From: a bacterium
GTDB taxonomy: Bacteria; Patescibacteriota; Minisyncoccia; Phycocordibacterales; JABMNX01
Direction of reading: 5' to 3'
DNA length: 61,833 bases
Assembly: GCA_002687905.1 (NCBI GenBank)
Contig: NZBM01000007.1
Location: forward strand, 1 to 61,833
Shown here: positions 1-61,833 of the stretch, piece after piece
How positions within the stretch are numbered: the first letter of the stretch is position 1
Layout: the number at the start of each line of letters is the position of its first letter
Made by a program: the position numbers and the translations under genes
The notes under the pieces: model-generated
Seen by the model: only the letters and a program-made list of their open reading frames with translations
What the model was told of the DNA's origin: nothing
Databases searched by the model: none

Positions 1-1
1 A

Positions 2-925
2 TCAACCTTTACCTTAGCTGGAGTACAAGCTTTAACCACTGATGTAGATGAACTAGAGCTTAGAGTCGCTCAACTAGAGAACAATGTCCTTGCTGGGGGT
101 GCCGCGACGAGTACACCGAGCACTGGTGTGGTGAGCTCAACTATTGACGCTGTAATTGAATACTTAGCAGGGCTTGGTGCAAACATAACAGAGGGTATTG
201 CGTACTTTACAAACCTTGTTACAAATACTCTTACTGTTGGTAGCGTTGAGAAGCCTTCTGGAATCACACTTTACGATGAAAATACAGGAGCGCCGTATTG
301 TCTAAAGATAGTGAATGGCTCAATTCAAAACATCTCTGGAGTGTGTACCGGAGGGGTTGATGGGGTAGTGACTACAGTTGGAACAACAACTCCAGAAGGT
401 GGTGATACAGAAGCTCCAGTATTCACAGTCATGGGCAACAACCCAGCCATTTTAGCTATCGGCGCTTCATACTTAGACCCAGGGGCAACCGTAACTGATA
501 ATGTGAACACTAACCTAGGATTCACATACCTACTAGATGGAGTCTCTGTTACTTCCATTAATATAGATACATCCTCAGACAAGACTTACACCATTACATA
601 CTCTGCCACAGACCAAGCAGGCAACACTGGTACTGCAGAAAGAACAGTAATAGTAGGGGACGGCGGCACTACAACACCTTCTGTTGATACAACTGATACA
701 GAACAAGCTACGAGTACGCCGCAAGTCGCTGAAGACACCACAGATACGACGAGTGGAGCAACAAGCACTCCAAGCACAACTACCGATACAATTACTGACA
801 CGACAGATACAGCAACTTCAACGCCGGAGACTGCAAGTGCGCAAGCAGAAGATACAACAGCAACAGCCACAAGTACACCATCAGCAGGCACAACTACTTC
901 AGCCACCTCGACTCCCCAAACGTAA
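2..925 (+). CDS. C-terminal part of a secreted/surface protein with Ig-like DUF5011/HYR-type domain and Ser/Thr/Pro (TSTP) tail; 5' end outside window
   Basis: Frame open from window edge; 'DTEAPVFTVMGNNPAILAIGASYLDPGATVTDN...TYTITYSATDQAGNTGTAERTVIV' is typical of DUF5011 bacterial Ig-like domains; low-complexity tail ends at TAA 923-925. Confidence 0.8.
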   Translation, partial: STFTLAGVQALTTDVDELELRVAQLENNVLAGGAATSTPSTGVVSSTIDAVIEYLAGLGANITEGIAYFTNLVTNTLTVGSVEKPSGITLYDENTGAPYCLKIVNGSIQNISGVCTGGVDGVVTTVGTTTPEGGDTEAPVFTVMGNNPAILAIGASYLDPGATVTDNVNTNLGFTYLLDGVSVTSINIDTSSDKTYTITYSATDQAGNTGTAERTVIVGDGGTTTPSVDTTDTEQATSTPQVAEDTTDTTSGATSTPSTTTDTITDTTDTATSTPETASAQAEDTTATATSTPSAGTTTSATSTPQT

Positions 926-927
926 CC

Positions 928-958
928 AAATATATGGACATCCGATGTCCATATATTT
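928..958. repeat. REP-like perfect palindrome (15-nt arms, 1-nt centre), left flank of transposase
   Basis: aaatatatggacatc-c-gatgtccatatattt; core GACATCCGATGTC recurs at 1657-1669 and (partly) 1476-1487. Confidence 0.85.
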
Positions 959-962
959 TGTA

Positions 963-1637
963 TTATTCTAAGGCAACTGAATTCACTTGAGATTCATCAA
1001 AATTCTTAAGTTGCTTTCCAGTTTCATTGAGATATTCCTCCTCACTACCAAAGAAATCAAGGAGAGACTCATGCTGGATAACAGAGCGAAAGTTACATCC
1101 ACCAGAATAGTCAACATGGCTACTCCATTTGTATTTCTCCAAATACGCCAATGCTTTATTTGTGTTTTTAACTTTACCCTCGCGCCACTCTGGCATATAT
1201 AAATCTAGCGGATTGAAATGTATGTAATAAGGAATATATAAAAAATGCGCATCTGCTTTTATTAGCACTGATCGATATTTGCCTTGGAAGAGTGCGCCCG
1301 TGCGGTCGTATTTCTCGTTAAAATATTTTGCATACCCCATATTGAGTTTTTTCATGAACCTTGGAATGCCATCATCTACAACAGGGGACACGAGAAGGTG
1401 ATAGTGATTGGGCATCAAACAAAAACAATGAATCTTAACCAATAACCTCCTCTCAACTTTCCTATAAATATCCGTACATCCGATGTCGATAGCTTTCTTG
1501 TAGTGATAGTTGTTCGAGTTTGTGTTCTTTTGGTTATTAAACTGAAATAGATCATGAACAAAACGTAGATAATCTTGGTTGTCCATGAATATTTTACGTT
1601 TATCTACTCCACGATTTAATAAATGCCAAAAATCCAT
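963..1637 (-). CDS. REP-associated/IS200-like Y1 tyrosine transposase
   Basis: 'FWHLLNRGVDKRKIFMDNQDYLRFVHDL...HCFCLMPNHYHLLVSPV' with the HUH (HYH) motif of Y1_Tnp. Confidence 0.9.
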   Translation of the reverse strand: MDFWHLLNRGVDKRKIFMDNQDYLRFVHDLFQFNNQKNTNSNNYHYKKAIDIGCTDIYRKVERRLLVKIHCFCLMPNHYHLLVSPVVDDGIPRFMKKLNMGYAKYFNEKYDRTGALFQGKYRSVLIKADAHFLYIPYYIHFNPLDLYMPEWREGKVKNTNKALAYLEKYKWSSHVDYSGGCNFRSVIQHESLLDFFGSEEEYLNETGKQLKNFDESQVNSVALE

Positions 1638-1648
1638 AACCCAATTTT

Positions 1649-1677
1649 AATATATCGACATCCGATGTCTATATATT
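1649..1677. repeat. REP-like palindrome, right flank of transposase
   Basis: aatatatcgacatc-c-gatgtctatatatt, one mismatch in arms; same core as 928-958. Confidence 0.8.
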
Positions 1678-1879
1678 GATATGGGATTTAGTATGTATAG
1701 TTTTGCTGATATAATAAAATCACTACCATAAAGCTTGAATAATGCTGAGATAATATTGAACAATCTACACGAGCAAAGTAGTTTGTGAGTCAAATACACC
1801 CCAGACATAGATATATGAATTCGTTAGATAAAACCTAATAAATCACTCATATATATATGTACTGGGGTATAATCCCTCT

Positions 1880-3091
1880 ATGTTAATTTGTAGGAATTCT
1901 CTCCTGAGGCACATAATCCCCTTTGTTTTATTGGCCTTTTTGGTATTTTTAATTGCTCCAAATTCCGGTTTTGGAGTATATCCTGAAGTTAAGGAACTTG
2001 AAGGAAATAGAATGAGCTTTGATGAATTGGGTGAGTATTTTACAGATTTGACGGTCAAGAAAGGTGGAACTTATGGATTTGAAGTATTAAAGCGAGCCGA
2101 ACTTCCTCCTGGAACCGATTTACATTTTCTGGGGCATTTTGTGGGAGACGAGCTATACAGGCAAGAAGGGGTAAGTGGGATGAGTAAATGTACACATGGC
2201 TTTAGAAACGCATGTTCGCACGCGATGGTTATTGGAGCGATGGTTGAGTTTGGAGAAGGAGCACTTCCCCTTGTTAAGGAGGTATGCAAGGATGCGCCGG
2301 GCGGAAGTGGGGCTTACACAATGTGTTTTCACGGATTTGGTCATGGGGTTTTTGCTTATACTGGGTACAATTTTGAAGACACAGTGAAAATTTGCTCTCG
2401 TACCGGAACACCTGAAGCTAATAATAGAGAGTTTCCAGAATGTATCGGAGGGGCTGTAATGGAGCTTCTTGGTGGAGGAGGGCATGACAAAGAGCTTTGG
2501 GAGAAAGCAAGAGAGAAATATCTCTCAAAGACAGAGCCACGCTCACTCTGTGAGTTCTCATTTATGACAGACGAGATACGTCCCATTTGCTACACATATC
2601 TAACACCTCATTTATTTGAATTTGCCGGCGGTGATTTGGGACATTTAACAGAGGAAAACTATAGAGATGCATTTCTATATTGTGACGAGATACCAATAAG
2701 TCTTGAGGGCGACAGACTTTCCTGTTTCGGTTCTCTTGGAAAAGAGTTTGTGGTGCTTGCTCAAAACAGGGACGTAAGAAAGATTGACCAGATGACAAAC
2801 ACTCAACTAGATAAGGTGTACGAGCTATGCAAGATTACGGAAGATGAAGCGGGTCAAGCTGCTTGTGTAAGAAACGCTGTGCAGTCACTTTTCTGGGGAG
2901 GCGAGAATGATAGAGGTGCGGCAATTAGGTTTTGTTCATTAATTTATGATGATAAAAATCAGTTTGCGTGTTTCAGCGAACTTGTGGGTGCAGTCGGGTA
3001 CTATATAAAAGATAAATCTTATTACAGAGAGTTTTGTAGCGAACTTCCGGATGGACATATTAAGGGTTGTAGGAATACACTTTTAAGATGA
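1880..3091 (+). CDS. Membrane-anchored/secreted His/Cys-motif protein, paralogue A
   Basis: N-terminal hydrophobic segment; motifs HFLGH, CTHGFRNACSH, MCFHGFGHG, C-rich helical repeats; ATGA overlap with next gene. Confidence 0.85.
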   Translation: MLICRNSLLRHIIPFVLLAFLVFLIAPNSGFGVYPEVKELEGNRMSFDELGEYFTDLTVKKGGTYGFEVLKRAELPPGTDLHFLGHFVGDELYRQEGVSGMSKCTHGFRNACSHAMVIGAMVEFGEGALPLVKEVCKDAPGGSGAYTMCFHGFGHGVFAYTGYNFEDTVKICSRTGTPEANNREFPECIGGAVMELLGGGGHDKELWEKAREKYLSKTEPRSLCEFSFMTDEIRPICYTYLTPHLFEFAGGDLGHLTEENYRDAFLYCDEIPISLEGDRLSCFGSLGKEFVVLAQNRDVRKIDQMTNTQLDKVYELCKITEDEAGQAACVRNAVQSLFWGGENDRGAAIRFCSLIYDDKNQFACFSELVGAVGYYIKDKSYYREFCSELPDGHIKGCRNTLLR

Positions 3092-4086
3092 AAACAGAAT
3101 TTACAATATTATTAATTGTAGTATCGGCAGTTCTAGCTGTTTTTATATTTTCAAATATTGATATGGCTCCAGAGGATAAATTTAGGGGCTTGGCAGTAAG
3201 AGATTTTGAAAAGGAGCAAGAATTTTGGGATAAAAGAATTGATAAGGTTGGCGTAGATGTAGCTTATGTGGAGTTTAAAGAAGAGTATAAAGATTACCCA
3301 TATGGACCACAGCATACTTTAGCTCATATCTTCGGCATACTTTTATATGATAAGAAAGGAATAGAAGGTGTGGCGATTTGTGATGGGGCTTTTGCTTTTG
3401 GTTGTTATCACAGCTTTTTTGGTCTAGCAATAACGGAAGGTGGACTTGCAATGATTCACGATTTAGACAAGGCGTGTATTGCTGCTCATGGAGTAAAAGG
3501 TCTTGGATGTCCACACGGTATTGGGCACGGCATACTTTCTTTTGTTGGATACGACAATTTAGATGAAGCTCTTGATGAATGCAGAACTTTAACTTGGAAG
3601 GAGCCGATTGGAGGTTGTACTAGTGGGGTATTTATGGAATATAACTTTCTGACTATGGAAGACCCGCTTGGGCTCTCACACAGAGAGGAAGTGGAAGATA
3701 AACATTTTCCGTGTAGTTCTATTGAGGATAGGTTTAAACAGGCGTGCTATTTTGAGCAACCAACTTGGTGGAAGGTGGTTTATGCACCAGACGAAGGGTA
3801 TAGAAAGGTCGGAGAGCTTTGCGAAGAGGTTGAAGATACCTTAAACAGGGAAGCGTGCTTCAGGGGAATCGGGAACACAATTTCTGGGATAAGTGGTTTT
3901 GACATTGAATCAACAAAGAGCGAGTGTGAAAGTATGCCTGAAAGAGAGGGAAAGACACTGTGCCTTCAGGGTGCTGCGTGGCTTTTCTCTGCAGAACCAG
4001 GATTTGATAGTGTTTGGAAGAGTCTTTGTAGGGGATTAAATAAAGACGAAGAGTCGGTTTGTCTTTCAGGAGAAAATTTTATTTAG
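3088..4086 (+). CDS. Membrane-anchored/secreted His/Cys-motif protein, paralogue B
   Basis: N-terminal TM; HTLAH, CDGAFAFGCYH, GCPHGIGHG, GGCTSGVFME motifs align in order with paralogue A. Confidence 0.85.
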   Translation: MKTEFTILLIVVSAVLAVFIFSNIDMAPEDKFRGLAVRDFEKEQEFWDKRIDKVGVDVAYVEFKEEYKDYPYGPQHTLAHIFGILLYDKKGIEGVAICDGAFAFGCYHSFFGLAITEGGLAMIHDLDKACIAAHGVKGLGCPHGIGHGILSFVGYDNLDEALDECRTLTWKEPIGGCTSGVFMEYNFLTMEDPLGLSHREEVEDKHFPCSSIEDRFKQACYFEQPTWWKVVYAPDEGYRKVGELCEEVEDTLNREACFRGIGNTISGISGFDIESTKSECESMPEREGKTLCLQGAAWLFSAEPGFDSVWKSLCRGLNKDEESVCLSGENFI

Positions 4087-4087
4087 T

Positions 4088-5296
4088 ATGAACGTAAATA
4101 TTATACACAAATATATAGTTGCAGGGATTGTAATTTTGGTTGTTTTGGTGGGTTTGGGCTTTTTCTATATTAATAATGTTAACTCTGGCTACATTGCGAT
4201 TGCAGATGAAATTATAGAGACCTGCAAGAACGAAGGGTATAGGCCGGCATGTTATGACGTTGAAATACCAAAGGTTATGGATAGGGGACTTTCTATGGAG
4301 GAGGCCTTTGAGGTAACAAAAGTAGTGCAAGACAAGGATGATGCATACCTGTATTGCCACGTTTTGGGCCACTATCTTGCAATAAAGGAGACCGCCAAAG
4401 ATCCTAGCCGATGGAAGGAGGTTGTATCTAGAGCTCCGGGCGGAATATGCTCAAATGGAGCCATCCACGGCGCTTTCCAAGAAAGATTTCGTGTTGAATC
4501 ACTACCTGATGCAGAGATTGAAGAGCTGAAACTAGAGCTTGAAGGAGTTTGCGAAAAGAGAGAAAACTGGAACCCAACACCGCTTGAGGGAGCAACTTGC
4601 ACGCATGCATTTGGACACCTGACGATGTATGTAACTGATGCAAATATAGACAAGTCACTTATTCTTTGTGATGAGATTTCTAACAACACTGATGGAAGGG
4701 ACTTGAGACAGCTTTGTTACGATGGCGTCTTTATGCAGCTTTACCAACCCCTTGAGCCAGATGATTTCGCACTAATTGAAGGGCAAGAGATTGAAACCAA
4801 GTCAGAGGCGATAGCATTTTGTGATCAGTTTGATGGAGAGATACGAGGTGCTTGCATAAGCGAGTCGTGGCCACTATGGAGAGAAGATCTTCAGAGTAAC
4901 CCACAAGAGACAGTGGATTTTTGTTCGCGCCTTAAGAATGATCCCAAAGAGGAAAAGAGATGTTATACCGCAATATTTTATGTCTTAACTGCTCTTTCTA
5001 ATTTAGACGAAGAATGGGTGAGTAATTATTGTACTGGCATAGAAGCTAGTCGTCAGCCACAGTGTTTCGCAAATGCGGCGTCTCGTATGATAGAAACCGA
5101 CTGGAGAAATATTGATAGGGCGATTGCACTTTGTAAGGTGGCGGATGGTTTTGGGGTATCTGACGAGTGTTATGACGAGTTATTACTTTACTCATCTTAC
5201 AATTTTGTGATTGGGTCAGAAGAGTTTGATCAATTATGTGATAGTCTCCCAGACCCTTGGCGTGGTCAATGTTTTGCTAGAAGTATTGATATATAA
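4088..5296 (+). CDS. Membrane-anchored/secreted His/Cys-motif protein, paralogue C
   Basis: N-terminal TM; YCHVLGH, GGICSNGAIHG, ATCTHAFGH, LCYDGVFMQ motifs; repeated spaced Cys pairs. Confidence 0.85.
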   Translation: MNVNIIHKYIVAGIVILVVLVGLGFFYINNVNSGYIAIADEIIETCKNEGYRPACYDVEIPKVMDRGLSMEEAFEVTKVVQDKDDAYLYCHVLGHYLAIKETAKDPSRWKEVVSRAPGGICSNGAIHGAFQERFRVESLPDAEIEELKLELEGVCEKRENWNPTPLEGATCTHAFGHLTMYVTDANIDKSLILCDEISNNTDGRDLRQLCYDGVFMQLYQPLEPDDFALIEGQEIETKSEAIAFCDQFDGEIRGACISESWPLWREDLQSNPQETVDFCSRLKNDPKEEKRCYTAIFYVLTALSNLDEEWVSNYCTGIEASRQPQCFANAASRMIETDWRNIDRAIALCKVADGFGVSDECYDELLLYSSYNFVIGSEEFDQLCDSLPDPWRGQCFARSIDI

Positions 5297-5306
5297 TCAC
5301 AACGAT

Positions 5307-5798
5307 ATGAAAGGATTACTCATAGGGACTCTACTTTTCTTTCCACTCATCTCTTTTTCTCATGGCACTGGAGCTTCTCTTGAAAGAGTTGTAGACGGGA
5401 TACTTATAGATATAGGGTATTCTCCTGAAGAAATAGAGGCGGGAGTAAAAGCGCAATTTGACTTTAATATATTAAAAGAGAGCACAGAAGACGAAGTTAA
5501 CTTTAGTGACTTGTGGTTTCGTATAATAAAAGACGACAAAACATTTTTTGCTGGCGGGATACACAGACCATCTATAGGTCTTCCAACTGTTGCTTATATT
5601 TTTCCTGAAAGCGGTGAATATGAGCTTTCTGTAAGATTCCAGAAAGACAGAGAAGTATTGACCGAAAGCACTTTTATACTTGAGGTTAAAGAAAATAAAG
5701 AGAATGGAGAATCAACGCCTTTAGGTATGGTGGTTGTAGGACTTATTGGACTTATTGCCGGGGCTATTCTTGCTATTTTTGTTAGACGAAGGAACTAG
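5307..5798 (+). CDS. Secreted protein with signal peptide, predicted mature N-terminal His, beta-rich domain and C-terminal TM anchor
   Basis: MKGLLIGTLLFFPLISFS|HGTGAS...GGIHRPSIGLPTVAYIFPESGEYELSVRF...GMVVVGLIGLIAGAILAIFVRRRN; start chosen at ATG 5307. Confidence 0.75.
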   Translation: MKGLLIGTLLFFPLISFSHGTGASLERVVDGILIDIGYSPEEIEAGVKAQFDFNILKESTEDEVNFSDLWFRIIKDDKTFFAGGIHRPSIGLPTVAYIFPESGEYELSVRFQKDREVLTESTFILEVKENKENGESTPLGMVVVGLIGLIAGAILAIFVRRRN

Positions 5799-5819
5799 GT
5801 TGCGTGTTATAATCTAGCA

Positions 5820-6218
5820 ATGTTTAACAGAGTTTTAGTAATCATAGTTATAATCCTTCTTGGTTGGGTTGGCTACATCTTTTACCAAAAGCAAGGGAAC
5901 CCTCTTTCAGGAGACACTGCCGTTGGCGCAACTTCTTCAAAAGACGCTGATCACACTGTATTTATTGACGCAGATGGTTTTCACCCAAGCGAGCTAAACA
6001 TAAAGCTTGGAGAGAGAGTATTGTGGCAAGCGTCTGAGCAGCTTTGGGCATGGCCTGCTTCAAATCTTCATCCAACACACGAATTATATTCAGAATTTGA
6101 CCCGGGTAAGCCAATCGGGCCGGGAGCGTCGTGGGCATTTACTTTTGATAAGGTAGGAAATTGGGCGTATCACGACCACCTAAGGCCACAACTTAGAGGG
6201 ATTGTGAGGGTCAGGTAA
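5820..6218 (+). CDS. Cupredoxin-like anchored protein
   Basis: TM then 'VFIDADGFHPSELNIKLGERVLWQ...NLHPTHELY...WAYHDHLRPQLRGIVRV' plastocyanin-like pattern. Confidence 0.75.
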   Translation: MFNRVLVIIVIILLGWVGYIFYQKQGNPLSGDTAVGATSSKDADHTVFIDADGFHPSELNIKLGERVLWQASEQLWAWPASNLHPTHELYSEFDPGKPIGPGASWAFTFDKVGNWAYHDHLRPQLRGIVRVR

Positions 6219-6221
6219 GCT

Positions 6222-7250
6222 ATGAAGAAGGTAAGAGTAGGAATAAATGGTTTCGGAAGAATTGGCCGCTCTTTTTTTCGTATTGCAAAGGACAGGGATG
6301 ATATAGAAATAGTTGCGATAAATGATTTGGGAGATATTGAAAATCTTGCGTATCTTCTAAAGTATGATTCTGTATATGGAGTGAGTGATTTTGAAGTTGA
6401 AGTAAGGGGAGAAAATATAGTAGCAGGAGGTAGAGAATTCAAATTTTTAAGCGAGGACACTCCAGAGAATCTGCCGTGGGGCAAGTTAAATGTGGATGTA
6501 GCTCTTGAATCAAGCGGAGCTTTTACGAGTTACGAAAAATCGCAGGCTCACTTGAGTGCCGGAGCAAAGCGCGTTGTGGTGTCAGCTCCTGTTAAAGATG
6601 CGCCACCTTCAGGGGTTGTGGGGGCAACAGTTCTTATGGGAGTAAATGAAGATGTGTTAAAGATGTGCGATATAAGCTCAAACGCATCTTGTACTACGAA
6701 TGCAGGAAGTCCAATAATGCAGATTCTTAAAGAAACTATAGGAGTTGAGAAGGCACTTTTAAATACAATTCACGGATACACTGCGAGTCAGGGATTAGTT
6801 GACGGACCTTCAAAAAAGAAGGATTTCAGGCGCGGACGCGCCGCTGCGGTAAATATAGTGCCCTCAACAACCGGAGCTGCAATTGCCACAACCAAAGCTA
6901 TAACAGATTTGGAAGGTAGGTTTGACGGAATGGCAATACGGGTGCCCACGATTGCGGGATCAATCGTAGACATCACTTTCATCTCTAAAAAAGAGACTAC
7001 GGTGGAGGAAATAAATGAAATATTAACCCATGCAGCGGGCGAGAAAAGATGGAATGATATTTTCTCTGTAACGGACGAACCAATTGTATCAAGCGATATT
7101 CTAGGAAGTAGATATGCATCAATCGCAGACCTGTCATTTACTAGAGTGGTTGATGGGAATCTGGTAAAAGTACTTTCTTGGTATGACAACGAGGTGGGCT
7201 ATACATACACTTTAGTTGATCATGTAGCGAAAACCGGTCAGCACACATAA
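6222..7250 (+). CDS. gap: Glyceraldehyde-3-phosphate dehydrogenase
   Basis: VGINGFGRIGR, SNASCTTN, NIVPSTTGAA, SWYDNEVGY. Confidence 0.95.
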   Translation: MKKVRVGINGFGRIGRSFFRIAKDRDDIEIVAINDLGDIENLAYLLKYDSVYGVSDFEVEVRGENIVAGGREFKFLSEDTPENLPWGKLNVDVALESSGAFTSYEKSQAHLSAGAKRVVVSAPVKDAPPSGVVGATVLMGVNEDVLKMCDISSNASCTTNAGSPIMQILKETIGVEKALLNTIHGYTASQGLVDGPSKKKDFRRGRAAAVNIVPSTTGAAIATTKAITDLEGRFDGMAIRVPTIAGSIVDITFISKKETTVEEINEILTHAAGEKRWNDIFSVTDEPIVSSDILGSRYASIADLSFTRVVDGNLVKVLSWYDNEVGYTYTLVDHVAKTGQHT

Positions 7251-7252
7251 AA

Positions 7253-7699
7253 ATGAAGATATATTTTGCAACAGATCATGCAGGACTTGGGCTAAAAAAG
7301 GTCCTTAAGGAGTTTGTGGAAGATCTTGGGCACGTCGTTGAGGACTTGGGAGCACATGAGCTTGATGAGAGTGATGACTATCCTGATTTCATTTCTATTG
7401 CAGCAGAAAAAGTTTCAAGTAATCCAACAGACAGGGCGATAGTATTGGGAGGTTCCGGGCAAGGCGAAGCCATTGTCTCAAATAGATTTAAAAATGTGCG
7501 AGCAGTTGTTTATTACGGAGGAAACAAGGAAGTGATTAAATTGTCGCGAGAACATAACGATGCAAATATTCTTTCAATTGGCGCTCGCTTTATTTCGGCT
7601 GAGGAGGCAAAAGAGGTAGTAAAAATATGGCTTGAAACTCCTTTCTCTGGTGAAGAGCGACACAAAAGAAGAATAGAGAAGATAGAAAAATATGGCTGA
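7253..7699 (+). CDS. rpiB: Ribose-5-phosphate isomerase B-type (RpiB/LacAB) protein
   Basis: KIYFATDHAGLGLKKVLKEF...HNDANILSIGARF. Confidence 0.85.
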   Translation: MKIYFATDHAGLGLKKVLKEFVEDLGHVVEDLGAHELDESDDYPDFISIAAEKVSSNPTDRAIVLGGSGQGEAIVSNRFKNVRAVVYYGGNKEVIKLSREHNDANILSIGARFISAEEAKEVVKIWLETPFSGEERHKRRIEKIEKYG

Positions 7700-8342
7700 A
7701 ATAATTCCGGCAATAATGCCGAAGTCATACGATGAGCTGGAGGAGAAAGTGTCCTCGCTACTTGGAGTTGTGCCCGTGGTTCAGATTGATCTTATGGATG
7801 GAATATTTGTTAAAAGTAAAAGCTGGCCATATTTAAAAGGGGAATTAGTACCGGATTATTTACCAAATATTCACGAGATAGACTATGAAATTGATTTAAT
7901 GGTTAAAGACCCAAGAGATCGAGCGCACGAATGGGTTATGGCTGGAGCAAAAAGGATAATTCCCCACCTTGAGGCTTTTAAAAATCCGGCGGATGATTTG
8001 GCAGATTTAAGACACGATGATGTTGAGCTTGGTATTGCGGTAAATACCACAACTTCTAATGAAAAAATTGAGGAAGTAATAGGACTTGTTGATTTTGTGC
8101 AGTTTATGGGAATTGAGCGTATTGGATATCAGGGAGAAGTATTTGATGAGAGAGTAGTTGGGAAGATTATTTCTTTGCGTGATAAAAATCCTGAAATTAT
8201 AATTAGTGTTGATGGGGGAGTTAGTCTACTGAGCGCTCCTGAGTTAATTGAAGCCGGTGCAAATAGATTGGTTTCAGGTTCTACAATCTGGAAGAGTGAT
8301 AATATAGAAGAGACGATTGAGTCTTTAAAGGAATTGGTATGA
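7692..8342 (+). CDS. rpe: Ribulose-phosphate 3-epimerase
   Basis: IIPAIMPKSYDELEEKV...VQIDLMDGIFV...ISVDGGVSLLSAPELIEAGANRLVSGSTIW. Confidence 0.88.
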   Translation: MAEIIPAIMPKSYDELEEKVSSLLGVVPVVQIDLMDGIFVKSKSWPYLKGELVPDYLPNIHEIDYEIDLMVKDPRDRAHEWVMAGAKRIIPHLEAFKNPADDLADLRHDDVELGIAVNTTTSNEKIEEVIGLVDFVQFMGIERIGYQGEVFDERVVGKIISLRDKNPEIIISVDGGVSLLSAPELIEAGANRLVSGSTIWKSDNIEETIESLKELV

Positions 8343-9202
8343 GTCTAGTTGACGATAAAAAAGTATGTGAGTTAGAGGCAAAGGCAGTAGAGATTCGGGA
8401 GACTCTTATTGAGATGCTTGTTGAAGCCGGCTCAGGCCATACAGCAGGACCTTTAGGTATGGCGGATATTTTTACTGCTTTTTATTTTCATATTCTTAAT
8501 CACGACCCTAAGAATCCTAATTGGGACGAGCGAGACCGTTTAATACTTTCAAATGGACACATCACTCCAATTCGCTATTCTGCAATGGCACACTCCGGCT
8601 ATTTTTCAATTGAAGAAGCAAAGACCTTAAGAAAGTTTGGCTCACGTATGCAGGGGCACCCGGAGCGAGAGAAACTTCCAGGTGTTGAGACTACGTCTGG
8701 TCCGCTTGGCTCAGGTCTCTCTGAGGCAGCGGGAATTGCCTATGGTGCACGTATGGACGGTAAGAAATTCCGGGTATATTGCCTTATGAGTGATGCCGAA
8801 CATCAGGCTGGAAATTTATGGGAAGGGGCAATGTTTGCGGGAGACAACAAGCTTTCAAACATAACTGGAGTAATAGATAGAAACAATATTCAGATAAACG
8901 GTATGACGGAGAATGTTATGCCACTTGAGCCACTTGCTGATAAATACAGAGCGTTTAATTGGCATGTAATTGAGGTAGACGGCCATAATATTCGTGAGTT
9001 TATAAATGCAGTAGAGGAGTCAAAGGCAATATATGAAAAACCAACTGTAATAATTGCGCACACAATACCTGGAAAAGGAATAAAGGAGATTGAATTTGAC
9101 TATAAATGGCACGGCAAACCTCCAAAAAAAGAAGAAGCGGATAAATTCTTGAGAGAGTTAAGGACTTTAGGTGGCACAATAGAGTGTTACGATCAAGATT
9201 AA
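8339..9202 (+). CDS. Transketolase, N-terminal (TPP-binding) subunit
   Basis: GSGHTAGPLGMADIFTAFYF...GPLGSGLSEAAGIAYGARMDGKKFRVYCLMSDAEHQAGNLWEGAMFA. Confidence 0.92.
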   Translation: MSLVDDKKVCELEAKAVEIRETLIEMLVEAGSGHTAGPLGMADIFTAFYFHILNHDPKNPNWDERDRLILSNGHITPIRYSAMAHSGYFSIEEAKTLRKFGSRMQGHPEREKLPGVETTSGPLGSGLSEAAGIAYGARMDGKKFRVYCLMSDAEHQAGNLWEGAMFAGDNKLSNITGVIDRNNIQINGMTENVMPLEPLADKYRAFNWHVIEVDGHNIREFINAVEESKAIYEKPTVIIAHTIPGKGIKEIEFDYKWHGKPPKKEEADKFLRELRTLGGTIECYDQD

Positions 9203-9203
9203 T

Positions 9204-10193
9204 ATGATAGTTCCTGACGCAAAACTTCTAAAAGATGTGTTTGATAAAGAGAGTCTAGAAAAGGGCTCGACTCGTGATGGCTTTGGACGTGGAGTTATTG
9301 AAGCTGGGGAAAAAGATGAAAGGGTAGTGGTGCTTTGCGCTGATCTTGCTGAATCTACACGCTCGCATTGGTTTAAGGAAGAATTTCCGGAGCGCTATAT
9401 TGAGGTTGGAGTAGCAGAGCAAAATCTAGCAACTATTGCGTCAGGTCTAGCTAATTACGGAAAGATTCCTTTCATTACGTCATATGCCGCATTTTCGCCC
9501 GGAAGAAATAATGAGCAGATAAGAACCACGATTACTCTTTCAAATCTACCTGTAAAGATAGGGGGAATGCACGCCGGGGTCTCAGTTGGCCCAGACGGGG
9601 CAACTCATCAGCAACTTGAAGATATCGCGCTTATGCGAGTTCAACCGAATATGTGTGTTATTTATCCGGCTGATGTAGAGGAGGCTAGAAAAGCTACAGT
9701 AGCTTCCGCAAAACATAATGGTCCGGTGTATCTTCGTTTCGCGCGATCAAAGACACCTATTTTTACGAGCTCTGACTCCCCATATGAAATTGGAAAAGCA
9801 AATATGCTTTATGAAGGAGACAGTCCGGAAGTAGTGATAATTTCAACAGGTCCTCTTACATACAACGCACTAGTTGCGGCAAATGAGCTTTCTGACGAAG
9901 TCTCTGTTAGCGTACTTAATTTACACACTATAAAGCCAATGGACGAGGAGGCGGTATTAAATGAAGCAAAAAAGACAGGTGCGGTTGTAACGGTAGAAGA
10001 ACATCAAGTGGCAGGAGGAATGGGCTCTGCAGTTGCAGAATTTTTATCCCTCAATAACCCAGTTCCAATTGAGTTTATTGGAATTAAGGATCAGTTTGGC
10101 CAATCTGGCGAGCCAGATGAATTAGTGGAATACTATGGTATGGGGGTTGAGAGTATAAAAGAAGCGGTTAGAAAAGTAGTAAAGAGGAAATAA
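9204..10193 (+). CDS. Transketolase, C-terminal subunit
   Basis: RDGFGRGVIEAGEKDERVVVLCADLAESTRS...HHQQLEDIALMR-type sequence. Confidence 0.92.
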   Translation: MIVPDAKLLKDVFDKESLEKGSTRDGFGRGVIEAGEKDERVVVLCADLAESTRSHWFKEEFPERYIEVGVAEQNLATIASGLANYGKIPFITSYAAFSPGRNNEQIRTTITLSNLPVKIGGMHAGVSVGPDGATHQQLEDIALMRVQPNMCVIYPADVEEARKATVASAKHNGPVYLRFARSKTPIFTSSDSPYEIGKANMLYEGDSPEVVIISTGPLTYNALVAANELSDEVSVSVLNLHTIKPMDEEAVLNEAKKTGAVVTVEEHQVAGGMGSAVAEFLSLNNPVPIEFIGIKDQFGQSGEPDELVEYYGMGVESIKEAVRKVVKRK

Positions 10194-10639
10194 TGTTTAT
10201 AGAGCTTCTAATTCTAAGTTTTGTTGCGGCGTTTTTTGGAACGATAGTAATGACAGTTGGTCAGGAAATTGAGATCAGAATTAAGAAAAGACCCATAAGC
10301 TATACACTTGCAATTGCGATTTTTAAAATACTTCGTCTTGATTTTAATAAGCTAAATAAGGGAATGAAAATAGTTTCGAGCTATATAGTTCATTTTGCAT
10401 ATGGTACAGCGCTCGGTTTCCCTCTTGCTTTTTTCGAATATTTTGGATTTATGGATTTCTATATTGTACTTATCGTTTACTTTCTAATAGTCTGGATCCA
10501 AGGTCTTATTGTGGTTCCACTTCTTGGAATTGCAGGGTCGCCTTGGACGTGGGGACTTAAACCGGTCTTAACAGAGATGGTTCATAAATTTGTTTATTCA
10601 ATTGCTACTCTAATAATATTTACGAGTCTGGTTATATGA
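10193..10639 (+). CDS. Multi-pass membrane protein, unknown function
   Basis: Four hydrophobic segments; ATG overlaps tkt stop. Confidence 0.7.
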   Translation: MFIELLILSFVAAFFGTIVMTVGQEIEIRIKKRPISYTLAIAIFKILRLDFNKLNKGMKIVSSYIVHFAYGTALGFPLAFFEYFGFMDFYIVLIVYFLIVWIQGLIVVPLLGIAGSPWTWGLKPVLTEMVHKFVYSIATLIIFTSLVI

Positions 10640-10854
10640 TAGAGTCCGGAAAATATAAGCATTCAAAAACAGGGAATTTGTACAAGGTATTAGGAGAGAC
10701 AAAGCATTCAGAGACACTGGAAGAGCTTGTGGTGTATGAGGCGCTTTATGAAAATAAAGAGTCAAAATTGTGGGTGCGTCCGCTTTCAATGTTTAAGGAT
10801 TTGGTTATAGTAGGTGGTGAGAAAAAGAAGCGTTTTGAATATATAAAAGAATAA
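10636..10854 (+). CDS. DUF1653-like small protein
   Basis: 'GKYKHSKTGNLYKVLGETKHSETLEELVVYEALYE' matches DUF1653 style. Confidence 0.75.
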   Translation: MIESGKYKHSKTGNLYKVLGETKHSETLEELVVYEALYENKESKLWVRPLSMFKDLVIVGGEKKKRFEYIKE

Positions 10855-10858
10855 TAAA

Positions 10859-11968
10859 ATGACGGGCAAGGAGAGAGTATGGGGTCTGCTTGAGAAAGCA
10901 GGTATAACAATAGACGGCAATAATCCTTATGACATCAGGGTTTTTAACGATAAACTCTACGATCGTGTATTTTCAGGCGGCCCACTCGCTGTTGGAGAGA
11001 GCTATGTTGATGGGTGGTGGGACGCAGACAATCTCTCAGAATTTTTTACAAAAGCACTTTCTGCAAGACTTGAGGATGAAATAGCTAATTTTGGGCTTCA
11101 TATACATATTCTTAAAGCTAAATTAACTAACCTTCAGGGTGTAAGGCGTGCTTTCGAAGTAGGCGAGAGGCATTATGATGCAGGAAATGATTTATATAAA
11201 AAAATGCTTGATAAAAGAATGGTATATACATGTGGGTATTGGAAAGACGCGAATAATTTGGGAGAAGCGCAAGAGCATAAATTGGATCTGGTTTGTAAAA
11301 AAATTGGTCTTAAAAAAGGAGACAGAATACTTGATATAGGATGTGGGTGGGGAAGCTTTGCAAAAGTTGCAGCAGAGCATTATGGCGCGGAAGTGGTTGG
11401 AATCACAATATCAAAAGAGCAAAAAGCACTTGCAGATGAGCTGGTAGAGGGTCTTCCGGTTGAGATACGTATTCAGGATTACAGAGCGCTCAACGAGAAG
11501 TTTGATCATATTGTATCACTAGGAATGTTTGAGCATGTAGGATACAAAAATTACAGAGAGTTCATGAAAGTTGCGCACCGCTCACTTAAGGATGATGGAC
11601 TCTTCCTACTTCACACAATAGGAGGTAATAAATCAGTCTTTACTACTGACCCGTGGGTAGAGAAGTACATTTTTCCTAACGGCATGCTTCCTTCAATAAA
11701 GCAGATTGGGGATTCAATCGACGGATTATTTGTTATGGAGGACTGGCACAATTTTGGAACTGATTATGACAAAACTTTAATGTCGTGGTTTGAAAATTTT
11801 GATAAAGGCTGGGAGAGTATCAAGGAAAATTATGATGGGCGATTTTATAGAATGTGGAAATACTATCTTTTGCTCTCAGCCGGCTCCTTCAGGGCTCGCA
11901 AAAACCAGCTTTGGCAGATCGTACTTTCAAAAAACGGAGTGAGCGGCGGATATACATCAGTTCGCTAG
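10859..11968 (+). CDS. Cyclopropane-fatty-acyl-phospholipid synthase family methyltransferase
   Basis: HYDAGNDLYKKMLDKRMVYTCGYW...ILDIGCGWGSFAKVAAEHYGAEVVGITIS...FEHVGYKNYREFM. Confidence 0.92.
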   Translation: MTGKERVWGLLEKAGITIDGNNPYDIRVFNDKLYDRVFSGGPLAVGESYVDGWWDADNLSEFFTKALSARLEDEIANFGLHIHILKAKLTNLQGVRRAFEVGERHYDAGNDLYKKMLDKRMVYTCGYWKDANNLGEAQEHKLDLVCKKIGLKKGDRILDIGCGWGSFAKVAAEHYGAEVVGITISKEQKALADELVEGLPVEIRIQDYRALNEKFDHIVSLGMFEHVGYKNYREFMKVAHRSLKDDGLFLLHTIGGNKSVFTTDPWVEKYIFPNGMLPSIKQIGDSIDGLFVMEDWHNFGTDYDKTLMSWFENFDKGWESIKENYDGRFYRMWKYYLLLSAGSFRARKNQLWQIVLSKNGVSGGYTSVR

Positions 11969-11984
11969 GTGGCTCTGTAGAGCC

Positions 11985-12020
11985 AAAATTTGCGACTCAA
12001 CCGGTTGAGTCGCAAATTTT
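11985..12020. terminator. 36-bp perfect palindrome, copy 1 of a dispersed repeat; probable bidirectional terminator
   Basis: aaaatttgcgactcaacc|ggttgagtcgcaaatttt between convergent genes. Confidence 0.75.
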
Positions 12021-12030
12021 TAAGTACAAT

Positions 12031-13038
12031 TTAATTGATTTTGGTTGCCTTATAATCAGCTGGCGCCTTTTCAAGTAATTCTTCAATTTTATCTTTAGTT
12101 AGAAGTCCTTCCTGGGCCCCAACTTTTTGTGTTACTGACATTGAATTTATTGGGCCCCGCGAAAGTGCTTCTGGAATACTCATATCAAGTGCGAGCATAG
12201 AGGTAAATGTTGAGGCAAAAGAGTCTCCCGCTCCAGTTCTATCAACAGGTGGCGCTGGATCAGGATACATCGGCATATGCCACATCTCCTCTCCATCATA
12301 TGTGTTTGCCCCGTCCGGACCTTCTGTGATTATTGCGATTTTTGGTCCAAGTGCGTGTATTCCTTTAAGAAGCTCTTTTATATCATCTTCTTTTGTATCT
12401 AGAATTCTCTGCGCTTCGTCCTTATTGCAAAAGAATAATTCTGACACTTCATATATATCTTTCAATTTCTCATACCCTAATTTCATCTGAAATGTACCCG
12501 GCTGAAATGCTAACTTTGTTTCTGAATTAACTTTTATATAATCTGCAATCTCGTGATGGAAAGGCAGAGAATTTTCTCCAAGTGATGATAAGTACATCCA
12601 CTTAGGAGGAGTCTTAAAATCTGGAAGCGAGTATTCATATTCATGGTGTTTTACCAGAATGGTACGTTCTGCCTCATAACGAAGTACGTAGTGATAGTTT
12701 GATTCCTTTCCTTTGTGCACTTTCACGTAATCACAAGACACTCCCTCTTTCTTTAATGCATTTATTTGGTCTTCTCCGTTTTCATCATCTCCAAGATTAG
12801 TCGCTAGAGCAGATTTAAGTCCAAGACGGCGAGCAGAGACTGAAGCGTTTGGACTGTTGCCAACTGCATGCACTACAACCACATTTTCATACGGGATTTT
12901 GTCTCCAAAACGCACACAGAGCATACAGTTTTTATCATCTATTTCACAATTTACACGAGCGTCTTTTAGTTCTATAAAGGCATCTGTAGTGATATCGCCT
13001 ATTGCTACGAAGTCTAATTCATCCATATTGTCCGTCAT
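12031..13038 (-). CDS. PfkB-family carbohydrate kinase
   Basis: DRTGAGDSFASTFTSML, N-terminal FVAIGDITTDAFIEL. Confidence 0.88.
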   Translation of the reverse strand: MTDNMDELDFVAIGDITTDAFIELKDARVNCEIDDKNCMLCVRFGDKIPYENVVVVHAVGNSPNASVSARRLGLKSALATNLGDDENGEDQINALKKEGVSCDYVKVHKGKESNYHYVLRYEAERTILVKHHEYEYSLPDFKTPPKWMYLSSLGENSLPFHHEIADYIKVNSETKLAFQPGTFQMKLGYEKLKDIYEVSELFFCNKDEAQRILDTKEDDIKELLKGIHALGPKIAIITEGPDGANTYDGEEMWHMPMYPDPAPPVDRTGAGDSFASTFTSMLALDMSIPEALSRGPINSMSVTQKVGAQEGLLTKDKIEELLEKAPADYKATKIN

Positions 13039-13070
13039 TATAGCACTAAGGAGCGTGTTACAATTGCTCT

Positions 13071-13937
13071 ATGATGACACTTAGGGAAGCTGTAAAGGAA
13101 GCAGAAAACAAGGGTGTAGCGATAGGGCATTTTAATATTTCAGACACCGAGGGGTTAAATGCAATTTTTGACGCAGCAAAATCTCTCAACGTTCCTGTAA
13201 TAATTGGAACTTCAGAAGGCGAGAGGGATTTTATTGGAGTTAATCAGGCAGTGGCGTTGGTTAAGAGCTTAAGAGAAGAGCACAACTTCCCTATTTATTT
13301 AAATGCAGATCACACGTATTCAGTTGAAAAAGTAAAAGAAGCAATTGACGCAGGGTATGATGCAGTCATTTTTGACGGCACAAAGCTTCCTTTTGAAGAA
13401 AATATAGAGAAAACAGAAGAAGTGGTTGAATACGCTAAAAAAAGCGGAAGGGATGTTTTGGTTGAGGGGGAGATTGGCTATATAGGAACTTCTTCGAAAG
13501 TTTTAGACGAAATCCCAGATGGCGCAGAGATTACAGAAGAAAGTCTTACTAAACCAGATGAGCTTAAAGAGTATATTGATAAGACGGGGGTGGATTTGGT
13601 AGCGCCCGCAGTTGGAAATCTTCACGGAGTACTTAAAAAAGGGAAAAATCCAAACATTTCAATTGAGAGAATAAAGGAGCTTAGAGAAGTTGGAGGTGTG
13701 CCGGTGGTTCTTCACGGAGGCTCTGGAATATCTGATGGGGAATTTAGTGAGGCAATTAAAGCTGGGGTTTCGATAATTCATTTAAATACTGAAATAAGAC
13801 TTGCGTACCGCGAAGGTATAGAGGAAGTGCTTGAGGAGAAACCGGATGAGATAGCGCCGTATAGATTTCTTAAGGGAGGAGTTGAGGAAATGCGCGAGTT
13901 GGTAGAGAAGCGCTTAAAGTTATTTAACAACTTATAA
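13071..13937 (+). CDS. fba: Class II fructose-bisphosphate aldolase family
   Basis: AIGHFNISDTEGLNAIFDAAK...LNADHTYS...VEGEIGYIG...VLHGGSGIS. Confidence 0.9.
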   Translation: MMTLREAVKEAENKGVAIGHFNISDTEGLNAIFDAAKSLNVPVIIGTSEGERDFIGVNQAVALVKSLREEHNFPIYLNADHTYSVEKVKEAIDAGYDAVIFDGTKLPFEENIEKTEEVVEYAKKSGRDVLVEGEIGYIGTSSKVLDEIPDGAEITEESLTKPDELKEYIDKTGVDLVAPAVGNLHGVLKKGKNPNISIERIKELREVGGVPVVLHGGSGISDGEFSEAIKAGVSIIHLNTEIRLAYREGIEEVLEEKPDEIAPYRFLKGGVEEMRELVEKRLKLFNNL

Positions 13938-13957
13938 ATCAATACCTTCCTACCCAC

Positions 13958-13985
13958 AAAACCTTACGATATATCGTAAGGTTTT
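13958..13985. promoter_or_regulatory. 28-bp perfect palindrome overlapping the stop of the TrpR-like gene
   Basis: aaaaccttacgata|tatcgtaaggtttt; same core as 14385-14420. Confidence 0.75.
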
Positions 13986-14385
13986 AGAGTTCGTCCATAA
14001 ACTTCTTGAATGATCTGGTTCTACCAGTAAAAGCAAGCGCTACGATTGATTCTAGAAGGGCATCTAAAGAGCCATCCTTGCTGTTTCTCCAAACCCAGTC
14101 GGAAGTATGGCGGTATTTTCCCAATTCAACTTCAAGCTTAAATCTTTCTGCGGTTGATGGACTTACACCTAACAGATCACTTATTTTATAAAGCGATACC
14201 CCTTTCTTTATAAGAAGGATCATACCAATACGTTTTGCGAGCATAATAGTTTCTGTCTCTGTTAACAGCTCTTCTAGGACTTGAATACGGGTTTTTGTTC
14301 CTGTCTTTCCGAAAAGTGCATATAAATGTCTCTCAAGACTTTTCTTGATCTTCCCACCAACTTTCTTTTGTGAGATATGTGGCAT
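13984..14385 (-). CDS. TrpR/YerC-YecD-like helix-turn-helix regulator
   Basis: LTETETIMLAKRIGMILLIKKGVSLYKISDLLGVSPSTAERFKLEVELGKY; ATG at 14385. Confidence 0.8.
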   Translation of the reverse strand: MPHISQKKVGGKIKKSLERHLYALFGKTGTKTRIQVLEELLTETETIMLAKRIGMILLIKKGVSLYKISDLLGVSPSTAERFKLEVELGKYRHTSDWVWRNSKDGSLDALLESIVALAFTGRTRSFKKFMDEL

Positions 14386-14420
14386 ACACAAACCTTACGA
14401 TATATCGTAAGGTTTGTGTA
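14385..14420. promoter_or_regulatory. 36-bp perfect palindrome, putative operator at the divergent promoter region
   Basis: tacacaaaccttacgata|tatcgtaaggtttgtgta abutting the start codon. Confidence 0.8.
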
Positions 14421-14476
14421 TAGTATAGGTTGTGTACAATTCTGGCTCAGTAGTAGTATCGCGTTATAATGTTTCC

Positions 14477-15442
14477 ATGAAAGTATATGTAACAAGAAAG
14501 ATTCCTGAATCGGGAATAAAATTGCTTAAAGACAGAGGGCACGAAGTTCAAGTAAGCGAAAAAGACGGAGTTCTGACTGAAGAGGAATTACTTTCAGCGC
14601 TTTCAGAAAAACCATATGATGCAGTGCTCTCACTTCTAACAGATAAAATAGACACTAAAGCATTTGATGCGGCGCCGAATGCAAAGATTTTTGCAAACTA
14701 TGCCGTTGGGTATAACAATATAGATATTGAAGAGGCGAACAAGAGAGGAATAACGGTTACAAATACTCCCGGTATTCTTACAAACACCGTAGCGGAGCAT
14801 ACTATTGCTTTAATGCTTTCAATTACCTCAAGAATTGCAGAGGGTGACAGGTTTACTCGCGCTGGGAAATACGACGGTTGGGCACCACTTCTTCTTTTAG
14901 GGACGGATCTGAAAGACAAAACGCTGGGGATTCTTGGGGCGGGCAGAATTGGTCAGCGTGTTGCGCACATTGCATCGCGTGGACTTGGAATGAAACTTTG
15001 TTATTACGATGTAAAACAGAACAGAGAATTTGAGAGTGAATATGGTGCAAAATTTGAAGTGAGTGTTGACTCTGTATTAAAAGTTGCTGATGTCGTAACA
15101 GTCCACGTTCCCCTTCTTGATTCCACAAAACATTTAATAAACAAAGAGCGGCTGGAGATGATGAAAGAAAGCGCTTACCTTATTAACTCCTCACGCGGAC
15201 CAGTGATAGATGAGAGTGCGCTAGTTGAGGTCCTTAGGGAAAACAAAATAAAAGGAGCGGCACTTGATGTATTTGAAGACGAGCCGAAGCTGGCAGAGGG
15301 GCTTCCAGAATGTGAGAATGTAGTCATTACACCGCACATTGCGTCAGCCACAGAAGAGACAAGAGGAAAGATGTCAGAAATGGCCGCGCAAAATATTATT
15401 GATTTTCTAGAGGGAAAGACTCCGGAAAACAAAGTTGTATAG
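14477..15442 (+). CDS. D-2-hydroxyacid dehydrogenase (glyoxylate reductase-like)
   Basis: LGILGAGRIGQRVAHIA, INSSRGPVIDESALVEVL, ALDVFEDEP, TPHIASAT. Confidence 0.92.
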   Translation: MKVYVTRKIPESGIKLLKDRGHEVQVSEKDGVLTEEELLSALSEKPYDAVLSLLTDKIDTKAFDAAPNAKIFANYAVGYNNIDIEEANKRGITVTNTPGILTNTVAEHTIALMLSITSRIAEGDRFTRAGKYDGWAPLLLLGTDLKDKTLGILGAGRIGQRVAHIASRGLGMKLCYYDVKQNREFESEYGAKFEVSVDSVLKVADVVTVHVPLLDSTKHLINKERLEMMKESAYLINSSRGPVIDESALVEVLRENKIKGAALDVFEDEPKLAEGLPECENVVITPHIASATEETRGKMSEMAAQNIIDFLEGKTPENKVV

Positions 15443-15548
15443 TTAATAATACTAACTGTTGACTGATGTCATAATTCTCCCAACTGGAGTATATTGCTAA
15501 GCCGGTTTTATCGTTGCAATTTATAGCTAAATTCGTATACTACTCCTT

Positions 15549-16196
15549 GTGTTAACGCTAGAAATAAAAGAGAGAAATACTAAAGAAAAGGGCGCGGAAG
15601 GCTCTATTCCGGCGGTTTTTTATGGCCCAAAAGAAAAGTCCACTTCCATTTCAATATCAAGGAAGGATTTTGCAAAGCTATGGAAAGAAGCCGGAGAGTC
15701 AACCGTTGTGACACTCTCTGGTGCCGGAGATAATAAAGAAGCTCTTATTCACGAGGTTGATTTAGACCCACTTTCGTATGAGCCAAGACACGTTGATTTT
15801 TATGTAATGGAGAAAGGAAAGAAAGTGAAGGTCTCTGTTCCAGTTGAGTTTGTAGGGGTATCACCCGCTATAAAAGAGTTAGGAGGAACTTTAATTAAGG
15901 TTACCCAAGACATTGAAGTGGAAGCGATGCCGAAAGATCTCCCGCAAGGTTTAGAGGTGGATATTTCAAAGATTGTAGACTTCTCAAGTAATGTAACAGC
16001 AGCTGACGTCGCACTTCCTCAGGGTGTAGAGCTTGTAACTGCTCCTGGTGAGGTTCTTGCTTCAGCCGCCGAGGCTAAGGAAGAAGAGGAAGAAACAGCT
16101 CCAGAGGTTGACCTAGAGTCAATTGAGGTTGAAAAGAAAGGAAAGCAAGAAGAGGGCTCGGGGGAGGAAGAAAAGAAAGAAGACTCTGGCGAATAA
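15549..16196 (+). CDS. rplY: 50S ribosomal protein L25/CTC-like
   Basis: GTG start; LEIKERNTKEKGAEGSIPAVFYGPK...HEVDLDPLSYEPRHVDFY; acidic tail. Confidence 0.9.
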   Translation: MLTLEIKERNTKEKGAEGSIPAVFYGPKEKSTSISISRKDFAKLWKEAGESTVVTLSGAGDNKEALIHEVDLDPLSYEPRHVDFYVMEKGKKVKVSVPVEFVGVSPAIKELGGTLIKVTQDIEVEAMPKDLPQGLEVDISKIVDFSSNVTAADVALPQGVELVTAPGEVLASAAEAKEEEEETAPEVDLESIEVEKKGKQEEGSGEEEKKEDSGE

Positions 16197-16219
16197 TTTG
16201 TTTTTGATATACTAGTTTT

Positions 16220-17527
16220 ATGAAGAGCCTGAATTTAACAGGTTTGTTTGTTGGCATTACCGCGCTTTTTGTAATTGCGATTAGTGGTGTTTCTTTTGCG
16301 CAAAGTGAGAGCGAGCAAGTAGCAAACAGGAGAGCTCAACTTGAGAAAGACCTAGCGGCGATTGAAGCAGAGATAGATAAACAAAGGGTATTCCTTGAAA
16401 AGAAGCAGCGAGAACGTGTGTCTCTTGAAAGGGATGTCGCAATCATTGAGCATGAAATAGAGAAGGCGCAATTATCAATTCGTGCGCGTGATTTAGAAAT
16501 AACCAAGATAACCGAAAATATATCCGGGAAAGAGGAGACTATAGGAGCTCTTAATGAAAAATTAGTAAGAGAGAAACAGTCGCTAGCCCAGCTTATAAGA
16601 CGCACAAATGAGATAGATGATTACACGATCGCGGAGATTCTGCTTGGAAACCAAGATTTATCCGATTTCTTTGAAGACTTGGATAGTTTTGAAGAGATAA
16701 AAGGTGCGCTTGACCAGTCATTTGATGACATAGAGGTTACCAAAGAAAATACTGAAGCTCAGAAGGTTCAGCTAATAGACAGGAGGACTTCAGAGCAGGA
16801 GTTAAGACAGATTCAAGTATTTGAGAAAAGAAAGATAGAGAGGAGGGAAGATGAGAAGCAGAAAATTCTTGATGTTACGAAAGGAGAGGAAGGTGCTTAC
16901 CAGTCTCTTATAAATGAAAAACAGAAATCTGCAGCTCAGATTAGAACCGAGCTCTTTACACTTCGTGGAACAGCAGCAATTCCTTTTGAGAGAGCGCTCG
17001 AGTTAGCAAATGCTGCTTCAGCAAAGACGGACGTAAGGCCAGCTTTTATTCTTGGGGTTATAGCTGAAGAATCAAACCTTGGAGAAAATGTTGGTACTGG
17101 AAATTGGCGCACTGACATGCACCCAACTCGCGACCGCCCAGTTTTTGAGGATATTACAAATAGACTTGGGCTTGATCCCGACCAGTTGCCGGTTTCAAAA
17201 AAGCCCTGGTATGGCTGGGGTGGCGCAATGGGACCTGCGCAGTTTATTCCTTCAACCTGGATTTTATATGAAAAGCGAATTGCTAAGATAACCGGACAAG
17301 ATCCGCCAAATCCATGGGATCCAAGTACGGCATTTATGGCTTCAGCTCTTCTTTTGATGGACAATGGAGCTGACAAGGGTACGTATTCAGCAGAAAGGCT
17401 TGCCGCATTAAGATATTTTGCAGGGTGGAGAAATGCTACAAAGCCGGCATATGCATTTTATGGAGACGAAGTTATGGAGCTCGCTACTAAATACCAGGGA
17501 CTCATAGATATTCTCGCCTCATCCTAA
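16220..17527 (+). CDS. Secreted coiled-coil protein with lytic transglycosylase-like C-terminal domain
   Basis: Signal peptide, long coiled coil, 'GAMGPAQFIPSTWILYEKRI'. Confidence 0.85.
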   Translation: MKSLNLTGLFVGITALFVIAISGVSFAQSESEQVANRRAQLEKDLAAIEAEIDKQRVFLEKKQRERVSLERDVAIIEHEIEKAQLSIRARDLEITKITENISGKEETIGALNEKLVREKQSLAQLIRRTNEIDDYTIAEILLGNQDLSDFFEDLDSFEEIKGALDQSFDDIEVTKENTEAQKVQLIDRRTSEQELRQIQVFEKRKIERREDEKQKILDVTKGEEGAYQSLINEKQKSAAQIRTELFTLRGTAAIPFERALELANAASAKTDVRPAFILGVIAEESNLGENVGTGNWRTDMHPTRDRPVFEDITNRLGLDPDQLPVSKKPWYGWGGAMGPAQFIPSTWILYEKRIAKITGQDPPNPWDPSTAFMASALLLMDNGADKGTYSAERLAALRYFAGWRNATKPAYAFYGDEVMELATKYQGLIDILASS

Positions 17528-17592
17528 TTTGACCGCCTAGAGAAATCGTGATATAGATTTTGCGGTTTAGGTCCTAATTCAGGGAGGGAAAG

Positions 17593-17904
17593 ATGGCAAT
17601 AGTAGCCACTTTAGAATTCCGCCCTGCAAGTTGCGAGCGGAGCTCTAGAGAGCTTGATAGAATTCTTCGAAAAGAGGATCCGGACGAAATACGCTGTTTT
17701 GATTTCAGGCGTACAGCATGTCTGATGTCTCACTGGCGTTACGGCACTAACAATGTAGAAGTACGTTGTGAAGACGGGTGTGAATACGCAAGAGAAGAAG
17801 ACGCTCTTGGTGTAGTGAAGCTTCTTGCTTCACAAAAAGGGCATCCTGCGGAATTTGCAGGAAGGTATATTGGTATGTTCTCAGATTATGAAAGGAGCTC
17901 GTAG
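17593..17904 (+). CDS. Small hypothetical protein
   Basis: Strong SD AGGGAGGG before ATG; own promoter-like TTGACC-N17-TATAGA upstream. Confidence 0.65.
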   Translation: MAIVATLEFRPASCERSSRELDRILRKEDPDEIRCFDFRRTACLMSHWRYGTNNVEVRCEDGCEYAREEDALGVVKLLASQKGHPAEFAGRYIGMFSDYERSS

Positions 17905-18009
17905 ATTTGCATTTAAGCACGACGGAGAGAAAGTGAGCGCATCGTTCATTATAGGCGTTAGAGCACCACTAAACGCCTATCAGTTGGTAACGCTTAAGAA
18001 CGGATATTG

Positions 18010-18035
18010 AGGCCGCCCGCGCATACGGGCGGCCT
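18010..18035 (+). terminator. Rho-independent terminator
   Basis: aggccgcccg-cgcata-cgggcggcct followed by gttgtattt. Confidence 0.75.
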
Positions 18036-18077
18036 GTTGTATTTATAGAGCAATATTGTATAATCACCGCGATGAAT

Positions 18078-18199
18078 CCCGTTAGAGATCACTTGCGGTT
18101 GTTGGCGGGATGATATGCTTATGACGAAAAAAGTCGAAAAAGTAGATATTGTAAGGGTAATAAACGGAAGTGACTTCGTCGCTTCCTATCTCTAACGGG
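18078..18199. mobile_element. Short non-coding element with inverted ends CCCGTTAGAGA...TCTCTAACGGG; possibly rpmE leader
   Basis: Right end CGCTTCCTATCTCTAACGGG matches GIY-YIG element right end (22352-22371) at 19/20. Confidence 0.6.
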
Positions 18200-18454
18200 A
18201 TGAAAAAGGATATTCATCCAGAAAACTACAGAGACGTTATATTTGTCGATAACTCAAGCGACACGCGTTTTCTCATTGGCTCAACAGTTGAGACTGACGA
18301 GAAGGGTAAATGGGAAGATGGAAAGGAATATCCACTACATAGAGTTGAGATATCTAGTGCTTCTCATCCATTCTACACAGGAAAAGACAAGGTGATTGAC
18401 GCCGCAGGGCGTGTAGAGAAATTCAAGAGTCGCGCTGCAAAGGCTGGCAAATAA
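18200..18454 (+). CDS. rpmE2: 50S ribosomal protein L31 type B
   Basis: [31 protein letters not shown]...[14 protein letters not shown]. Confidence 0.9.
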
Positions 18455-18502
18455 CTATCTAAATCTTTGTCTATTTCCCGCAATAGCGGGTATTCTTTTT
18501 AT

Positions 18503-19450
18503 ATGAGTGAAATTGAGAAATATAGGGATAATCACAAAACTGCTTTTCTTGTAGAGCAGTATGACCGATTGCTTTCTGAAGAAGAGGGAGTTGGCTCAAT
18601 GAGCGATAGTGGAATGGAGGAGTTAAAAGAAGAAGAACTCAAAAGAATAGAAAATGAGAAGAAATCTCTAATAGAGCAGATGGAGCAGATTACGAGAGCA
18701 GACGTTGAGGAGGAGAAATTTCCAAATGAGGTTGTTCTTGAAGTACGAGCCGGTGCGGGTGGTGAAGAAGCCGCGCTTTTTGCAGAGGAATTAGCTCTCA
18801 TGTATCAGCGCTACGCTGAGAGCAGGGGGTGGAGGACAAATATTTTAAATGAATCAAAAAGCTCTCTTGGGGGATACAAGGAGGCATCAGTTGAGATTAA
18901 AGGAGAAGGAGTTTTTAAAGAGCTTCGGTTTGAGACAGGAGTGCATCGTGTGCAGAGAATCCCCGCAACAGAGAAGCAGGGAAGGATTCACACTTCTACC
19001 GCGTCAGTCGCAATTCTTCCAATAAGAAAGAAATCAAAAATTGAAGTAAGCCCGGATGATTTAGAGATAGAGTTTTCGCGCTCCGGTGGAGCTGGTGGGC
19101 AGAATGTAAACAAAGTAGAAACTGCAGTTCGTATTATTCACAAACCAACGGGGATTGATGTACGCTCTACTGCCGAGAGAAGCCAGCAGAAGAACCGTGA
19201 GAAGGCTATGGGAATACTTCTATCAAAACTAGAAACTCTTCACGAAGAAGAAGAGGCTAAAAAACATTCAGAGGAGAGAAGGGAGCAGATTGGTACTGGA
19301 GACAGATCAGAGAAAATAAGGACATATAACTTCCCGCAAGACAGGGTTACCGACCACCGTATAAAAGAGTCTTGGTCAAATATTGAGGGAATAATGGGCG
19401 GGGCTATAACTCCTATAATTGAAATCTTAAGTAGAGAATCAAGTGACTAA
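18503..19450 (+). CDS. prfA: Peptide chain release factor 1
   Basis: [44 protein letters not shown]. Confidence 0.95.
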
Positions 19451-19493
19451 AAACCTTGCTACTTAGCCTATTTTACTGTAGAATCGCTCTCGT

Positions 19494-20234
19494 ATGTCTG
19501 ATATGACTACAGAAAAAGATCCATTTATAGAGCGCCTATTTAATATCGGTGCGCATTTTGCCTTTTCAAAATCAAGGAGACACCCATCAATGTCCCCATA
19601 TATTTTCGGGGTTAAAAATAAGGTAGAGATATTTGACCTAGAAGAGACCAAAAAGAAGCTCGAGGAGGCAAAGAAATTTGTTTCAAAACTTGCTTCAGAG
19701 AGAAAGAATATTCTTTTTGTTGGAGGAAAAAACGAGGCTAGACAAGCTATAACTCGAGGTTCCGAGTCAATTGATATGCCCTACGTCTCAAGGCGTTGGG
19801 TTGGGGGAACACTTACGAACTTTCCTGAAATAAAAAAAAGAATTGATAGACTTGAGAAGCTACAGGACGAAAGAGATAGAGGGGAGCTTGGTAAGTACAC
19901 TAAAAAAGAACGCCTCATGATTGATAGAGAGATTGAGAGACTTGAATATATATTTGGAGGACTTCTGTCCCTAAAAGAGCTTCCGGGGGCACTATTTGTA
20001 GTTGATACAAAACAAGAAAAGATTGCGGTTGATGAAGCAAAGAGAAAGGGGATTCCTGTTATTGCGCTTATGAACTCGGACTGTAATCTAGAAGATGCAG
20101 ACTACCCTATACTTGCCAATGACTCATCTATTACGAGCATTACATTCTTTGTAAATGAGATGATAGATACATATAAGGAGAACTTAGGGGCTAAGAAAGA
20201 GGAGTCAAAAGAAGAAAAGAAAGAAGATAAATAA
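19494..20234 (+). CDS. rpsB: 30S ribosomal protein S2
   Basis: LFNIGAHFAFSKSRRHPSMSPYIFGVKN...RRWVGGTLTNFPEIKKRI. Confidence 0.95.
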   Translation: MSDMTTEKDPFIERLFNIGAHFAFSKSRRHPSMSPYIFGVKNKVEIFDLEETKKKLEEAKKFVSKLASERKNILFVGGKNEARQAITRGSESIDMPYVSRRWVGGTLTNFPEIKKRIDRLEKLQDERDRGELGKYTKKERLMIDREIERLEYIFGGLLSLKELPGALFVVDTKQEKIAVDEAKRKGIPVIALMNSDCNLEDADYPILANDSSITSITFFVNEMIDTYKENLGAKKEESKEEKKEDK

Positions 20235-20235
20235 A

Positions 20236-20727
20236 ATGGCAATTACAACTGAGCAAATTAAAGAGCTTAGAGATCGTACTGGTATCTCTATGATGCAGGT
20301 AAAGAAGGCGCTTGAGGAAGCCGGTGGAGACACTGAAAAAGCGGTGGATATACTAAAGAAGGTCGGTGCTGCGGTTGCAGCTAAAAAAGCTGACAGAACA
20401 CTCGGAGCTGGTGTAGTGGAGTCATACATTCACAATACAAAAGAGGTTGGCTCAATGGTGGTGCTTTCTTGCGAGACAGACTTCGTGGCTAAAAACGAAG
20501 AATTTGTGGCATTGGCTCGCGATATAGCAATGCATATCACAGCAACTAACCCTGAATTTCTCTGCGAAGATGATATAAAGGAAGGGGGCGATAGTGATTC
20601 AGTACTTCTAAATCAACCTTTTATAAAGGATTCAGGTAAGACGGTGAATGACCTTATAGAGTCAGCGATACAAAAGTTTGGAGAGAGGATTGAAATCACA
20701 ACGTTTGTAAGATTTTCTGTAAAGTAA
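20236..20727 (+). CDS. tsf: Elongation factor Ts (short form)
   Basis: ITTEQIKELRDRTGISMMQVKKALEEAGGDTEKAVDILKK...CETDFVAKNEEF. Confidence 0.95.
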   Translation: MAITTEQIKELRDRTGISMMQVKKALEEAGGDTEKAVDILKKVGAAVAAKKADRTLGAGVVESYIHNTKEVGSMVVLSCETDFVAKNEEFVALARDIAMHITATNPEFLCEDDIKEGGDSDSVLLNQPFIKDSGKTVNDLIESAIQKFGERIEITTFVRFSVK

Positions 20728-20728
20728 G

Positions 20729-21115
20729 ATGTTTCAAATAATACTATTTGGGGTCTCTTTGACTCTACTCATTGCATTTTTTTCTATCAAGCTTTTTGAA
20801 GTTAGAGGAGGTCGCGTTCTTTTTGAAGAAAAAAGAAAGGAGCTTGATAAGAGGGTTCTAAATGAGTTTGAAAGACGAAAGATTAAAGCACCTCAAATAG
20901 AGCTTGACGGAGTCCTTCACTTTATCCACGATGTACTTCATAATGTTGCCGTTGGAGTTCACGGCTCGGTTCGTGTCGCAGAGAGGCATACGGCTCGTGC
21001 GGTAAACTCCATAAAGGGAAGGCGTGACAATATAAAAAGAAATAGCACCTCTTCAGAGTTCCTAAAGAACGTTGGGGATTACAAGAACAAGCTTAAGCGC
21101 CCGGAACATAAATAG
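20729..21115 (+). CDS. Hypothetical protein with N-terminal TM
   Basis: ORF directly after tsf; hydrophobic N-terminus. Confidence 0.6.
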   Translation: MFQIILFGVSLTLLIAFFSIKLFEVRGGRVLFEEKRKELDKRVLNEFERRKIKAPQIELDGVLHFIHDVLHNVAVGVHGSVRVAERHTARAVNSIKGRRDNIKRNSTSSEFLKNVGDYKNKLKRPEHK

Positions 21116-21209
21116 CCCGAGTAAAATCCACCCCAGCTGTTTTGATGGACAAAAAATGAGTAGTATTACCAGATTAGCTGTCTTGGCAGATAACAAAAGG
21201 GTGAATATT

Positions 21210-21285
21210 GCCACCTTAGCTCAGTTGGTAGAGCAATTGTTTTGTAAACAATAGGTCGTCGGTTCGAGTCCGACAGGTGGCTCCA
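21210..21285 (+). tRNA. tRNA-Thr(UGU), CCA encoded
   Basis: Cloverleaf GCCACCT...AGGTGGC, anticodon stem ATTGT/ACAAT with loop TTTGTAA, TTCGAGT T-loop, TCCA end. Confidence 0.95.
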
Positions 21286-21319
21286 AGGAATGAGTCCGAC
21301 AAGTGGCTAAAGTAAAGCG

Positions 21320-21353
21320 AAATTTGCGACTCAACCGGTTGAGTCGCAAATTT
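21320..21353. repeat. 34-bp palindrome, copy 2 of dispersed repeat
   Basis: aaatttgcgactcaacc|ggttgagtcgcaaattt. Confidence 0.85.
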
Positions 21354-21378
21354 TGTTGTTTAAGATATACTCTCATTT

Positions 21379-22098
21379 ATGAGCAAATATCATATTCACC
21401 CTCTTACGAGCATTATTCGTGAAGTAAATAATATCTTTTCTGGGATGGGTTTTACCTTTGCCGAGGGACCTGAAATTGAGACAGAATATTACAACTTTGA
21501 CGCTCTTAACGTGCCTAAAGACCACCCCGCGCGTGATATGCAGGATACTTTTTTTGTGGACAGCAAAAATGAGAAAGTACTTCGAACTCACACTAGCCCA
21601 GTTCAGATTCACTATATGGAAAACCACGAACCACCAATAAGAGTAATTGTTCCCGGAAAGGCTTATAGAAATGAGGCAACCGATATGACCCACGAGGCGC
21701 AATTCCACCAAGTAGAGGGGCTTGTGGTTGGGGACGACATAACGCTTGCGCATATGAAAGGAGTACTCAAGCAGTTTTTTGAGAAATTTTTCAAAGGAAG
21801 TGTAGAAATACGACTTCGTCCCGGGTTCTTTCCTTTTGTTGAGCCGGGAGCCGAAGTAGATATGCGACTCGTTGGCGAGAATGTGCCGGAGAAGCTCCGT
21901 GGTAAGTGGATTGAGATGCTTGGCTCAGGAATGGTTCATCCAAATGTTCTTAAAAGTGCTGGAATTGATCCAGATAAATATCAAGGTTGGGCATTTGGAA
22001 TGGGTCTTGAGCGTTTAGGAATGCTTAAATACGGAATTGATGATGTGAGAGCGTTTAGCGATGGAGATTTACGTTTTATTGAGCAATTTAGTGTTTAG
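21379..22098 (+). CDS. pheS: Phenylalanyl-tRNA synthetase alpha subunit (short)
   Basis: HPLTSIIREVNNIFSGMGFTFAEGPEIETEYYNFDALN...GWAFGMGLERLGMLKYGI. Confidence 0.95.
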   Translation: MSKYHIHPLTSIIREVNNIFSGMGFTFAEGPEIETEYYNFDALNVPKDHPARDMQDTFFVDSKNEKVLRTHTSPVQIHYMENHEPPIRVIVPGKAYRNEATDMTHEAQFHQVEGLVVGDDITLAHMKGVLKQFFEKFFKGSVEIRLRPGFFPFVEPGAEVDMRLVGENVPEKLRGKWIEMLGSGMVHPNVLKSAGIDPDKYQGWAFGMGLERLGMLKYGIDDVRAFSDGDLRFIEQFSV

Positions 22099-22371
22099 CC
22101 CGTTAGAGACTAATATGTGGTATACATACGTACTTCAGAGTAAGAAAGATAGTAAGTATTACACTGGAAGTACAGGTAATATACGGAAGCGCTTAAAAAA
22201 ACACGAAGAAGGTCGTGTGGTATCAACACGGGAACGATTACCAATATCTTTAGTATATTGCGAAATTTGTAATAATCAGGGAGATGCTTATGTTAGAGAG
22301 AAGTATTTAAAAACAGGTATGGGAAAAAGATATATTAGAAATCGTATTAAACGCTTCCTGTCTCTAACGGG
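22099..22371 (+). mobile_element. GIY-YIG mini-element bounded by inverted CCCGTTAGAGA/TCTCTAACGGG
   Basis: Inverted 11-nt ends exactly at pheS stop and just before pheT start. Confidence 0.65.
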
Positions 22372-22384
22372 CTGCATATGCTGA
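22115..22384 (+). CDS. GIY-YIG nuclease family small protein
   Basis: MWYTYVLQSKKDSKYYTGSTGNIRKRLKKHEEGRVVSTRERLPISLVY. Confidence 0.88.
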   Translation: MWYTYVLQSKKDSKYYTGSTGNIRKRLKKHEEGRVVSTRERLPISLVYCEICNNQGDAYVREKYLKTGMGKRYIRNRIKRFLSLTGCIC

Positions 22385-24261
22385 TTAGTTACGAGTGGCT
22401 AAAAACATTTTTTGACAAAGAATTACCAGGACCTGATGAAATATCAGAGAAATTAATATTTCATTCTTTTGAGGTTGAAGGGGTAGATAAAGTGGGAGAC
22501 GACACAGTTTTTGATATAGACGTGCTTCCAAACAGAGGGCACGATGCACTTTGTCACCGTGGAATTGCAAAGGACGTCTCTGCTCTTTTTGTCATTCCGT
22601 TTAGAAAAGACCCGCTTCTGGGAAGCGGCGAACTTACACCAGAGTCAAACTCACTTGAAGTGACTATCGAGGATTCCAAAAACTGCAGACGCTTCACGAG
22701 TTCGGTGATAAAGGGCGTTGAGGTAAAAGAATCTCCCGACTGGCTAAAAAATCGCTTGGAGGTGCTAGGACAGAAATCAATAAACAACGTAGTGGATGCA
22801 ACGAATTATGTAATGTTTTCTATAGGGCAACCTCTTCACGCTTTTGATATGGATAAATTAGAGCAGAAAGACGGGGGAGCAGCGATTAATGTAAGGGGTG
22901 CAAAGAACGGGGAGAAAATAAATACTCTTGATGGAGGCAAGCACGAGCTTGATAAAACTATGCAGGTAATATCAGATAAAAATTCAGGAGAGGCAATTGC
23001 CATTGCCGGCGTTAAGGGAGGGGCGACAACGGAAGTAGACGAGAACACCAAAAATGTAGTTATTGAAGCTGCTAATTTTGATCCAATAATTACCAGAAAT
23101 ACTGCCCGCAAGCTAAAGCTACAGACTGATGCGTCAAAGCGTTTTGAAAACGTGCTTTCAAGTAGGTTGCCGGTATATGGTCAGCTAGAAATAGTGGAGT
23201 TGATTCAGGAGGTCGCCGGAGGGACACTTGATGGATATGTAGATGAATACCCCACAAGAGAGGAAAATATAGACGTTTCCTTTTCAACTAATGATGTAAA
23301 CAAGCTTCTTGGCACAAGCATTAGTGATAAAGACACAGAGGATATTTTGAGGCGATTAGGCTTTGTGTATGAGAAAAATGGAGGTGAATATTTAGTCACG
23401 CCTCCTTTTGAAAGGTTGGACATACGTATAAAGGAGGACTTAATAGAGGAGGTTGGCAGGGTTTATGGATATGAAAATATACCGGAGGAAGAGCCAGGCA
23501 CTCTTTCTAAGATAGAAATAAACAAGCGTTACTTCTATGCGGAGAAAATCCGCGACATTTTAACGAAAGAAGGATTCACTGAAGTTTATAATAGGTCACT
23601 TAGGGACAGTGGAGAAGTAAAGCTTGAGAATTCACTAGCAAGTGACAAAAATCATGTTCGCGCGAATCTAAAAAACGGAATAGAGGAGTCGCTTACACTG
23701 AACGAGAGAAATGCGCCACTTCTCGGAAAGGACTCCGTGAGGATATTTGAGATTGGAAATGTATTTAAAAAGGATAGTGAGTACACGTCAGTATGCTTGG
23801 GAGTTAGAGGCAAAGACGGACTGGAAAGTGCTGTGAGAAAAATAAGCGAATCACTTGGAGTTGAAGTTAGAGGGGAGAAAGGGGAGGAAATTTTTGAATT
23901 TAATTTAACTGATCTTCTAGATAAACTCTCTGAACAAGAATCTTATGAAAATCTGCCTGTAGTGAGTGAGGCGGTTTATGAACAATTCTCAACTTATCCG
24001 TTTGTACTCCGCGATATTGCAGTATGGACTCCGGAAGGGACAGATGCAAGTGAAGTTATGGAGGAGATAAAAAGTAAATCAGGAGAGCTTCTTAAAATGC
24101 ATACACTCTTCGATACTTTTGAGAAAGAAGAACGTGTCTCGTATGCGTTTAGGCTAGTATTTCAGTCGCCGGAAAGAACTCTTACGGACGAAGAAATAAA
24201 CAAAATTATGGATGAAATTTCTGCTTATATAAGCTCAAAAGAAGGTTGGGAGGTTAGGTAG
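22378..24261 (+). CDS. pheT: Phenylalanyl-tRNA synthetase beta subunit
   Basis: ISYEWLKTFFDKELP...DIDVLPNRGHDALCHRGIAKD; B3/4, B5 and FDX-ACB-like regions. Confidence 0.94.
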   Translation: MLISYEWLKTFFDKELPGPDEISEKLIFHSFEVEGVDKVGDDTVFDIDVLPNRGHDALCHRGIAKDVSALFVIPFRKDPLLGSGELTPESNSLEVTIEDSKNCRRFTSSVIKGVEVKESPDWLKNRLEVLGQKSINNVVDATNYVMFSIGQPLHAFDMDKLEQKDGGAAINVRGAKNGEKINTLDGGKHELDKTMQVISDKNSGEAIAIAGVKGGATTEVDENTKNVVIEAANFDPIITRNTARKLKLQTDASKRFENVLSSRLPVYGQLEIVELIQEVAGGTLDGYVDEYPTREENIDVSFSTNDVNKLLGTSISDKDTEDILRRLGFVYEKNGGEYLVTPPFERLDIRIKEDLIEEVGRVYGYENIPEEEPGTLSKIEINKRYFYAEKIRDILTKEGFTEVYNRSLRDSGEVKLENSLASDKNHVRANLKNGIEESLTLNERNAPLLGKDSVRIFEIGNVFKKDSEYTSVCLGVRGKDGLESAVRKISESLGVEVRGEKGEEIFEFNLTDLLDKLSEQESYENLPVVSEAVYEQFSTYPFVLRDIAVWTPEGTDASEVMEEIKSKSGELLKMHTLFDTFEKEERVSYAFRLVFQSPERTLTDEEINKIMDEISAYISSKEGWEVR

Positions 24262-24305
24262 TTTCTAGGGCTAGATAGAGCCTTATTTTAAGGGACAAAA
24301 ATGTG

Positions 24306-24336
24306 TAAAAACCCTTTATTTATAAGGGGATTTTTG
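24306..24336 (+). terminator. Probable terminator after pheT
   Basis: aaaaaccctttatttataaggggattttt imperfect hairpin. Confidence 0.45.
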
Positions 24337-24375
24337 CTAAAATAGGGGTGCCTGAGAGGGCATTTATTTTAGTAT

Positions 24376-26475
24376 ATGCCAGCGAAAAAAACAGATAAAA
24401 AAGTTGCAAAACAGGCTCCAGACAAAGGGGGCGCAAGCCCAGCCAAGACAGCCCCTGGCTCATATAAGGCCGAGGATATTACAGTCCTAGAGGGGCTTGA
24501 GGCGGTACGTCGCCGCCCAGGGATGTATATCGGCACCACTGGTCCTGAGGGACTCCACCACCTTATATGGGAGGTTTTTGATAATGCGCGAGATGAGGCA
24601 ATGGGAGGTTTTGCAAACGATGTTGAAGTTGCACTTCTTCCGGGTAATCGAGTACGAGTAGTTGATAACGGTAGAGGTATTCCTGTTGATACTCACAAGA
24701 AAACAAAAGTATCAGCACTTGAGACCATAATGACCACGCTTCACGCTGGAGGAAAGTTTGGTGGTGAGGGCTACAAAGTCTCTGGTGGACTCCACGGTGT
24801 AGGTATTTCGGTAGTTAATGCGCTTTCTACTAACACACTTGCTGAAGTACATCGTGATGGCGGCAAATACATACAAGAGTACAAGGATGGCGGAAAGGCA
24901 AAAGGAAAGGTAAAGAAAGTTGGTACTTCAAAAATAACAGGAACAGTAATTACATTTGAGCCCGACGAATCAATCTTCGGAGATATTTCATTTGATTGGG
25001 ACAAAATAGTTTCGCACCTTCGGCTTCAAGCTTATTTAGTAAAAAAGCTAAGAATTTCCATTTTCGATTTTCGAGATCACACGGAAAAACTTGACGAGGA
25101 AGGTATCTTTTATATGCGAGAGCTTAATCGCGGGGTTCCGTCAATGACTTTCTATTTTGAAGGAGGACTCGAGTCACTTGTTACTTTCCAAAACCGATAC
25201 CAAAAGCCAATTCACAAAAACGTTTTCTATATTGAAAAGGAAGTAGACGGGGTAAATGTTGAAGTAGCGCTTCAGTACGTGGATGATATTTCGGCTCGTC
25301 TTTCAGCTTTTGCAAACAATACATATAACGCCGAAGGCGGAACACACGTCACTGGTTTTAAAACGGCACTGACTAGGACACTAAATGCATACACCAAGAA
25401 AAATGGAGCAAAAGATAATGAAGCATTCACTGGGGACGACGTACTTGAGGGTCTTACTGCAGTAATTTCGGTAAAGCTCCAAGAGATTCAATTTGAAGGC
25501 CAGACAAAGGGTAAATTAGGCTCTGTGGAGGCACGTGGTGCAACAGAGAGTGTTTTTGGAGATGCATTTGCCAGTTTTCTTGAGGAGCATCCAGATGATG
25601 CCCGTGCGGTTATAAATAAAGCCACATTAGCTCTTAAGGCAAGAAAAGCGGCAAAGGCTGCAAAAGATAGCGTACTTAGAAAAGGCGCGCTTGAAGGCCT
25701 CACTCTTCCAGGGAAACTTGCCGATTGTCAGGTGAGAAACGCTGACGAAGCAGAGCTTTTCATAGTTGAGGGAGATTCTGCAGGAGGCTCATCAAAACAA
25801 GGACGTGACAGGCGGACCCAAGCCATACTTCCTCTTCGCGGGAAAATTCTAAATGTTGAAAGGGCGCGGCTTGATAAAATACTTACATCAAATGAGATAA
25901 AGGCACTTGTTGTAGCACTTGGAACAGCAATAGGGGATACATTTGACCTTGAGAAGCTTCGCTATCACAAGATAATTATTGCAACAGACGCTGACGTTGA
26001 CGGGGCACACATTAGGACGCTTCTACTCACGCTTTTCTATCGTTACTTTAGACCGGTTGTAGACGGAGGTTATCTATACATTGCTCAACCTCCACTCTAC
26101 AAAATTAAGAAAGGGAAGGATTTTGATTATGCATATACTGAAGCCGAGAAGGATAAGATTGTCGGAAAGGATATTTCTATTCTAGAGGAAGTTGACTCAT
26201 CGTCTGGTGAAGAGGAGGCGGAAGAAGAGGAGGAGGAAAGCGCAAAGAAAAAGACGAGCAAGATAAGTATTCAAAGATATAAAGGGCTTGGTGAGATGAA
26301 TCCAAGTGAGCTTTGGGAGACTACGATGGATCCAGAAAGGAGAGTTCTAAAACAAGTTACGGTTGAAGATGCGCAGGAGGCTGATAAGATTTTTGACATT
26401 CTTATGGGGACAGACGTCGCATCAAGAAAAAGCTTCATTCAATCAAACGCCAAGGCTGCTAACCTGGATATTTAG
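24376..26475 (+). CDS. gyrB: DNA gyrase subunit B
   Basis: VLEGLEAVRRRPGMYIGTTGPEGLHHLIWEV; EGDSAGGSSKQGRDRRTQAILPLRGKILNVE; RYKGLGEMNPSELWETTMDPE. Confidence 0.96.
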   Translation: MPAKKTDKKVAKQAPDKGGASPAKTAPGSYKAEDITVLEGLEAVRRRPGMYIGTTGPEGLHHLIWEVFDNARDEAMGGFANDVEVALLPGNRVRVVDNGRGIPVDTHKKTKVSALETIMTTLHAGGKFGGEGYKVSGGLHGVGISVVNALSTNTLAEVHRDGGKYIQEYKDGGKAKGKVKKVGTSKITGTVITFEPDESIFGDISFDWDKIVSHLRLQAYLVKKLRISIFDFRDHTEKLDEEGIFYMRELNRGVPSMTFYFEGGLESLVTFQNRYQKPIHKNVFYIEKEVDGVNVEVALQYVDDISARLSAFANNTYNAEGGTHVTGFKTALTRTLNAYTKKNGAKDNEAFTGDDVLEGLTAVISVKLQEIQFEGQTKGKLGSVEARGATESVFGDAFASFLEEHPDDARAVINKATLALKARKAAKAAKDSVLRKGALEGLTLPGKLADCQVRNADEAELFIVEGDSAGGSSKQGRDRRTQAILPLRGKILNVERARLDKILTSNEIKALVVALGTAIGDTFDLEKLRYHKIIIATDADVDGAHIRTLLLTLFYRYFRPVVDGGYLYIAQPPLYKIKKGKDFDYAYTEAEKDKIVGKDISILEEVDSSSGEEEAEEEEEESAKKKTSKISIQRYKGLGEMNPSELWETTMDPERRVLKQVTVEDAQEADKIFDILMGTDVASRKSFIQSNAKAANLDI

Positions 26476-26479
26476 ACTT

Positions 26480-27127
26480 ATGAAAAAGGAGGAAAAGCGA
26501 GGATTACACATATCTCGCTTTATGCGCTCTTTTGCGCGCCTAGATTCGCCTGAAGATATTAAAGTTGTGAGTCTGCCTAATCCTGTGGATAATAGAACCA
26601 TGAATGAGCGTGGCAGAACCGAAGAGAATAGTAACTCTAAAAGAAGAGTTACAAGCGACAGATTGGTATTTAAAAACGACGGCGAGGAAACGCCGTCGAT
26701 TGAGCTTAAGAGGGAGGCAAACGAGGAAGAAGGGGTCGTAAGCACCCAAAACTCTGAAAGAATAAGACAGACTCCTAGAAATACCAAGGGAGATGTAAAC
26801 GCATTTATACAGTGCTTAATTAATGGTGAAAGACGTGACACATTTGATGTTCTTCACGAACTTGATATTAAGGGAGATGATTTGGAAATTTTTCTAAGCA
26901 TGGCAATTTGCGAACTTGATAGGGTAAGAAGTGTTCGTGTGGGGAACGGAGCAAGTCATGCCGATGAATATCTTTTAAATATGTGCAAGGAGCTAACGGC
27001 CCCAGAGCTCGAAGAGGTAATAGTGCTTTTAACTGCGGGAGTGGACCATAGTTATCGCTCGGCTCAAGCGGGAGTGAAGGTGGCAGTGCTTCGCGTCCTT
27101 GATTTCATCTATTCAATAAAACACTAA
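26480..27127 (+). CDS. Hypothetical protein
   Basis: ORF immediately downstream of gyrB; start chosen at ATG 26480. Confidence 0.6.
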   Translation: MKKEEKRGLHISRFMRSFARLDSPEDIKVVSLPNPVDNRTMNERGRTEENSNSKRRVTSDRLVFKNDGEETPSIELKREANEEEGVVSTQNSERIRQTPRNTKGDVNAFIQCLINGERRDTFDVLHELDIKGDDLEIFLSMAICELDRVRSVRVGNGASHADEYLLNMCKELTAPELEEVIVLLTAGVDHSYRSAQAGVKVAVLRVLDFIYSIKH

Positions 27128-27131
27128 AAAG

Positions 27132-27173
27132 CCATTCTCCAGTTCTACTCCATGGAGTAGAACTGGAGAATGG
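27132..27173. terminator. 42-bp perfect palindrome between convergent genes
   Basis: ccattctccagttctactcca|tggagtagaactggagaatgg. Confidence 0.7.
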
Positions 27174-27220
27174 GCTAAATAAAAGGAATTGTTTAAAGTT
27201 TTTTAAAGATTTAAAGATTT

Positions 27221-28459
27221 TTAAGATCGGCTGGCTATTTCTCCCTTTAGCTCAGAGATCAACTCGTCCACTTTCTTCTCTCCCACTTCACCTTTGTCTC
27301 TGCTTTCTACGTTTACGGTTTTTGAATTCAACTCTTTATCTCCAACTACAAGCAGATATGGCACTTTTTCAGTTTTTCCATTTCTTATCCTCTTTCCAAG
27401 AGTCTCATCGCTAGCATCTAGCTCAACTCTGATATCTTCAGCGCGAAGCCTTTCCTCTACTTCTTTAGCAAATTCCCGGTGTCCTTCACCGATTGGAAGA
27501 ACCTTGGCTTGAACAGGCGAAAGCCAAAGCGGAAATGCTCCGGCGTATTTCTCAATTAAAAAGGCCATGACGCGCTCAATTGCACCAACTGAAGAGCGGT
27601 GTACTACAAAAGCCCTTTTTTCCTCTCCATCTTCTCCTACATAAGTGAGATTAAATTTCTCTGGCATACAGAAATCATATTGAACGGTGAAGGCGGTATC
27701 CTCTTTGCCATTGGCATTTTTCATTTGAATATCAATCTTTGGTCCATAAAATGCAGCTTCGCCTTCTGCTTCAACAAAATCCGCCTTCCTTTTTGAAAGC
27801 ATTTCTCTCATTAAATCTTCTCCCTTATCCCATGCGGCATCATTCTCAAAATATTTTTCTTTATCATTCCTGTCACCAAGAGAAAGTCTGTACCAATACT
27901 CTTTGCCCAACGTAAGTCCTAAAACTCCCGTTACGTATTCAATTAAATCAAGGGCCTTTTCCATCTCTTCAACAGCTTGCTCTTCATTGGCACAAATTAT
28001 GTGTGCATCTGCTAAACAGAATGTGCGTACGCGCTGAAGACCCATTAGCTCTCCCGATTGCTCATATCTATATAGCCCAGCTAACTCCCCAATTCTTATT
28101 GGGAGTTCACGATAGCTGTGTGGTTTTGAGAGATAAAGTTCAAAATGATGAGGACATGTCATTGGGCGGAGCATAAACTCCTCGTCATCAATAGCCACAG
28201 GGGCGTACATTGAATCTTTATAGTGAGGGTAATGTCCGGATTTTTTATACAAATCAAGTTTTGCAATATCAGGAGTGTGAACATGTTGGTATCCACGGCG
28301 AATCTCTTCGTCCACTATAAAACGTTCAAGCTCTCTTCTTATTGCAGCGCCTCGGTGAGTAAAAAGAGGAAGCCCCTTCCCTACGTCATTTGAGAAAGTA
28401 AATAAATCAAGTTCTTTACCCAATTTCTTGTGGTCGTTTGGCTCTGATTCCTGGTTCAT
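27221..28459 (-). CDS. thrS: Threonyl-tRNA synthetase lacking TGS and editing domains
   Basis: PLFTHRGAAIRRELERFIVDEEIRRGYQHVHTPDIAKLDLYKKSGHYPHYKDSMY...MTCPHHFELY. Confidence 0.93.
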   Translation of the reverse strand: MNQESEPNDHKKLGKELDLFTFSNDVGKGLPLFTHRGAAIRRELERFIVDEEIRRGYQHVHTPDIAKLDLYKKSGHYPHYKDSMYAPVAIDDEEFMLRPMTCPHHFELYLSKPHSYRELPIRIGELAGLYRYEQSGELMGLQRVRTFCLADAHIICANEEQAVEEMEKALDLIEYVTGVLGLTLGKEYWYRLSLGDRNDKEKYFENDAAWDKGEDLMREMLSKRKADFVEAEGEAAFYGPKIDIQMKNANGKEDTAFTVQYDFCMPEKFNLTYVGEDGEEKRAFVVHRSSVGAIERVMAFLIEKYAGAFPLWLSPVQAKVLPIGEGHREFAKEVEERLRAEDIRVELDASDETLGKRIRNGKTEKVPYLLVVGDKELNSKTVNVESRDKGEVGEKKVDELISELKGEIASRS

Positions 28460-28489
28460 GAGCTCAATATTAACACAGATAGCGCGTAT

Positions 28490-31400
28490 TTAAAGGGCTT
28501 TCACGGCTTCAGCCACAATACTTGTGTCCCCATTTCTTGCAGATAAACGCCCTTTTATTGAGATGCAATTTTCAGCCTGGAGAAGATCCTTATGGTTTGT
28601 AAATAGGCGAGGGAATATTACAACCTCCACATTGTCTGAAAAATCAGCGATGCGAAGAAATGCCATTTGATCTCCTCCTTTGGTTAAAATTACACGAGCA
28701 TCTTCAATAATTCCCGAGACCACGGTTTGCATTCCCTCTCTTAACTCTTCTTTTATTTTATGAATATCAGCTGAGCGCTTTTCTAGTTTCTCTCTATATT
28801 TATCAAGCGGATGCCCCGAGATGTACAGTCCAAGAAGCTCGCGCTCCCACAATAATTTTTCGTCCATTGAAATTGGATCTGATTTTGGAAGAACGAGAGT
28901 AGAGGAGCTATCATTTTGAGGGAGAGCTCCAAAAAGAGAATCTTGACTATCAGGTAAATCTGCGAACTCTTTGCTGTATGAAAGAAGCATCTCAATATTT
29001 GAGAGCATAGTTCCTCTTTCTTCAAACTGATCAAGTGCGCCGGATTTAATCAACGACTCAAGTGATTTTCTGTTTAGGTTTTTATCTTGTACGCGCTCAA
29101 GGAGATTGGCTATTGAAGTGTATTTTCCATTGTCTTTTCTTTCTTGTATGATGCTGTCTGCTATACCTTCACCAAAGTTTTTAATTGAGTAAAGTCCAAA
29201 ACGAATTGTGGGCAACTCTCCTGGCACAACGGAAAAATCCCCAAAACTCTCATTAATATCAGGGGGGAGAACGGCGATATCCATACGCTTACACTCATTT
29301 ATGCCCTCGGCAATTTTCTCAACATCACCTGCATCCGCTGTAAGAACCGCAGACATATATTCAACAGGGAAGTTGGTTTTCATATAAGCGGTTTGATAAG
29401 CCACCTTTCCATAGCTTACGGAATGCGCCTTGTTAAAGCCGTATGCAGCAAAAGGCTCAATCCATTTCCATATCCGCTCAGCCTTTGCTCTGTCCCATTT
29501 ACTTATCTTCATACATCCTTTGATAAACTTCTCTTTTTGCGCGGCCATCTCAGCTGGAATCTTTTTACCCACGGCTTTTCTAAATTTGTCTACCTCTTTC
29601 CAAGAATATCCAGCGAGATCGTGCGCCATTATTAGAAGATCGTCTTGATATACCAAGATTCCATTTGTCCTGTTTAAAATTTTCTCAAAAGCTGGGTCAA
29701 GATAACTTATTAAATTAGGGTTGTGTTTTCTTTCAATATATTGAGGTATGAATTGCATCGGGCCGGGGCGATAAAGAGCGACCATAACATTTATATCGTG
29801 AATAGATGACGGCCTAAGTTCTTTTAGAAAATGAGTCATACCGGAGCCGTTCAATTGGAAAAGCCCCATAGTTTCTCCTCTGGCCAAAGACTCAAAGGTT
29901 TTCTTGTCGTCTATTTTTACGTCCTCTATATTAATTTCTACATTTCTTATTTTTCTTACACGCCTAACTGCGTCTGAGAGTATTGCCAAGTTTTTAATTC
30001 CTAGGAAATCAAATTTTAGAAGTCCGGCATCCTCAACTGCATACATGTCGTACTGGGTTATTTTCTTGCCACCTTTAGGATCAAACTGAAGCGGTACGTA
30101 CTCTTCAAGAGCTGTAGGGGCGATAACAACTCCAGCAGCGTGAACAGAGATATGTCTGGCGCACCCCTCGATACTTTTTGCTAGATCTATAATCTCCTTT
30201 ACATCGCGCTCCTTTTTATATAATTCTCTAAGGTCCGGCATCATCTCCATTGCTCTATCTATAGTCATTGGAAATCCCTGTGAGCCAAATGGAATTATTT
30301 TTGCGATTCTATCTCCGAGTCCATACGGATGCCCTAAGGCGCGCGCTACGTCACGAACAGCTGCGCGAGCCATCATAGTTCCGAATGTGCCAATTTGAGC
30401 GACTCTATCTTCACCGTATTTCTCACGCGCATATTGTATTACCTCATCGCGTCTGTTATCTGCAAAGTCCATATCAATATCTGGAGGAGAAGGTCTGTCT
30501 GGGTTTAGAAATCTTTCAAATGGAATTTGATATTCAAGGGGGTCAACATTCGTAATTTCTGATAAATAAGTCGTGAGAGAGCCCGCCACAGAGCCACGAA
30601 TTGTTGTGAGTATTTTTTTCTCGTGGGCAAAACGCATCAAATCTCCAACTACTAGAAAATACGGAGAATAGCCTTTGTCTTTAATTATCTTTAGTTCATA
30701 ATCCAGTCTATCTTTTAGCTCCTTACTTTTTTTAAGACCTTTTTTAGAGATTCCACTTTCTGCAAGTTTTTTTAGTGCACTATCAGCAGTTTCTCCTTTA
30801 GAAAGTTTAAAGTCGGGGAATACCCACTTTCCAAGTTCAATCTCTAGATTGCACTTTTCCGAGATTTCTATTGTATTTTGAAGCGCTTGCGGTACGTCCT
30901 TAAAGAACTCGTTTGCCTGTTCGTTTGATATAAATGAAAAATCTTCGTTTCTATTACTATCTCTATCAAGAGAAGCACTAGTCTGAATTTTGACCATAGT
31001 CTCTCTTGCTAGCCGGTCATTTGGTTTTATGTAGTAGGAATCGTGCGCTGCCACAAGAGGAGTGCTTGTCTCTTTAGCAAACTTTTTAATTGAGTCCATT
31101 AAGTTTTGGTGCCCATCAATTTCTGGATGATGTGTTATTTCAAGATAGACATTATCTTTACCAAAAACTTTCTTGTACCAATCTATAGTTTCTCTTGCTC
31201 GCTCTTCGTCATTTTCACGAATCGCCTTTGTGACTTCACTTGCAAATGACGGCAGGATTGCTATTTGTTCATTATTAAACTCCTCAAGAAGTTCTCTGTC
31301 CACTCTAGGTTTGTAGTAGAAACCCTCAAGGTTTGCCTTAGTAACTGACTTAAGAAGATTCCTATAACCTTTTTCGTTTTTAGACAAAAGTACAAGTCTT

Positions 31401-31663
31401 GAAGTCCTGTTATCAATCCTAGATTCTTTGTCGTGTCTTGTGCGAGGGGCAACGTATGCATCTACTCCAATGATAGGTTTTATATTTTTACTTTTGCAGG
31501 TCTTATAAAATTCAATTGCGCCGTATAGATTTCCGTTGTCAGTGAGAGCGAGTGCTGGCATTTCATTTTCAGTAGCAACATCTACTAGGTCTGGAATTTT
31601 AGGGAGCGCGTTTAATAGAGAATAATGTGAGTGGGTATGTAGGTGGACGAAGGAGTTCTTCAT
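28490..31663 (-). CDS. dnaE: DNA polymerase III alpha subunit
   Basis: FVHLHTHSHYSLLNALPKIPDLV; PDIDMDFADNRRDEVIQYAREKYG; YRPGPMQFIPQYIERKH. Confidence 0.96.
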   Translation of the reverse strand: MKNSFVHLHTHSHYSLLNALPKIPDLVDVATENEMPALALTDNGNLYGAIEFYKTCKSKNIKPIIGVDAYVAPRTRHDKESRIDNRTSRLVLLSKNEKGYRNLLKSVTKANLEGFYYKPRVDRELLEEFNNEQIAILPSFASEVTKAIRENDEERARETIDWYKKVFGKDNVYLEITHHPEIDGHQNLMDSIKKFAKETSTPLVAAHDSYYIKPNDRLARETMVKIQTSASLDRDSNRNEDFSFISNEQANEFFKDVPQALQNTIEISEKCNLEIELGKWVFPDFKLSKGETADSALKKLAESGISKKGLKKSKELKDRLDYELKIIKDKGYSPYFLVVGDLMRFAHEKKILTTIRGSVAGSLTTYLSEITNVDPLEYQIPFERFLNPDRPSPPDIDMDFADNRRDEVIQYAREKYGEDRVAQIGTFGTMMARAAVRDVARALGHPYGLGDRIAKIIPFGSQGFPMTIDRAMEMMPDLRELYKKERDVKEIIDLAKSIEGCARHISVHAAGVVIAPTALEEYVPLQFDPKGGKKITQYDMYAVEDAGLLKFDFLGIKNLAILSDAVRRVRKIRNVEINIEDVKIDDKKTFESLARGETMGLFQLNGSGMTHFLKELRPSSIHDINVMVALYRPGPMQFIPQYIERKHNPNLISYLDPAFEKILNRTNGILVYQDDLLIMAHDLAGYSWKEVDKFRKAVGKKIPAEMAAQKEKFIKGCMKISKWDRAKAERIWKWIEPFAAYGFNKAHSVSYGKVAYQTAYMKTNFPVEYMSAVLTADAGDVEKIAEGINECKRMDIAVLPPDINESFGDFSVVPGELPTIRFGLYSIKNFGEGIADSIIQERKDNGKYTSIANLLERVQDKNLNRKSLESLIKSGALDQFEERGTMLSNIEMLLSYSKEFADLPDSQDSLFGALPQNDSSSTLVLPKSDPISMDEKLLWERELLGLYISGHPLDKYREKLEKRSADIHKIKEELREGMQTVVSGIIEDARVILTKGGDQMAFLRIADFSDNVEVVIFPRLFTNHKDLLQAENCISIKGRLSARNGDTSIVAEAVKAL

Positions 31664-31717
31664 TTTTCAATTATAACGCCCCTCCTAGCTCTCTGCCAAA
31701 ATGCATATAATAGGACT

Positions 31718-32302
31718 ATGAAGCATAGATATGTAGTCGGGATAGACGAGGTAGGGCGTGGCCCTATAGCTGGGCCTGTTTCAGTATGCGCGGTTCTTAT
31801 TCCCAGAAATTTAGGTAGAAAAGATTTCAGAGGAGTTCGTGACTCAAAAAAACTCTCATCGAAAAAAAGAGAAGAATGGTTTTTGTATATGAAAGATAAA
31901 AAAGAAAAAGGTCGGCTAAATTATGCGGTAGCATCTGTTGGGCCAAAAAAGATTGACGATATTGGTATATCAAAATCAATAAGACTGGCTACTAAAAGAG
32001 CTATAGACAGACTTGGTGTTAGGCCAGAGGAGTGCAAGGTTTTACTTGACGGAGGGCTTAGTGCACCGAGTAAATTTAAAGATCAAAAAACAATAATAAA
32101 GGGCGAAGACAAAGAATTTTCAATCGCTCTAGCTTCAGTTATTGCGAAAGTGACTCGAGATAAAAAAATGCGTCGTCTGTCAGGTGTTTACCCACATTAT
32201 TTATTTGAAGAGCATAAAGGGTATGGAACATTTAAACATTATCAAATTATTAGGAAGAAAGGGATGTGCGAGATTCACAGGAGAAGCTTTATACACCTAT
32301 AG
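31718..32302 (+). CDS. rnhB: Ribonuclease HII
   Basis: VVGIDEVGRGPIAGPVSVCAVLIP...DSKKLSSKKREEW. Confidence 0.93.
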   Translation: MKHRYVVGIDEVGRGPIAGPVSVCAVLIPRNLGRKDFRGVRDSKKLSSKKREEWFLYMKDKKEKGRLNYAVASVGPKKIDDIGISKSIRLATKRAIDRLGVRPEECKVLLDGGLSAPSKFKDQKTIIKGEDKEFSIALASVIAKVTRDKKMRRLSGVYPHYLFEEHKGYGTFKHYQIIRKKGMCEIHRRSFIHL

Positions 32303-32344
32303 TTTGAGAGTTGCCATATAAGAAAAAACTGTTATATTTCAAGG

Positions 32345-32647
32345 ATGGGAAGCAGAATGCGCGTTACAAAAGGACATGGAGGAAATAGGCGCTCACATCA
32401 TGCACTTAGTGAGCCGGGTCTTTCGGAGTGTTCAAATTGCGGCGCCAAACATCTTCGCCATCGTGCTTGCCAGAATTGTGGTCAGTACAAGGGTCGCTCA
32501 GTCTTTGATGTTCTTAAAAGAACAGGACGACTTCTAGCTAAAAAAGAAGCTCGTCAAAAAGAAAGACAGGTTGCACCCGAGGAAAAGGTCCCAGAAGAAA
32601 AAGCTCCTAAAGCACTTAGTGCAGAAGGACTTTCTAAGCGTGATTAA
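32345..32647 (+). CDS. rpmF: 50S ribosomal protein L32 with C-terminal extension
   Basis: RRSHHALSEPGLSECSNCGAKHLRHRACQNCGQYKGRSV. Confidence 0.9.
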   Translation: MGSRMRVTKGHGGNRRSHHALSEPGLSECSNCGAKHLRHRACQNCGQYKGRSVFDVLKRTGRLLAKKEARQKERQVAPEEKVPEEKAPKALSAEGLSKRD

Positions 32648-32675
32648 AACGCAATTGTTCATTTTTTAGTTCTTT

Positions 32676-33584
32676 ATGGCAAATCGCCACCTTTCAAGAA
32701 GTATAGTTTTACAAACGCTCTTTGAGTTGGATTTTGAGGATAAGCTCAGTGGGAGTGATAGTGTTGTAGAGGAGGTTTTAGTACGAAATGTTAAGGAGTT
32801 TGCACCCGGTATGGGTGATTTTTCATTTATGAAGCAGCTTCTTGAGACAGTTCTCAAAAAAAGAGATGAATTGGATGAGATAATAGAGAAAGCGGCCCCA
32901 GAATGGCCGGTAGATAAAATATCTGTTGTAGATAGAAATATTCTTCGTCTCGGACTTTCAGAGCTTTTATTTTCAGACAGAAATGAAGTCCCGGCTAAAG
33001 TTGCGATAAATGAAGCAATTGAACTTGGCAAGACATTCGGAGGTGAAAATAGTGGAAGATTTGTAAATGGAGTTCTAGGAGCAGTTTATAAAGAGATTGG
33101 AGAGCCAGGCAAAGACGAGGTCTCAAAGAAAAAGAAATCAGACATACCGTTTGAGAAAATGCCAATAGAGAGACTTGGAGGAGCTGTGGTTTACGCAAGG
33201 GATGGAGAGGAGGTTTATTTGGCACTTGTGCATGATGTATTTGGTCATTGGACTCTTTCAAAAGGTCACGTAGAAGAGAGTGAGGAATTAAAAGAGGGTA
33301 TAAAAAGAGTTGTTCTTGAAGAAATTGGTCTTGAGGTGAGCGTTGGAGATGAGCTTGGAAGAAACGAATACGTTGCCACACAGCCTGAAAAGGGAAAGAT
33401 TAGAAAGCAGGTAGTGTATCATCTTTGTGAATCAAAATTCGTTGAAATTGAACTTGCAGACAAAGGGGGTCTTGACGACGCGAAATGGTTTAAGCTTACA
33501 AATATTTTAGACTTAAATTTTTATGACGACATGCTCCCTATTGTTACAAAAGCGATCAATATTTTAGTGAAAAAAGATGAGTGA
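32676..33584 (+). CDS. NusB domain fused to Nudix hydrolase domain
   Basis: NusB: RSIVLQTLFELDF...VDRNILRLGLSELLFSDRNEVPAKVAINEAIELGKTFGGENSGRFVNGVLGAVYKE; Nudix: GHWTLSKGHVEESEELKEGIKRVVLEEIGLEV. Confidence 0.88.
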   Translation: MANRHLSRSIVLQTLFELDFEDKLSGSDSVVEEVLVRNVKEFAPGMGDFSFMKQLLETVLKKRDELDEIIEKAAPEWPVDKISVVDRNILRLGLSELLFSDRNEVPAKVAINEAIELGKTFGGENSGRFVNGVLGAVYKEIGEPGKDEVSKKKKSDIPFEKMPIERLGGAVVYARDGEEVYLALVHDVFGHWTLSKGHVEESEELKEGIKRVVLEEIGLEVSVGDELGRNEYVATQPEKGKIRKQVVYHLCESKFVEIELADKGGLDDAKWFKLTNILDLNFYDDMLPIVTKAINILVKKDE

Positions 33585-34266
33585 TTACAAAGATTTTGAA
33601 AAGAAGATTGGGGTGGTATTTAAGGATGAGTCAAAGTTAATACAAGCTTTCACCCACCGTTCTTATCTAAATGAACACAGGGATTTAGATATAGGTCATA
33701 ACGAGAGACTAGAGTTTTTGGGCGACGCTGTTCTTGAGCTGGTAGTTACAGATTTTCTTTTCAATAAATACAAAGACAAACCAGAGGGCGAACTAACAGC
33801 TTTTCGTTCTGCTCTCGTAAACACCTCCTCATTGTCCGCATCAGCAAATGAGCTTGGGGTAAATGATTACTTAATGCTTTCAAAAGGTGAAGCAAAGGAC
33901 ACAGGTAGAGCAAGGCTCTATATTCTTGCGAACACTTTTGAAGCTATTATTGGAGCAATTTATATGGACCAAGGGTATGATGTGGCTGAAAAATTTATAT
34001 CAAAAATAATTCTTCATAAGACAGAAGAGATGGTGGACAATAGATTGTGGCAGGATGCTAAAAGTAGATTTCAAGAAGCTTCGCAGGAAAAAGAAAACAC
34101 TACACCAGCTTATAAGCCCACGAAGGAGACCGGCCCAGACCACGACAAACATTTTATGGTGGGAGTTTATTTGGGAGGCAAGCTAATAGCTGAAGGAGAG
34201 GGTAAATCAAAACAAGAAGCAGAGCAGGAGGCAGCTGGTAATGCCCTAGAGAAGAAAGGTTGGTAG
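33577..34266 (+). CDS. rnc: Ribonuclease III
   Basis: NERLEFLGDAVLELVVTDFLF; C-terminal dsRBD GKSKQEAEQEAAGNALE. Confidence 0.95.
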   Translation: MSDYKDFEKKIGVVFKDESKLIQAFTHRSYLNEHRDLDIGHNERLEFLGDAVLELVVTDFLFNKYKDKPEGELTAFRSALVNTSSLSASANELGVNDYLMLSKGEAKDTGRARLYILANTFEAIIGAIYMDQGYDVAEKFISKIILHKTEEMVDNRLWQDAKSRFQEASQEKENTTPAYKPTKETGPDHDKHFMVGVYLGGKLIAEGEGKSKQEAEQEAAGNALEKKGW

Positions 34267-34282
34267 GGTTACAATATAGCCT

Positions 34283-36508
34283 ATGTATTTAAAGGGTATA
34301 GAGCTTAGTGGCTTTAAGTCGTTTGCAAAAAAGAGTGAATTTGAATTCTCCTCATCAATTTCAGCAATAGTCGGACCAAATGGTTCTGGTAAGTCAAATG
34401 TGGCAGAGGCTTTTAGATTTGTTCTAGGAGAGCAGTCTATGAAAAGTATGCGTGGAAAGCGAGGAGAAGATCTTATATGGGGAGGCTCCCAAGCTACACC
34501 AAGGTCAAACAGAGCTCTTGTTAAAGTTACTTTTGACAATACTAAAAAGCTCCTAGATCTTGATTTTGATGAAGTTGAAATAGAGAGGATAGTTCACAGA
34601 GATGGAATAAACGAATATAAACTAAACGGAAGTTCCGTCAGGTTAAAAGATGTTGTAGAGCTTTTAGCAGGAGCAAATATTGGCTCAACAGGTCATCACA
34701 TAATCTCTCAAGGGGAGGCCGATAGGATTTTAAATGCTAATTTGCGTGAGCGTCGTGAGATGATAGAGGACGCTCTTGGTCTTAAAATATTCCAATACAA
34801 GAAAAATGAAAGTGAAAGAAAACTTGATAGAACTGCTGAAAACATCAAACAAGTTCAGTCGCTAAGAAGGGAAATTGCTCCTCATCTTAAATTTTTAAAA
34901 AAACAGGTAGACAAATTAGAAAAAAGCAAAGAGCTTCGTGTAGAACTCAAAGAAAAACTGCATGAGTACTTAAAAAGAGAAGAAGTCTACCTAACTTTTA
35001 CCGAAGAAGATATTGCCTCAAGAAAAGAAGGCCCCAAATCAAAATTAGAGACGCTCGAGGTGGAGCTTGAAAAAGCGAGGAAGACTTTAGAGTCGGCGAG
35101 TAAAGAAGATATTCGTGGGCAGGAAGTCTTAACTATTGAAAGAGAGCTTTCGGGGGCAAGAAGCAAAAGAGATGAACTTTCAAGAGAAGTTGGGCGAATT
35201 GAAGGGCAGGTTTCCTTTGCAGAAAGGCACGGGAGCACACCAACTGAAGCAAGCTCTGTTCCAATGTCCGAATTAAAGGCTTTTGAGTCTGAACTAGACG
35301 AGAGTTTTAATGAAGCTAACAAGAGCGATGATCCAAAAGCTATACGCCTTGCAATTTCTAAGATAAAAAGCGCGTTCACCTCCCTCATAGAGAAATACTC
35401 AAAAGAAAGTGTTGGTACTGAAGCAAAGGAGGAAGTGAGAGCTCTTAAGGAGAAAAAAGAGGCCTTAGATACGGAACTGTCACTAATTGAGAGTCATGTA
35501 GATGAATTGAGCGAGACATATAAAAATCTTCAGAATGAAATAGAAACATCAAAGGACGAAGAGAGAGGAGCGGAAAGAGAAGTATTTAGGATTACAACAG
35601 AGAAAAGAGAGCTTGAGACCGGGCTTAGAGATATGGCCAGAGAAGAAGAGATGCTTACAAGGGCAAGGGAAGAGTTTAAGCAGAATCTAGAAGAAGGGGC
35701 AGTGCTCGGAGGAAGAGAGGTGCTTGATTATAGTAATTTCGATATAGACCACGATTCAGTAGTGAAAGAGTCGCGAGAGATACAAGACGAAAGAAGAAAG
35801 ACGATAGAGAAAATTAAGATAAGACTTGAAGAGTTTGGAGGAGGCTCCGGCGAGGAGATAATGAAAGAGTACAGAGAAGTGGTGGAAAGAGATGAATTTT
35901 TGGAGAGAGAGATTGAAGATTTAGAAAGGTCAGCAGAGACTTTGAAGCAATTAATATCTGATCTGGAGGAAAGACTCGGACTTCAGTTTAGGGAAGGTAT
36001 TGAAAAGATTAATAAAGAGTTCCAACATTTCTTCGAGCTTCTTTTTGGTGGTGGTACAGCAGAGCTTTCTGTCATAAAGCAACAAAAAAGAAAAAAGAGA
36101 GATACTGATATAGAAATATCCGAAGAGGAGATTGATGAGAGTGATGAAACAGAGGAGGGAATAGATATTGAAGTGGCTCTTCCGCGAAAGAAAATTAAAG
36201 GACTTGAAATGCTTTCTGGTGGGGAAAGGGCTCTCACCTCAATCTCACTTCTTTTTGCAATGAGCCAAGTTAATCCCCCTCCATTTTTAATTCTTGATGA
36301 GACAGACGCCGCTCTTGATGAAGCAAACTCAAGAAAATATAGCACAATGATTAGTGAGCTTTCAGAAAAGACTCAGCTTATTTTAATTACACACAATAGA
36401 GAGACTATGAGTGTCGCGGGTATTTTATACGGAGTAACAATGGGAGCAGACGGCGTTTCTAAGCTACTCTCCGTTAAGTTTGAAGACGCGGTAAGGGTGA
36501 CCAAATAA
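34283..36508 (+). CDS. Short SMC-like ATPase
   Basis: GFKSFAKKSEFEFSSSISAIVGPNGSGKSNVAEAFRFVLGEQ; LSGGERALTSISLLFA; FLILDETDAALDEAN; only 741 aa. Confidence 0.88.
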   Translation: MYLKGIELSGFKSFAKKSEFEFSSSISAIVGPNGSGKSNVAEAFRFVLGEQSMKSMRGKRGEDLIWGGSQATPRSNRALVKVTFDNTKKLLDLDFDEVEIERIVHRDGINEYKLNGSSVRLKDVVELLAGANIGSTGHHIISQGEADRILNANLRERREMIEDALGLKIFQYKKNESERKLDRTAENIKQVQSLRREIAPHLKFLKKQVDKLEKSKELRVELKEKLHEYLKREEVYLTFTEEDIASRKEGPKSKLETLEVELEKARKTLESASKEDIRGQEVLTIERELSGARSKRDELSREVGRIEGQVSFAERHGSTPTEASSVPMSELKAFESELDESFNEANKSDDPKAIRLAISKIKSAFTSLIEKYSKESVGTEAKEEVRALKEKKEALDTELSLIESHVDELSETYKNLQNEIETSKDEERGAEREVFRITTEKRELETGLRDMAREEEMLTRAREEFKQNLEEGAVLGGREVLDYSNFDIDHDSVVKESREIQDERRKTIEKIKIRLEEFGGGSGEEIMKEYREVVERDEFLEREIEDLERSAETLKQLISDLEERLGLQFREGIEKINKEFQHFFELLFGGGTAELSVIKQQKRKKRDTDIEISEEEIDESDETEEGIDIEVALPRKKIKGLEMLSGGERALTSISLLFAMSQVNPPPFLILDETDAALDEANSRKYSTMISELSEKTQLILITHNRETMSVAGILYGVTMGADGVSKLLSVKFEDAVRVTK

Positions 36509-36523
36509 CCCAATATTTGAGCC

Positions 36524-36551
36524 AAAATTTGCGACTCAACCGGTTGAGTCG
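36524..36551. repeat. Copy 3 of dispersed palindrome, right arm degenerate
   Basis: aaaatttgcgactcaaccggttgagtcg then gattattttt. Confidence 0.75.
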
Positions 36552-36552
36552 A

Positions 36553-38490
36553 TTATTTTTGAAGTATTTTCCAGCTTATTCTTCTCTCGTCTAGGTCTGC
36601 GTCAAGAAGCTCTATCTTAACTTCATCTCCAACTGCATATCTTTTCCTGCCTTTTTTACCAACCAAGGAATAACCTCCTTTTTCAAGCTCATAGTAGTCG
36701 TCCATATCAGCCAGGCGCACAAGCCCTTCTGCCTTTGTCTTTCTTTCTTCAATAAATATCCCAAAATCAGTGACGCCAGTTATAAGGCCGTTAAATTTCT
36801 CACCAATATGCTCTTTCATATATTCAACCTGCTTGTATTTTATACTTTCTCTTTCAGCAGCTACGGCTTCAATTTCACGTTGTGAAGACTTTATGGCTAA
36901 ATTACTATATCTCTTCAGTTCGTCATTTGGAATTGGAGATTTGTCTAAATGTCCAAAAAATATTCTGTGCGCCATCATATCGGGGTAGCGTCGTATTGGT
37001 GAAGTGAAGTGAGTGTAGTGTCTAAATGAGAGGCTAAAGTGACCTATATTTTTTGTTGAATAAATCGCTTTTGCCATTGAGCGAATGGTGGCCATTTGGA
37101 TTAATTTCTCTTCAGGTTTTCCCTTAATGCTTTCAAGTAATTTATTTATTTCTTTTGAAGACATTTCACCTTTTTTTGTCTTAATATCGTAGCCAATTGC
37201 GCGAAGAAATATCTCAAGTTCAGCAATTTTTTCATTTTTTGGAACATCGTGAATTCTATAGATAAAAGTGGGCGTGCCTAGGCCCTGCGCCTTGCATAAT
37301 TCAAAGATAAATTCAGCCACGCCCTTGTTTGCCATAAGCATAAAATCCTCAATCAAAAGATTTGTCTCAAGGCGTTCCTTTACCACTACATCTATTGGCA
37401 TCCCCTTTTCGTTTAATTTAAATTTGACTTCATCTTGCTCAAAAGAAATAGCGCCCTCTTTCATTCTCTTGACTCTTATTTTCTTAGCCAAGTCTCTTAT
37501 CTTTGTTAGTTCATCTATAAAAACCCCGTTCTTTTCATCAAGTACATCCTGCGCCTCTTTGTAGGTAAATCTTTTGTCAGAGTGGATAATGGTTTTTCCA
37601 AACCACTTATCTTTAATTTCACCACTGCTATCAAGTGTAAATACTGCAGAAAAAGTAAGTCTATCCTCATCTGGTTTTAGACTACATATATCGTTTGAAA
37701 GTATTTCAGGAAGCATGGGAATAGTACGGTCTACTAAGTAAACAGACGTACCTCTTTTTTGCGCTTCCTTATCTACTTCACTATTTGGACGCACATAGTG
37801 AGTAACGTCAGCTATGTGAATTCCCACCTCTATATTTCCATTCGGAAGAGTTTTCACGGACAGAGCATCATCAAAATCTTTCGCATCATCTGGATCAATG
37901 GTAAATGTTGGAGTATCTCTAAAATCTCTTCTTTTGTTTATTTCCTCATCGGTAATTTTTCGATTATCATTTATCTCTTTTGCCTCTTTTTCTACTTCCT
38001 TTGGAAAACTTGTATCAAATTCGTGTCCAAGGACTATGGCTTGCATCTCAGTCTCATGCTCTCCTTTCATTCCCAAAGTTCTTAGCACTGCTCCTTCTGG
38101 ATATTCATCTCCTTTTTCCCAGCGAGTAATTTCTACTAAGGCTTTCGTACCTTCCTTAATCCTTTTTTTCTCTGCGTCTTTAGTAGAGATGTCAGCATAC
38201 ATTCGCCTGTCATCGGAAACTAGGAAAAATCCTTCCTCGTCTCTTTCAATAGTTCCCACAAACTGAGTCTTGTCTCTTTCAAGTATTTCAACAACTTTTC
38301 CTTGCTGGCGTTTATCTCCCCTAGTCTTAACAAGCCTTGCCTCAACCATATCTCCGTTAAGGGCGGTGTTTAGATTCTCAAATGGAATTTCAATATCTTT
38401 TTCAAATCCTTCAAGAGGAACATATCCGGTACCACGTGCAGTAACGCTTATTATTCCTTTGAACTTCTTTCCTGCATCACTATTTTTCAT
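36553..38490 (-). CDS. rnr: Ribonuclease R/RNB-family exoribonuclease
   Basis: DFRDTPTFTIDPDDAKDFDDALSVKTLPNGNIEVGIHIADVTHYV; HFTSPIRRYPDMMAHR; S1 domain. Confidence 0.94.
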   Translation of the reverse strand: MKNSDAGKKFKGIISVTARGTGYVPLEGFEKDIEIPFENLNTALNGDMVEARLVKTRGDKRQQGKVVEILERDKTQFVGTIERDEEGFFLVSDDRRMYADISTKDAEKKRIKEGTKALVEITRWEKGDEYPEGAVLRTLGMKGEHETEMQAIVLGHEFDTSFPKEVEKEAKEINDNRKITDEEINKRRDFRDTPTFTIDPDDAKDFDDALSVKTLPNGNIEVGIHIADVTHYVRPNSEVDKEAQKRGTSVYLVDRTIPMLPEILSNDICSLKPDEDRLTFSAVFTLDSSGEIKDKWFGKTIIHSDKRFTYKEAQDVLDEKNGVFIDELTKIRDLAKKIRVKRMKEGAISFEQDEVKFKLNEKGMPIDVVVKERLETNLLIEDFMLMANKGVAEFIFELCKAQGLGTPTFIYRIHDVPKNEKIAELEIFLRAIGYDIKTKKGEMSSKEINKLLESIKGKPEEKLIQMATIRSMAKAIYSTKNIGHFSLSFRHYTHFTSPIRRYPDMMAHRIFFGHLDKSPIPNDELKRYSNLAIKSSQREIEAVAAERESIKYKQVEYMKEHIGEKFNGLITGVTDFGIFIEERKTKAEGLVRLADMDDYYELEKGGYSLVGKKGRKRYAVGDEVKIELLDADLDERRISWKILQK

Positions 38491-38539
38491 TGATAGAGTA
38501 TAACCTATTGAATAAATATATGGCTCTGATAGTATTTAA

Positions 38540-38652
38540 ATATCCGGATCCCGACTTGACCTGACCCGATCCGGTGATTGGCGGAATACCCACCATCGTC
38601 AGTGTCCTCCCTGTTGCCTCGGGGCGCCGCGCAAGCGCGGCGCCCCATTTTC
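38540..38652 (+). ncRNA. Candidate structured small RNA with terminator hairpin
   Basis: ccggatc...gatccgg stem (38544-38574) and ggggcgccgcgc-aa-gcgcggcgcccc hairpin (38621-38646) followed by attttc; GC-rich patch. Confidence 0.35.
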
Positions 38653-38690
38653 GTTGACAAATACCGTTATTCTGGTAAATTTTGGTCTTA

Positions 38691-39155
38691 ATGCTAAAGA
38701 TTCGCTTGCAGAGAATAGGAAGGAAAAATGACCCGTCATTTCGGGTTGTTGTTGTTGATTCACACCAAGGACCGAAGAGCGGAAAATATGTTGAGCTTCT
38801 TGGCTCGTATAATCCCAAACTAAATACAGTTTCTATAGACGACGAGCGTGCCAAGTATTGGATAGGGCACGGTGCGCAAGTATCAGACACAGTTCATAAT
38901 ATTCTAGTTAAAGAGGGTGCTATTTCTGGAGAAAAGATAAATGTGTTACCAAAGAAATCTCCTGTAGTTAAGGAGGAAGAGGCCGAGGTTAAAGACGAGT
39001 CTAAAAATGAGCCTAAAGAAGAGTCAAAAGAAGGCGAAAGCGAAGAATCAGCTCTTGAGGAAGCGGTAGAAGAAAAGCCTGCTGAAGAGGAAGAGGGAAA
39101 AGAAGAAGCAGATTCTCCGGCCGAAGAAAAAGAGGAGGAAGAAAAGAAAGAGTAG
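38691..39155 (+). CDS. rpsP: 30S ribosomal protein S16 with Glu-rich C-terminal extension
   Basis: MLKIRLQRIGRKNDPSFRVVVVDSHQGPKSGKYVELLGSYNP. Confidence 0.94.
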   Translation: MLKIRLQRIGRKNDPSFRVVVVDSHQGPKSGKYVELLGSYNPKLNTVSIDDERAKYWIGHGAQVSDTVHNILVKEGAISGEKINVLPKKSPVVKEEEAEVKDESKNEPKEESKEGESEESALEEAVEEKPAEEEEGKEEADSPAEEKEEEEKKE

Positions 39156-39240
39156 TTTGACTTCTACTTATATTGTGTAATCATTGCGGCAACGGCTCAT
39201 GGGTCGAATGCCGGTTTTTACTTTAAGCTAGTGCGACAAT

Positions 39241-39558
39241 ATGGAAGACGATCAGAATTTTCTTGAGCACGTAGTTAAATCGCTAGTTGATAACCCAAAC
39301 GATGTAAAAATCAACCGAACGGTAGATGAGATGGGAGTACTCCTTACCTTATCTGTAAACCGCGAGGACATGGGGAAGATTATTGGCCGATCAGGTAACA
39401 CTGCAAAGGCAATAAGAACTCTTCTTCGTGTAGTCGGAATGAAAAACGACGCAAGGGTTAATCTCAAAATAGAGGAGCCTGAAGGAGGTACTGGAGGAGC
39501 TCCTACTGAAGATGTAACTAAGTCAGTTGACGAGGCGATGGAGGACCTCAAGCTTTAA
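39241..39558 (+). CDS. KH-domain RNA-binding protein (KhpA-like)
   Basis: VNREDMGKIIGRSGNTAKAIRTLLRVVG. Confidence 0.9.
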   Translation: MEDDQNFLEHVVKSLVDNPNDVKINRTVDEMGVLLTLSVNREDMGKIIGRSGNTAKAIRTLLRVVGMKNDARVNLKIEEPEGGTGGAPTEDVTKSVDEAMEDLKL

Positions 39559-39582
39559 AGGACTCTAATGTTCTCGACATGA

Positions 39583-39620
39583 AGCAAAAATCGTGGCACA
39601 ATCGTGTCACGATTTTTGCT
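39583..39620 (+). terminator. Rho-independent terminator
   Basis: agcaaaaatcgtg-gcacaatcgtgt-cacgatttttgct. Confidence 0.75.
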
Positions 39621-39631
39621 TTTGTATTTAT

Positions 39632-40273
39632 ATGATTCACTTTCACATAATTACACTCTTTCCGGAAAGCATTGAGGGATATCTTAAATCCTCAATTATT
39701 GGACGTGCAGAAAAGGATAAGAAGATAAAAATCTCCTATTATAATCCACGTGATTTTACAAAAGACAGACACAAGAGAGTTGACAGGCGTCCTTATGGTG
39801 GGGGTCCCGGGATGGTGCTTGAGGCGGAGGCTGTGCTTAGAGCAGTAGAAAAGGCGGTTGGGAAGAAGAAAGATGTAGTGACAATTTTCTTTTCTCCGGG
39901 AGGTAAGGAATTTAATACAAAGGTAGCTAAGTCGCTGTCAAAAAATGCAAAGCATGTAGTACTTATAGCAGGTCATTATGAGGGAGTAGATGCGAGAGTG
40001 AGAAAAATTCTAAAAGCAAAAGAAATTTCGGTTGGACCATATGTACTAACTGGGGGAGAGCTTCCGTCTGCAATTTTAATAGATGCGACTACAAGGCAAA
40101 TTAAAGGAGTTCTTGGAAATTATAGCTCTCTTGAGGAGGGCAGAGTGGCAAGTAAGGATGTCTATACGCGCCCGGAGGTTTTTAGATGGAAGGGAAAAGA
40201 GTACAAAGTGCCAAAAGTGCTTTTATCAGGACATCACAAAGAGATAGAAAAATGGCGCCACAAAAAGAGCTAG
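39632..40273 (+). CDS. trmD: tRNA (guanine-N1)-methyltransferase
   Basis: FHIITLFPESIEGYLKSSIIGRA...DRRPYGGGPGMVLEAE...LIAGHYEGVDARV...YVLTGGELPSAILID. Confidence 0.95.
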   Translation: MIHFHIITLFPESIEGYLKSSIIGRAEKDKKIKISYYNPRDFTKDRHKRVDRRPYGGGPGMVLEAEAVLRAVEKAVGKKKDVVTIFFSPGGKEFNTKVAKSLSKNAKHVVLIAGHYEGVDARVRKILKAKEISVGPYVLTGGELPSAILIDATTRQIKGVLGNYSSLEEGRVASKDVYTRPEVFRWKGKEYKVPKVLLSGHHKEIEKWRHKKS

Positions 40274-40277
40274 TTGA

Positions 40278-40306
40278 CAAGAGGGTTGGCTTAAGGTAGT
40301 ATGATT
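40278..40306 (+). promoter_or_regulatory. Sigma-70 type promoter (TTGACA-N17-TAGTAT)
   Basis: ttgacaagagggttggcttaaggtagtat. Confidence 0.65.
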
Positions 40307-40377
40307 TCGGGTCAAATTCGGGAAGGAGGAACTTCCCAGACCCACTGAGGAAGAACAAAAACCCAAAGGGGGCTGTT

Positions 40378-40581
40378 ATGACACTTACTGGCTGCATAGT
40401 TTGTACGTACAACGACGGGAACGGCGGGACGGAAAAATGCTACCTCTATCAATGTCCCAAAACCCGGCCAACCAAAGAAAAGGGACGAGTGGCCCCCCCA
40501 AGAAGCCACAGGTCCTCACCAACAAGTAGAGACGGAAACCCCGCTCCGAACCCAGCGGACACGGACAGGGACGGTTGCTAG
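40378..40581 (+). CDS. Small Cys-containing protein, unknown
   Basis: MTLTGCIVCTYNDGNGGTEKCYLYQCPKTRP...; SD aaaggggg before ATG; flanked by promoter and terminator. Confidence 0.5.
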   Translation: MTLTGCIVCTYNDGNGGTEKCYLYQCPKTRPTKEKGRVAPPRSHRSSPTSRDGNPAPNPADTDRDGC

Positions 40582-40614
40582 GAGCGTGATTCGAAGGCGC
40601 TTCAGTTGAAGAAT

Positions 40615-40642
40615 CGCCGCGACGCACTCTAGCGTCGCGGCG
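40615..40642 (+). terminator. Rho-independent terminator
   Basis: cgccgcgacgc-actcta-gcgtcgcggcg then aatttcctttg. Confidence 0.75.
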
Positions 40643-40662
40643 AATTTCCTTTGTATAAAGAA

Positions 40663-40691
40663 TTTGACAGAATTATCCTTCTCCTCTATAC
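40663..40691 (+). promoter_or_regulatory. Promoter of rpoBC (TTGACA-N17-TATACT)
   Basis: ttgacagaattatccttctcctctatact. Confidence 0.75.
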
Positions 40692-40847
40692 TCTATTTAT
40701 TCAGAGAGATTGAGTCTTTGGTGGAGAGGACACATTTTTTTACAAATCAAATCGAGAAAATTACGTAGAGTTTTTTATAACAATTTTCTCGAGGACGGCG
40801 CAAAAGGGAATAACTCTTTTTTGTGCCCGTATTTTGCTGTATAACGA

Positions 40848-43800
40848 ATGGCGATAAAAAAACTTGATCAAAAGCAATTCGGTCGCTTTAAGGAGCCGCT
40901 TGCGCCAATGCCACATTTCATAAAGGCGCAGACGGATTCTTTTGAGTTACTACTTAAAGAAGGTATTGGAGAAATCTTCAAAGAGTTTTCTCCTATTAGT
41001 GATTACTCCGGCAAGAAGTTTGACCTGGAGTTTCTTTCTTTTGAAATGGGGGAGCCAAAGTATGATGAATACTTTGCAAAGAAAAATGTGCTCACCTACG
41101 ATGCACCTCTTCGTACAATTGCAAAGCTTAAAAACAAGACCACAAGGGAGACCAAAGAACAGGAAATCTTTCTGGCAGACTTTCCAATGATGACTTCACA
41201 CGGCACCTTCATAATTAATGGTGCAGAGCGCGCAATAGTTCCACAGCTTGCGCGCTCTTTTGGTGTTTTCTTTACAACAAAGGAAATGAAAGGAAAGAAT
41301 CAGTTTGGAGCAAAGATTATTCCAATGCGCGGCGCGTGGGTTGAGCTTGGAAGTGAACCAGACGGTTGTATTTACGTAAAGATTGATAGAAAAAGGAAGT
41401 TTCCGGTTACAACACTACTTCGCATAATGGGAGCTAGCTTTGATAAGGATATGTTTGACCTTCTAAAGAGCAATCCTCATTCAAAAGAGATGCTTGAGAA
41501 GTGTTTTGAAAAAGATACAGCCACAACAGCTGAAGAGGCTTACATTGAAATTCATAAAAAACTACGTGACGGCGATTTAGCTACCGCCGACAACGCGCGA
41601 GAATATATTAGCTCAATATTTAGTGATGAGCGCTACGACCTGTCGCGAGTTGGAAGAAGACATTTCAATATGCGCTTTGGTATGAGTACCGACGACAAGG
41701 AGCTTGAGAGAAGAACAATTTCTCTTGATGACGTGGTTAGAATAGTTCTAAATATAGTGGAGCTAAACAACACCCCAGGGGCTGGCGCTGATGATATTGA
41801 CCACCTTGGTTTTAGGCGAGTTCGCTACGTAGGGGAGCTTCTTCAGCAAAAAATAAGAGTGGGAATGTCTAGAATGAAGAGAAACATTCAAGACAGGATG
41901 TCCACTGTTGAAGCGGAAACAATCTTACCTATTCAATTTATAAACCCAAGACCATTTCACGCTGCAGTAAGGGAATTTTTTACAACAAACCAGCTTTCCC
42001 AATTCATGGGTCAGCAGAATATACTCTCTGAACTTGAGCACTTAAGAACTCTGTCAGCGCTTGGCCCGGGAGGACTCACCCGTGAGAGAGCTGGATTTGA
42101 GGTTCGCGACGTTCACCCAAGTCATTATGGGAGACTCTGCCCTATCCACACTCCTGAAGGTCCAAATATTGGACTAATCCTTCACCTTGCGGTTCATGCA
42201 AGGATTAATGAGTTTGGAATAATTGAGACTCCTTATGCAAAGGTTGAAAGTGGAAAGATAACGGGTGAGGTGGCGCATTTAAATGCACTTGAGGAAGAAA
42301 AAGAAAATATAGCGCACGCCGCTACTCCATATGATAAAGATGGAAATATAACAGAGGAGCTTGTTGAGGTTCGTATTAAAGGAGAGCCTGGTTTGGTGGA
42401 CAAAAAGGAAGTTGGCTATATTGATATCGCTCCAAATCAAGCATTTTCAATAGCAACATCAATGATTCCTTTCCTTGAGCACGATGATGCAAACCGCGCT
42501 CTTATGGGCTCAAACATGCAAAAGCAAGCTACTCCTTGTATTGTTCCTGATGCTCCTATTGTAGCTACGGGTATTGAAGAGTCTGCGGCAAGAGATTCCG
42601 GAAGGTTGATTTATGCCAAGGAAGCAGGAGAGGTAACTTATGTTGATGCAGGGAAAGTGGAAGTAAGCGGTTCAGGTAAAAAAGAAGTTTATCCTCTTGT
42701 TACTTTCTCAAGAACAAACGATATGTCGGCATTTCACCAACGACCTGTTGTAGATTTAGGACAGAAAGTCAAAAAAGGCGAGCTTCTAGCTGACGCGTCT
42801 TCAACCGACAGAGGGCAAGTAGCACTCGGGCAGAACATTCGCGTGGCCTTTATGTCATGGTCCGGAGCAAACTATGAGGACGCTATTATTATCTCAGAAA
42901 GGCTTGTTAAAAACAGTAAGTTTACAAGTATTCACGTTGAGGAATTCACAGTAAGTGTTCGTGACACAAAGCTTGGCCCTGAAGTAACAACTCATGACAT
43001 ACCAAATGTAGGGGAAACAAAACTTAAAAATCTTGACGAGGAAGGGGTTGTAAGAATTGGTGCAGAAGTTCGCCCTGGAGATATTCTTGTAGGAAAGGTA
43101 ACTCCAAAAGGAGAAACCCAACTTACCCCAGAGGAAAGGCTACTCCGCTCAATTTTTGGGGAGAAAGCTAAAGACGTTAAAGACACATCCTTAAGAATGG
43201 AAGGAGGAAAGCGTGGGCGTGTGGTGGGAGTTAAGGTGTTTTCAAGAGAAAATGGTGACAATTTAGATTCCGGAATAATAAAGAAAATTCACGTTGAAAT
43301 AGCTCAGCTAAGAAATGTCTCTGTTGGAGATAAACTTGCGGGGCGACATGGTAACAAAGGTGTTATCTCGAAAGTGCTTCCCGAGGAGGATATGCCTTAC
43401 ACAAAGGATGGTGAGCCTATTGACTTAATTCTTACACCGCTTGGGGTGCCTAGTCGTATGAACTTGGGGCAGATTCTTGAGCTTCATTTAGGCCTTGCTG
43501 CAAACTCTCTTCAATACCAAGCGATCGTACCTCCATTTACTGGAGCAACTGATAAAGAAATACAGGACGAGCTAAAAGAGGCAGGATTTCCTGAAAATGG
43601 AAAGATAAAACTTTATGACGGAAGAACAGGAGAGTCATTTGATCAAGATATTGCCGTTGGTTATATGTATATCCTTAAGCTTCATCATATGGTTGAGGAC
43701 AAGATTCATATGCGTTCAATTGGTCCTTATTCTCTAATTACACAGCAACCTCTTGGTGGGAAAGCTCAAAATGGAGGACAGCGATTTGGGGAGATGGAAG

Positions 43801-44027
43801 TATGGGCTCTACTTGGCTATGGCGTAGCACATATTTTACGTGAAGTGCTAACTATTAAATCAGACGACATAGTAGGACGTTCTGCAGCATTTGACGCGAT
43901 AGTTCGAGGTGAAAGGATAACTAATTTACAAACCCCGGCAGCATTTAATGTGCTACTTAAACACTTACGCGGGCTTTCTCTTGATGCAAAACTTGAGCGA
44001 CTAGAGGACGTTGAAGAAGAAAAATAA
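40848..44027 (+). CDS. rpoB: DNA-directed RNA polymerase subunit beta
   Basis: Long ORF; HYGRLCPIHTPEGPNIGLI; GDKLAGRHGNKGVIS. Confidence 0.97.
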   Translation: MAIKKLDQKQFGRFKEPLAPMPHFIKAQTDSFELLLKEGIGEIFKEFSPISDYSGKKFDLEFLSFEMGEPKYDEYFAKKNVLTYDAPLRTIAKLKNKTTRETKEQEIFLADFPMMTSHGTFIINGAERAIVPQLARSFGVFFTTKEMKGKNQFGAKIIPMRGAWVELGSEPDGCIYVKIDRKRKFPVTTLLRIMGASFDKDMFDLLKSNPHSKEMLEKCFEKDTATTAEEAYIEIHKKLRDGDLATADNAREYISSIFSDERYDLSRVGRRHFNMRFGMSTDDKELERRTISLDDVVRIVLNIVELNNTPGAGADDIDHLGFRRVRYVGELLQQKIRVGMSRMKRNIQDRMSTVEAETILPIQFINPRPFHAAVREFFTTNQLSQFMGQQNILSELEHLRTLSALGPGGLTRERAGFEVRDVHPSHYGRLCPIHTPEGPNIGLILHLAVHARINEFGIIETPYAKVESGKITGEVAHLNALEEEKENIAHAATPYDKDGNITEELVEVRIKGEPGLVDKKEVGYIDIAPNQAFSIATSMIPFLEHDDANRALMGSNMQKQATPCIVPDAPIVATGIEESAARDSGRLIYAKEAGEVTYVDAGKVEVSGSGKKEVYPLVTFSRTNDMSAFHQRPVVDLGQKVKKGELLADASSTDRGQVALGQNIRVAFMSWSGANYEDAIIISERLVKNSKFTSIHVEEFTVSVRDTKLGPEVTTHDIPNVGETKLKNLDEEGVVRIGAEVRPGDILVGKVTPKGETQLTPEERLLRSIFGEKAKDVKDTSLRMEGGKRGRVVGVKVFSRENGDNLDSGIIKKIHVEIAQLRNVSVGDKLAGRHGNKGVISKVLPEEDMPYTKDGEPIDLILTPLGVPSRMNLGQILELHLGLAANSLQYQAIVPPFTGATDKEIQDELKEAGFPENGKIKLYDGRTGESFDQDIAVGYMYILKLHHMVEDKIHMRSIGPYSLITQQPLGGKAQNGGQRFGEMEVWALLGYGVAHILREVLTIKSDDIVGRSAAFDAIVRGERITNLQTPAAFNVLLKHLRGLSLDAKLERLEDVEEEK

Positions 44028-44028
44028 T

Positions 44029-47000
44029 ATGGAACCAAAAAGAAGAGAACATGATCCAATAAATTTTGATGCAGTGACCCTTAGGCTCGCTTCTCCTGAG
44101 CGTATTTTGGATTGGTCATATGGTGAGGTAACAAAGCCGGAGACAATTAACTACAGAACTCAACGCGCAGAGAAAAACGGGCTTTTTGATGAGAAAATTT
44201 TTGGACCGGAAAAAGACTATGAATGTTACTGTGGAAAATATCGCGGAATAAGATACAAAGGAATTGTTTGTGATAAATGTGGAGTTGAAGTCACTCGCTC
44301 AATAGTTCGTCGCGAGAGGATGGCTAACATTGAGCTTGCGATCCCTGTTGCTCACATTTGGTTTTTAAGAGGAATTCCATCGAGAATTGCTCTTATTCTT
44401 GGTCTTTCAGCAAGCGACGTTGAGAAGGTGGCGTATTTTGCAGGATACATAATCACCAAAGTAGATGAGACAGAGAGAGCAAGTCTTCTTAAAGAGCTTG
44501 ATAGTGAGTATAAAAACAAAGTCGGCGCTTCAAAAGATGCAAAGACAAAGACTAAATTGAAAGAACTTCTAACCGCAACAAAACAAGACATACAAAGCAT
44601 TCAAGAGATGGCAGTGGTCGACGAGGCTACGTACCATAAATTTGCTGTTAAATATGGAGGTCTTTTTGAGGCAGAGATTGGAGCAGAGGCAGTTTACAAC
44701 ATATTTAAGAATATAAATCTAGATAAGTTAATCAAGAAGTTAAACGAAAGACTAGAAGTGGCAGGCGCAGTAGAGCGTGAGAAATTAAACAAGAGATTAG
44801 CGCTTCTAAAGTCAATGAGAAAAGCGGGCGTTCGCCCAGAATGGATGTTTTTGGTAAGGCTTCCGGTTATTCCACCGGCTCTAAGACCAATGGTTCCGCT
44901 TGAAGGAGGGAGGCATGCCTCATCTGACGTAAATGACCTCTACCGTAGAGTCATAAACAGAAACAATAGATTAAAGAAGCTTCAGGACATAAATGCGCCA
45001 GAGGTAATTCAGAGAAATGAGAAGAGAATTCTTCAGGAGGCAGTTGACGCTCTAATTGATAATTCAATTAGGCACGGAAATACAATGTTCTCTGCTATGA
45101 GTCAGTCTCAAAGACGTCCGCTCAAGTCTTTGTCTGATTACCTAAAAGGAAAGCAGGGATACTTTAGAGGAAACCTTCTTGGAAAAAGAGTGGACTATTC
45201 CGGGCGTTCCGTGATTGTTATTGGTCCTGATCTTGAGATAGACCAGTGTGGACTTCCAAAACATATGGCGCTTGAGCTATTTAGACCTTTTGTAATAAGT
45301 AAGCTTCTTGAAAAAGAACTGGCATATAACATACGAGGAGCCGGAAGATTAATTGAAGACGGAATCCCCGAAGTATGGGCAATCCTTGAGGATGTAATTA
45401 AGGACAAACACGTACTTCTAAACCGTGCCCCAACACTTCACAGACAGGGTATTCAGGCTTTCAGACCAATTCTAATTGAAGGAAATGCGATTCAAATTCA
45501 CCCACTTGTTTGTGAGGCATTTAATGCGGACTTTGACGGTGACCAGATGGCCGTTCACGTCCCTCTTTCAGATGAGGCCCAGCTTGAAGCTAAAGAGATA
45601 ATGTCAGCAAGAGAAAACGTACTAAAACCGGGAAGCGGTGAGGTTGTAACTAATGCTAGGCAAGACATTATCCTTGGCTGTTATTGGATGACAAAAATAG
45701 TTGAGGGTGAAAAGGGAGAAGGTAAATTCTTCCCGTCGCCTAATAATGCGATTACGGCATATGACTTTGAAGACGTAGGATTTCGCTCAAAGATAAAAGT
45801 GATGCCTACTACTAGTGACAAATATAAAGATTTTAATGGGGAAGTGTTTGAAACTTCCGTAGGAAGGCTTCTGTTCAACAGTGTTTTGCCTAAGGACTTT
45901 CCATTTATAAATGATGAGATGACCAATAAGAAGATGGCAGGTTTGGTTGAAGTTCTTATTGATAAGTACGGACTGGAGGAAATACCTTACATCTTAGACA
46001 AAATCAAAAACTTTGGCTTTAAGTATGCAACACACGCCGGTGTTACGTGGAGCCTTTCTGACGTTACGGTTCCTCCTGGAAAAGAGGGAATAGTTGATGA
46101 GGCTAAAAAAGAGGCCGCAGAGATTATAGCTCAATACAATGAGGGACTTCTTTCAGCAAATGAAAAGGTTAGGATGCTTGTAAAAGTGTGGCAGGACGTA
46201 ACAACTAACATCGAAAAACTTCTTCCGGACACACTTGATCCAAACGGCTCTGTTCACGACATGCTTTTCTCTGGTGCACGAGGTTCGGTTAGGCAGTTAA
46301 ACCAAATGGCAGGGATGAAGGGTCTAATTCAGAATACAAAAGGGGAGGTAATTGACTTCCCTATTATTGCATCGATGAAAGAGGGGCTTACTCCTATTGA
46401 ATACTTTGTTACTACGCACGGTGCTCGTAAAGGTCTTTCTGACACTGCGCTTCAAACCGCAAAAGCCGGATACCTAACAAGAAGGCTCTTTGATGTGGCG
46501 CAAGATATAATCATAACGGAGAATGATTGTTCAACTAAGGAAGGAGTAGAAATAAGTCGCGACAGTGCGTCTGGAATAAAGATTTCATTTGCAAGAAATC
46601 TTCGCGGAAGAATACTTTCAGAAGCTGTTAAATCTGGAAGAAAGACACTCTTTGAGAAAGGACATATGCTTAGTGCGGCTGACGCAGAAGTTATAGAGGC
46701 TGACGAAGGAGTAGAGGCCGTAATACTTCGTTCACCCATGACATGTAGAACTCCACACGGGATTTGTAAGAAATGTTATGGAGCCGATATTTCAACGAAT
46801 GAACTTGTAGAGATCGGAGAAGCTATAGGGACAGTAGCAGCGCAAGCCATTGGTGAGCCGGGAACCCAACTTACTATGCGTACTTTCCACACCGGAGGAA
46901 CCGCAAGTGTTGGTGGAGACATTACCCAAGGACTTCCGCGTGTTGAGGAGGTGTTTGAGCGTCGTCAACCAAAAAACCCAGCCGCAATAGCCCACATTTC

Positions 47001-47712
47001 AGGAACAGTGTCTGAAATTCGCGACGAAGGAAAGGAGAAAATACTTGTACTTCTTCCAGATGGAACAAGTAAGACCACAAAGAAAAAAGACTTAGAATAC
47101 CCAATTCACTTTCTTAGAATGCTATTGGTGAAAGTGGGAGACAAAGTAGAGAAAGGACAATTCCTAACAGATGGCTCGGCAAATCTTGAGGAGCATTTTA
47201 AATTTGCAGGAAAAGAAGCAACCCAAGAGTACATAATTAGTGAGACAAGTAGAATCTACGAGCTTCAAGGTGTGACTATTTCAAGGAAACACATTGAAGT
47301 CATAATTAGGCAGATGTTCTCGCGAAGAAAGATTAAGCAGTCCGGAGACACTGAATTTTCAGTAGGAGATATGGTTGAGGAGTTTGATCTTCTTGCGGAA
47401 AACAAGAGAGTTAAAGGTGAAGGAGGCGAGCAGGCTGTTGCCGATGCGCTCCTCCTTGGAATTATGGAAGTGTCTCTTTCAAGAAAGAGCTTCCTTTCGG
47501 CTTCTTCATTCCAGAACACAACCCGCGTGCTTATAAATGCGGCTGTTAAGGGTGGAGTAGACAAACTAAGAGGACTTAAGGAGAACGTTATTATCGGAAG
47601 GCTAATTCCAGCTGGAACTGGCTACGAAGGAAGTCCTAAGAATGAAAAAGTGGCAGAACTTAAAAGAGAGCTCTCTCAAAAAGACGCCGAAATGAGGGGA
47701 GAAGAAGAGTAG
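44029..47712 (+). CDS. rpoC: DNA-directed RNA polymerase subunit beta'
   Basis: NADFDGDQMAVHVPLS; CYCGKYRGIRYKGIVCDKCGVEV; QAIGEPGTQLTMRTFHTGG. Confidence 0.97.
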   Translation: MEPKRREHDPINFDAVTLRLASPERILDWSYGEVTKPETINYRTQRAEKNGLFDEKIFGPEKDYECYCGKYRGIRYKGIVCDKCGVEVTRSIVRRERMANIELAIPVAHIWFLRGIPSRIALILGLSASDVEKVAYFAGYIITKVDETERASLLKELDSEYKNKVGASKDAKTKTKLKELLTATKQDIQSIQEMAVVDEATYHKFAVKYGGLFEAEIGAEAVYNIFKNINLDKLIKKLNERLEVAGAVEREKLNKRLALLKSMRKAGVRPEWMFLVRLPVIPPALRPMVPLEGGRHASSDVNDLYRRVINRNNRLKKLQDINAPEVIQRNEKRILQEAVDALIDNSIRHGNTMFSAMSQSQRRPLKSLSDYLKGKQGYFRGNLLGKRVDYSGRSVIVIGPDLEIDQCGLPKHMALELFRPFVISKLLEKELAYNIRGAGRLIEDGIPEVWAILEDVIKDKHVLLNRAPTLHRQGIQAFRPILIEGNAIQIHPLVCEAFNADFDGDQMAVHVPLSDEAQLEAKEIMSARENVLKPGSGEVVTNARQDIILGCYWMTKIVEGEKGEGKFFPSPNNAITAYDFEDVGFRSKIKVMPTTSDKYKDFNGEVFETSVGRLLFNSVLPKDFPFINDEMTNKKMAGLVEVLIDKYGLEEIPYILDKIKNFGFKYATHAGVTWSLSDVTVPPGKEGIVDEAKKEAAEIIAQYNEGLLSANEKVRMLVKVWQDVTTNIEKLLPDTLDPNGSVHDMLFSGARGSVRQLNQMAGMKGLIQNTKGEVIDFPIIASMKEGLTPIEYFVTTHGARKGLSDTALQTAKAGYLTRRLFDVAQDIIITENDCSTKEGVEISRDSASGIKISFARNLRGRILSEAVKSGRKTLFEKGHMLSAADAEVIEADEGVEAVILRSPMTCRTPHGICKKCYGADISTNELVEIGEAIGTVAAQAIGEPGTQLTMRTFHTGGTASVGGDITQGLPRVEEVFERRQPKNPAAIAHISGTVSEIRDEGKEKILVLLPDGTSKTTKKKDLEYPIHFLRMLLVKVGDKVEKGQFLTDGSANLEEHFKFAGKEATQEYIISETSRIYELQGVTISRKHIEVIIRQMFSRRKIKQSGDTEFSVGDMVEEFDLLAENKRVKGEGGEQAVADALLLGIMEVSLSRKSFLSASSFQNTTRVLINAAVKGGVDKLRGLKENVIIGRLIPAGTGYEGSPKNEKVAELKRELSQKDAEMRGEEE

Positions 47713-49449
47713 TTGAAAGAGGCGGTTGGTGGGACTAATATTGTTTCTATGATCTCTCCAGTAGATCAAATAAAAGAAAGACTAACTATCGTTGATGTAG
47801 TTTCCTCGTATATAAAGCTAATTAAGGCTGGTAGGAACTTCAAAGCCCGCTCCCCTTTTTCAAATGAGAAAACGCCGTCCTTTTTTGTTTCTCCTGATAG
47901 GGATATGTATTACTGTTTTTCAACCAGCCAAGGAGGGGACATATTCACCTTTACAGAGAAGATGGAAGGAGTGGATTTTAAAGGAGCTTTAAAAATACTT
48001 GCGGACAGAGCGGGTGTTGACTTGGTTTATGAAGGTTCTACAAGAAGAGATGAAAAGGAAGTTCTTTATAAGATACTTGATGATGCCACAAGACATTTTG
48101 AGGACAATCTTAAAAGAAGGAAAGACGTAAGAGACTATATGAAAGAAAGGGGAGTAAGTGAAAGAACAATGAAAATATTTCGTATAGGCTATGCGCTTGA
48201 TGAGTGGCAAAACTTGCACGAATATCTTGTAGGGAAAAGGTATAAGGAAAGCGATATAGAGAGCGTGGGTCTTTTAAAACAAGCTGAAAACAACAAACGT
48301 AAGTACGACGCATTTCGCGGAAGGATAATCTTTCCAATAAGGGACAATGCCGGAAGAATTGTGGCATTTTCAGGAAGAGTCTTTGAGGGAGGGGAAGGAA
48401 TGGGTAAATATATAAATTCTCCGGAGACGGCACTTTATCACAAGTCACGCATTTTATTCGGTTATGATTTTGCAAAATCTACCATTAGAAAACATGACTT
48501 CTCTATAGTGGTAGAGGGGCAGATGGATGTCTTAATGGCTCATCAGGCTGGTTTTACCAATACGGTTGCGGTCTCAGGCACTTCGCTTACTGAAGAGCAG
48601 CTTAAGCTTTTAAATAGGCTGTCAAGAAATATCGTTTTGGCTTTTGATTCCGATGATGCCGGAGTGTCTTCTGTAAAAAGGAGCTCAGAGTTAGCACTTT
48701 CTCTTGGAATGGATGTAAAGGTTGCAACTATGAAGAAAGGAAAAGACCCGGCTGATCTTATTAAAGAGAGCAAGGAGAAGTGGAGAAAGACCATAAAAGA
48801 ATCAAAACACATTATAGAGTTTCTACTCGATCTTTTAGAAGAGGAAAAACTTGATTCAAGGTCGTTTAGGAAGAAAGTTAGTGAAGAGGTACTACCTTTT
48901 GTAGCGAGAATTACAAGTAAGATTGATCAGGGACACTTCATAGAGATGGTTTCAAAAAGGATAAACATTCCGGAGGATACTGTAAGAGAGGAAGTATCAA
49001 GAATAAAAATAGATACTACAGAAATTAGTGAACCTAAAAGACCGGTAAGTCAAAACAGAGGCACAAGAAGAGACAAGATAGAAAGAAGACTACTCGGTAT
49101 AATTAATTGGCAAGAGTCTTTAAAAAAGCCGTTAATTGATACCGAGGGACTTAGAAAATCCTTTTCCCGCGTAGTTGGTAAGACTCGTCTAAGTGAATTA
49201 GAGGAATCTACTCAAACCAACGAAGACGCCTTTCGCGCCGAGATAGTGCATAGGAACGGTACTATAGATGAAGATATTAAGGAATTAATAAACGCTCTTT
49301 CAGTAGAGAATGAAAAGAGTAAGTTATCACGCATAACAGAAGATCTTAAGAGAGCTGAGTCTGAAGGCGACGGCAAGAAAGCAAAGGAGCTTTTGGAGAA
49401 GAGTAAGAAACTTTCAGAGGCTATTGCTAAGTTATCAATCAATGAGTAA
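47713..49449 (+). CDS. dnaG: DNA primase (CHC2 zinc site degenerate)
   Basis: [44 protein letters not shown]; Toprim [31 protein letters not shown]; start TTG 47713 or ATG 47750. Confidence 0.92.
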
Positions 49450-50782
49450 AGTACTACGTATGCCAAAATCCAAGAAAGTAGCAAAGAAAAAAGCTAAAAA
49501 GAAGGTAGCAAAGAGGGCGACCAAGAAGAAATCCCCCAAGCGCTCAATTCGAAAAGCTGTCAGGAAAGCTGTAAAAAAGGTGGTTAAAAAAGCCGCCAAA
49601 AAGAAGGTAGCAAAAAAGAAAGTAGTAAAGAAAGCGGCTAAGAAAAAAGTTGCTAAAAAGGCACCTAAGAAAGTTGCTAAAAAAACAAAGAAGTTAAGCA
49701 AGAAAGAAAAAGACAAGCAAGATAAAGCAGAAGGGCTTCTTGTAAAAGGACGCGAGCGCGGCTACGTTACATATGACGAGATTCTTAAAGAGTTTCCAAA
49801 AATAGAGGAGGACGTGCTTTTCCTTGAGGAAATGTACGAGAAATTTAATACTGCAAATGTAGATGTTCTTGAGGGAGGCGGAATGCTTGAAGAAGCGGCT
49901 ACAGAGGAGCTTCTAGATAAGAAAAACCTATATAGAAGGGGAAGTGAATCCACATATGATTCTATTCAAATGTATCTTAGAGAGATTGGTCGCTATTCTC
50001 TTCTTGTGGCACAGGAAGAAAGAGAACTGGCGCAAAGAATTTTAGACGGAGACGGTGAAGCCAGAAACCTCCTGGCTCGTGCAAACCTTAGGCTGGTAGT
50101 ATCAATTGCAAAGCGCTACGCAGGACGAAGTCCTGATCTTACTCTTCTTGACCTTATTCAAGAGGGAAATATTGGACTGTTTAAAGCGGTTGATAAATTT
50201 GACCACACAAAAGGATACAAGTTCTCAACGTATGCAACGTGGTGGATTAGGCAAGCCATAACAAGAGCGCTAGCCGATCAGTCTAGAACAATTCGTATTC
50301 CGGTTCATATGGTTGAGACCATTGCGAAATATAAGCAGGTCTCCCGCAGACTTGCGCAGGACTTAGGGCGTGATCCACTTCCTGAAGAGATTGCAACCGA
50401 AATGGGTCTTGAAGTAGAGAAGATTCATAATATTGAAAAGATTAATCAAGACACGGTTTCACTTGAAAATCCTGTAGGAGATGAGGATGACGGAAAAAGT
50501 ACACTAGGAGACTTTATACCAGATGAAAGAATTCTATCGCCTGACCAGATGTCCGCAAGAAGGATTTTAACCGATCAAGTACATCAGATTCTTCACGAAC
50601 TTTCACCAAAAGAAAGAAAAATTCTTGAGATGCGTCATGGTCTTGAAGACGGAATTTACCACACACTTGAAGAAGTTGGGAAAGAATTCGGAGTAACACG
50701 TGAGCGAATTCGACAAATTGAAGCGAAAGCATTAGAGAAAATACGAACCCACGAGCGCTCAAATCAGCTTAAAAACTACTAA
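49442..50782 (+). CDS. rpoD: RNA polymerase primary sigma factor with Lys/Ala-rich N-terminal extension
   Basis: [73 protein letters not shown]. Confidence 0.95.
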
Positions 50783-50817
50783 AATTTAGGATAATAGAGC
50801 GTGATATACTTGCCTCG

Positions 50818-51630
50818 ATGAGGCAAAAACCTCCTATAGAGCACTGGAGCTACTCTTCCTTGATGTCTTTTTTGAGGAATCCTTTGGCGTGGTATAAGCG
50901 CTATGTTGAGAAGGTTTACGACACTCCTTCGTCACCTTCTTCCTTTGTTGGGCGCGCAGGCCATTTAGCACTTGAGAATTTCTATAACGGAATGCCAAGA
51001 GATAAGGCAATTGAAAGTGGTCTTAGCTACATACAAAATGTGGCTGATTTTGATATAAATTTTGGCAAAATAAAGACCAATACCGCAAAGAAGAAAAAAC
51101 GCGTTTCAATGGAGAGGGAATACAATCAAGCAATATCATTCTATTTAAATAGACCGCCAAGACATAAAGTGCTTGGCGTAGAAGTGAGTGGTACTGTTGA
51201 GGTGGACGGCTTAGAGCTTCCTATAAAAGCGATTTCAGATTTAGTGGTTTCTTCAAGGGTGGAGAGAGGAGCGGTTGATATAGTTGACCATAAATTTGTT
51301 GATACTTTTAGCAGTAAGGGCTCGCAGAAGACTCTTTTTATTATCCAAGCCATATTTAATTACTACACGATAAGCGATTTATATGGAAAGCCTGTAAAGA
51401 GATTTATTATCCAGGAATGTAAAAGAAAGAGAAACACAGACGGCTCTTCTCAAATGAGGCGTCACATTATCAACTTTGATGACTGCAAGGAGGAATTTGC
51501 TTTATTTCACAGGCTAGTAAACGATGCTACAAAAGAGATTAGCCGCCCCAGAATGTATCTTCCAAACCCATCGGATATGTTTGAGGGGGAGAATTCTTTT
51601 GATATATATCGACTAGGTCTGGTTGAGTGA
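50818..51630 (+). CDS. PD-(D/E)XK nuclease superfamily (RecB/Cas4-like) protein
   Basis: SYSSLMSFLRNPLAWYKRYV...GRAGHLALENF...AISDLVV...VDIVDHKFVD. Confidence 0.82.
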   Translation: MRQKPPIEHWSYSSLMSFLRNPLAWYKRYVEKVYDTPSSPSSFVGRAGHLALENFYNGMPRDKAIESGLSYIQNVADFDINFGKIKTNTAKKKKRVSMEREYNQAISFYLNRPPRHKVLGVEVSGTVEVDGLELPIKAISDLVVSSRVERGAVDIVDHKFVDTFSSKGSQKTLFIIQAIFNYYTISDLYGKPVKRFIIQECKRKRNTDGSSQMRRHIINFDDCKEEFALFHRLVNDATKEISRPRMYLPNPSDMFEGENSFDIYRLGLVE

Positions 51631-52353
51631 TTATCCTTCTTCTTCAATAGTAGGAACACCGATGAAGCCCCCGTCATTAAGGATTGATTGAACAAAACCA
51701 TCGAGTGAGCTAAACGGTTGTGCCCCCTCAATAGGAACTTGTTCGTCTCCTACAATTATTACTGTGTGCGGAGTGCCGCGAGCACCACTGTCAACAGCTT
51801 CTTGGTAGCTTTTTGAAACTTCTTTTCTGAATTTTCTGTCATCAAGACATTTTTCAAACTCATTTCTATCTAGCCCTACTTCCTCCGCAATTTCGGGTAA
51901 ACGGTCCAGGTTTAGTCCATTGTTTGACGGAGTTACCTCAAACAATCTGTCGGCATATGCCCAGAATCCGTCATTTCCACCAACATCCGCTGCACACTCT
52001 GTAGCCTCGGCTTCAATAGTAGCCTTTGAGTGGAGTTGGGCAATTGGGAAGTGGCGGTAGACCCAGGCTACTGTTCCGTCAGCACCATACTTGTCTATTA
52101 TTTGGTGCATTGAATTGTGGAAATCCTTACAGAATGGACACTCAAAATCAGAATATTCAACAAAAACTATTGGAGCTTCTGGATTTCCAAGGATATGGTC
52201 ATCCGCGTTAACTGCGGGAACTTGTGGTTCGTCCTTAATATCTGTATCAGTCGGCTTATCAGAAGGTGTGCGATTAGTAAGATATATTGCTCCTCCAATT
52301 AGAGCGCCCGCTACTATTACTGCGATTGGAATAGTTAATTTGTTTTCTCCCAT
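51631..52353 (-). CDS. Membrane-anchored DsbA-like thioredoxin-fold protein
   Basis: N-terminal TM; VEYSDFECPFCKDFHNSMHQI; RGTPHTVI. Confidence 0.9.
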   Translation of the reverse strand: MGENKLTIPIAVIVAGALIGGAIYLTNRTPSDKPTDTDIKDEPQVPAVNADDHILGNPEAPIVFVEYSDFECPFCKDFHNSMHQIIDKYGADGTVAWVYRHFPIAQLHSKATIEAEATECAADVGGNDGFWAYADRLFEVTPSNNGLNLDRLPEIAEEVGLDRNEFEKCLDDRKFRKEVSKSYQEAVDSGARGTPHTVIIVGDEQVPIEGAQPFSSLDGFVQSILNDGGFIGVPTIEEEG

Positions 52354-52405
52354 ATATAATTTAAGATTAGTGATGACATTTTATCATAGTTAAAGTTTTT
52401 TCAAG

Positions 52406-53200
52406 ATGGATCTAATTTTTGCCATATTTTTGGGAGTTGTACAGGGTCTAACCGAGTTTCTTCCTATTTCCTCTTCGGGACACCTCATATTAGCTCGGGA
52501 GTTTTTTGGAGTTACCGGGTCTTATGACTTGGCAGTAGATGCTCTTCTTCATTTTGCAACAGCCTCCGCGATACTAGTTTACTTTAGGAAAGATTTCTTA
52601 CGCATATTAAGAAGTCTTTCAAATTGGCTCTCCCGAAGGCCAATGGAGAGCGAAAATAAGACTCTGTTTTTTGCACTTGTTTTTGGTACTTTGCCTGCGG
52701 TTGTATTAGGAATACTTCTTGAGGGTTTGATGGAGACTACATTTAGAGACGCAAGCTTGGTTGCATGGGCTTTGATATTGGGCTCCCTACTCATGCTTTT
52801 GGGGGAGAGGCTTGGAAGACAGGCTGATAAGATAACTGTCCGCAAAGGGCTCATAATAGGATTTTTCCAATCTCTTGCACTTATTCCTGGGATGAGTCGC
52901 TCCGGTATGGCTATTTCAGGTGGGCTATTACTTGGATTAAACAGGGAAGAGGCAACAAAATTTGCATTTATGCTCGGCTTTCCAATTTTAATAGGAGCGG
53001 GGCTTGCAAAGGCGGCAGAGCTCTACTCAACAGGAGTGCTCATATCAGACGCTTTTTCTTTGACCCTTTCAATAATTGCAGCATTTACAACAGGACTATT
53101 TGCAATACATTATCTTCTTAAGTTTCTTAAAAACCATTCCCTTAATGTATTTATTATTTATAGATTAGCACTCGCAGCTTTGGTTTTGATTCTCTTATAA
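52406..53200 (+). CDS. uppP: Undecaprenyl-diphosphatase
   Basis: LGVVQGLTEFLPISSSGHLIL; PGMSRSGMAISGGLLLGL. Confidence 0.95.
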   Translation: MDLIFAIFLGVVQGLTEFLPISSSGHLILAREFFGVTGSYDLAVDALLHFATASAILVYFRKDFLRILRSLSNWLSRRPMESENKTLFFALVFGTLPAVVLGILLEGLMETTFRDASLVAWALILGSLLMLLGERLGRQADKITVRKGLIIGFFQSLALIPGMSRSGMAISGGLLLGLNREEATKFAFMLGFPILIGAGLAKAAELYSTGVLISDAFSLTLSIIAAFTTGLFAIHYLLKFLKNHSLNVFIIYRLALAALVLILL

Positions 53201-53237
53201 CCCTTACGACCCGCGCTATGTGCGGGTCGTCCTGTGT

Positions 53238-53351
53238 CTATTTTCGGCTACCTCTCAGGCATGAAGAGATGTGGTCTCCGTAGTAGAGAAGCGGTGAAGT
53301 GGCGGCTCCAGACAGAACCACCAAGGCGCCAAGGACTATTAGGTCGGACAT
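53238..53351 (-). CDS. Small (37 aa) single-TM protein candidate
   Basis: MSDLIVLGALVVLSGAATSPLLYYGDHISSCLRGSRK; gtgagg 6 nt upstream of ATG; below ORF-track cutoff. Confidence 0.4.
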   Translation of the reverse strand: MSDLIVLGALVVLSGAATSPLLYYGDHISSCLRGSRK

Positions 53352-53397
53352 GTAGGCCTCACTTTTTAATTGCTACCTAAATAATGCCACAGAAAAA

Positions 53398-53973
53398 TCA
53401 GAAAGGTAATGAATGGGTGAGAGTAGAATCCTCCTTTTTCTCCCAGTCCGAAGTATTCAGCTCAATAGTCTTTATGTCGCCACAGTTTTTGTACTTTAAC
53501 TGACCTTTTTTAAGTGCATAGTCATAGAGCTCCTTGGTGATTTTCACATCATCAAGGCAGTATTTCTTAACTTTCTCTACTTCGCCCTCTTTCCACCATT
53601 TCACAGCATCAAGTCCATTTCCGCTTTTATTTGTGCCAAGAGTAGCTTCAGCGACAGAATCTAGTCTCAACCTTTTTCCAAGAGAGTTCTTTATCTCTTT
53701 TAGAAGGTCAATACTTTTAATGCTGTGCAAATCTCCGTGATAATACTTATTCAAAAGTGGAATATCAAAGTGGTCAGAATTGTAACCAATTAAAACGTCA
53801 GCACTTTCAATCACCGGCCACAGTTCTGAAAACTCTTCCACTAAGTAGGCTCTGTATTTGTCAGTTGAAGAATCATAGACTCCAACTACTGAAATATCTA
53901 AAGACTTCGGGTCAAAACCACCCGATCCTAAGAATTCATTACTAGTTTCAATATCAAAGACTATCTTTTTCAT
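53398..53973 (-). CDS. RNase H-like (DEDD-type) exonuclease domain protein
   Basis: KKIVFDIETSNEF...LIGYNSDHFDIPLLNKYY...YCLDDVKITKELYDYAL. Confidence 0.82.
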   Translation of the reverse strand: MKKIVFDIETSNEFLGSGGFDPKSLDISVVGVYDSSTDKYRAYLVEEFSELWPVIESADVLIGYNSDHFDIPLLNKYYHGDLHSIKSIDLLKEIKNSLGKRLRLDSVAEATLGTNKSGNGLDAVKWWKEGEVEKVKKYCLDDVKITKELYDYALKKGQLKYKNCGDIKTIELNTSDWEKKEDSTLTHSLPF

Positions 53974-53986
53974 CTTCTAGGTAAAT

Positions 53987-55234
53987 TTAGCTCCAGATAG
54001 CAGAAGCGATATCTCCTTTACTCACTTCTTTTTCTTCTCCTGTCTCTAGGTTCTTCAGCTTAAATTTTTCACTTTTTATCTCCTCTTCACCAATACAAAT
54101 CACGTAGGGTATAGACTTCTTGCTCGCAAGTTTTACCTGGTCACCTACTTTTTTACTCGAGGCATCTACCTCAACGTTTAGCCCCACACTCCTTAGTTCG
54201 CGGGCGAGTCTGGTTGAGAAATCTACAACATCTTTATCGAGCGTGCACAAGTATAAATCTGTATTTGATTCATATTCTGGCATTAGGTTGTAAGTTTCAA
54301 GAAAATCCTTCATTGTCACATCTCCCATTCCAAAACCAACAGCTGAAAGCGGCTCTTCGTCAAAGATAGAGAGCAAGTTGTCATAGCGTCCACCACCAAA
54401 AAGAGAGCGTGTATTTTCACCCCCTGTATCATAGACCTCAAACACAATTCCTGTGTAATAGTCAAAGCCGCGCACTATAGCAGTGTTTATTACGACGTTT
54501 GTTACTCCCAGACCTTCAAGTCTTCTAACCAGCTCTTCCAAGTTTTTTGATGAGCTCGCCCTTCCTAGAAGCTCGCTTAATTTAGCCGCTTTATCTCCAA
54601 TAAGACCTTCAAGTTTTTTAGAGAAGTCGTCAATCTTATCCTTTCTATCAAGGAGTCGCATTACACCAGCTCTCTCTCCATCTTTAAGATTAAGTTCATC
54701 AAATACTGACTCAAGAAGCCCTCGATCAGAAACTCGTATTTCAAAGTCGCTGTCCTCGGCACCGAAGGCTCTCATTATCTCTGAAGCAAGGGCTATTATC
54801 TCAACTTCTCCGTCAAGTCCCCCCACTCCAAATATGTCAGCATTTAGTTGCCAGTGCTCACGCAGACGGCCTTTCTGCGGTCTTTCATAGCGAAATACAT
54901 TTGGAATTGAATACCAGCGCAGAGGCAGCATTAGCTCGCGTCTTTTTGCGGCAAGCATTCTGGCAACAGTTGGGGTCATCTCTGGCCTTAAAGTAACCTC
55001 ACGCTCACCTCTGTCTTTAAAGTTATATGTTTGCTCATTTACTATCTCATCGCTTGTTTTTCCACGATAGAGCTCTGAAGGCTCAAGGACAGAGGCCGAA
55101 TATTCTGTATAGCCAAAAGACTCTGCCACCATAGACATAGTGTCAGTTATGTAATTTTGTACGAATTGTTGTTCTGGGTAAAAGTCACGGACTCCTTTAT
55201 ATGACTCCGTGGGAACCCCGTTTTTATTGCTCAT
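53987..55234 (-). CDS. hisS: Histidyl-tRNA synthetase
   Basis: KGVRDFYPEQ...LRPEMTPTVARMLA...RGFDYYTGIVFEVYD...GGRYDNLL. Confidence 0.95.
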   Translation of the reverse strand: MSNKNGVPTESYKGVRDFYPEQQFVQNYITDTMSMVAESFGYTEYSASVLEPSELYRGKTSDEIVNEQTYNFKDRGEREVTLRPEMTPTVARMLAAKRRELMLPLRWYSIPNVFRYERPQKGRLREHWQLNADIFGVGGLDGEVEIIALASEIMRAFGAEDSDFEIRVSDRGLLESVFDELNLKDGERAGVMRLLDRKDKIDDFSKKLEGLIGDKAAKLSELLGRASSSKNLEELVRRLEGLGVTNVVINTAIVRGFDYYTGIVFEVYDTGGENTRSLFGGGRYDNLLSIFDEEPLSAVGFGMGDVTMKDFLETYNLMPEYESNTDLYLCTLDKDVVDFSTRLARELRSVGLNVEVDASSKKVGDQVKLASKKSIPYVICIGEEEIKSEKFKLKNLETGEEKEVSKGDIASAIWS

Positions 55235-55265
55235 AGGCCCAATTGTAGCCTAAATATGTAAACGA

Positions 55266-55301
55266 GGAACCCCCTCTGGCTTTTCGGCCAGAGGGGGTTC
55301 C
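55266..55301. terminator. Strong GC hairpin
   Basis: ggaaccccctctggc-ttttcg-gccagagggggttcc. Confidence 0.6.
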
Positions 55302-55576
55302 CGCTGCTCGGTCTACTCTAGTGGGAGCGATATTCCGCTCTTAGTTTAATTTGGGATTTTCTGTGCGAACTCAGCCACACTATTTTTTTATCCCTTAACT
55401 ACTTATTAATCCGGAATCCTCCAAACAGAGTAAACTTAATTTAAGTATTTATCTTCATTTTTTTAAGTCAATAAGGAAAACAGCCATTTCAGTGGGAAAG
55501 CTGTGGAGATGCTGTGTAAAACTAAAAAAAGTTGTGGATAGCTAGTTTCAGGCTTCTAGTATATGCTTCTTAGGTT

Positions 55577-55999
55577 ATGTCTAAGAAGAAAGCGAGAAAA
55601 AATGGTCTTGTTGTTAAAAAATCAAAGCCGGGTGCTGGTTTTGGGCTTTTTGTTACAGAACCAATAAAGAAGGGAGAGTTCATAATTGAGTATGTAGGGG
55701 AGATCATCCCTACAAAAGAAGCTGACGAGAGGGGAACCAGGTATCTTTTTGATATAAGTACTAGAAGAGTTGTAGATGGTTCGCCTCGCTACAATCTAGC
55801 TCGTTATATAAACCACTCTTGCAAGCCAAATTGCGAGCCTGAAATAGATGGAAGTCATATCTATATTTATGCGCTTAGAAATATAAAGGAAGGTGAGGAA
55901 CTTGGATATGATTACGGCAAAGAATATTTTGCTGAATATCTAAAAGGGTGTTGCAAGTGCGGGAACTGCAACGGCTCAGACAAGATATTAAAAAAATGA
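55577..55999 (+). CDS. SET-domain protein (lysine methyltransferase-like)
   Basis: GFGLFVTEPIKKGEFIIEYVGEII...YNLARYINHSCKPNCEPE...GEELGYDYGKEYF...CCKCGNCNG post-SET-like Cys. Confidence 0.92.
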   Translation: MSKKKARKNGLVVKKSKPGAGFGLFVTEPIKKGEFIIEYVGEIIPTKEADERGTRYLFDISTRRVVDGSPRYNLARYINHSCKPNCEPEIDGSHIYIYALRNIKEGEELGYDYGKEYFAEYLKGCCKCGNCNGSDKILKK

Positions 56000-56098
56000 C
56001 AGTCTCTGCGTTTTTCAGACAGCCACAATAGCATCTATTTGAGCTCTGCAGCCCGAATATTAGATCTATAGATCGAAAAATTTACTGACAACTCAAAA

Positions 56099-56144
56099 AA
56101 CCCTCCTTAATATCTCAGCCATGGCTGAGATATTAAGGAGGGTT
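56099..56144. repeat. 46-bp perfect palindrome (terminator-like)
   Basis: aaccctccttaatatctcagcca|tggctgagatattaaggagggtt. Confidence 0.75.
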
Positions 56145-56211
56145 AAAAAATTGTATTCAAAAAATGTTTAAAAATATTCAAAGAGGTATAGCAAAATAAA
56201 AAAGCCGGTCC

Positions 56212-56240
56212 GCAGCGGAAGGGAAAGTCCCTTCCGCTGC
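56212..56240 (-). terminator. Rho-independent terminator of the GC-rich gene
   Basis: On - strand gcagcggaaggga-ctt-tcccttccgctgc, then ggaccggcttttttatttt. Confidence 0.75.
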
Positions 56241-56265
56241 AGTACCGTACTTGTTGTGGTCGCCG

Positions 56266-56952
56266 TCAGGCTGGCACTATCTCGGCCTGATGTTCGAGCG
56301 GCTCGTTCTCTGGGCCTCCCACAAGTTTCGCGGGGAAACCGCTGTCACCGGGGTCCGGCCGGTCGTCCACGTCGGCGCCGGCGACCTCGGGCACCAAGAC
56401 ATGACCGCTCTCGCCGATCTCGAAGGCGTGCTCCACGCCGATGACGCCGCCGAGCTTGAGCATCGCGCGGAGCAGGTCGTCACGGTGGAAGCCGCCGTAA
56501 CCCGCGCTGTCGATCTTGCCGAAGGCCTGAAGTCTGCCGACGATGCTGCCGTACATGTCCGAAAGCGCCTCACGCTCGAACTCCTCGGACCACATGGCCA
56601 GGACCTCGGCGCAACCGGCCAGCGTGATGACCGTGGCGTCATCGTCCTCGATGATCTTCAGGAACTGGGCCTCGAGCTCGCCGGTGCCGTTGGCGGTGGC
56701 CAGGTCGCGAAGGCGCGCGATGTGGTTCTCGAACTTCTCGTAGCGACCCACGACTACTGCAACCGCCGCGCCGGAAACGGCGATGGCGGCGAAGTTGCCC
56801 AGGATGCGACACTCGCTGACTAGGTCCAGATGACCCTGCAAGACGCCCTGGCGGTAGATGTTGGAGGTCTCCGACGAATAGCCGAGGATGTTCATGATCG
56901 CACCCGGCAGGACAACGTGGTATTCGGGTAGTTTGTCGATCAGCTGGTTCAA
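56266..56952 (-). CDS. GC-rich hypothetical protein (likely horizontally acquired)
   Basis: TTG start preceded by GGGAGG; strong GC3 codon usage unlike neighbours. Confidence 0.65.
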   Translation of the reverse strand: MNQLIDKLPEYHVVLPGAIMNILGYSSETSNIYRQGVLQGHLDLVSECRILGNFAAIAVSGAAVAVVVGRYEKFENHIARLRDLATANGTGELEAQFLKIIEDDDATVITLAGCAEVLAMWSEEFEREALSDMYGSIVGRLQAFGKIDSAGYGGFHRDDLLRAMLKLGGVIGVEHAFEIGESGHVLVPEVAGADVDDRPDPGDSGFPAKLVGGPENEPLEHQAEIVPA

Positions 56953-57020
56953 TGTACCAACCTCCCATTTTATAGAACAACCCGCCAATTTGGCGGGATC
57001 TGCACCCTCTGCGCAGACCA

Positions 57021-57049
57021 GAGAATGGTAGCATGGGTAATTAATAGTG
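57021..57049 (-). promoter_or_regulatory. Sigma-70 promoter (TTGACA-N17-TACCAT) for the GC-rich gene
   Basis: - strand ttgacactattaattacccatgctaccat. Confidence 0.65.
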
Positions 57050-57123
57050 TCAATATAAAATGTTAAAAGCCGGCACGAACGTAGTGTTCGTGCCGAAGGC
57101 GGCCTTAACTAAGCTCAATTAAT

Positions 57124-57333
57124 CTATGTGGTTAGAGAAAATAGACCCTGTATAGCCACAAGCGTAACGACGTTTATTCCCACTATTAATGTAAATATAG
57201 GGAGTTTCTCGTCAAAATGTTTTGCGCCTTTCACCGTCGTCCAAATACTATATGTAATAACTATCATTAAAAGCACAACCGCCGCGAGAAATGCTATTGC
57301 AAGGGAGTGCACTACCTCAACTAAAATATCCAT
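57124..57333 (-). CDS. Small two-TM membrane protein
   Basis: Hydrophobic segments; start ATG. Confidence 0.6.
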   Translation of the reverse strand: MDILVEVVHSLAIAFLAAVVLLMIVITYSIWTTVKGAKHFDEKLPIFTLIVGINVVTLVAIQGLFSLTT

Positions 57334-57481
57334 TTATTTACTCTGTTTAAATATTAATCTCGGCTAAATAGACCGAGCAGCGAATGAAATTATATCATGA
57401 CTATCTTTAAAAACGACATATTCCACATCAGGTTTCAAATACAAAACACCTCCTTCAAAAGAGGCGTTTTGTTGAGTTTCC

Positions 57482-57865
57482 TTAGGCGTAGAAACCGACG
57501 TATGACAGATATGCTCCCACCGCAAGAGAGAGAAGAAGAAGTCCTCTCAAAAGAGTGTAGTTGTCCTTAAATCTCTTTTTCCAAGAATGCGCGAATTCTG
57601 GGTATGCCATATAGACTATTCCTTTAGCAAGTGCCGCCCAACCAAAGAATGTTACAAGACCAACCCAGCTAGCCTCCCAGATGTTGTGTACCAGAACGTG
57701 CAAGATTCCTATGATCAGAGATACAAAAGCTATTGTAAAAACAAAATTATCGTCATCCACCAAGTCCATTAGTCTTCTGATTGATTTCTTGTTTATCAAA
57801 AAAACAGCACCGACTATTAGGAGATAAAGTCCCCAAGCTTGCGCCAAAAATAGAGATAAATCCAT
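57482..57865 (-). CDS. Multi-TM membrane protein
   Basis: Four hydrophobic segments. Confidence 0.7.
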   Translation of the reverse strand: MDLSLFLAQAWGLYLLIVGAVFLINKKSIRRLMDLVDDDNFVFTIAFVSLIIGILHVLVHNIWEASWVGLVTFFGWAALAKGIVYMAYPEFAHSWKKRFKDNYTLLRGLLLLSLAVGAYLSYVGFYA

Positions 57866-57933
57866 ATTTAGATTATTAATGCTAATAGTTTAATTCTATT
57901 CCCTTTGTGGCCCCAGGCAATTACGTTGTCCAC

Positions 57934-58152
57934 TTAGAAAGCTAAGACGCCCAATCTATAGAGCAAATTCCCAACCCAGAGAACCAGAATTAAATATGCT
58001 GTGGTCCATCCCTTTGTAGCAGGGAAGTAGCGTGAGAAAAGGCGAAAGTGTTTTGAATACCACTTATCGCCGCCACACCAAGAGACTAGGTTAGCACCAA
58101 TGCTGTCTATAAGAAGCACAAAGAAAACTATTAACTCAAGTGTTATTTCCAT
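57934..58152 (-). CDS. Small membrane protein
   Basis: Hydrophobic; -10-like TAAAAT 6 nt before ATG. Confidence 0.6.
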   Translation of the reverse strand: MEITLELIVFFVLLIDSIGANLVSWCGGDKWYSKHFRLFSRYFPATKGWTTAYLILVLWVGNLLYRLGVLAF

Positions 58153-58207
58153 ACGTTTATTTTAATCTTTTATATAAAAGAAGTGCAATAAAATTGTCAA
58201 CAGGCAG

Positions 58208-58245
58208 AAACGAAAAAATCCCCGACTAAAAATAGTGGGGATTTT
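58208..58245. terminator. Terminator of csp gene
   Basis: cgaaaaaatcccc-gactaaaaatagt-ggggattttttcg. Confidence 0.7.
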
Positions 58246-58264
58246 TTCGTTTTAGCTTCGTTTG

Positions 58265-58465
58265 TTAAACTTTGCTTACATTCACTGCTTGAGGACCTTT
58301 ATCACCTTCAGTCACTTCGAACTCTACGTCGTCACCCTCTTTAAGAGAGTCAAACTCAGCATTCTTAAGTTCGTTTGAATGAAAGAACAAGTCCTTCTCT
58401 GCGCCTTCATACTTGATAAAGCCGTAGCCCTTATCCATGATGCGCACAATAGTACCTTTTTCCAT
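58265..58465 (-). CDS. Cold-shock protein
   Basis: GTIVRIMDKGYGFIKYEGAEKDLFFHSNELKNAEFDSLKEGDDVEFEVTEGDKGPQAVNV. Confidence 0.93.
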   Translation of the reverse strand: MEKGTIVRIMDKGYGFIKYEGAEKDLFFHSNELKNAEFDSLKEGDDVEFEVTEGDKGPQAVNVSKV

Positions 58466-58574
58466 TTAGAATGAAACTAAACGAGTAAATCTTTGTGCGG
58501 TTTTACCCGCACGCTTCAAATACACTCTAAAGATTAAACCCGACTAGTTCTCCTCAGTAGTTATTTGATTTGTG

Positions 58575-58603
58575 CATTATATTACGCTGCCAGTCAAATG
58601 TCA
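58575..58603 (-). promoter_or_regulatory. csp promoter (TTGACA-N17-TATAAT), ~100-nt leader
   Basis: - strand ttgacatttgactggcagcgtaatataat. Confidence 0.75.
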
Positions 58604-58625
58604 AGAGGTTCAAAAATTAGATTTC

Positions 58626-58750
58626 TTATTTCTTTCCTTTCTTGCTAGCTCTTTCGGCAAGCATGGTGCGCTTTATAGCGAGACGTTTTTTTGTCTTCTT
58701 TGAGCGTGGCGTTCTTCTTTTTTCTATTCCTGTACTTCTTTTTGCCATAA
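58626..58750 (-). CDS. Small Lys/Arg-rich protein candidate requiring -1 shift at an A7 run
   Basis: ATG GCA AAA AAA, -1 slip, AGA AGT... gives MAKKRSTGIEKRRTPRSKKTKKRLAIKRTMLAERASKKGKK*. Confidence 0.4.
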
Positions 58751-58829
58751 TCACGCGATTATACCCAAATATTTAAAAAACGCTATATATCATTTAGCTT
58801 TTCCATTTTACTTCGCTTATACTTACACA

Positions 58830-59399
58830 ATGGTTTTTACAAAAAAGAAAAACCAACAAGCTTTGGCGTTTATTGTGCTCTCGGTATCAATTTTTGTTGT
58901 TTGGCATGCTGTGACTTTTAATAAAGAAGAAGTAGGAGGTTTTTCCTTTGAGAAAGTACCAGAGGATGTAGTCTTTTTAAGGCATGAGGAGGACGAAAGG
59001 ATTGCTGAGGAAGAAGGGGGTGTAGCTATGCTTCATTATGCTACGCCTGAGGCAATAGAAAATGGGGGGCCAATATATGGGCGCTTAGGACACACCATAG
59101 TTTCAATTGAGTATGAGATTCCAATAGACAGCATAGGAGAGCGCCCAATAGGGAAAGAAGGTGAAGGAGGATTTGATTTGATTATTGAGGAATTAGCGGA
59201 AGATAAGAATATTGTTTATGACCATATGCACATTGGTATAGCAAACTCACACACCGGGGGCGAACACCAAGATGATGGGCATAACCATGAACATAATTCC
59301 TCACAAAGCCTTCAGGGGGAAGGAGGAGATGTTTATTTGCTTCACTTTATGCTTATCTCGCACGAAGATGAGGTTAGGTACGGTCTAACTTGTAGTTAA
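58830..59399 (+). CDS. Membrane-anchored His-rich protein
   Basis: N-terminal TM; HMHIGIANSHTGGEHQDDGHNHEHNSS. Confidence 0.75.
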   Translation: MVFTKKKNQQALAFIVLSVSIFVVWHAVTFNKEEVGGFSFEKVPEDVVFLRHEEDERIAEEEGGVAMLHYATPEAIENGGPIYGRLGHTIVSIEYEIPIDSIGERPIGKEGEGGFDLIIEELAEDKNIVYDHMHIGIANSHTGGEHQDDGHNHEHNSSQSLQGEGGDVYLLHFMLISHEDEVRYGLTCS

Positions 59400-59483
59400 A
59401 GAGTCGCTCTTGTTGCTGGCTTTTGTTTACAGGTGTTTTGTGTGGGTATAGAATGAAACTGTAGTTATTTTAATTTGCTCTCT

Positions 59484-60734
59484 ATGAACAGTTCAAAAAA
59501 AGTTGTTGCAACAACGGTCCTTGTTGTGTTGGTTATTGGTGCTTATTACTTTATACACCAATCAGATGAAGTAGATATAACGGGTTTACATATTATGCCA
59601 AATGGCACGGTCATGAATGGTGCTGGCGAAATATTTAAGGATGCAGAAGTGCTTCCTGATGGAAGAATTAAGCTTGGCAATGGAAGAATTGTAGAGAGAG
59701 ACATATTAAGCTTTCCAAAGCGCGGACCAGAAGACAGGGTGGAGAAATTAGAATATGTGATGAAGGATGGAGTTAAGGAGTTCAATCTTTCCATAGATGA
59801 AGTTCAGTGGGAATATGCCGACGGTAAGTATGTTCACGTTTGGGCATTTAATGGCCAGATTCCAGGACCTGAAATCCGTGTCACAGAAGGGGATAAGGTT
59901 CGTGTTGTTGTAAAAAACAATCTTTCGTATATGCCAGGGACTACGGTCCATCACCACGGGTTATTACTAAATGGAAGTAAATTTGACGGCGTTCCGGGGC
60001 TTGATCAATATCCTATAAAACCTGGCGAGACATTTACTTATGAATATACAGCTAATAATGCGGGGACTCATTTCTATCATACCCACGGCTCAAATCATAA
60101 AGACGTGGCAATGCAAGACGATATGGGTCTTTCAGGCGCTTTTATTATTGAACCTCGAAATAGATTTGACGAGAGGCATTCTTCAAATTATGACAAAGAA
60201 TGGGTTTACATGCTTGACGAGTGGGCAGTTGGAGACAGCGGAGTAAACCACGCACTCCATCTTATGGGTGAGGACGGAGAGCACGTACACCAGACCGCAA
60301 ACGTTTTTACGATAAATGGGAGAATATTTCCAGATAATTTAACTGGAGAGGACACCATCAAAGTTGATGAAGGCGATAAAGTTTTAATTCGCTTAATAAA
60401 CAATGGTAGCGAGGCAATTCATCCAATGCATACCCATGGACATCAGTTTGAGTTAATTGCCATTGACGGGAATCTCGTTCCTTTTGCTGCTCGGCAAATA
60501 ATGGACGTTATAACAGTAAATCCGGGTGAGAGGAGAGATATTTTAATGAGAGCCAACAACCCTGGAACGTGGCTATTCCATTGTCATAACATACACCACG
60601 CTATGGGAGGTATGATCCTGGGCTTCTTTTACAATGGATATGAGCCGTGTTGTTTGGACAATCCAGATGAAGCCGAAGAGCTCTTAGAAGATCACACTCA
60701 TGACGGTAGCGAAGGAGAAGACCACGGGCACTGA
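59484..60734 (+). CDS. Multicopper oxidase
   Basis: VHHHGLLL, THFYHTHGSNH, HPMHTHGHQFEL, WLFHCHNIHHAMGGM copper motifs; His-rich tail. Confidence 0.94.
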   Translation: MNSSKKVVATTVLVVLVIGAYYFIHQSDEVDITGLHIMPNGTVMNGAGEIFKDAEVLPDGRIKLGNGRIVERDILSFPKRGPEDRVEKLEYVMKDGVKEFNLSIDEVQWEYADGKYVHVWAFNGQIPGPEIRVTEGDKVRVVVKNNLSYMPGTTVHHHGLLLNGSKFDGVPGLDQYPIKPGETFTYEYTANNAGTHFYHTHGSNHKDVAMQDDMGLSGAFIIEPRNRFDERHSSNYDKEWVYMLDEWAVGDSGVNHALHLMGEDGEHVHQTANVFTINGRIFPDNLTGEDTIKVDEGDKVLIRLINNGSEAIHPMHTHGHQFELIAIDGNLVPFAARQIMDVITVNPGERRDILMRANNPGTWLFHCHNIHHAMGGMILGFFYNGYEPCCLDNPDEAEELLEDHTHDGSEGEDHGH

Positions 60735-60829
60735 TTTACACTTGTCTGTTATGGCAAAGAGACTAATTCTCAATTACGAAAGACTCCATTACTATATCAG
60801 CATTGTCGTCAAGTATAGTTAATGGGGAT

Positions 60830-61110
60830 AGTTAATGGGAATTAATGGGTTAATGGGGATAAGGGGTTAATGGAAGTTAATGGGGATAAGAGTTAATGGG
60901 GATAAGTACAATTAATCACTAAGTTAATGGGAAGTTAATGTTAATGGGTTAATGGGGATAAGTACAATTAATCACTAAGATACGTGGCATAGTATTTTCA
61001 TGCCACGAATGAATAGAGGTTAATGGGGATAAGTACAATTAATCACTAAGATACGTGGTGTTAATGGGGATAAGTACAATTAATCACTAAGATACGTGGC
61101 ATAGTATTTT
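60830..61110 (+). repeat. Nested/tandem partial copies of transposon left end (GTTAATGGGGATAAGTACAATTAATCACTAAGATACGTGG...)
   Basis: Many TTAATGGG units; two copies of the CGTGGCAT...ATGCCACG hairpin at 60983-61007 and 61095-61119. Confidence 0.85.
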
Positions 61111-61111
61111 C

Positions 61112-61783
61112 ATGCCACGAATGAATAGAGTAGCGGTAGGTGATACTGTGTATCACGTCATTAACCGCGCAAACGGCAGAGCCACTATCTTTAAGTCAAA
61201 GAAAGACTACCAACACTTTGAGAGTCTATTAGGAGAGGGAAAACAATTAGTTGGTATGAGAATTCTTTCGTACTGCATTATGCCAAATCATTGGCATCTA
61301 GTGCTTTACCCTAAAAAAAATACAGATATGGGAGAGTTTATGCGCTGGGTAACAACAACGCATGTACGCCAAAGACATTCTCAAACAGAAAGTATTGGGT
61401 ATGGTCATCTCTATCAAGGTACATACAAGTCATTCCCTGTTGAATCTGATAAGCATCTCATTGACCTAATACGTTACGTTGAACAAAACCCACTTAGAGC
61501 TAAACTAGTTAAAAGAGCAGAGAATTGGCAGTTCTCTAGTTTATGGAGAAGAGAGAAAGGTACATCAACACAACAAAAACTTCTTTCTAAATTACCAACA
61601 GCACTACCTAATAACTACATTGAAAGTGTTAATCAAATTTTAAATAAAGAAGTTCTAGAAACGCTTAGAAACTCAGTAAACAAAGGCACACCTCTTGGTT
61701 CTAGTAAATGGACGAAACGCATGGTGGAGAAATATTGCATGGGTAGTACATTAAGAGAACCTGGGCGTCCTAAAAGTGCATGA
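61112..61783 (+). CDS. REP-associated/IS200-like Y1 transposase
   Basis: YHVINRANGRATIFKSKKDYQHFESLL...YCIMPNHWHLVLYP...YVEQNPLRAKLV...WQFSSL. Confidence 0.93.
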   Translation: MPRMNRVAVGDTVYHVINRANGRATIFKSKKDYQHFESLLGEGKQLVGMRILSYCIMPNHWHLVLYPKKNTDMGEFMRWVTTTHVRQRHSQTESIGYGHLYQGTYKSFPVESDKHLIDLIRYVEQNPLRAKLVKRAENWQFSSLWRREKGTSTQQKLLSKLPTALPNNYIESVNQILNKEVLETLRNSVNKGTPLGSSKWTKRMVEKYCMGSTLREPGRPKSA

Positions 61784-61809
61784 TATTAGGACACATAAAT
61801 CAGTGAAAT

Positions 61810-61829
61810 ATTGTACTTATCCCCATTAA
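61810..61829 (-). repeat. Inverted copy of the 5' repeat at the element right end
   Basis: attgtacttatccccattaa = reverse complement of ttaatggggataagtacaat. Confidence 0.9.
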
Positions 61830-61833
61830 CATG

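What the first reader, a model, noticed from the sequence alone, without database searches (positions are those of the whole stretch)
1880..5296. Three tandem divergent paralogues with an ordered His/Cys motif set: candidate undescribed extracytoplasmic metal or redox system
The three consecutive genes start with a TM segment and then show the same motif order: H-x3-H or HxxGH; C..G....(C)xHG/H; C-x-HG-x-GH(G) (CFHGFGHG, CPHGIGHG, CTHAFGHL); A..xC; C..G..M. A tail of spaced Cys pairs follows, resembling disulfide-stapled helical repeats. There is no CxxCH heme motif. A/B overlap by ATGA, B/C are 1 nt apart, and a predicted N-terminal-His protein and a cupredoxin follow, which suggests an operon. 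I recognise no named family. Metal binding is inference.
Basis: partly seen in the sequence, partly recalled or inferred. Interest (0 to 1): 0.8.

Follow-up and report, generated by a model that had tools for sequence, protein, structure and literature searches.

The report
Undescribed five-histidine copper-linked solenoid family
Three neighbouring genes of a tiny-genome bacterium encode exported proteins of a large, apparently undescribed family that is pinned by disulfides, carries five never-changing histidines that look like a metal site, and is repeatedly fused or linked to copper-handling proteins in several bacterial phyla.

Summary
In detail: A (1880-3091), B (3088-4086) and C (4088-5296) are overlapping or abutting, exported, mutually divergent paralogues. 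A profile built only from named outside genomes finds them at E = 1e-46, 1e-58 and 5e-32, and none of 600 shuffles. They belong to a family ("CHG domain") without a significant Pfam, NCBIfam, PHROGs, PDB-sequence or PDB-fold match, found in Patescibacteria, Actinomycetota, Chloroflexota, Binatota, Gemmatimonadota, Nitrospirota and others. The motif set resolves into two parts. Five His (HxxxH, H, HxxxH) are identical in 168 of 176 domains: the metal-site candidate. The Cys come in pairs that are gained and lost together (e.g. 121 both, 0 single, 53 neither), so they are structural disulfides, not ligands. AlphaFold (pLDDT 91.9) gives an all-alpha solenoid. Copper is the best-supported metal by association: about 50 of 171 proteins carry a Cys-less, all-His cupredoxin, Actinomycetota have CopC-CopD-CHG fusions (the place YtkA has in Bacillus YcnJ), a Kitasatospora copy sits beside CtaG, and in the window a predicted N-terminal-His protein (D) and a cupredoxin (E) follow. 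Most likely role: extracytoplasmic copper binding and transfer. A copper or iron enzyme is not excluded. Metal binding itself is untested.

The parts
1880..3091 (+). Gene A: membrane-anchored CHG-domain protein, 403 aa, 17 Cys; five-His codons at 2123, 2135, 2219, 2330, 2342 (H82, H86, H114, H151, H155)
   Evidence: clade of 9 orthologous rows, SH-aLRT 100
3088..4086 (+). Gene B: membrane-anchored CHG-domain protein, 332 aa, 14 Cys; five-His codons at 3313, 3325, 3409, 3514, 3526 (H76, H80, H108, H143, H147)
   Evidence: (AlphaFold pLDDT 91.9); clade of 19 rows, SH-aLRT 96
4088..5296 (+). Gene C: membrane-anchored CHG-domain protein, 402 aa, 18 Cys; five-His codons at 4358, 4370, 4466, 4604, 4616 (H91, H95, H127, H173, H177)
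   Evidence: clade of 13 rows, SH-aLRT 100
5307..5798 (+). Gene D: signal peptide, then predicted mature N-terminus HGTGAS (His19, codon 5361), one further His (H86, codon 5562), C-terminal TM segment; candidate histidine-brace copper protein
   Evidence: the mature N-terminal His is kept in 9 of 9 readable homologues (window included), the second His in 4 of 9; a homologue lies in or near CHG clusters in G451, G071 and G004
5820..6218 (+). Gene E: membrane-anchored cupredoxin without Cys ligand; candidate ligands H84, H87 (WPASNLHPTH) and H118, H120 (YHDH)
   Evidence: same domain fused to CHG elsewhere; fold confirmed on fusion L107
1868..1873 (+). TATAAT hexamer 6 nt before the start codon of A: possible -10 box of a leaderless transcript (weak; not listed by the promoter scan)
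   Evidence: a consensus hexamer only

Best explanation
A, B and C are members of an undescribed family of exported domains, here called CHG. Each is a solenoid of helical hairpins, most of them stapled by one disulfide, with five invariant histidines coming from three successive helices (HxxxH; H; HxxxH). The five His form a metal site, most likely for copper. The domain works on the outside of the cytoplasmic membrane as a copper-binding and copper-transfer module, receiving from or handing to partner copper proteins: all-His cupredoxins (E here, fused elsewhere), N-terminal-His proteins (D here; CopC elsewhere) and CopD-type importers. Functionally it takes the place that the YtkA domain has in Bacillus YcnJ (CopC-CopD-YtkA). 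Shown here by sequence: family, export signals, five-His invariance, Cys pairing, fusions, lineages. Inferred: His clustering in space, copper identity, transfer role.
For: Five His identical in 168 of 176 full domains although overall identity is about 20%. Cys columns covary as pairs with no single losses (74/101: 121/0/53; 97/105: 82/0/93; 244/255: 152/0/24), so they are disulfides. AlphaFold of B: pLDDT 91.9, pTM 0.86, all alpha, all five His in helices. Fusions: cupredoxin (31 of 71 extensions by Pfam, about 50 of 171 proteins by motif), CopC-CopD (Pfam CopC 1e-11 and CopD 2e-8 in L137 and L139; CopC in five dereplicated extensions), cytochrome c (2). Kitasatospora CHG sits 106 bp before Caa3_CtaG (7e-74), with a CopD-YtkA gene nearby. 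D homologues in or near CHG clusters. 166 of 171 have an N-terminal hydrophobic segment. YcnJ is CopC-CopD-YtkA with a role in copper supply to oxidases (PMC12154828, PMC13344008).
Against: No metal has been measured. His clustering was not checked in coordinates. Cupredoxins and cytochromes also accompany redox enzymes. The window genome has no CopD and no COX1, and only 5 of 31 CHG-positive Patescibacteria have COX1, so an oxidase is not the general target. Co-occurrence with multicopper oxidases in the phylum is weak (4 of 21 vs 21 of 358, p = 0.04 without the window genome). Fusion counts are biased because half of the profile seeds used for the named-genome scan were cupredoxin-fused.
Confidence: 0.55

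Rival explanations
1. CHG is a metalloenzyme: the five His, with Glu111 (HxxxE) and Glu184 of the fused and stand-alone types, hold a mono- or dinuclear copper or iron centre that does redox chemistry; cupredoxin and cytochrome c are its electron partners and CopC-CopD its copper supply.
For: Cytochrome c fusions (2) and a DCC-MauE fusion; EE at columns 111/184 in 37 of 52 cupredoxin-fused and 5 of 6 CopC-fused domains, while A, B and C lineages replace them with I/V+E, G/T+E and Q+Q, as expected of active versus altered subunits; five His plus two carboxylates is the ligand number of hemerythrin (own knowledge).
Against: Outside the His, Gly and Cys few residues are near-invariant; the cupredoxin partner has no Cys and so no classical electron-transfer (type 1) site; no Pfam hemerythrin or oxidase match in 116 members.
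Confidence: 0.25
2. CHG handles another metal (iron, zinc or manganese), like EfeO, which also joins a cupredoxin to an all-helical metal-binding domain.
For: EfeO of E. coli is among the fold matches of the fusion model, probably by its cupredoxin domain; the all-His cupredoxin is not a classical copper site.
Against: CopC-CopD fusions and CtaG linkage point to copper; no M75 or Efe match in Pfam.
Confidence: 0.1
3. CHG is a cytochrome-oxidase assembly factor like COA7, binding heme or reducing disulfides.
For: Disulfide-stapled helical solenoid with 9-11 residues between paired Cys, as described for COA7 (PMC6505684); CtaG and CcsB nearby in Kitasatospora.
Against: No Sel1 match in 116 members; no COX1 in the window genome and in 26 of 31 CHG-positive Patescibacteria; no CxxCH.
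Confidence: 0.06
4. A thiol-disulfide redox system in which the conserved Cys are the working residues.
For: 14-18 Cys per protein; one DCC1-MauE fusion; a DsbA-like gene elsewhere in the window.
Against: Cys pairs are all-or-none across the family and spaced as staples; no CxxC active-site motif is conserved; the invariant residues are His.
Confidence: 0.04

Closest known systems
YtkA domain of Bacillus YcnJ (CopC-CopD-YtkA) and CtaK
   Same: Extracytoplasmic domain C-terminal to CopC-CopD in the same polypeptide; copper supply role shown for YcnJ (PMC12154828, PMC13344008)
   Different: No YtkA/FixH match in CHG; CHG is all-alpha and disulfide-stapled with five His
Sel1-like repeat cysteine-rich proteins: Helicobacter Hcp and human COA7
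   Same: Helical-hairpin solenoid with one disulfide per hairpin, 9-11 residues between the Cys (PMC6505684); extracytoplasmic or intermembrane space
   Different: No Sel1 profile match; no Hcp or COA7 among the 50 listed fold matches; a five-His site is not among the features described for them in the text read
EfeO (cupredoxin plus M75 helical domain)
   Same: Exported two-domain protein joining an atypical cupredoxin to an all-helical metal-binding domain
   Different: M75 not detected; copper rather than iron context; disulfide solenoid
Type 1 (blue) cupredoxins such as amicyanin and plastocyanin, for gene E and the fused domain
   Same: Fold (amicyanin TMt 0.72, Nitrosopumilus purple cupredoxin TMt 0.81 on the fusion model)
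   Different: Cys ligand absent; four conserved His (HPTH, HDH) instead
CopC and other histidine-brace copper proteins, for gene D
   Same: His predicted as the first residue after signal-peptide cleavage
   Different: No CopC profile match; the second His is kept in only 4 of 9 readable homologues

Membership tests
Sel1-like repeat / Hcp / COA7 | Match to the Sel1 repeat profile | tested here: not met
   116 CHG members scanned against Pfam; Sel1 not among the matches at E <= 0.1
Sel1-like repeat / Hcp / COA7 | Helical-hairpin solenoid with disulfides 9-11 residues apart | tested here: met
   AlphaFold secondary structure; Foldseek best hits are solenoids, none significant; Cys pair covariation and spacing
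c-type cytochrome (for A, B, C) | CxxCH heme-attachment motif | tested here: not met
   none in A, B or C
YtkA/FixH domain | Pfam YtkA or FixH match | tested here: not met
   not among matches of 116 members
YtkA-like position in a copper importer | Domain fused C-terminal to CopC-CopD | tested here: met
   L137 and L139: CopC, CopD (Pfam above cut-off) then CHG; further cases with CopC by Pfam or by motif only
Blue copper cupredoxin (gene E) | Cupredoxin fold | tested here: met
   fold match on the fused homologue L107; E itself resembles amicyanin at E 0.011
Blue copper cupredoxin (gene E) | Cys ligand of the type 1 site | tested here: not met
   no Cys in E; the fused domains have invariant His at HPTH and HDH
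Hemerythrin | Pfam hemerythrin match | tested here: not met
   not among matches of 116 members
Hemerythrin-like dinuclear site | Five His and two carboxylates meeting in one site | tested here: inconclusive
   His invariant, Glu111 and Glu184 mostly kept outside lineages A-C; no coordinates available
Histidine-brace copper proteins (gene D) | N-terminal His after signal cleavage | tested here: met
   9 of 9 readable homologues by inspection; cleavage not run through a dedicated predictor
Histidine-brace copper proteins (gene D) | Conserved second His ligand | tested here: inconclusive
   present in 4 of 9
Copper-binding protein (CHG) | Binds copper in vitro | not testable with these tools
   needs protein

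The most novel reading that the evidence does not exclude
CHG is a new class of copper (or mixed copper/iron) metalloenzyme on a disulfide-stapled helical solenoid, with a five-His plus carboxylate centre, spread over several phyla; Patescibacteria have expanded it into multi-subunit assemblies (lineages A, B, C and cupredoxin-fused members encoded together) in cells that mostly lack a terminal oxidase.
Probability: 0.22. Interest if true: 0.9.

Novelty: new variant of a known kind. Interest (0 to 1): 0.7.

Why it matters
A family with an invariant metal-site signature, spread over several phyla and fused to CopC-CopD, cupredoxins and cytochromes, has no entry in the family, structure or paper collections searched. 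If it handles copper it adds a component to bacterial copper import, which is still poorly defined, and it gives Patescibacteria, usually seen as minimal fermenters, a multi-gene extracytoplasmic copper system. Members on plasmids of named strains (Kitasatospora purpeofusca, Gemmatirosa kalamazoonensis) make it testable.

Tried and rejected
Pfam, NCBIfam and PHROGs on A, B, C: nothing significant. PDB by sequence, single and profile: nothing. Foldseek against PDB and the viral library: no match at E <= 0.001. Viral contigs: no relative. Plasmid tblastn: two records, both informative. Literature search for the HGxGH motif: no relevant paper. Reading the three genes as a recent tandem duplication was rejected by the tree. 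Oxidase assembly as the general role was rejected for Patescibacteria. Co-occurrence with multicopper oxidases: only weak. Sparse SOR and other Pfam hits among 116 members (E about 6e-4, 3 members) were judged chance. Chloroflexota survey found only the seed genome in 251.

Full report
Check of the observation. A/B overlap by ATGA and B/C are 1 nt apart. Pairwise identity is only 20-24%, yet a profile built from 61 rows of named outside genomes scores A, B and C at E = 1e-46, 1e-58 and 5e-32 with none of 600 shuffles matching, and the ordered motif occurs in all three and in no shuffle; CxxCH is absent. D (5307-5798) and E (5820-6218) follow; GAPDH starts 3 nt after E. The window is a contig of a 591 kb genome that is 99.7% complete, and named neighbours in the family search are Patescibacteria.

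Family. Pfam, NCBIfam and PHROGs give nothing significant for A, B and C, nor does the PDB by sequence or profile. Relatives were found in 13 of 98 related genomes, in 27 of 380 genomes of the phylum (22 of them at E < 1e-10), in 18 of 397 Actinomycetota, and in 266 stretches of the species collection, whose best 80 include Chloroflexota, Acidimicrobiia, Binatota, Gemmatimonadota, Nitrospira, Thermoanaerobaculia, Alphaproteobacteria and one archaeal MAG. Some of these are MAG contigs, so single placements may be binning errors. The best named cases are Kitasatospora purpeofusca plasmid pKP058 and Gemmatirosa kalamazoonensis plasmid 1. No viral contig carries it.

Anatomy. In 176 domains five His are identical in 168 (columns 75, 79, 107, 144, 148). 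In window B these are H76, H80, H108, H143 and H147; A and C keep all five. The Cys tell a different story: column pairs 74/101, 97/105 and 244/255 are present or absent strictly together (121/0/53, 82/0/93, 152/0/24 for both/single/neither), and every sequence has at least one of the first two. This is what disulfides do. The other pairs are (nearly) invariant and 10-11 residues apart. AlphaFold with 116 rows gives pLDDT 91.9 and pTM 0.86, all helices, with the five His in helices 72-96, 101-118 and 140-153. Foldseek finds only solenoids, none at E <= 0.001 in PDB or the viral library. The prediction tool returns no coordinates, so I could not measure whether the His meet; that they do is inference from the repeat register. 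166 of 171 proteins have an N-terminal hydrophobic segment.

Partners. Of 171 dereplicated proteins about 100 are CHG alone and about 50 carry a cupredoxin, mostly N-terminal; Pfam sees Cupredoxin_1 in 31 of 71 extensions, CopC in 5, cytochrome c in 2, DCC1-like with a sub-threshold MauE in 1. The cupredoxin has lost the Cys ligand and keeps four His (HPTH, HDH); its fold is amicyanin-like, and gene E is the same domain unfused. In Acidimicrobiia, L137 and L139 are CopC-CopD-CHG with both Pfam domains above cut-off; several more Actinomycetota show the same order. This is the layout of Bacillus YcnJ, CopC-CopD-YtkA, whose domains all support copper supply to oxidases (PMC12154828, PMC13344008). 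In Kitasatospora the CHG gene is 106 bp upstream of Caa3_CtaG, with a CopD-YtkA gene nearby. Gene D has a predicted mature N-terminal His, kept in 9 of 9 readable homologues; its second His is kept in only 4, so a histidine brace is possible but not general. D homologues occur in 10 of 31 CHG genomes and lie in or near CHG clusters in G451, G071 and G004.

Three lineages. In a tree of 88 domains, A falls in a 9-row clade (SH-aLRT 100), B in a 19-row clade (96) and C in a 13-row clade (100), each with members from distant families of the phylum. They are old, differentiated lineages often found together, with cupredoxin-fused members, in clusters of up to eight genes. They also differ next to the His: Glu at 111 and 184 is usual in fused types, A has I/V and E, B mostly G and E, C has Q and Q. 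This fits subunits of one assembly with different roles, which is inference.

How it most likely works. Copper reaches the outer face of the membrane, is bound by the five-His site and exchanged with the all-His cupredoxin, CopC or D-type proteins. The copper identity rests on association; the weakest step is transfer versus catalysis. The window genome has no CopD and no COX1, so neither is needed; its only obvious copper oxidase found here is the multicopper oxidase at 59475-60734. COX1 is present in only 5 of 31 CHG Patescibacteria. Co-occurrence with multicopper oxidases is weak (p = 0.04 without the window genome).

Limits. Seeds for the named-genome scan were half cupredoxin-fused, so fusion frequencies are biased. 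ORFs in GC-rich contigs were called mechanically and some N-termini are too long. No cellular AlphaFold library was available. Metal binding, His clustering and function are untested.

Noticed in passing
window 59475-60734 (+): Multicopper oxidase (Cu-oxidase_3 2e-38); best NCBIfam partial matches are CopA-type oxidases and, more weakly, copper nitrite reductase, none above cut-off. Preceded by a His-rich exported protein at 58830-59399 without family match.
   Followed up: partly
window 56200-57000: Island of about 65% GC in a 38-40% GC background, with long overlapping ORFs on both strands: foreign DNA or an assembly chimera.
   Followed up: no
window 51631-52353 (-): Exported DsbA-like protein with FECPFCK motif; could form the many disulfides of A, B and C.
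   Followed up: no
window 963-1637 (-) and 61112-61783 (+): Two proteins that look like REP-associated tyrosine transposases (read by eye), one just upstream of the cluster and one near the contig end.
   Followed up: no
L045 7950-10433: DCC1-like thiol-disulfide oxidoreductase plus MauE-like membrane domain fused to CHG in one 827-aa protein.
   Followed up: partly
L184 5563-6972: Cytochrome c domain fused N-terminal to CHG in Solirubrobacteraceae (Pfam Cytochrome_CBB3 4e-8).
   Followed up: partly
L240, L248, L253: Cupredoxin-CHG genes of Actinomycetota lie beside genes that look like formate dehydrogenase alpha subunit, FdhD and an alcohol/formaldehyde dehydrogenase (read by eye from ORFs).
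   Followed up: no
L034 4644-5699: A CHG-cluster member that keeps the Cys but lacks the motif His: a degenerate, perhaps structural subunit.
   Followed up: no
L106 5483-6883: Membrane protein starting HGFGEQIDLPVP after its signal peptide, next to a CHG-cupredoxin fusion, a cupredoxin and a DoxX-like gene; no Pfam match.
   Followed up: no
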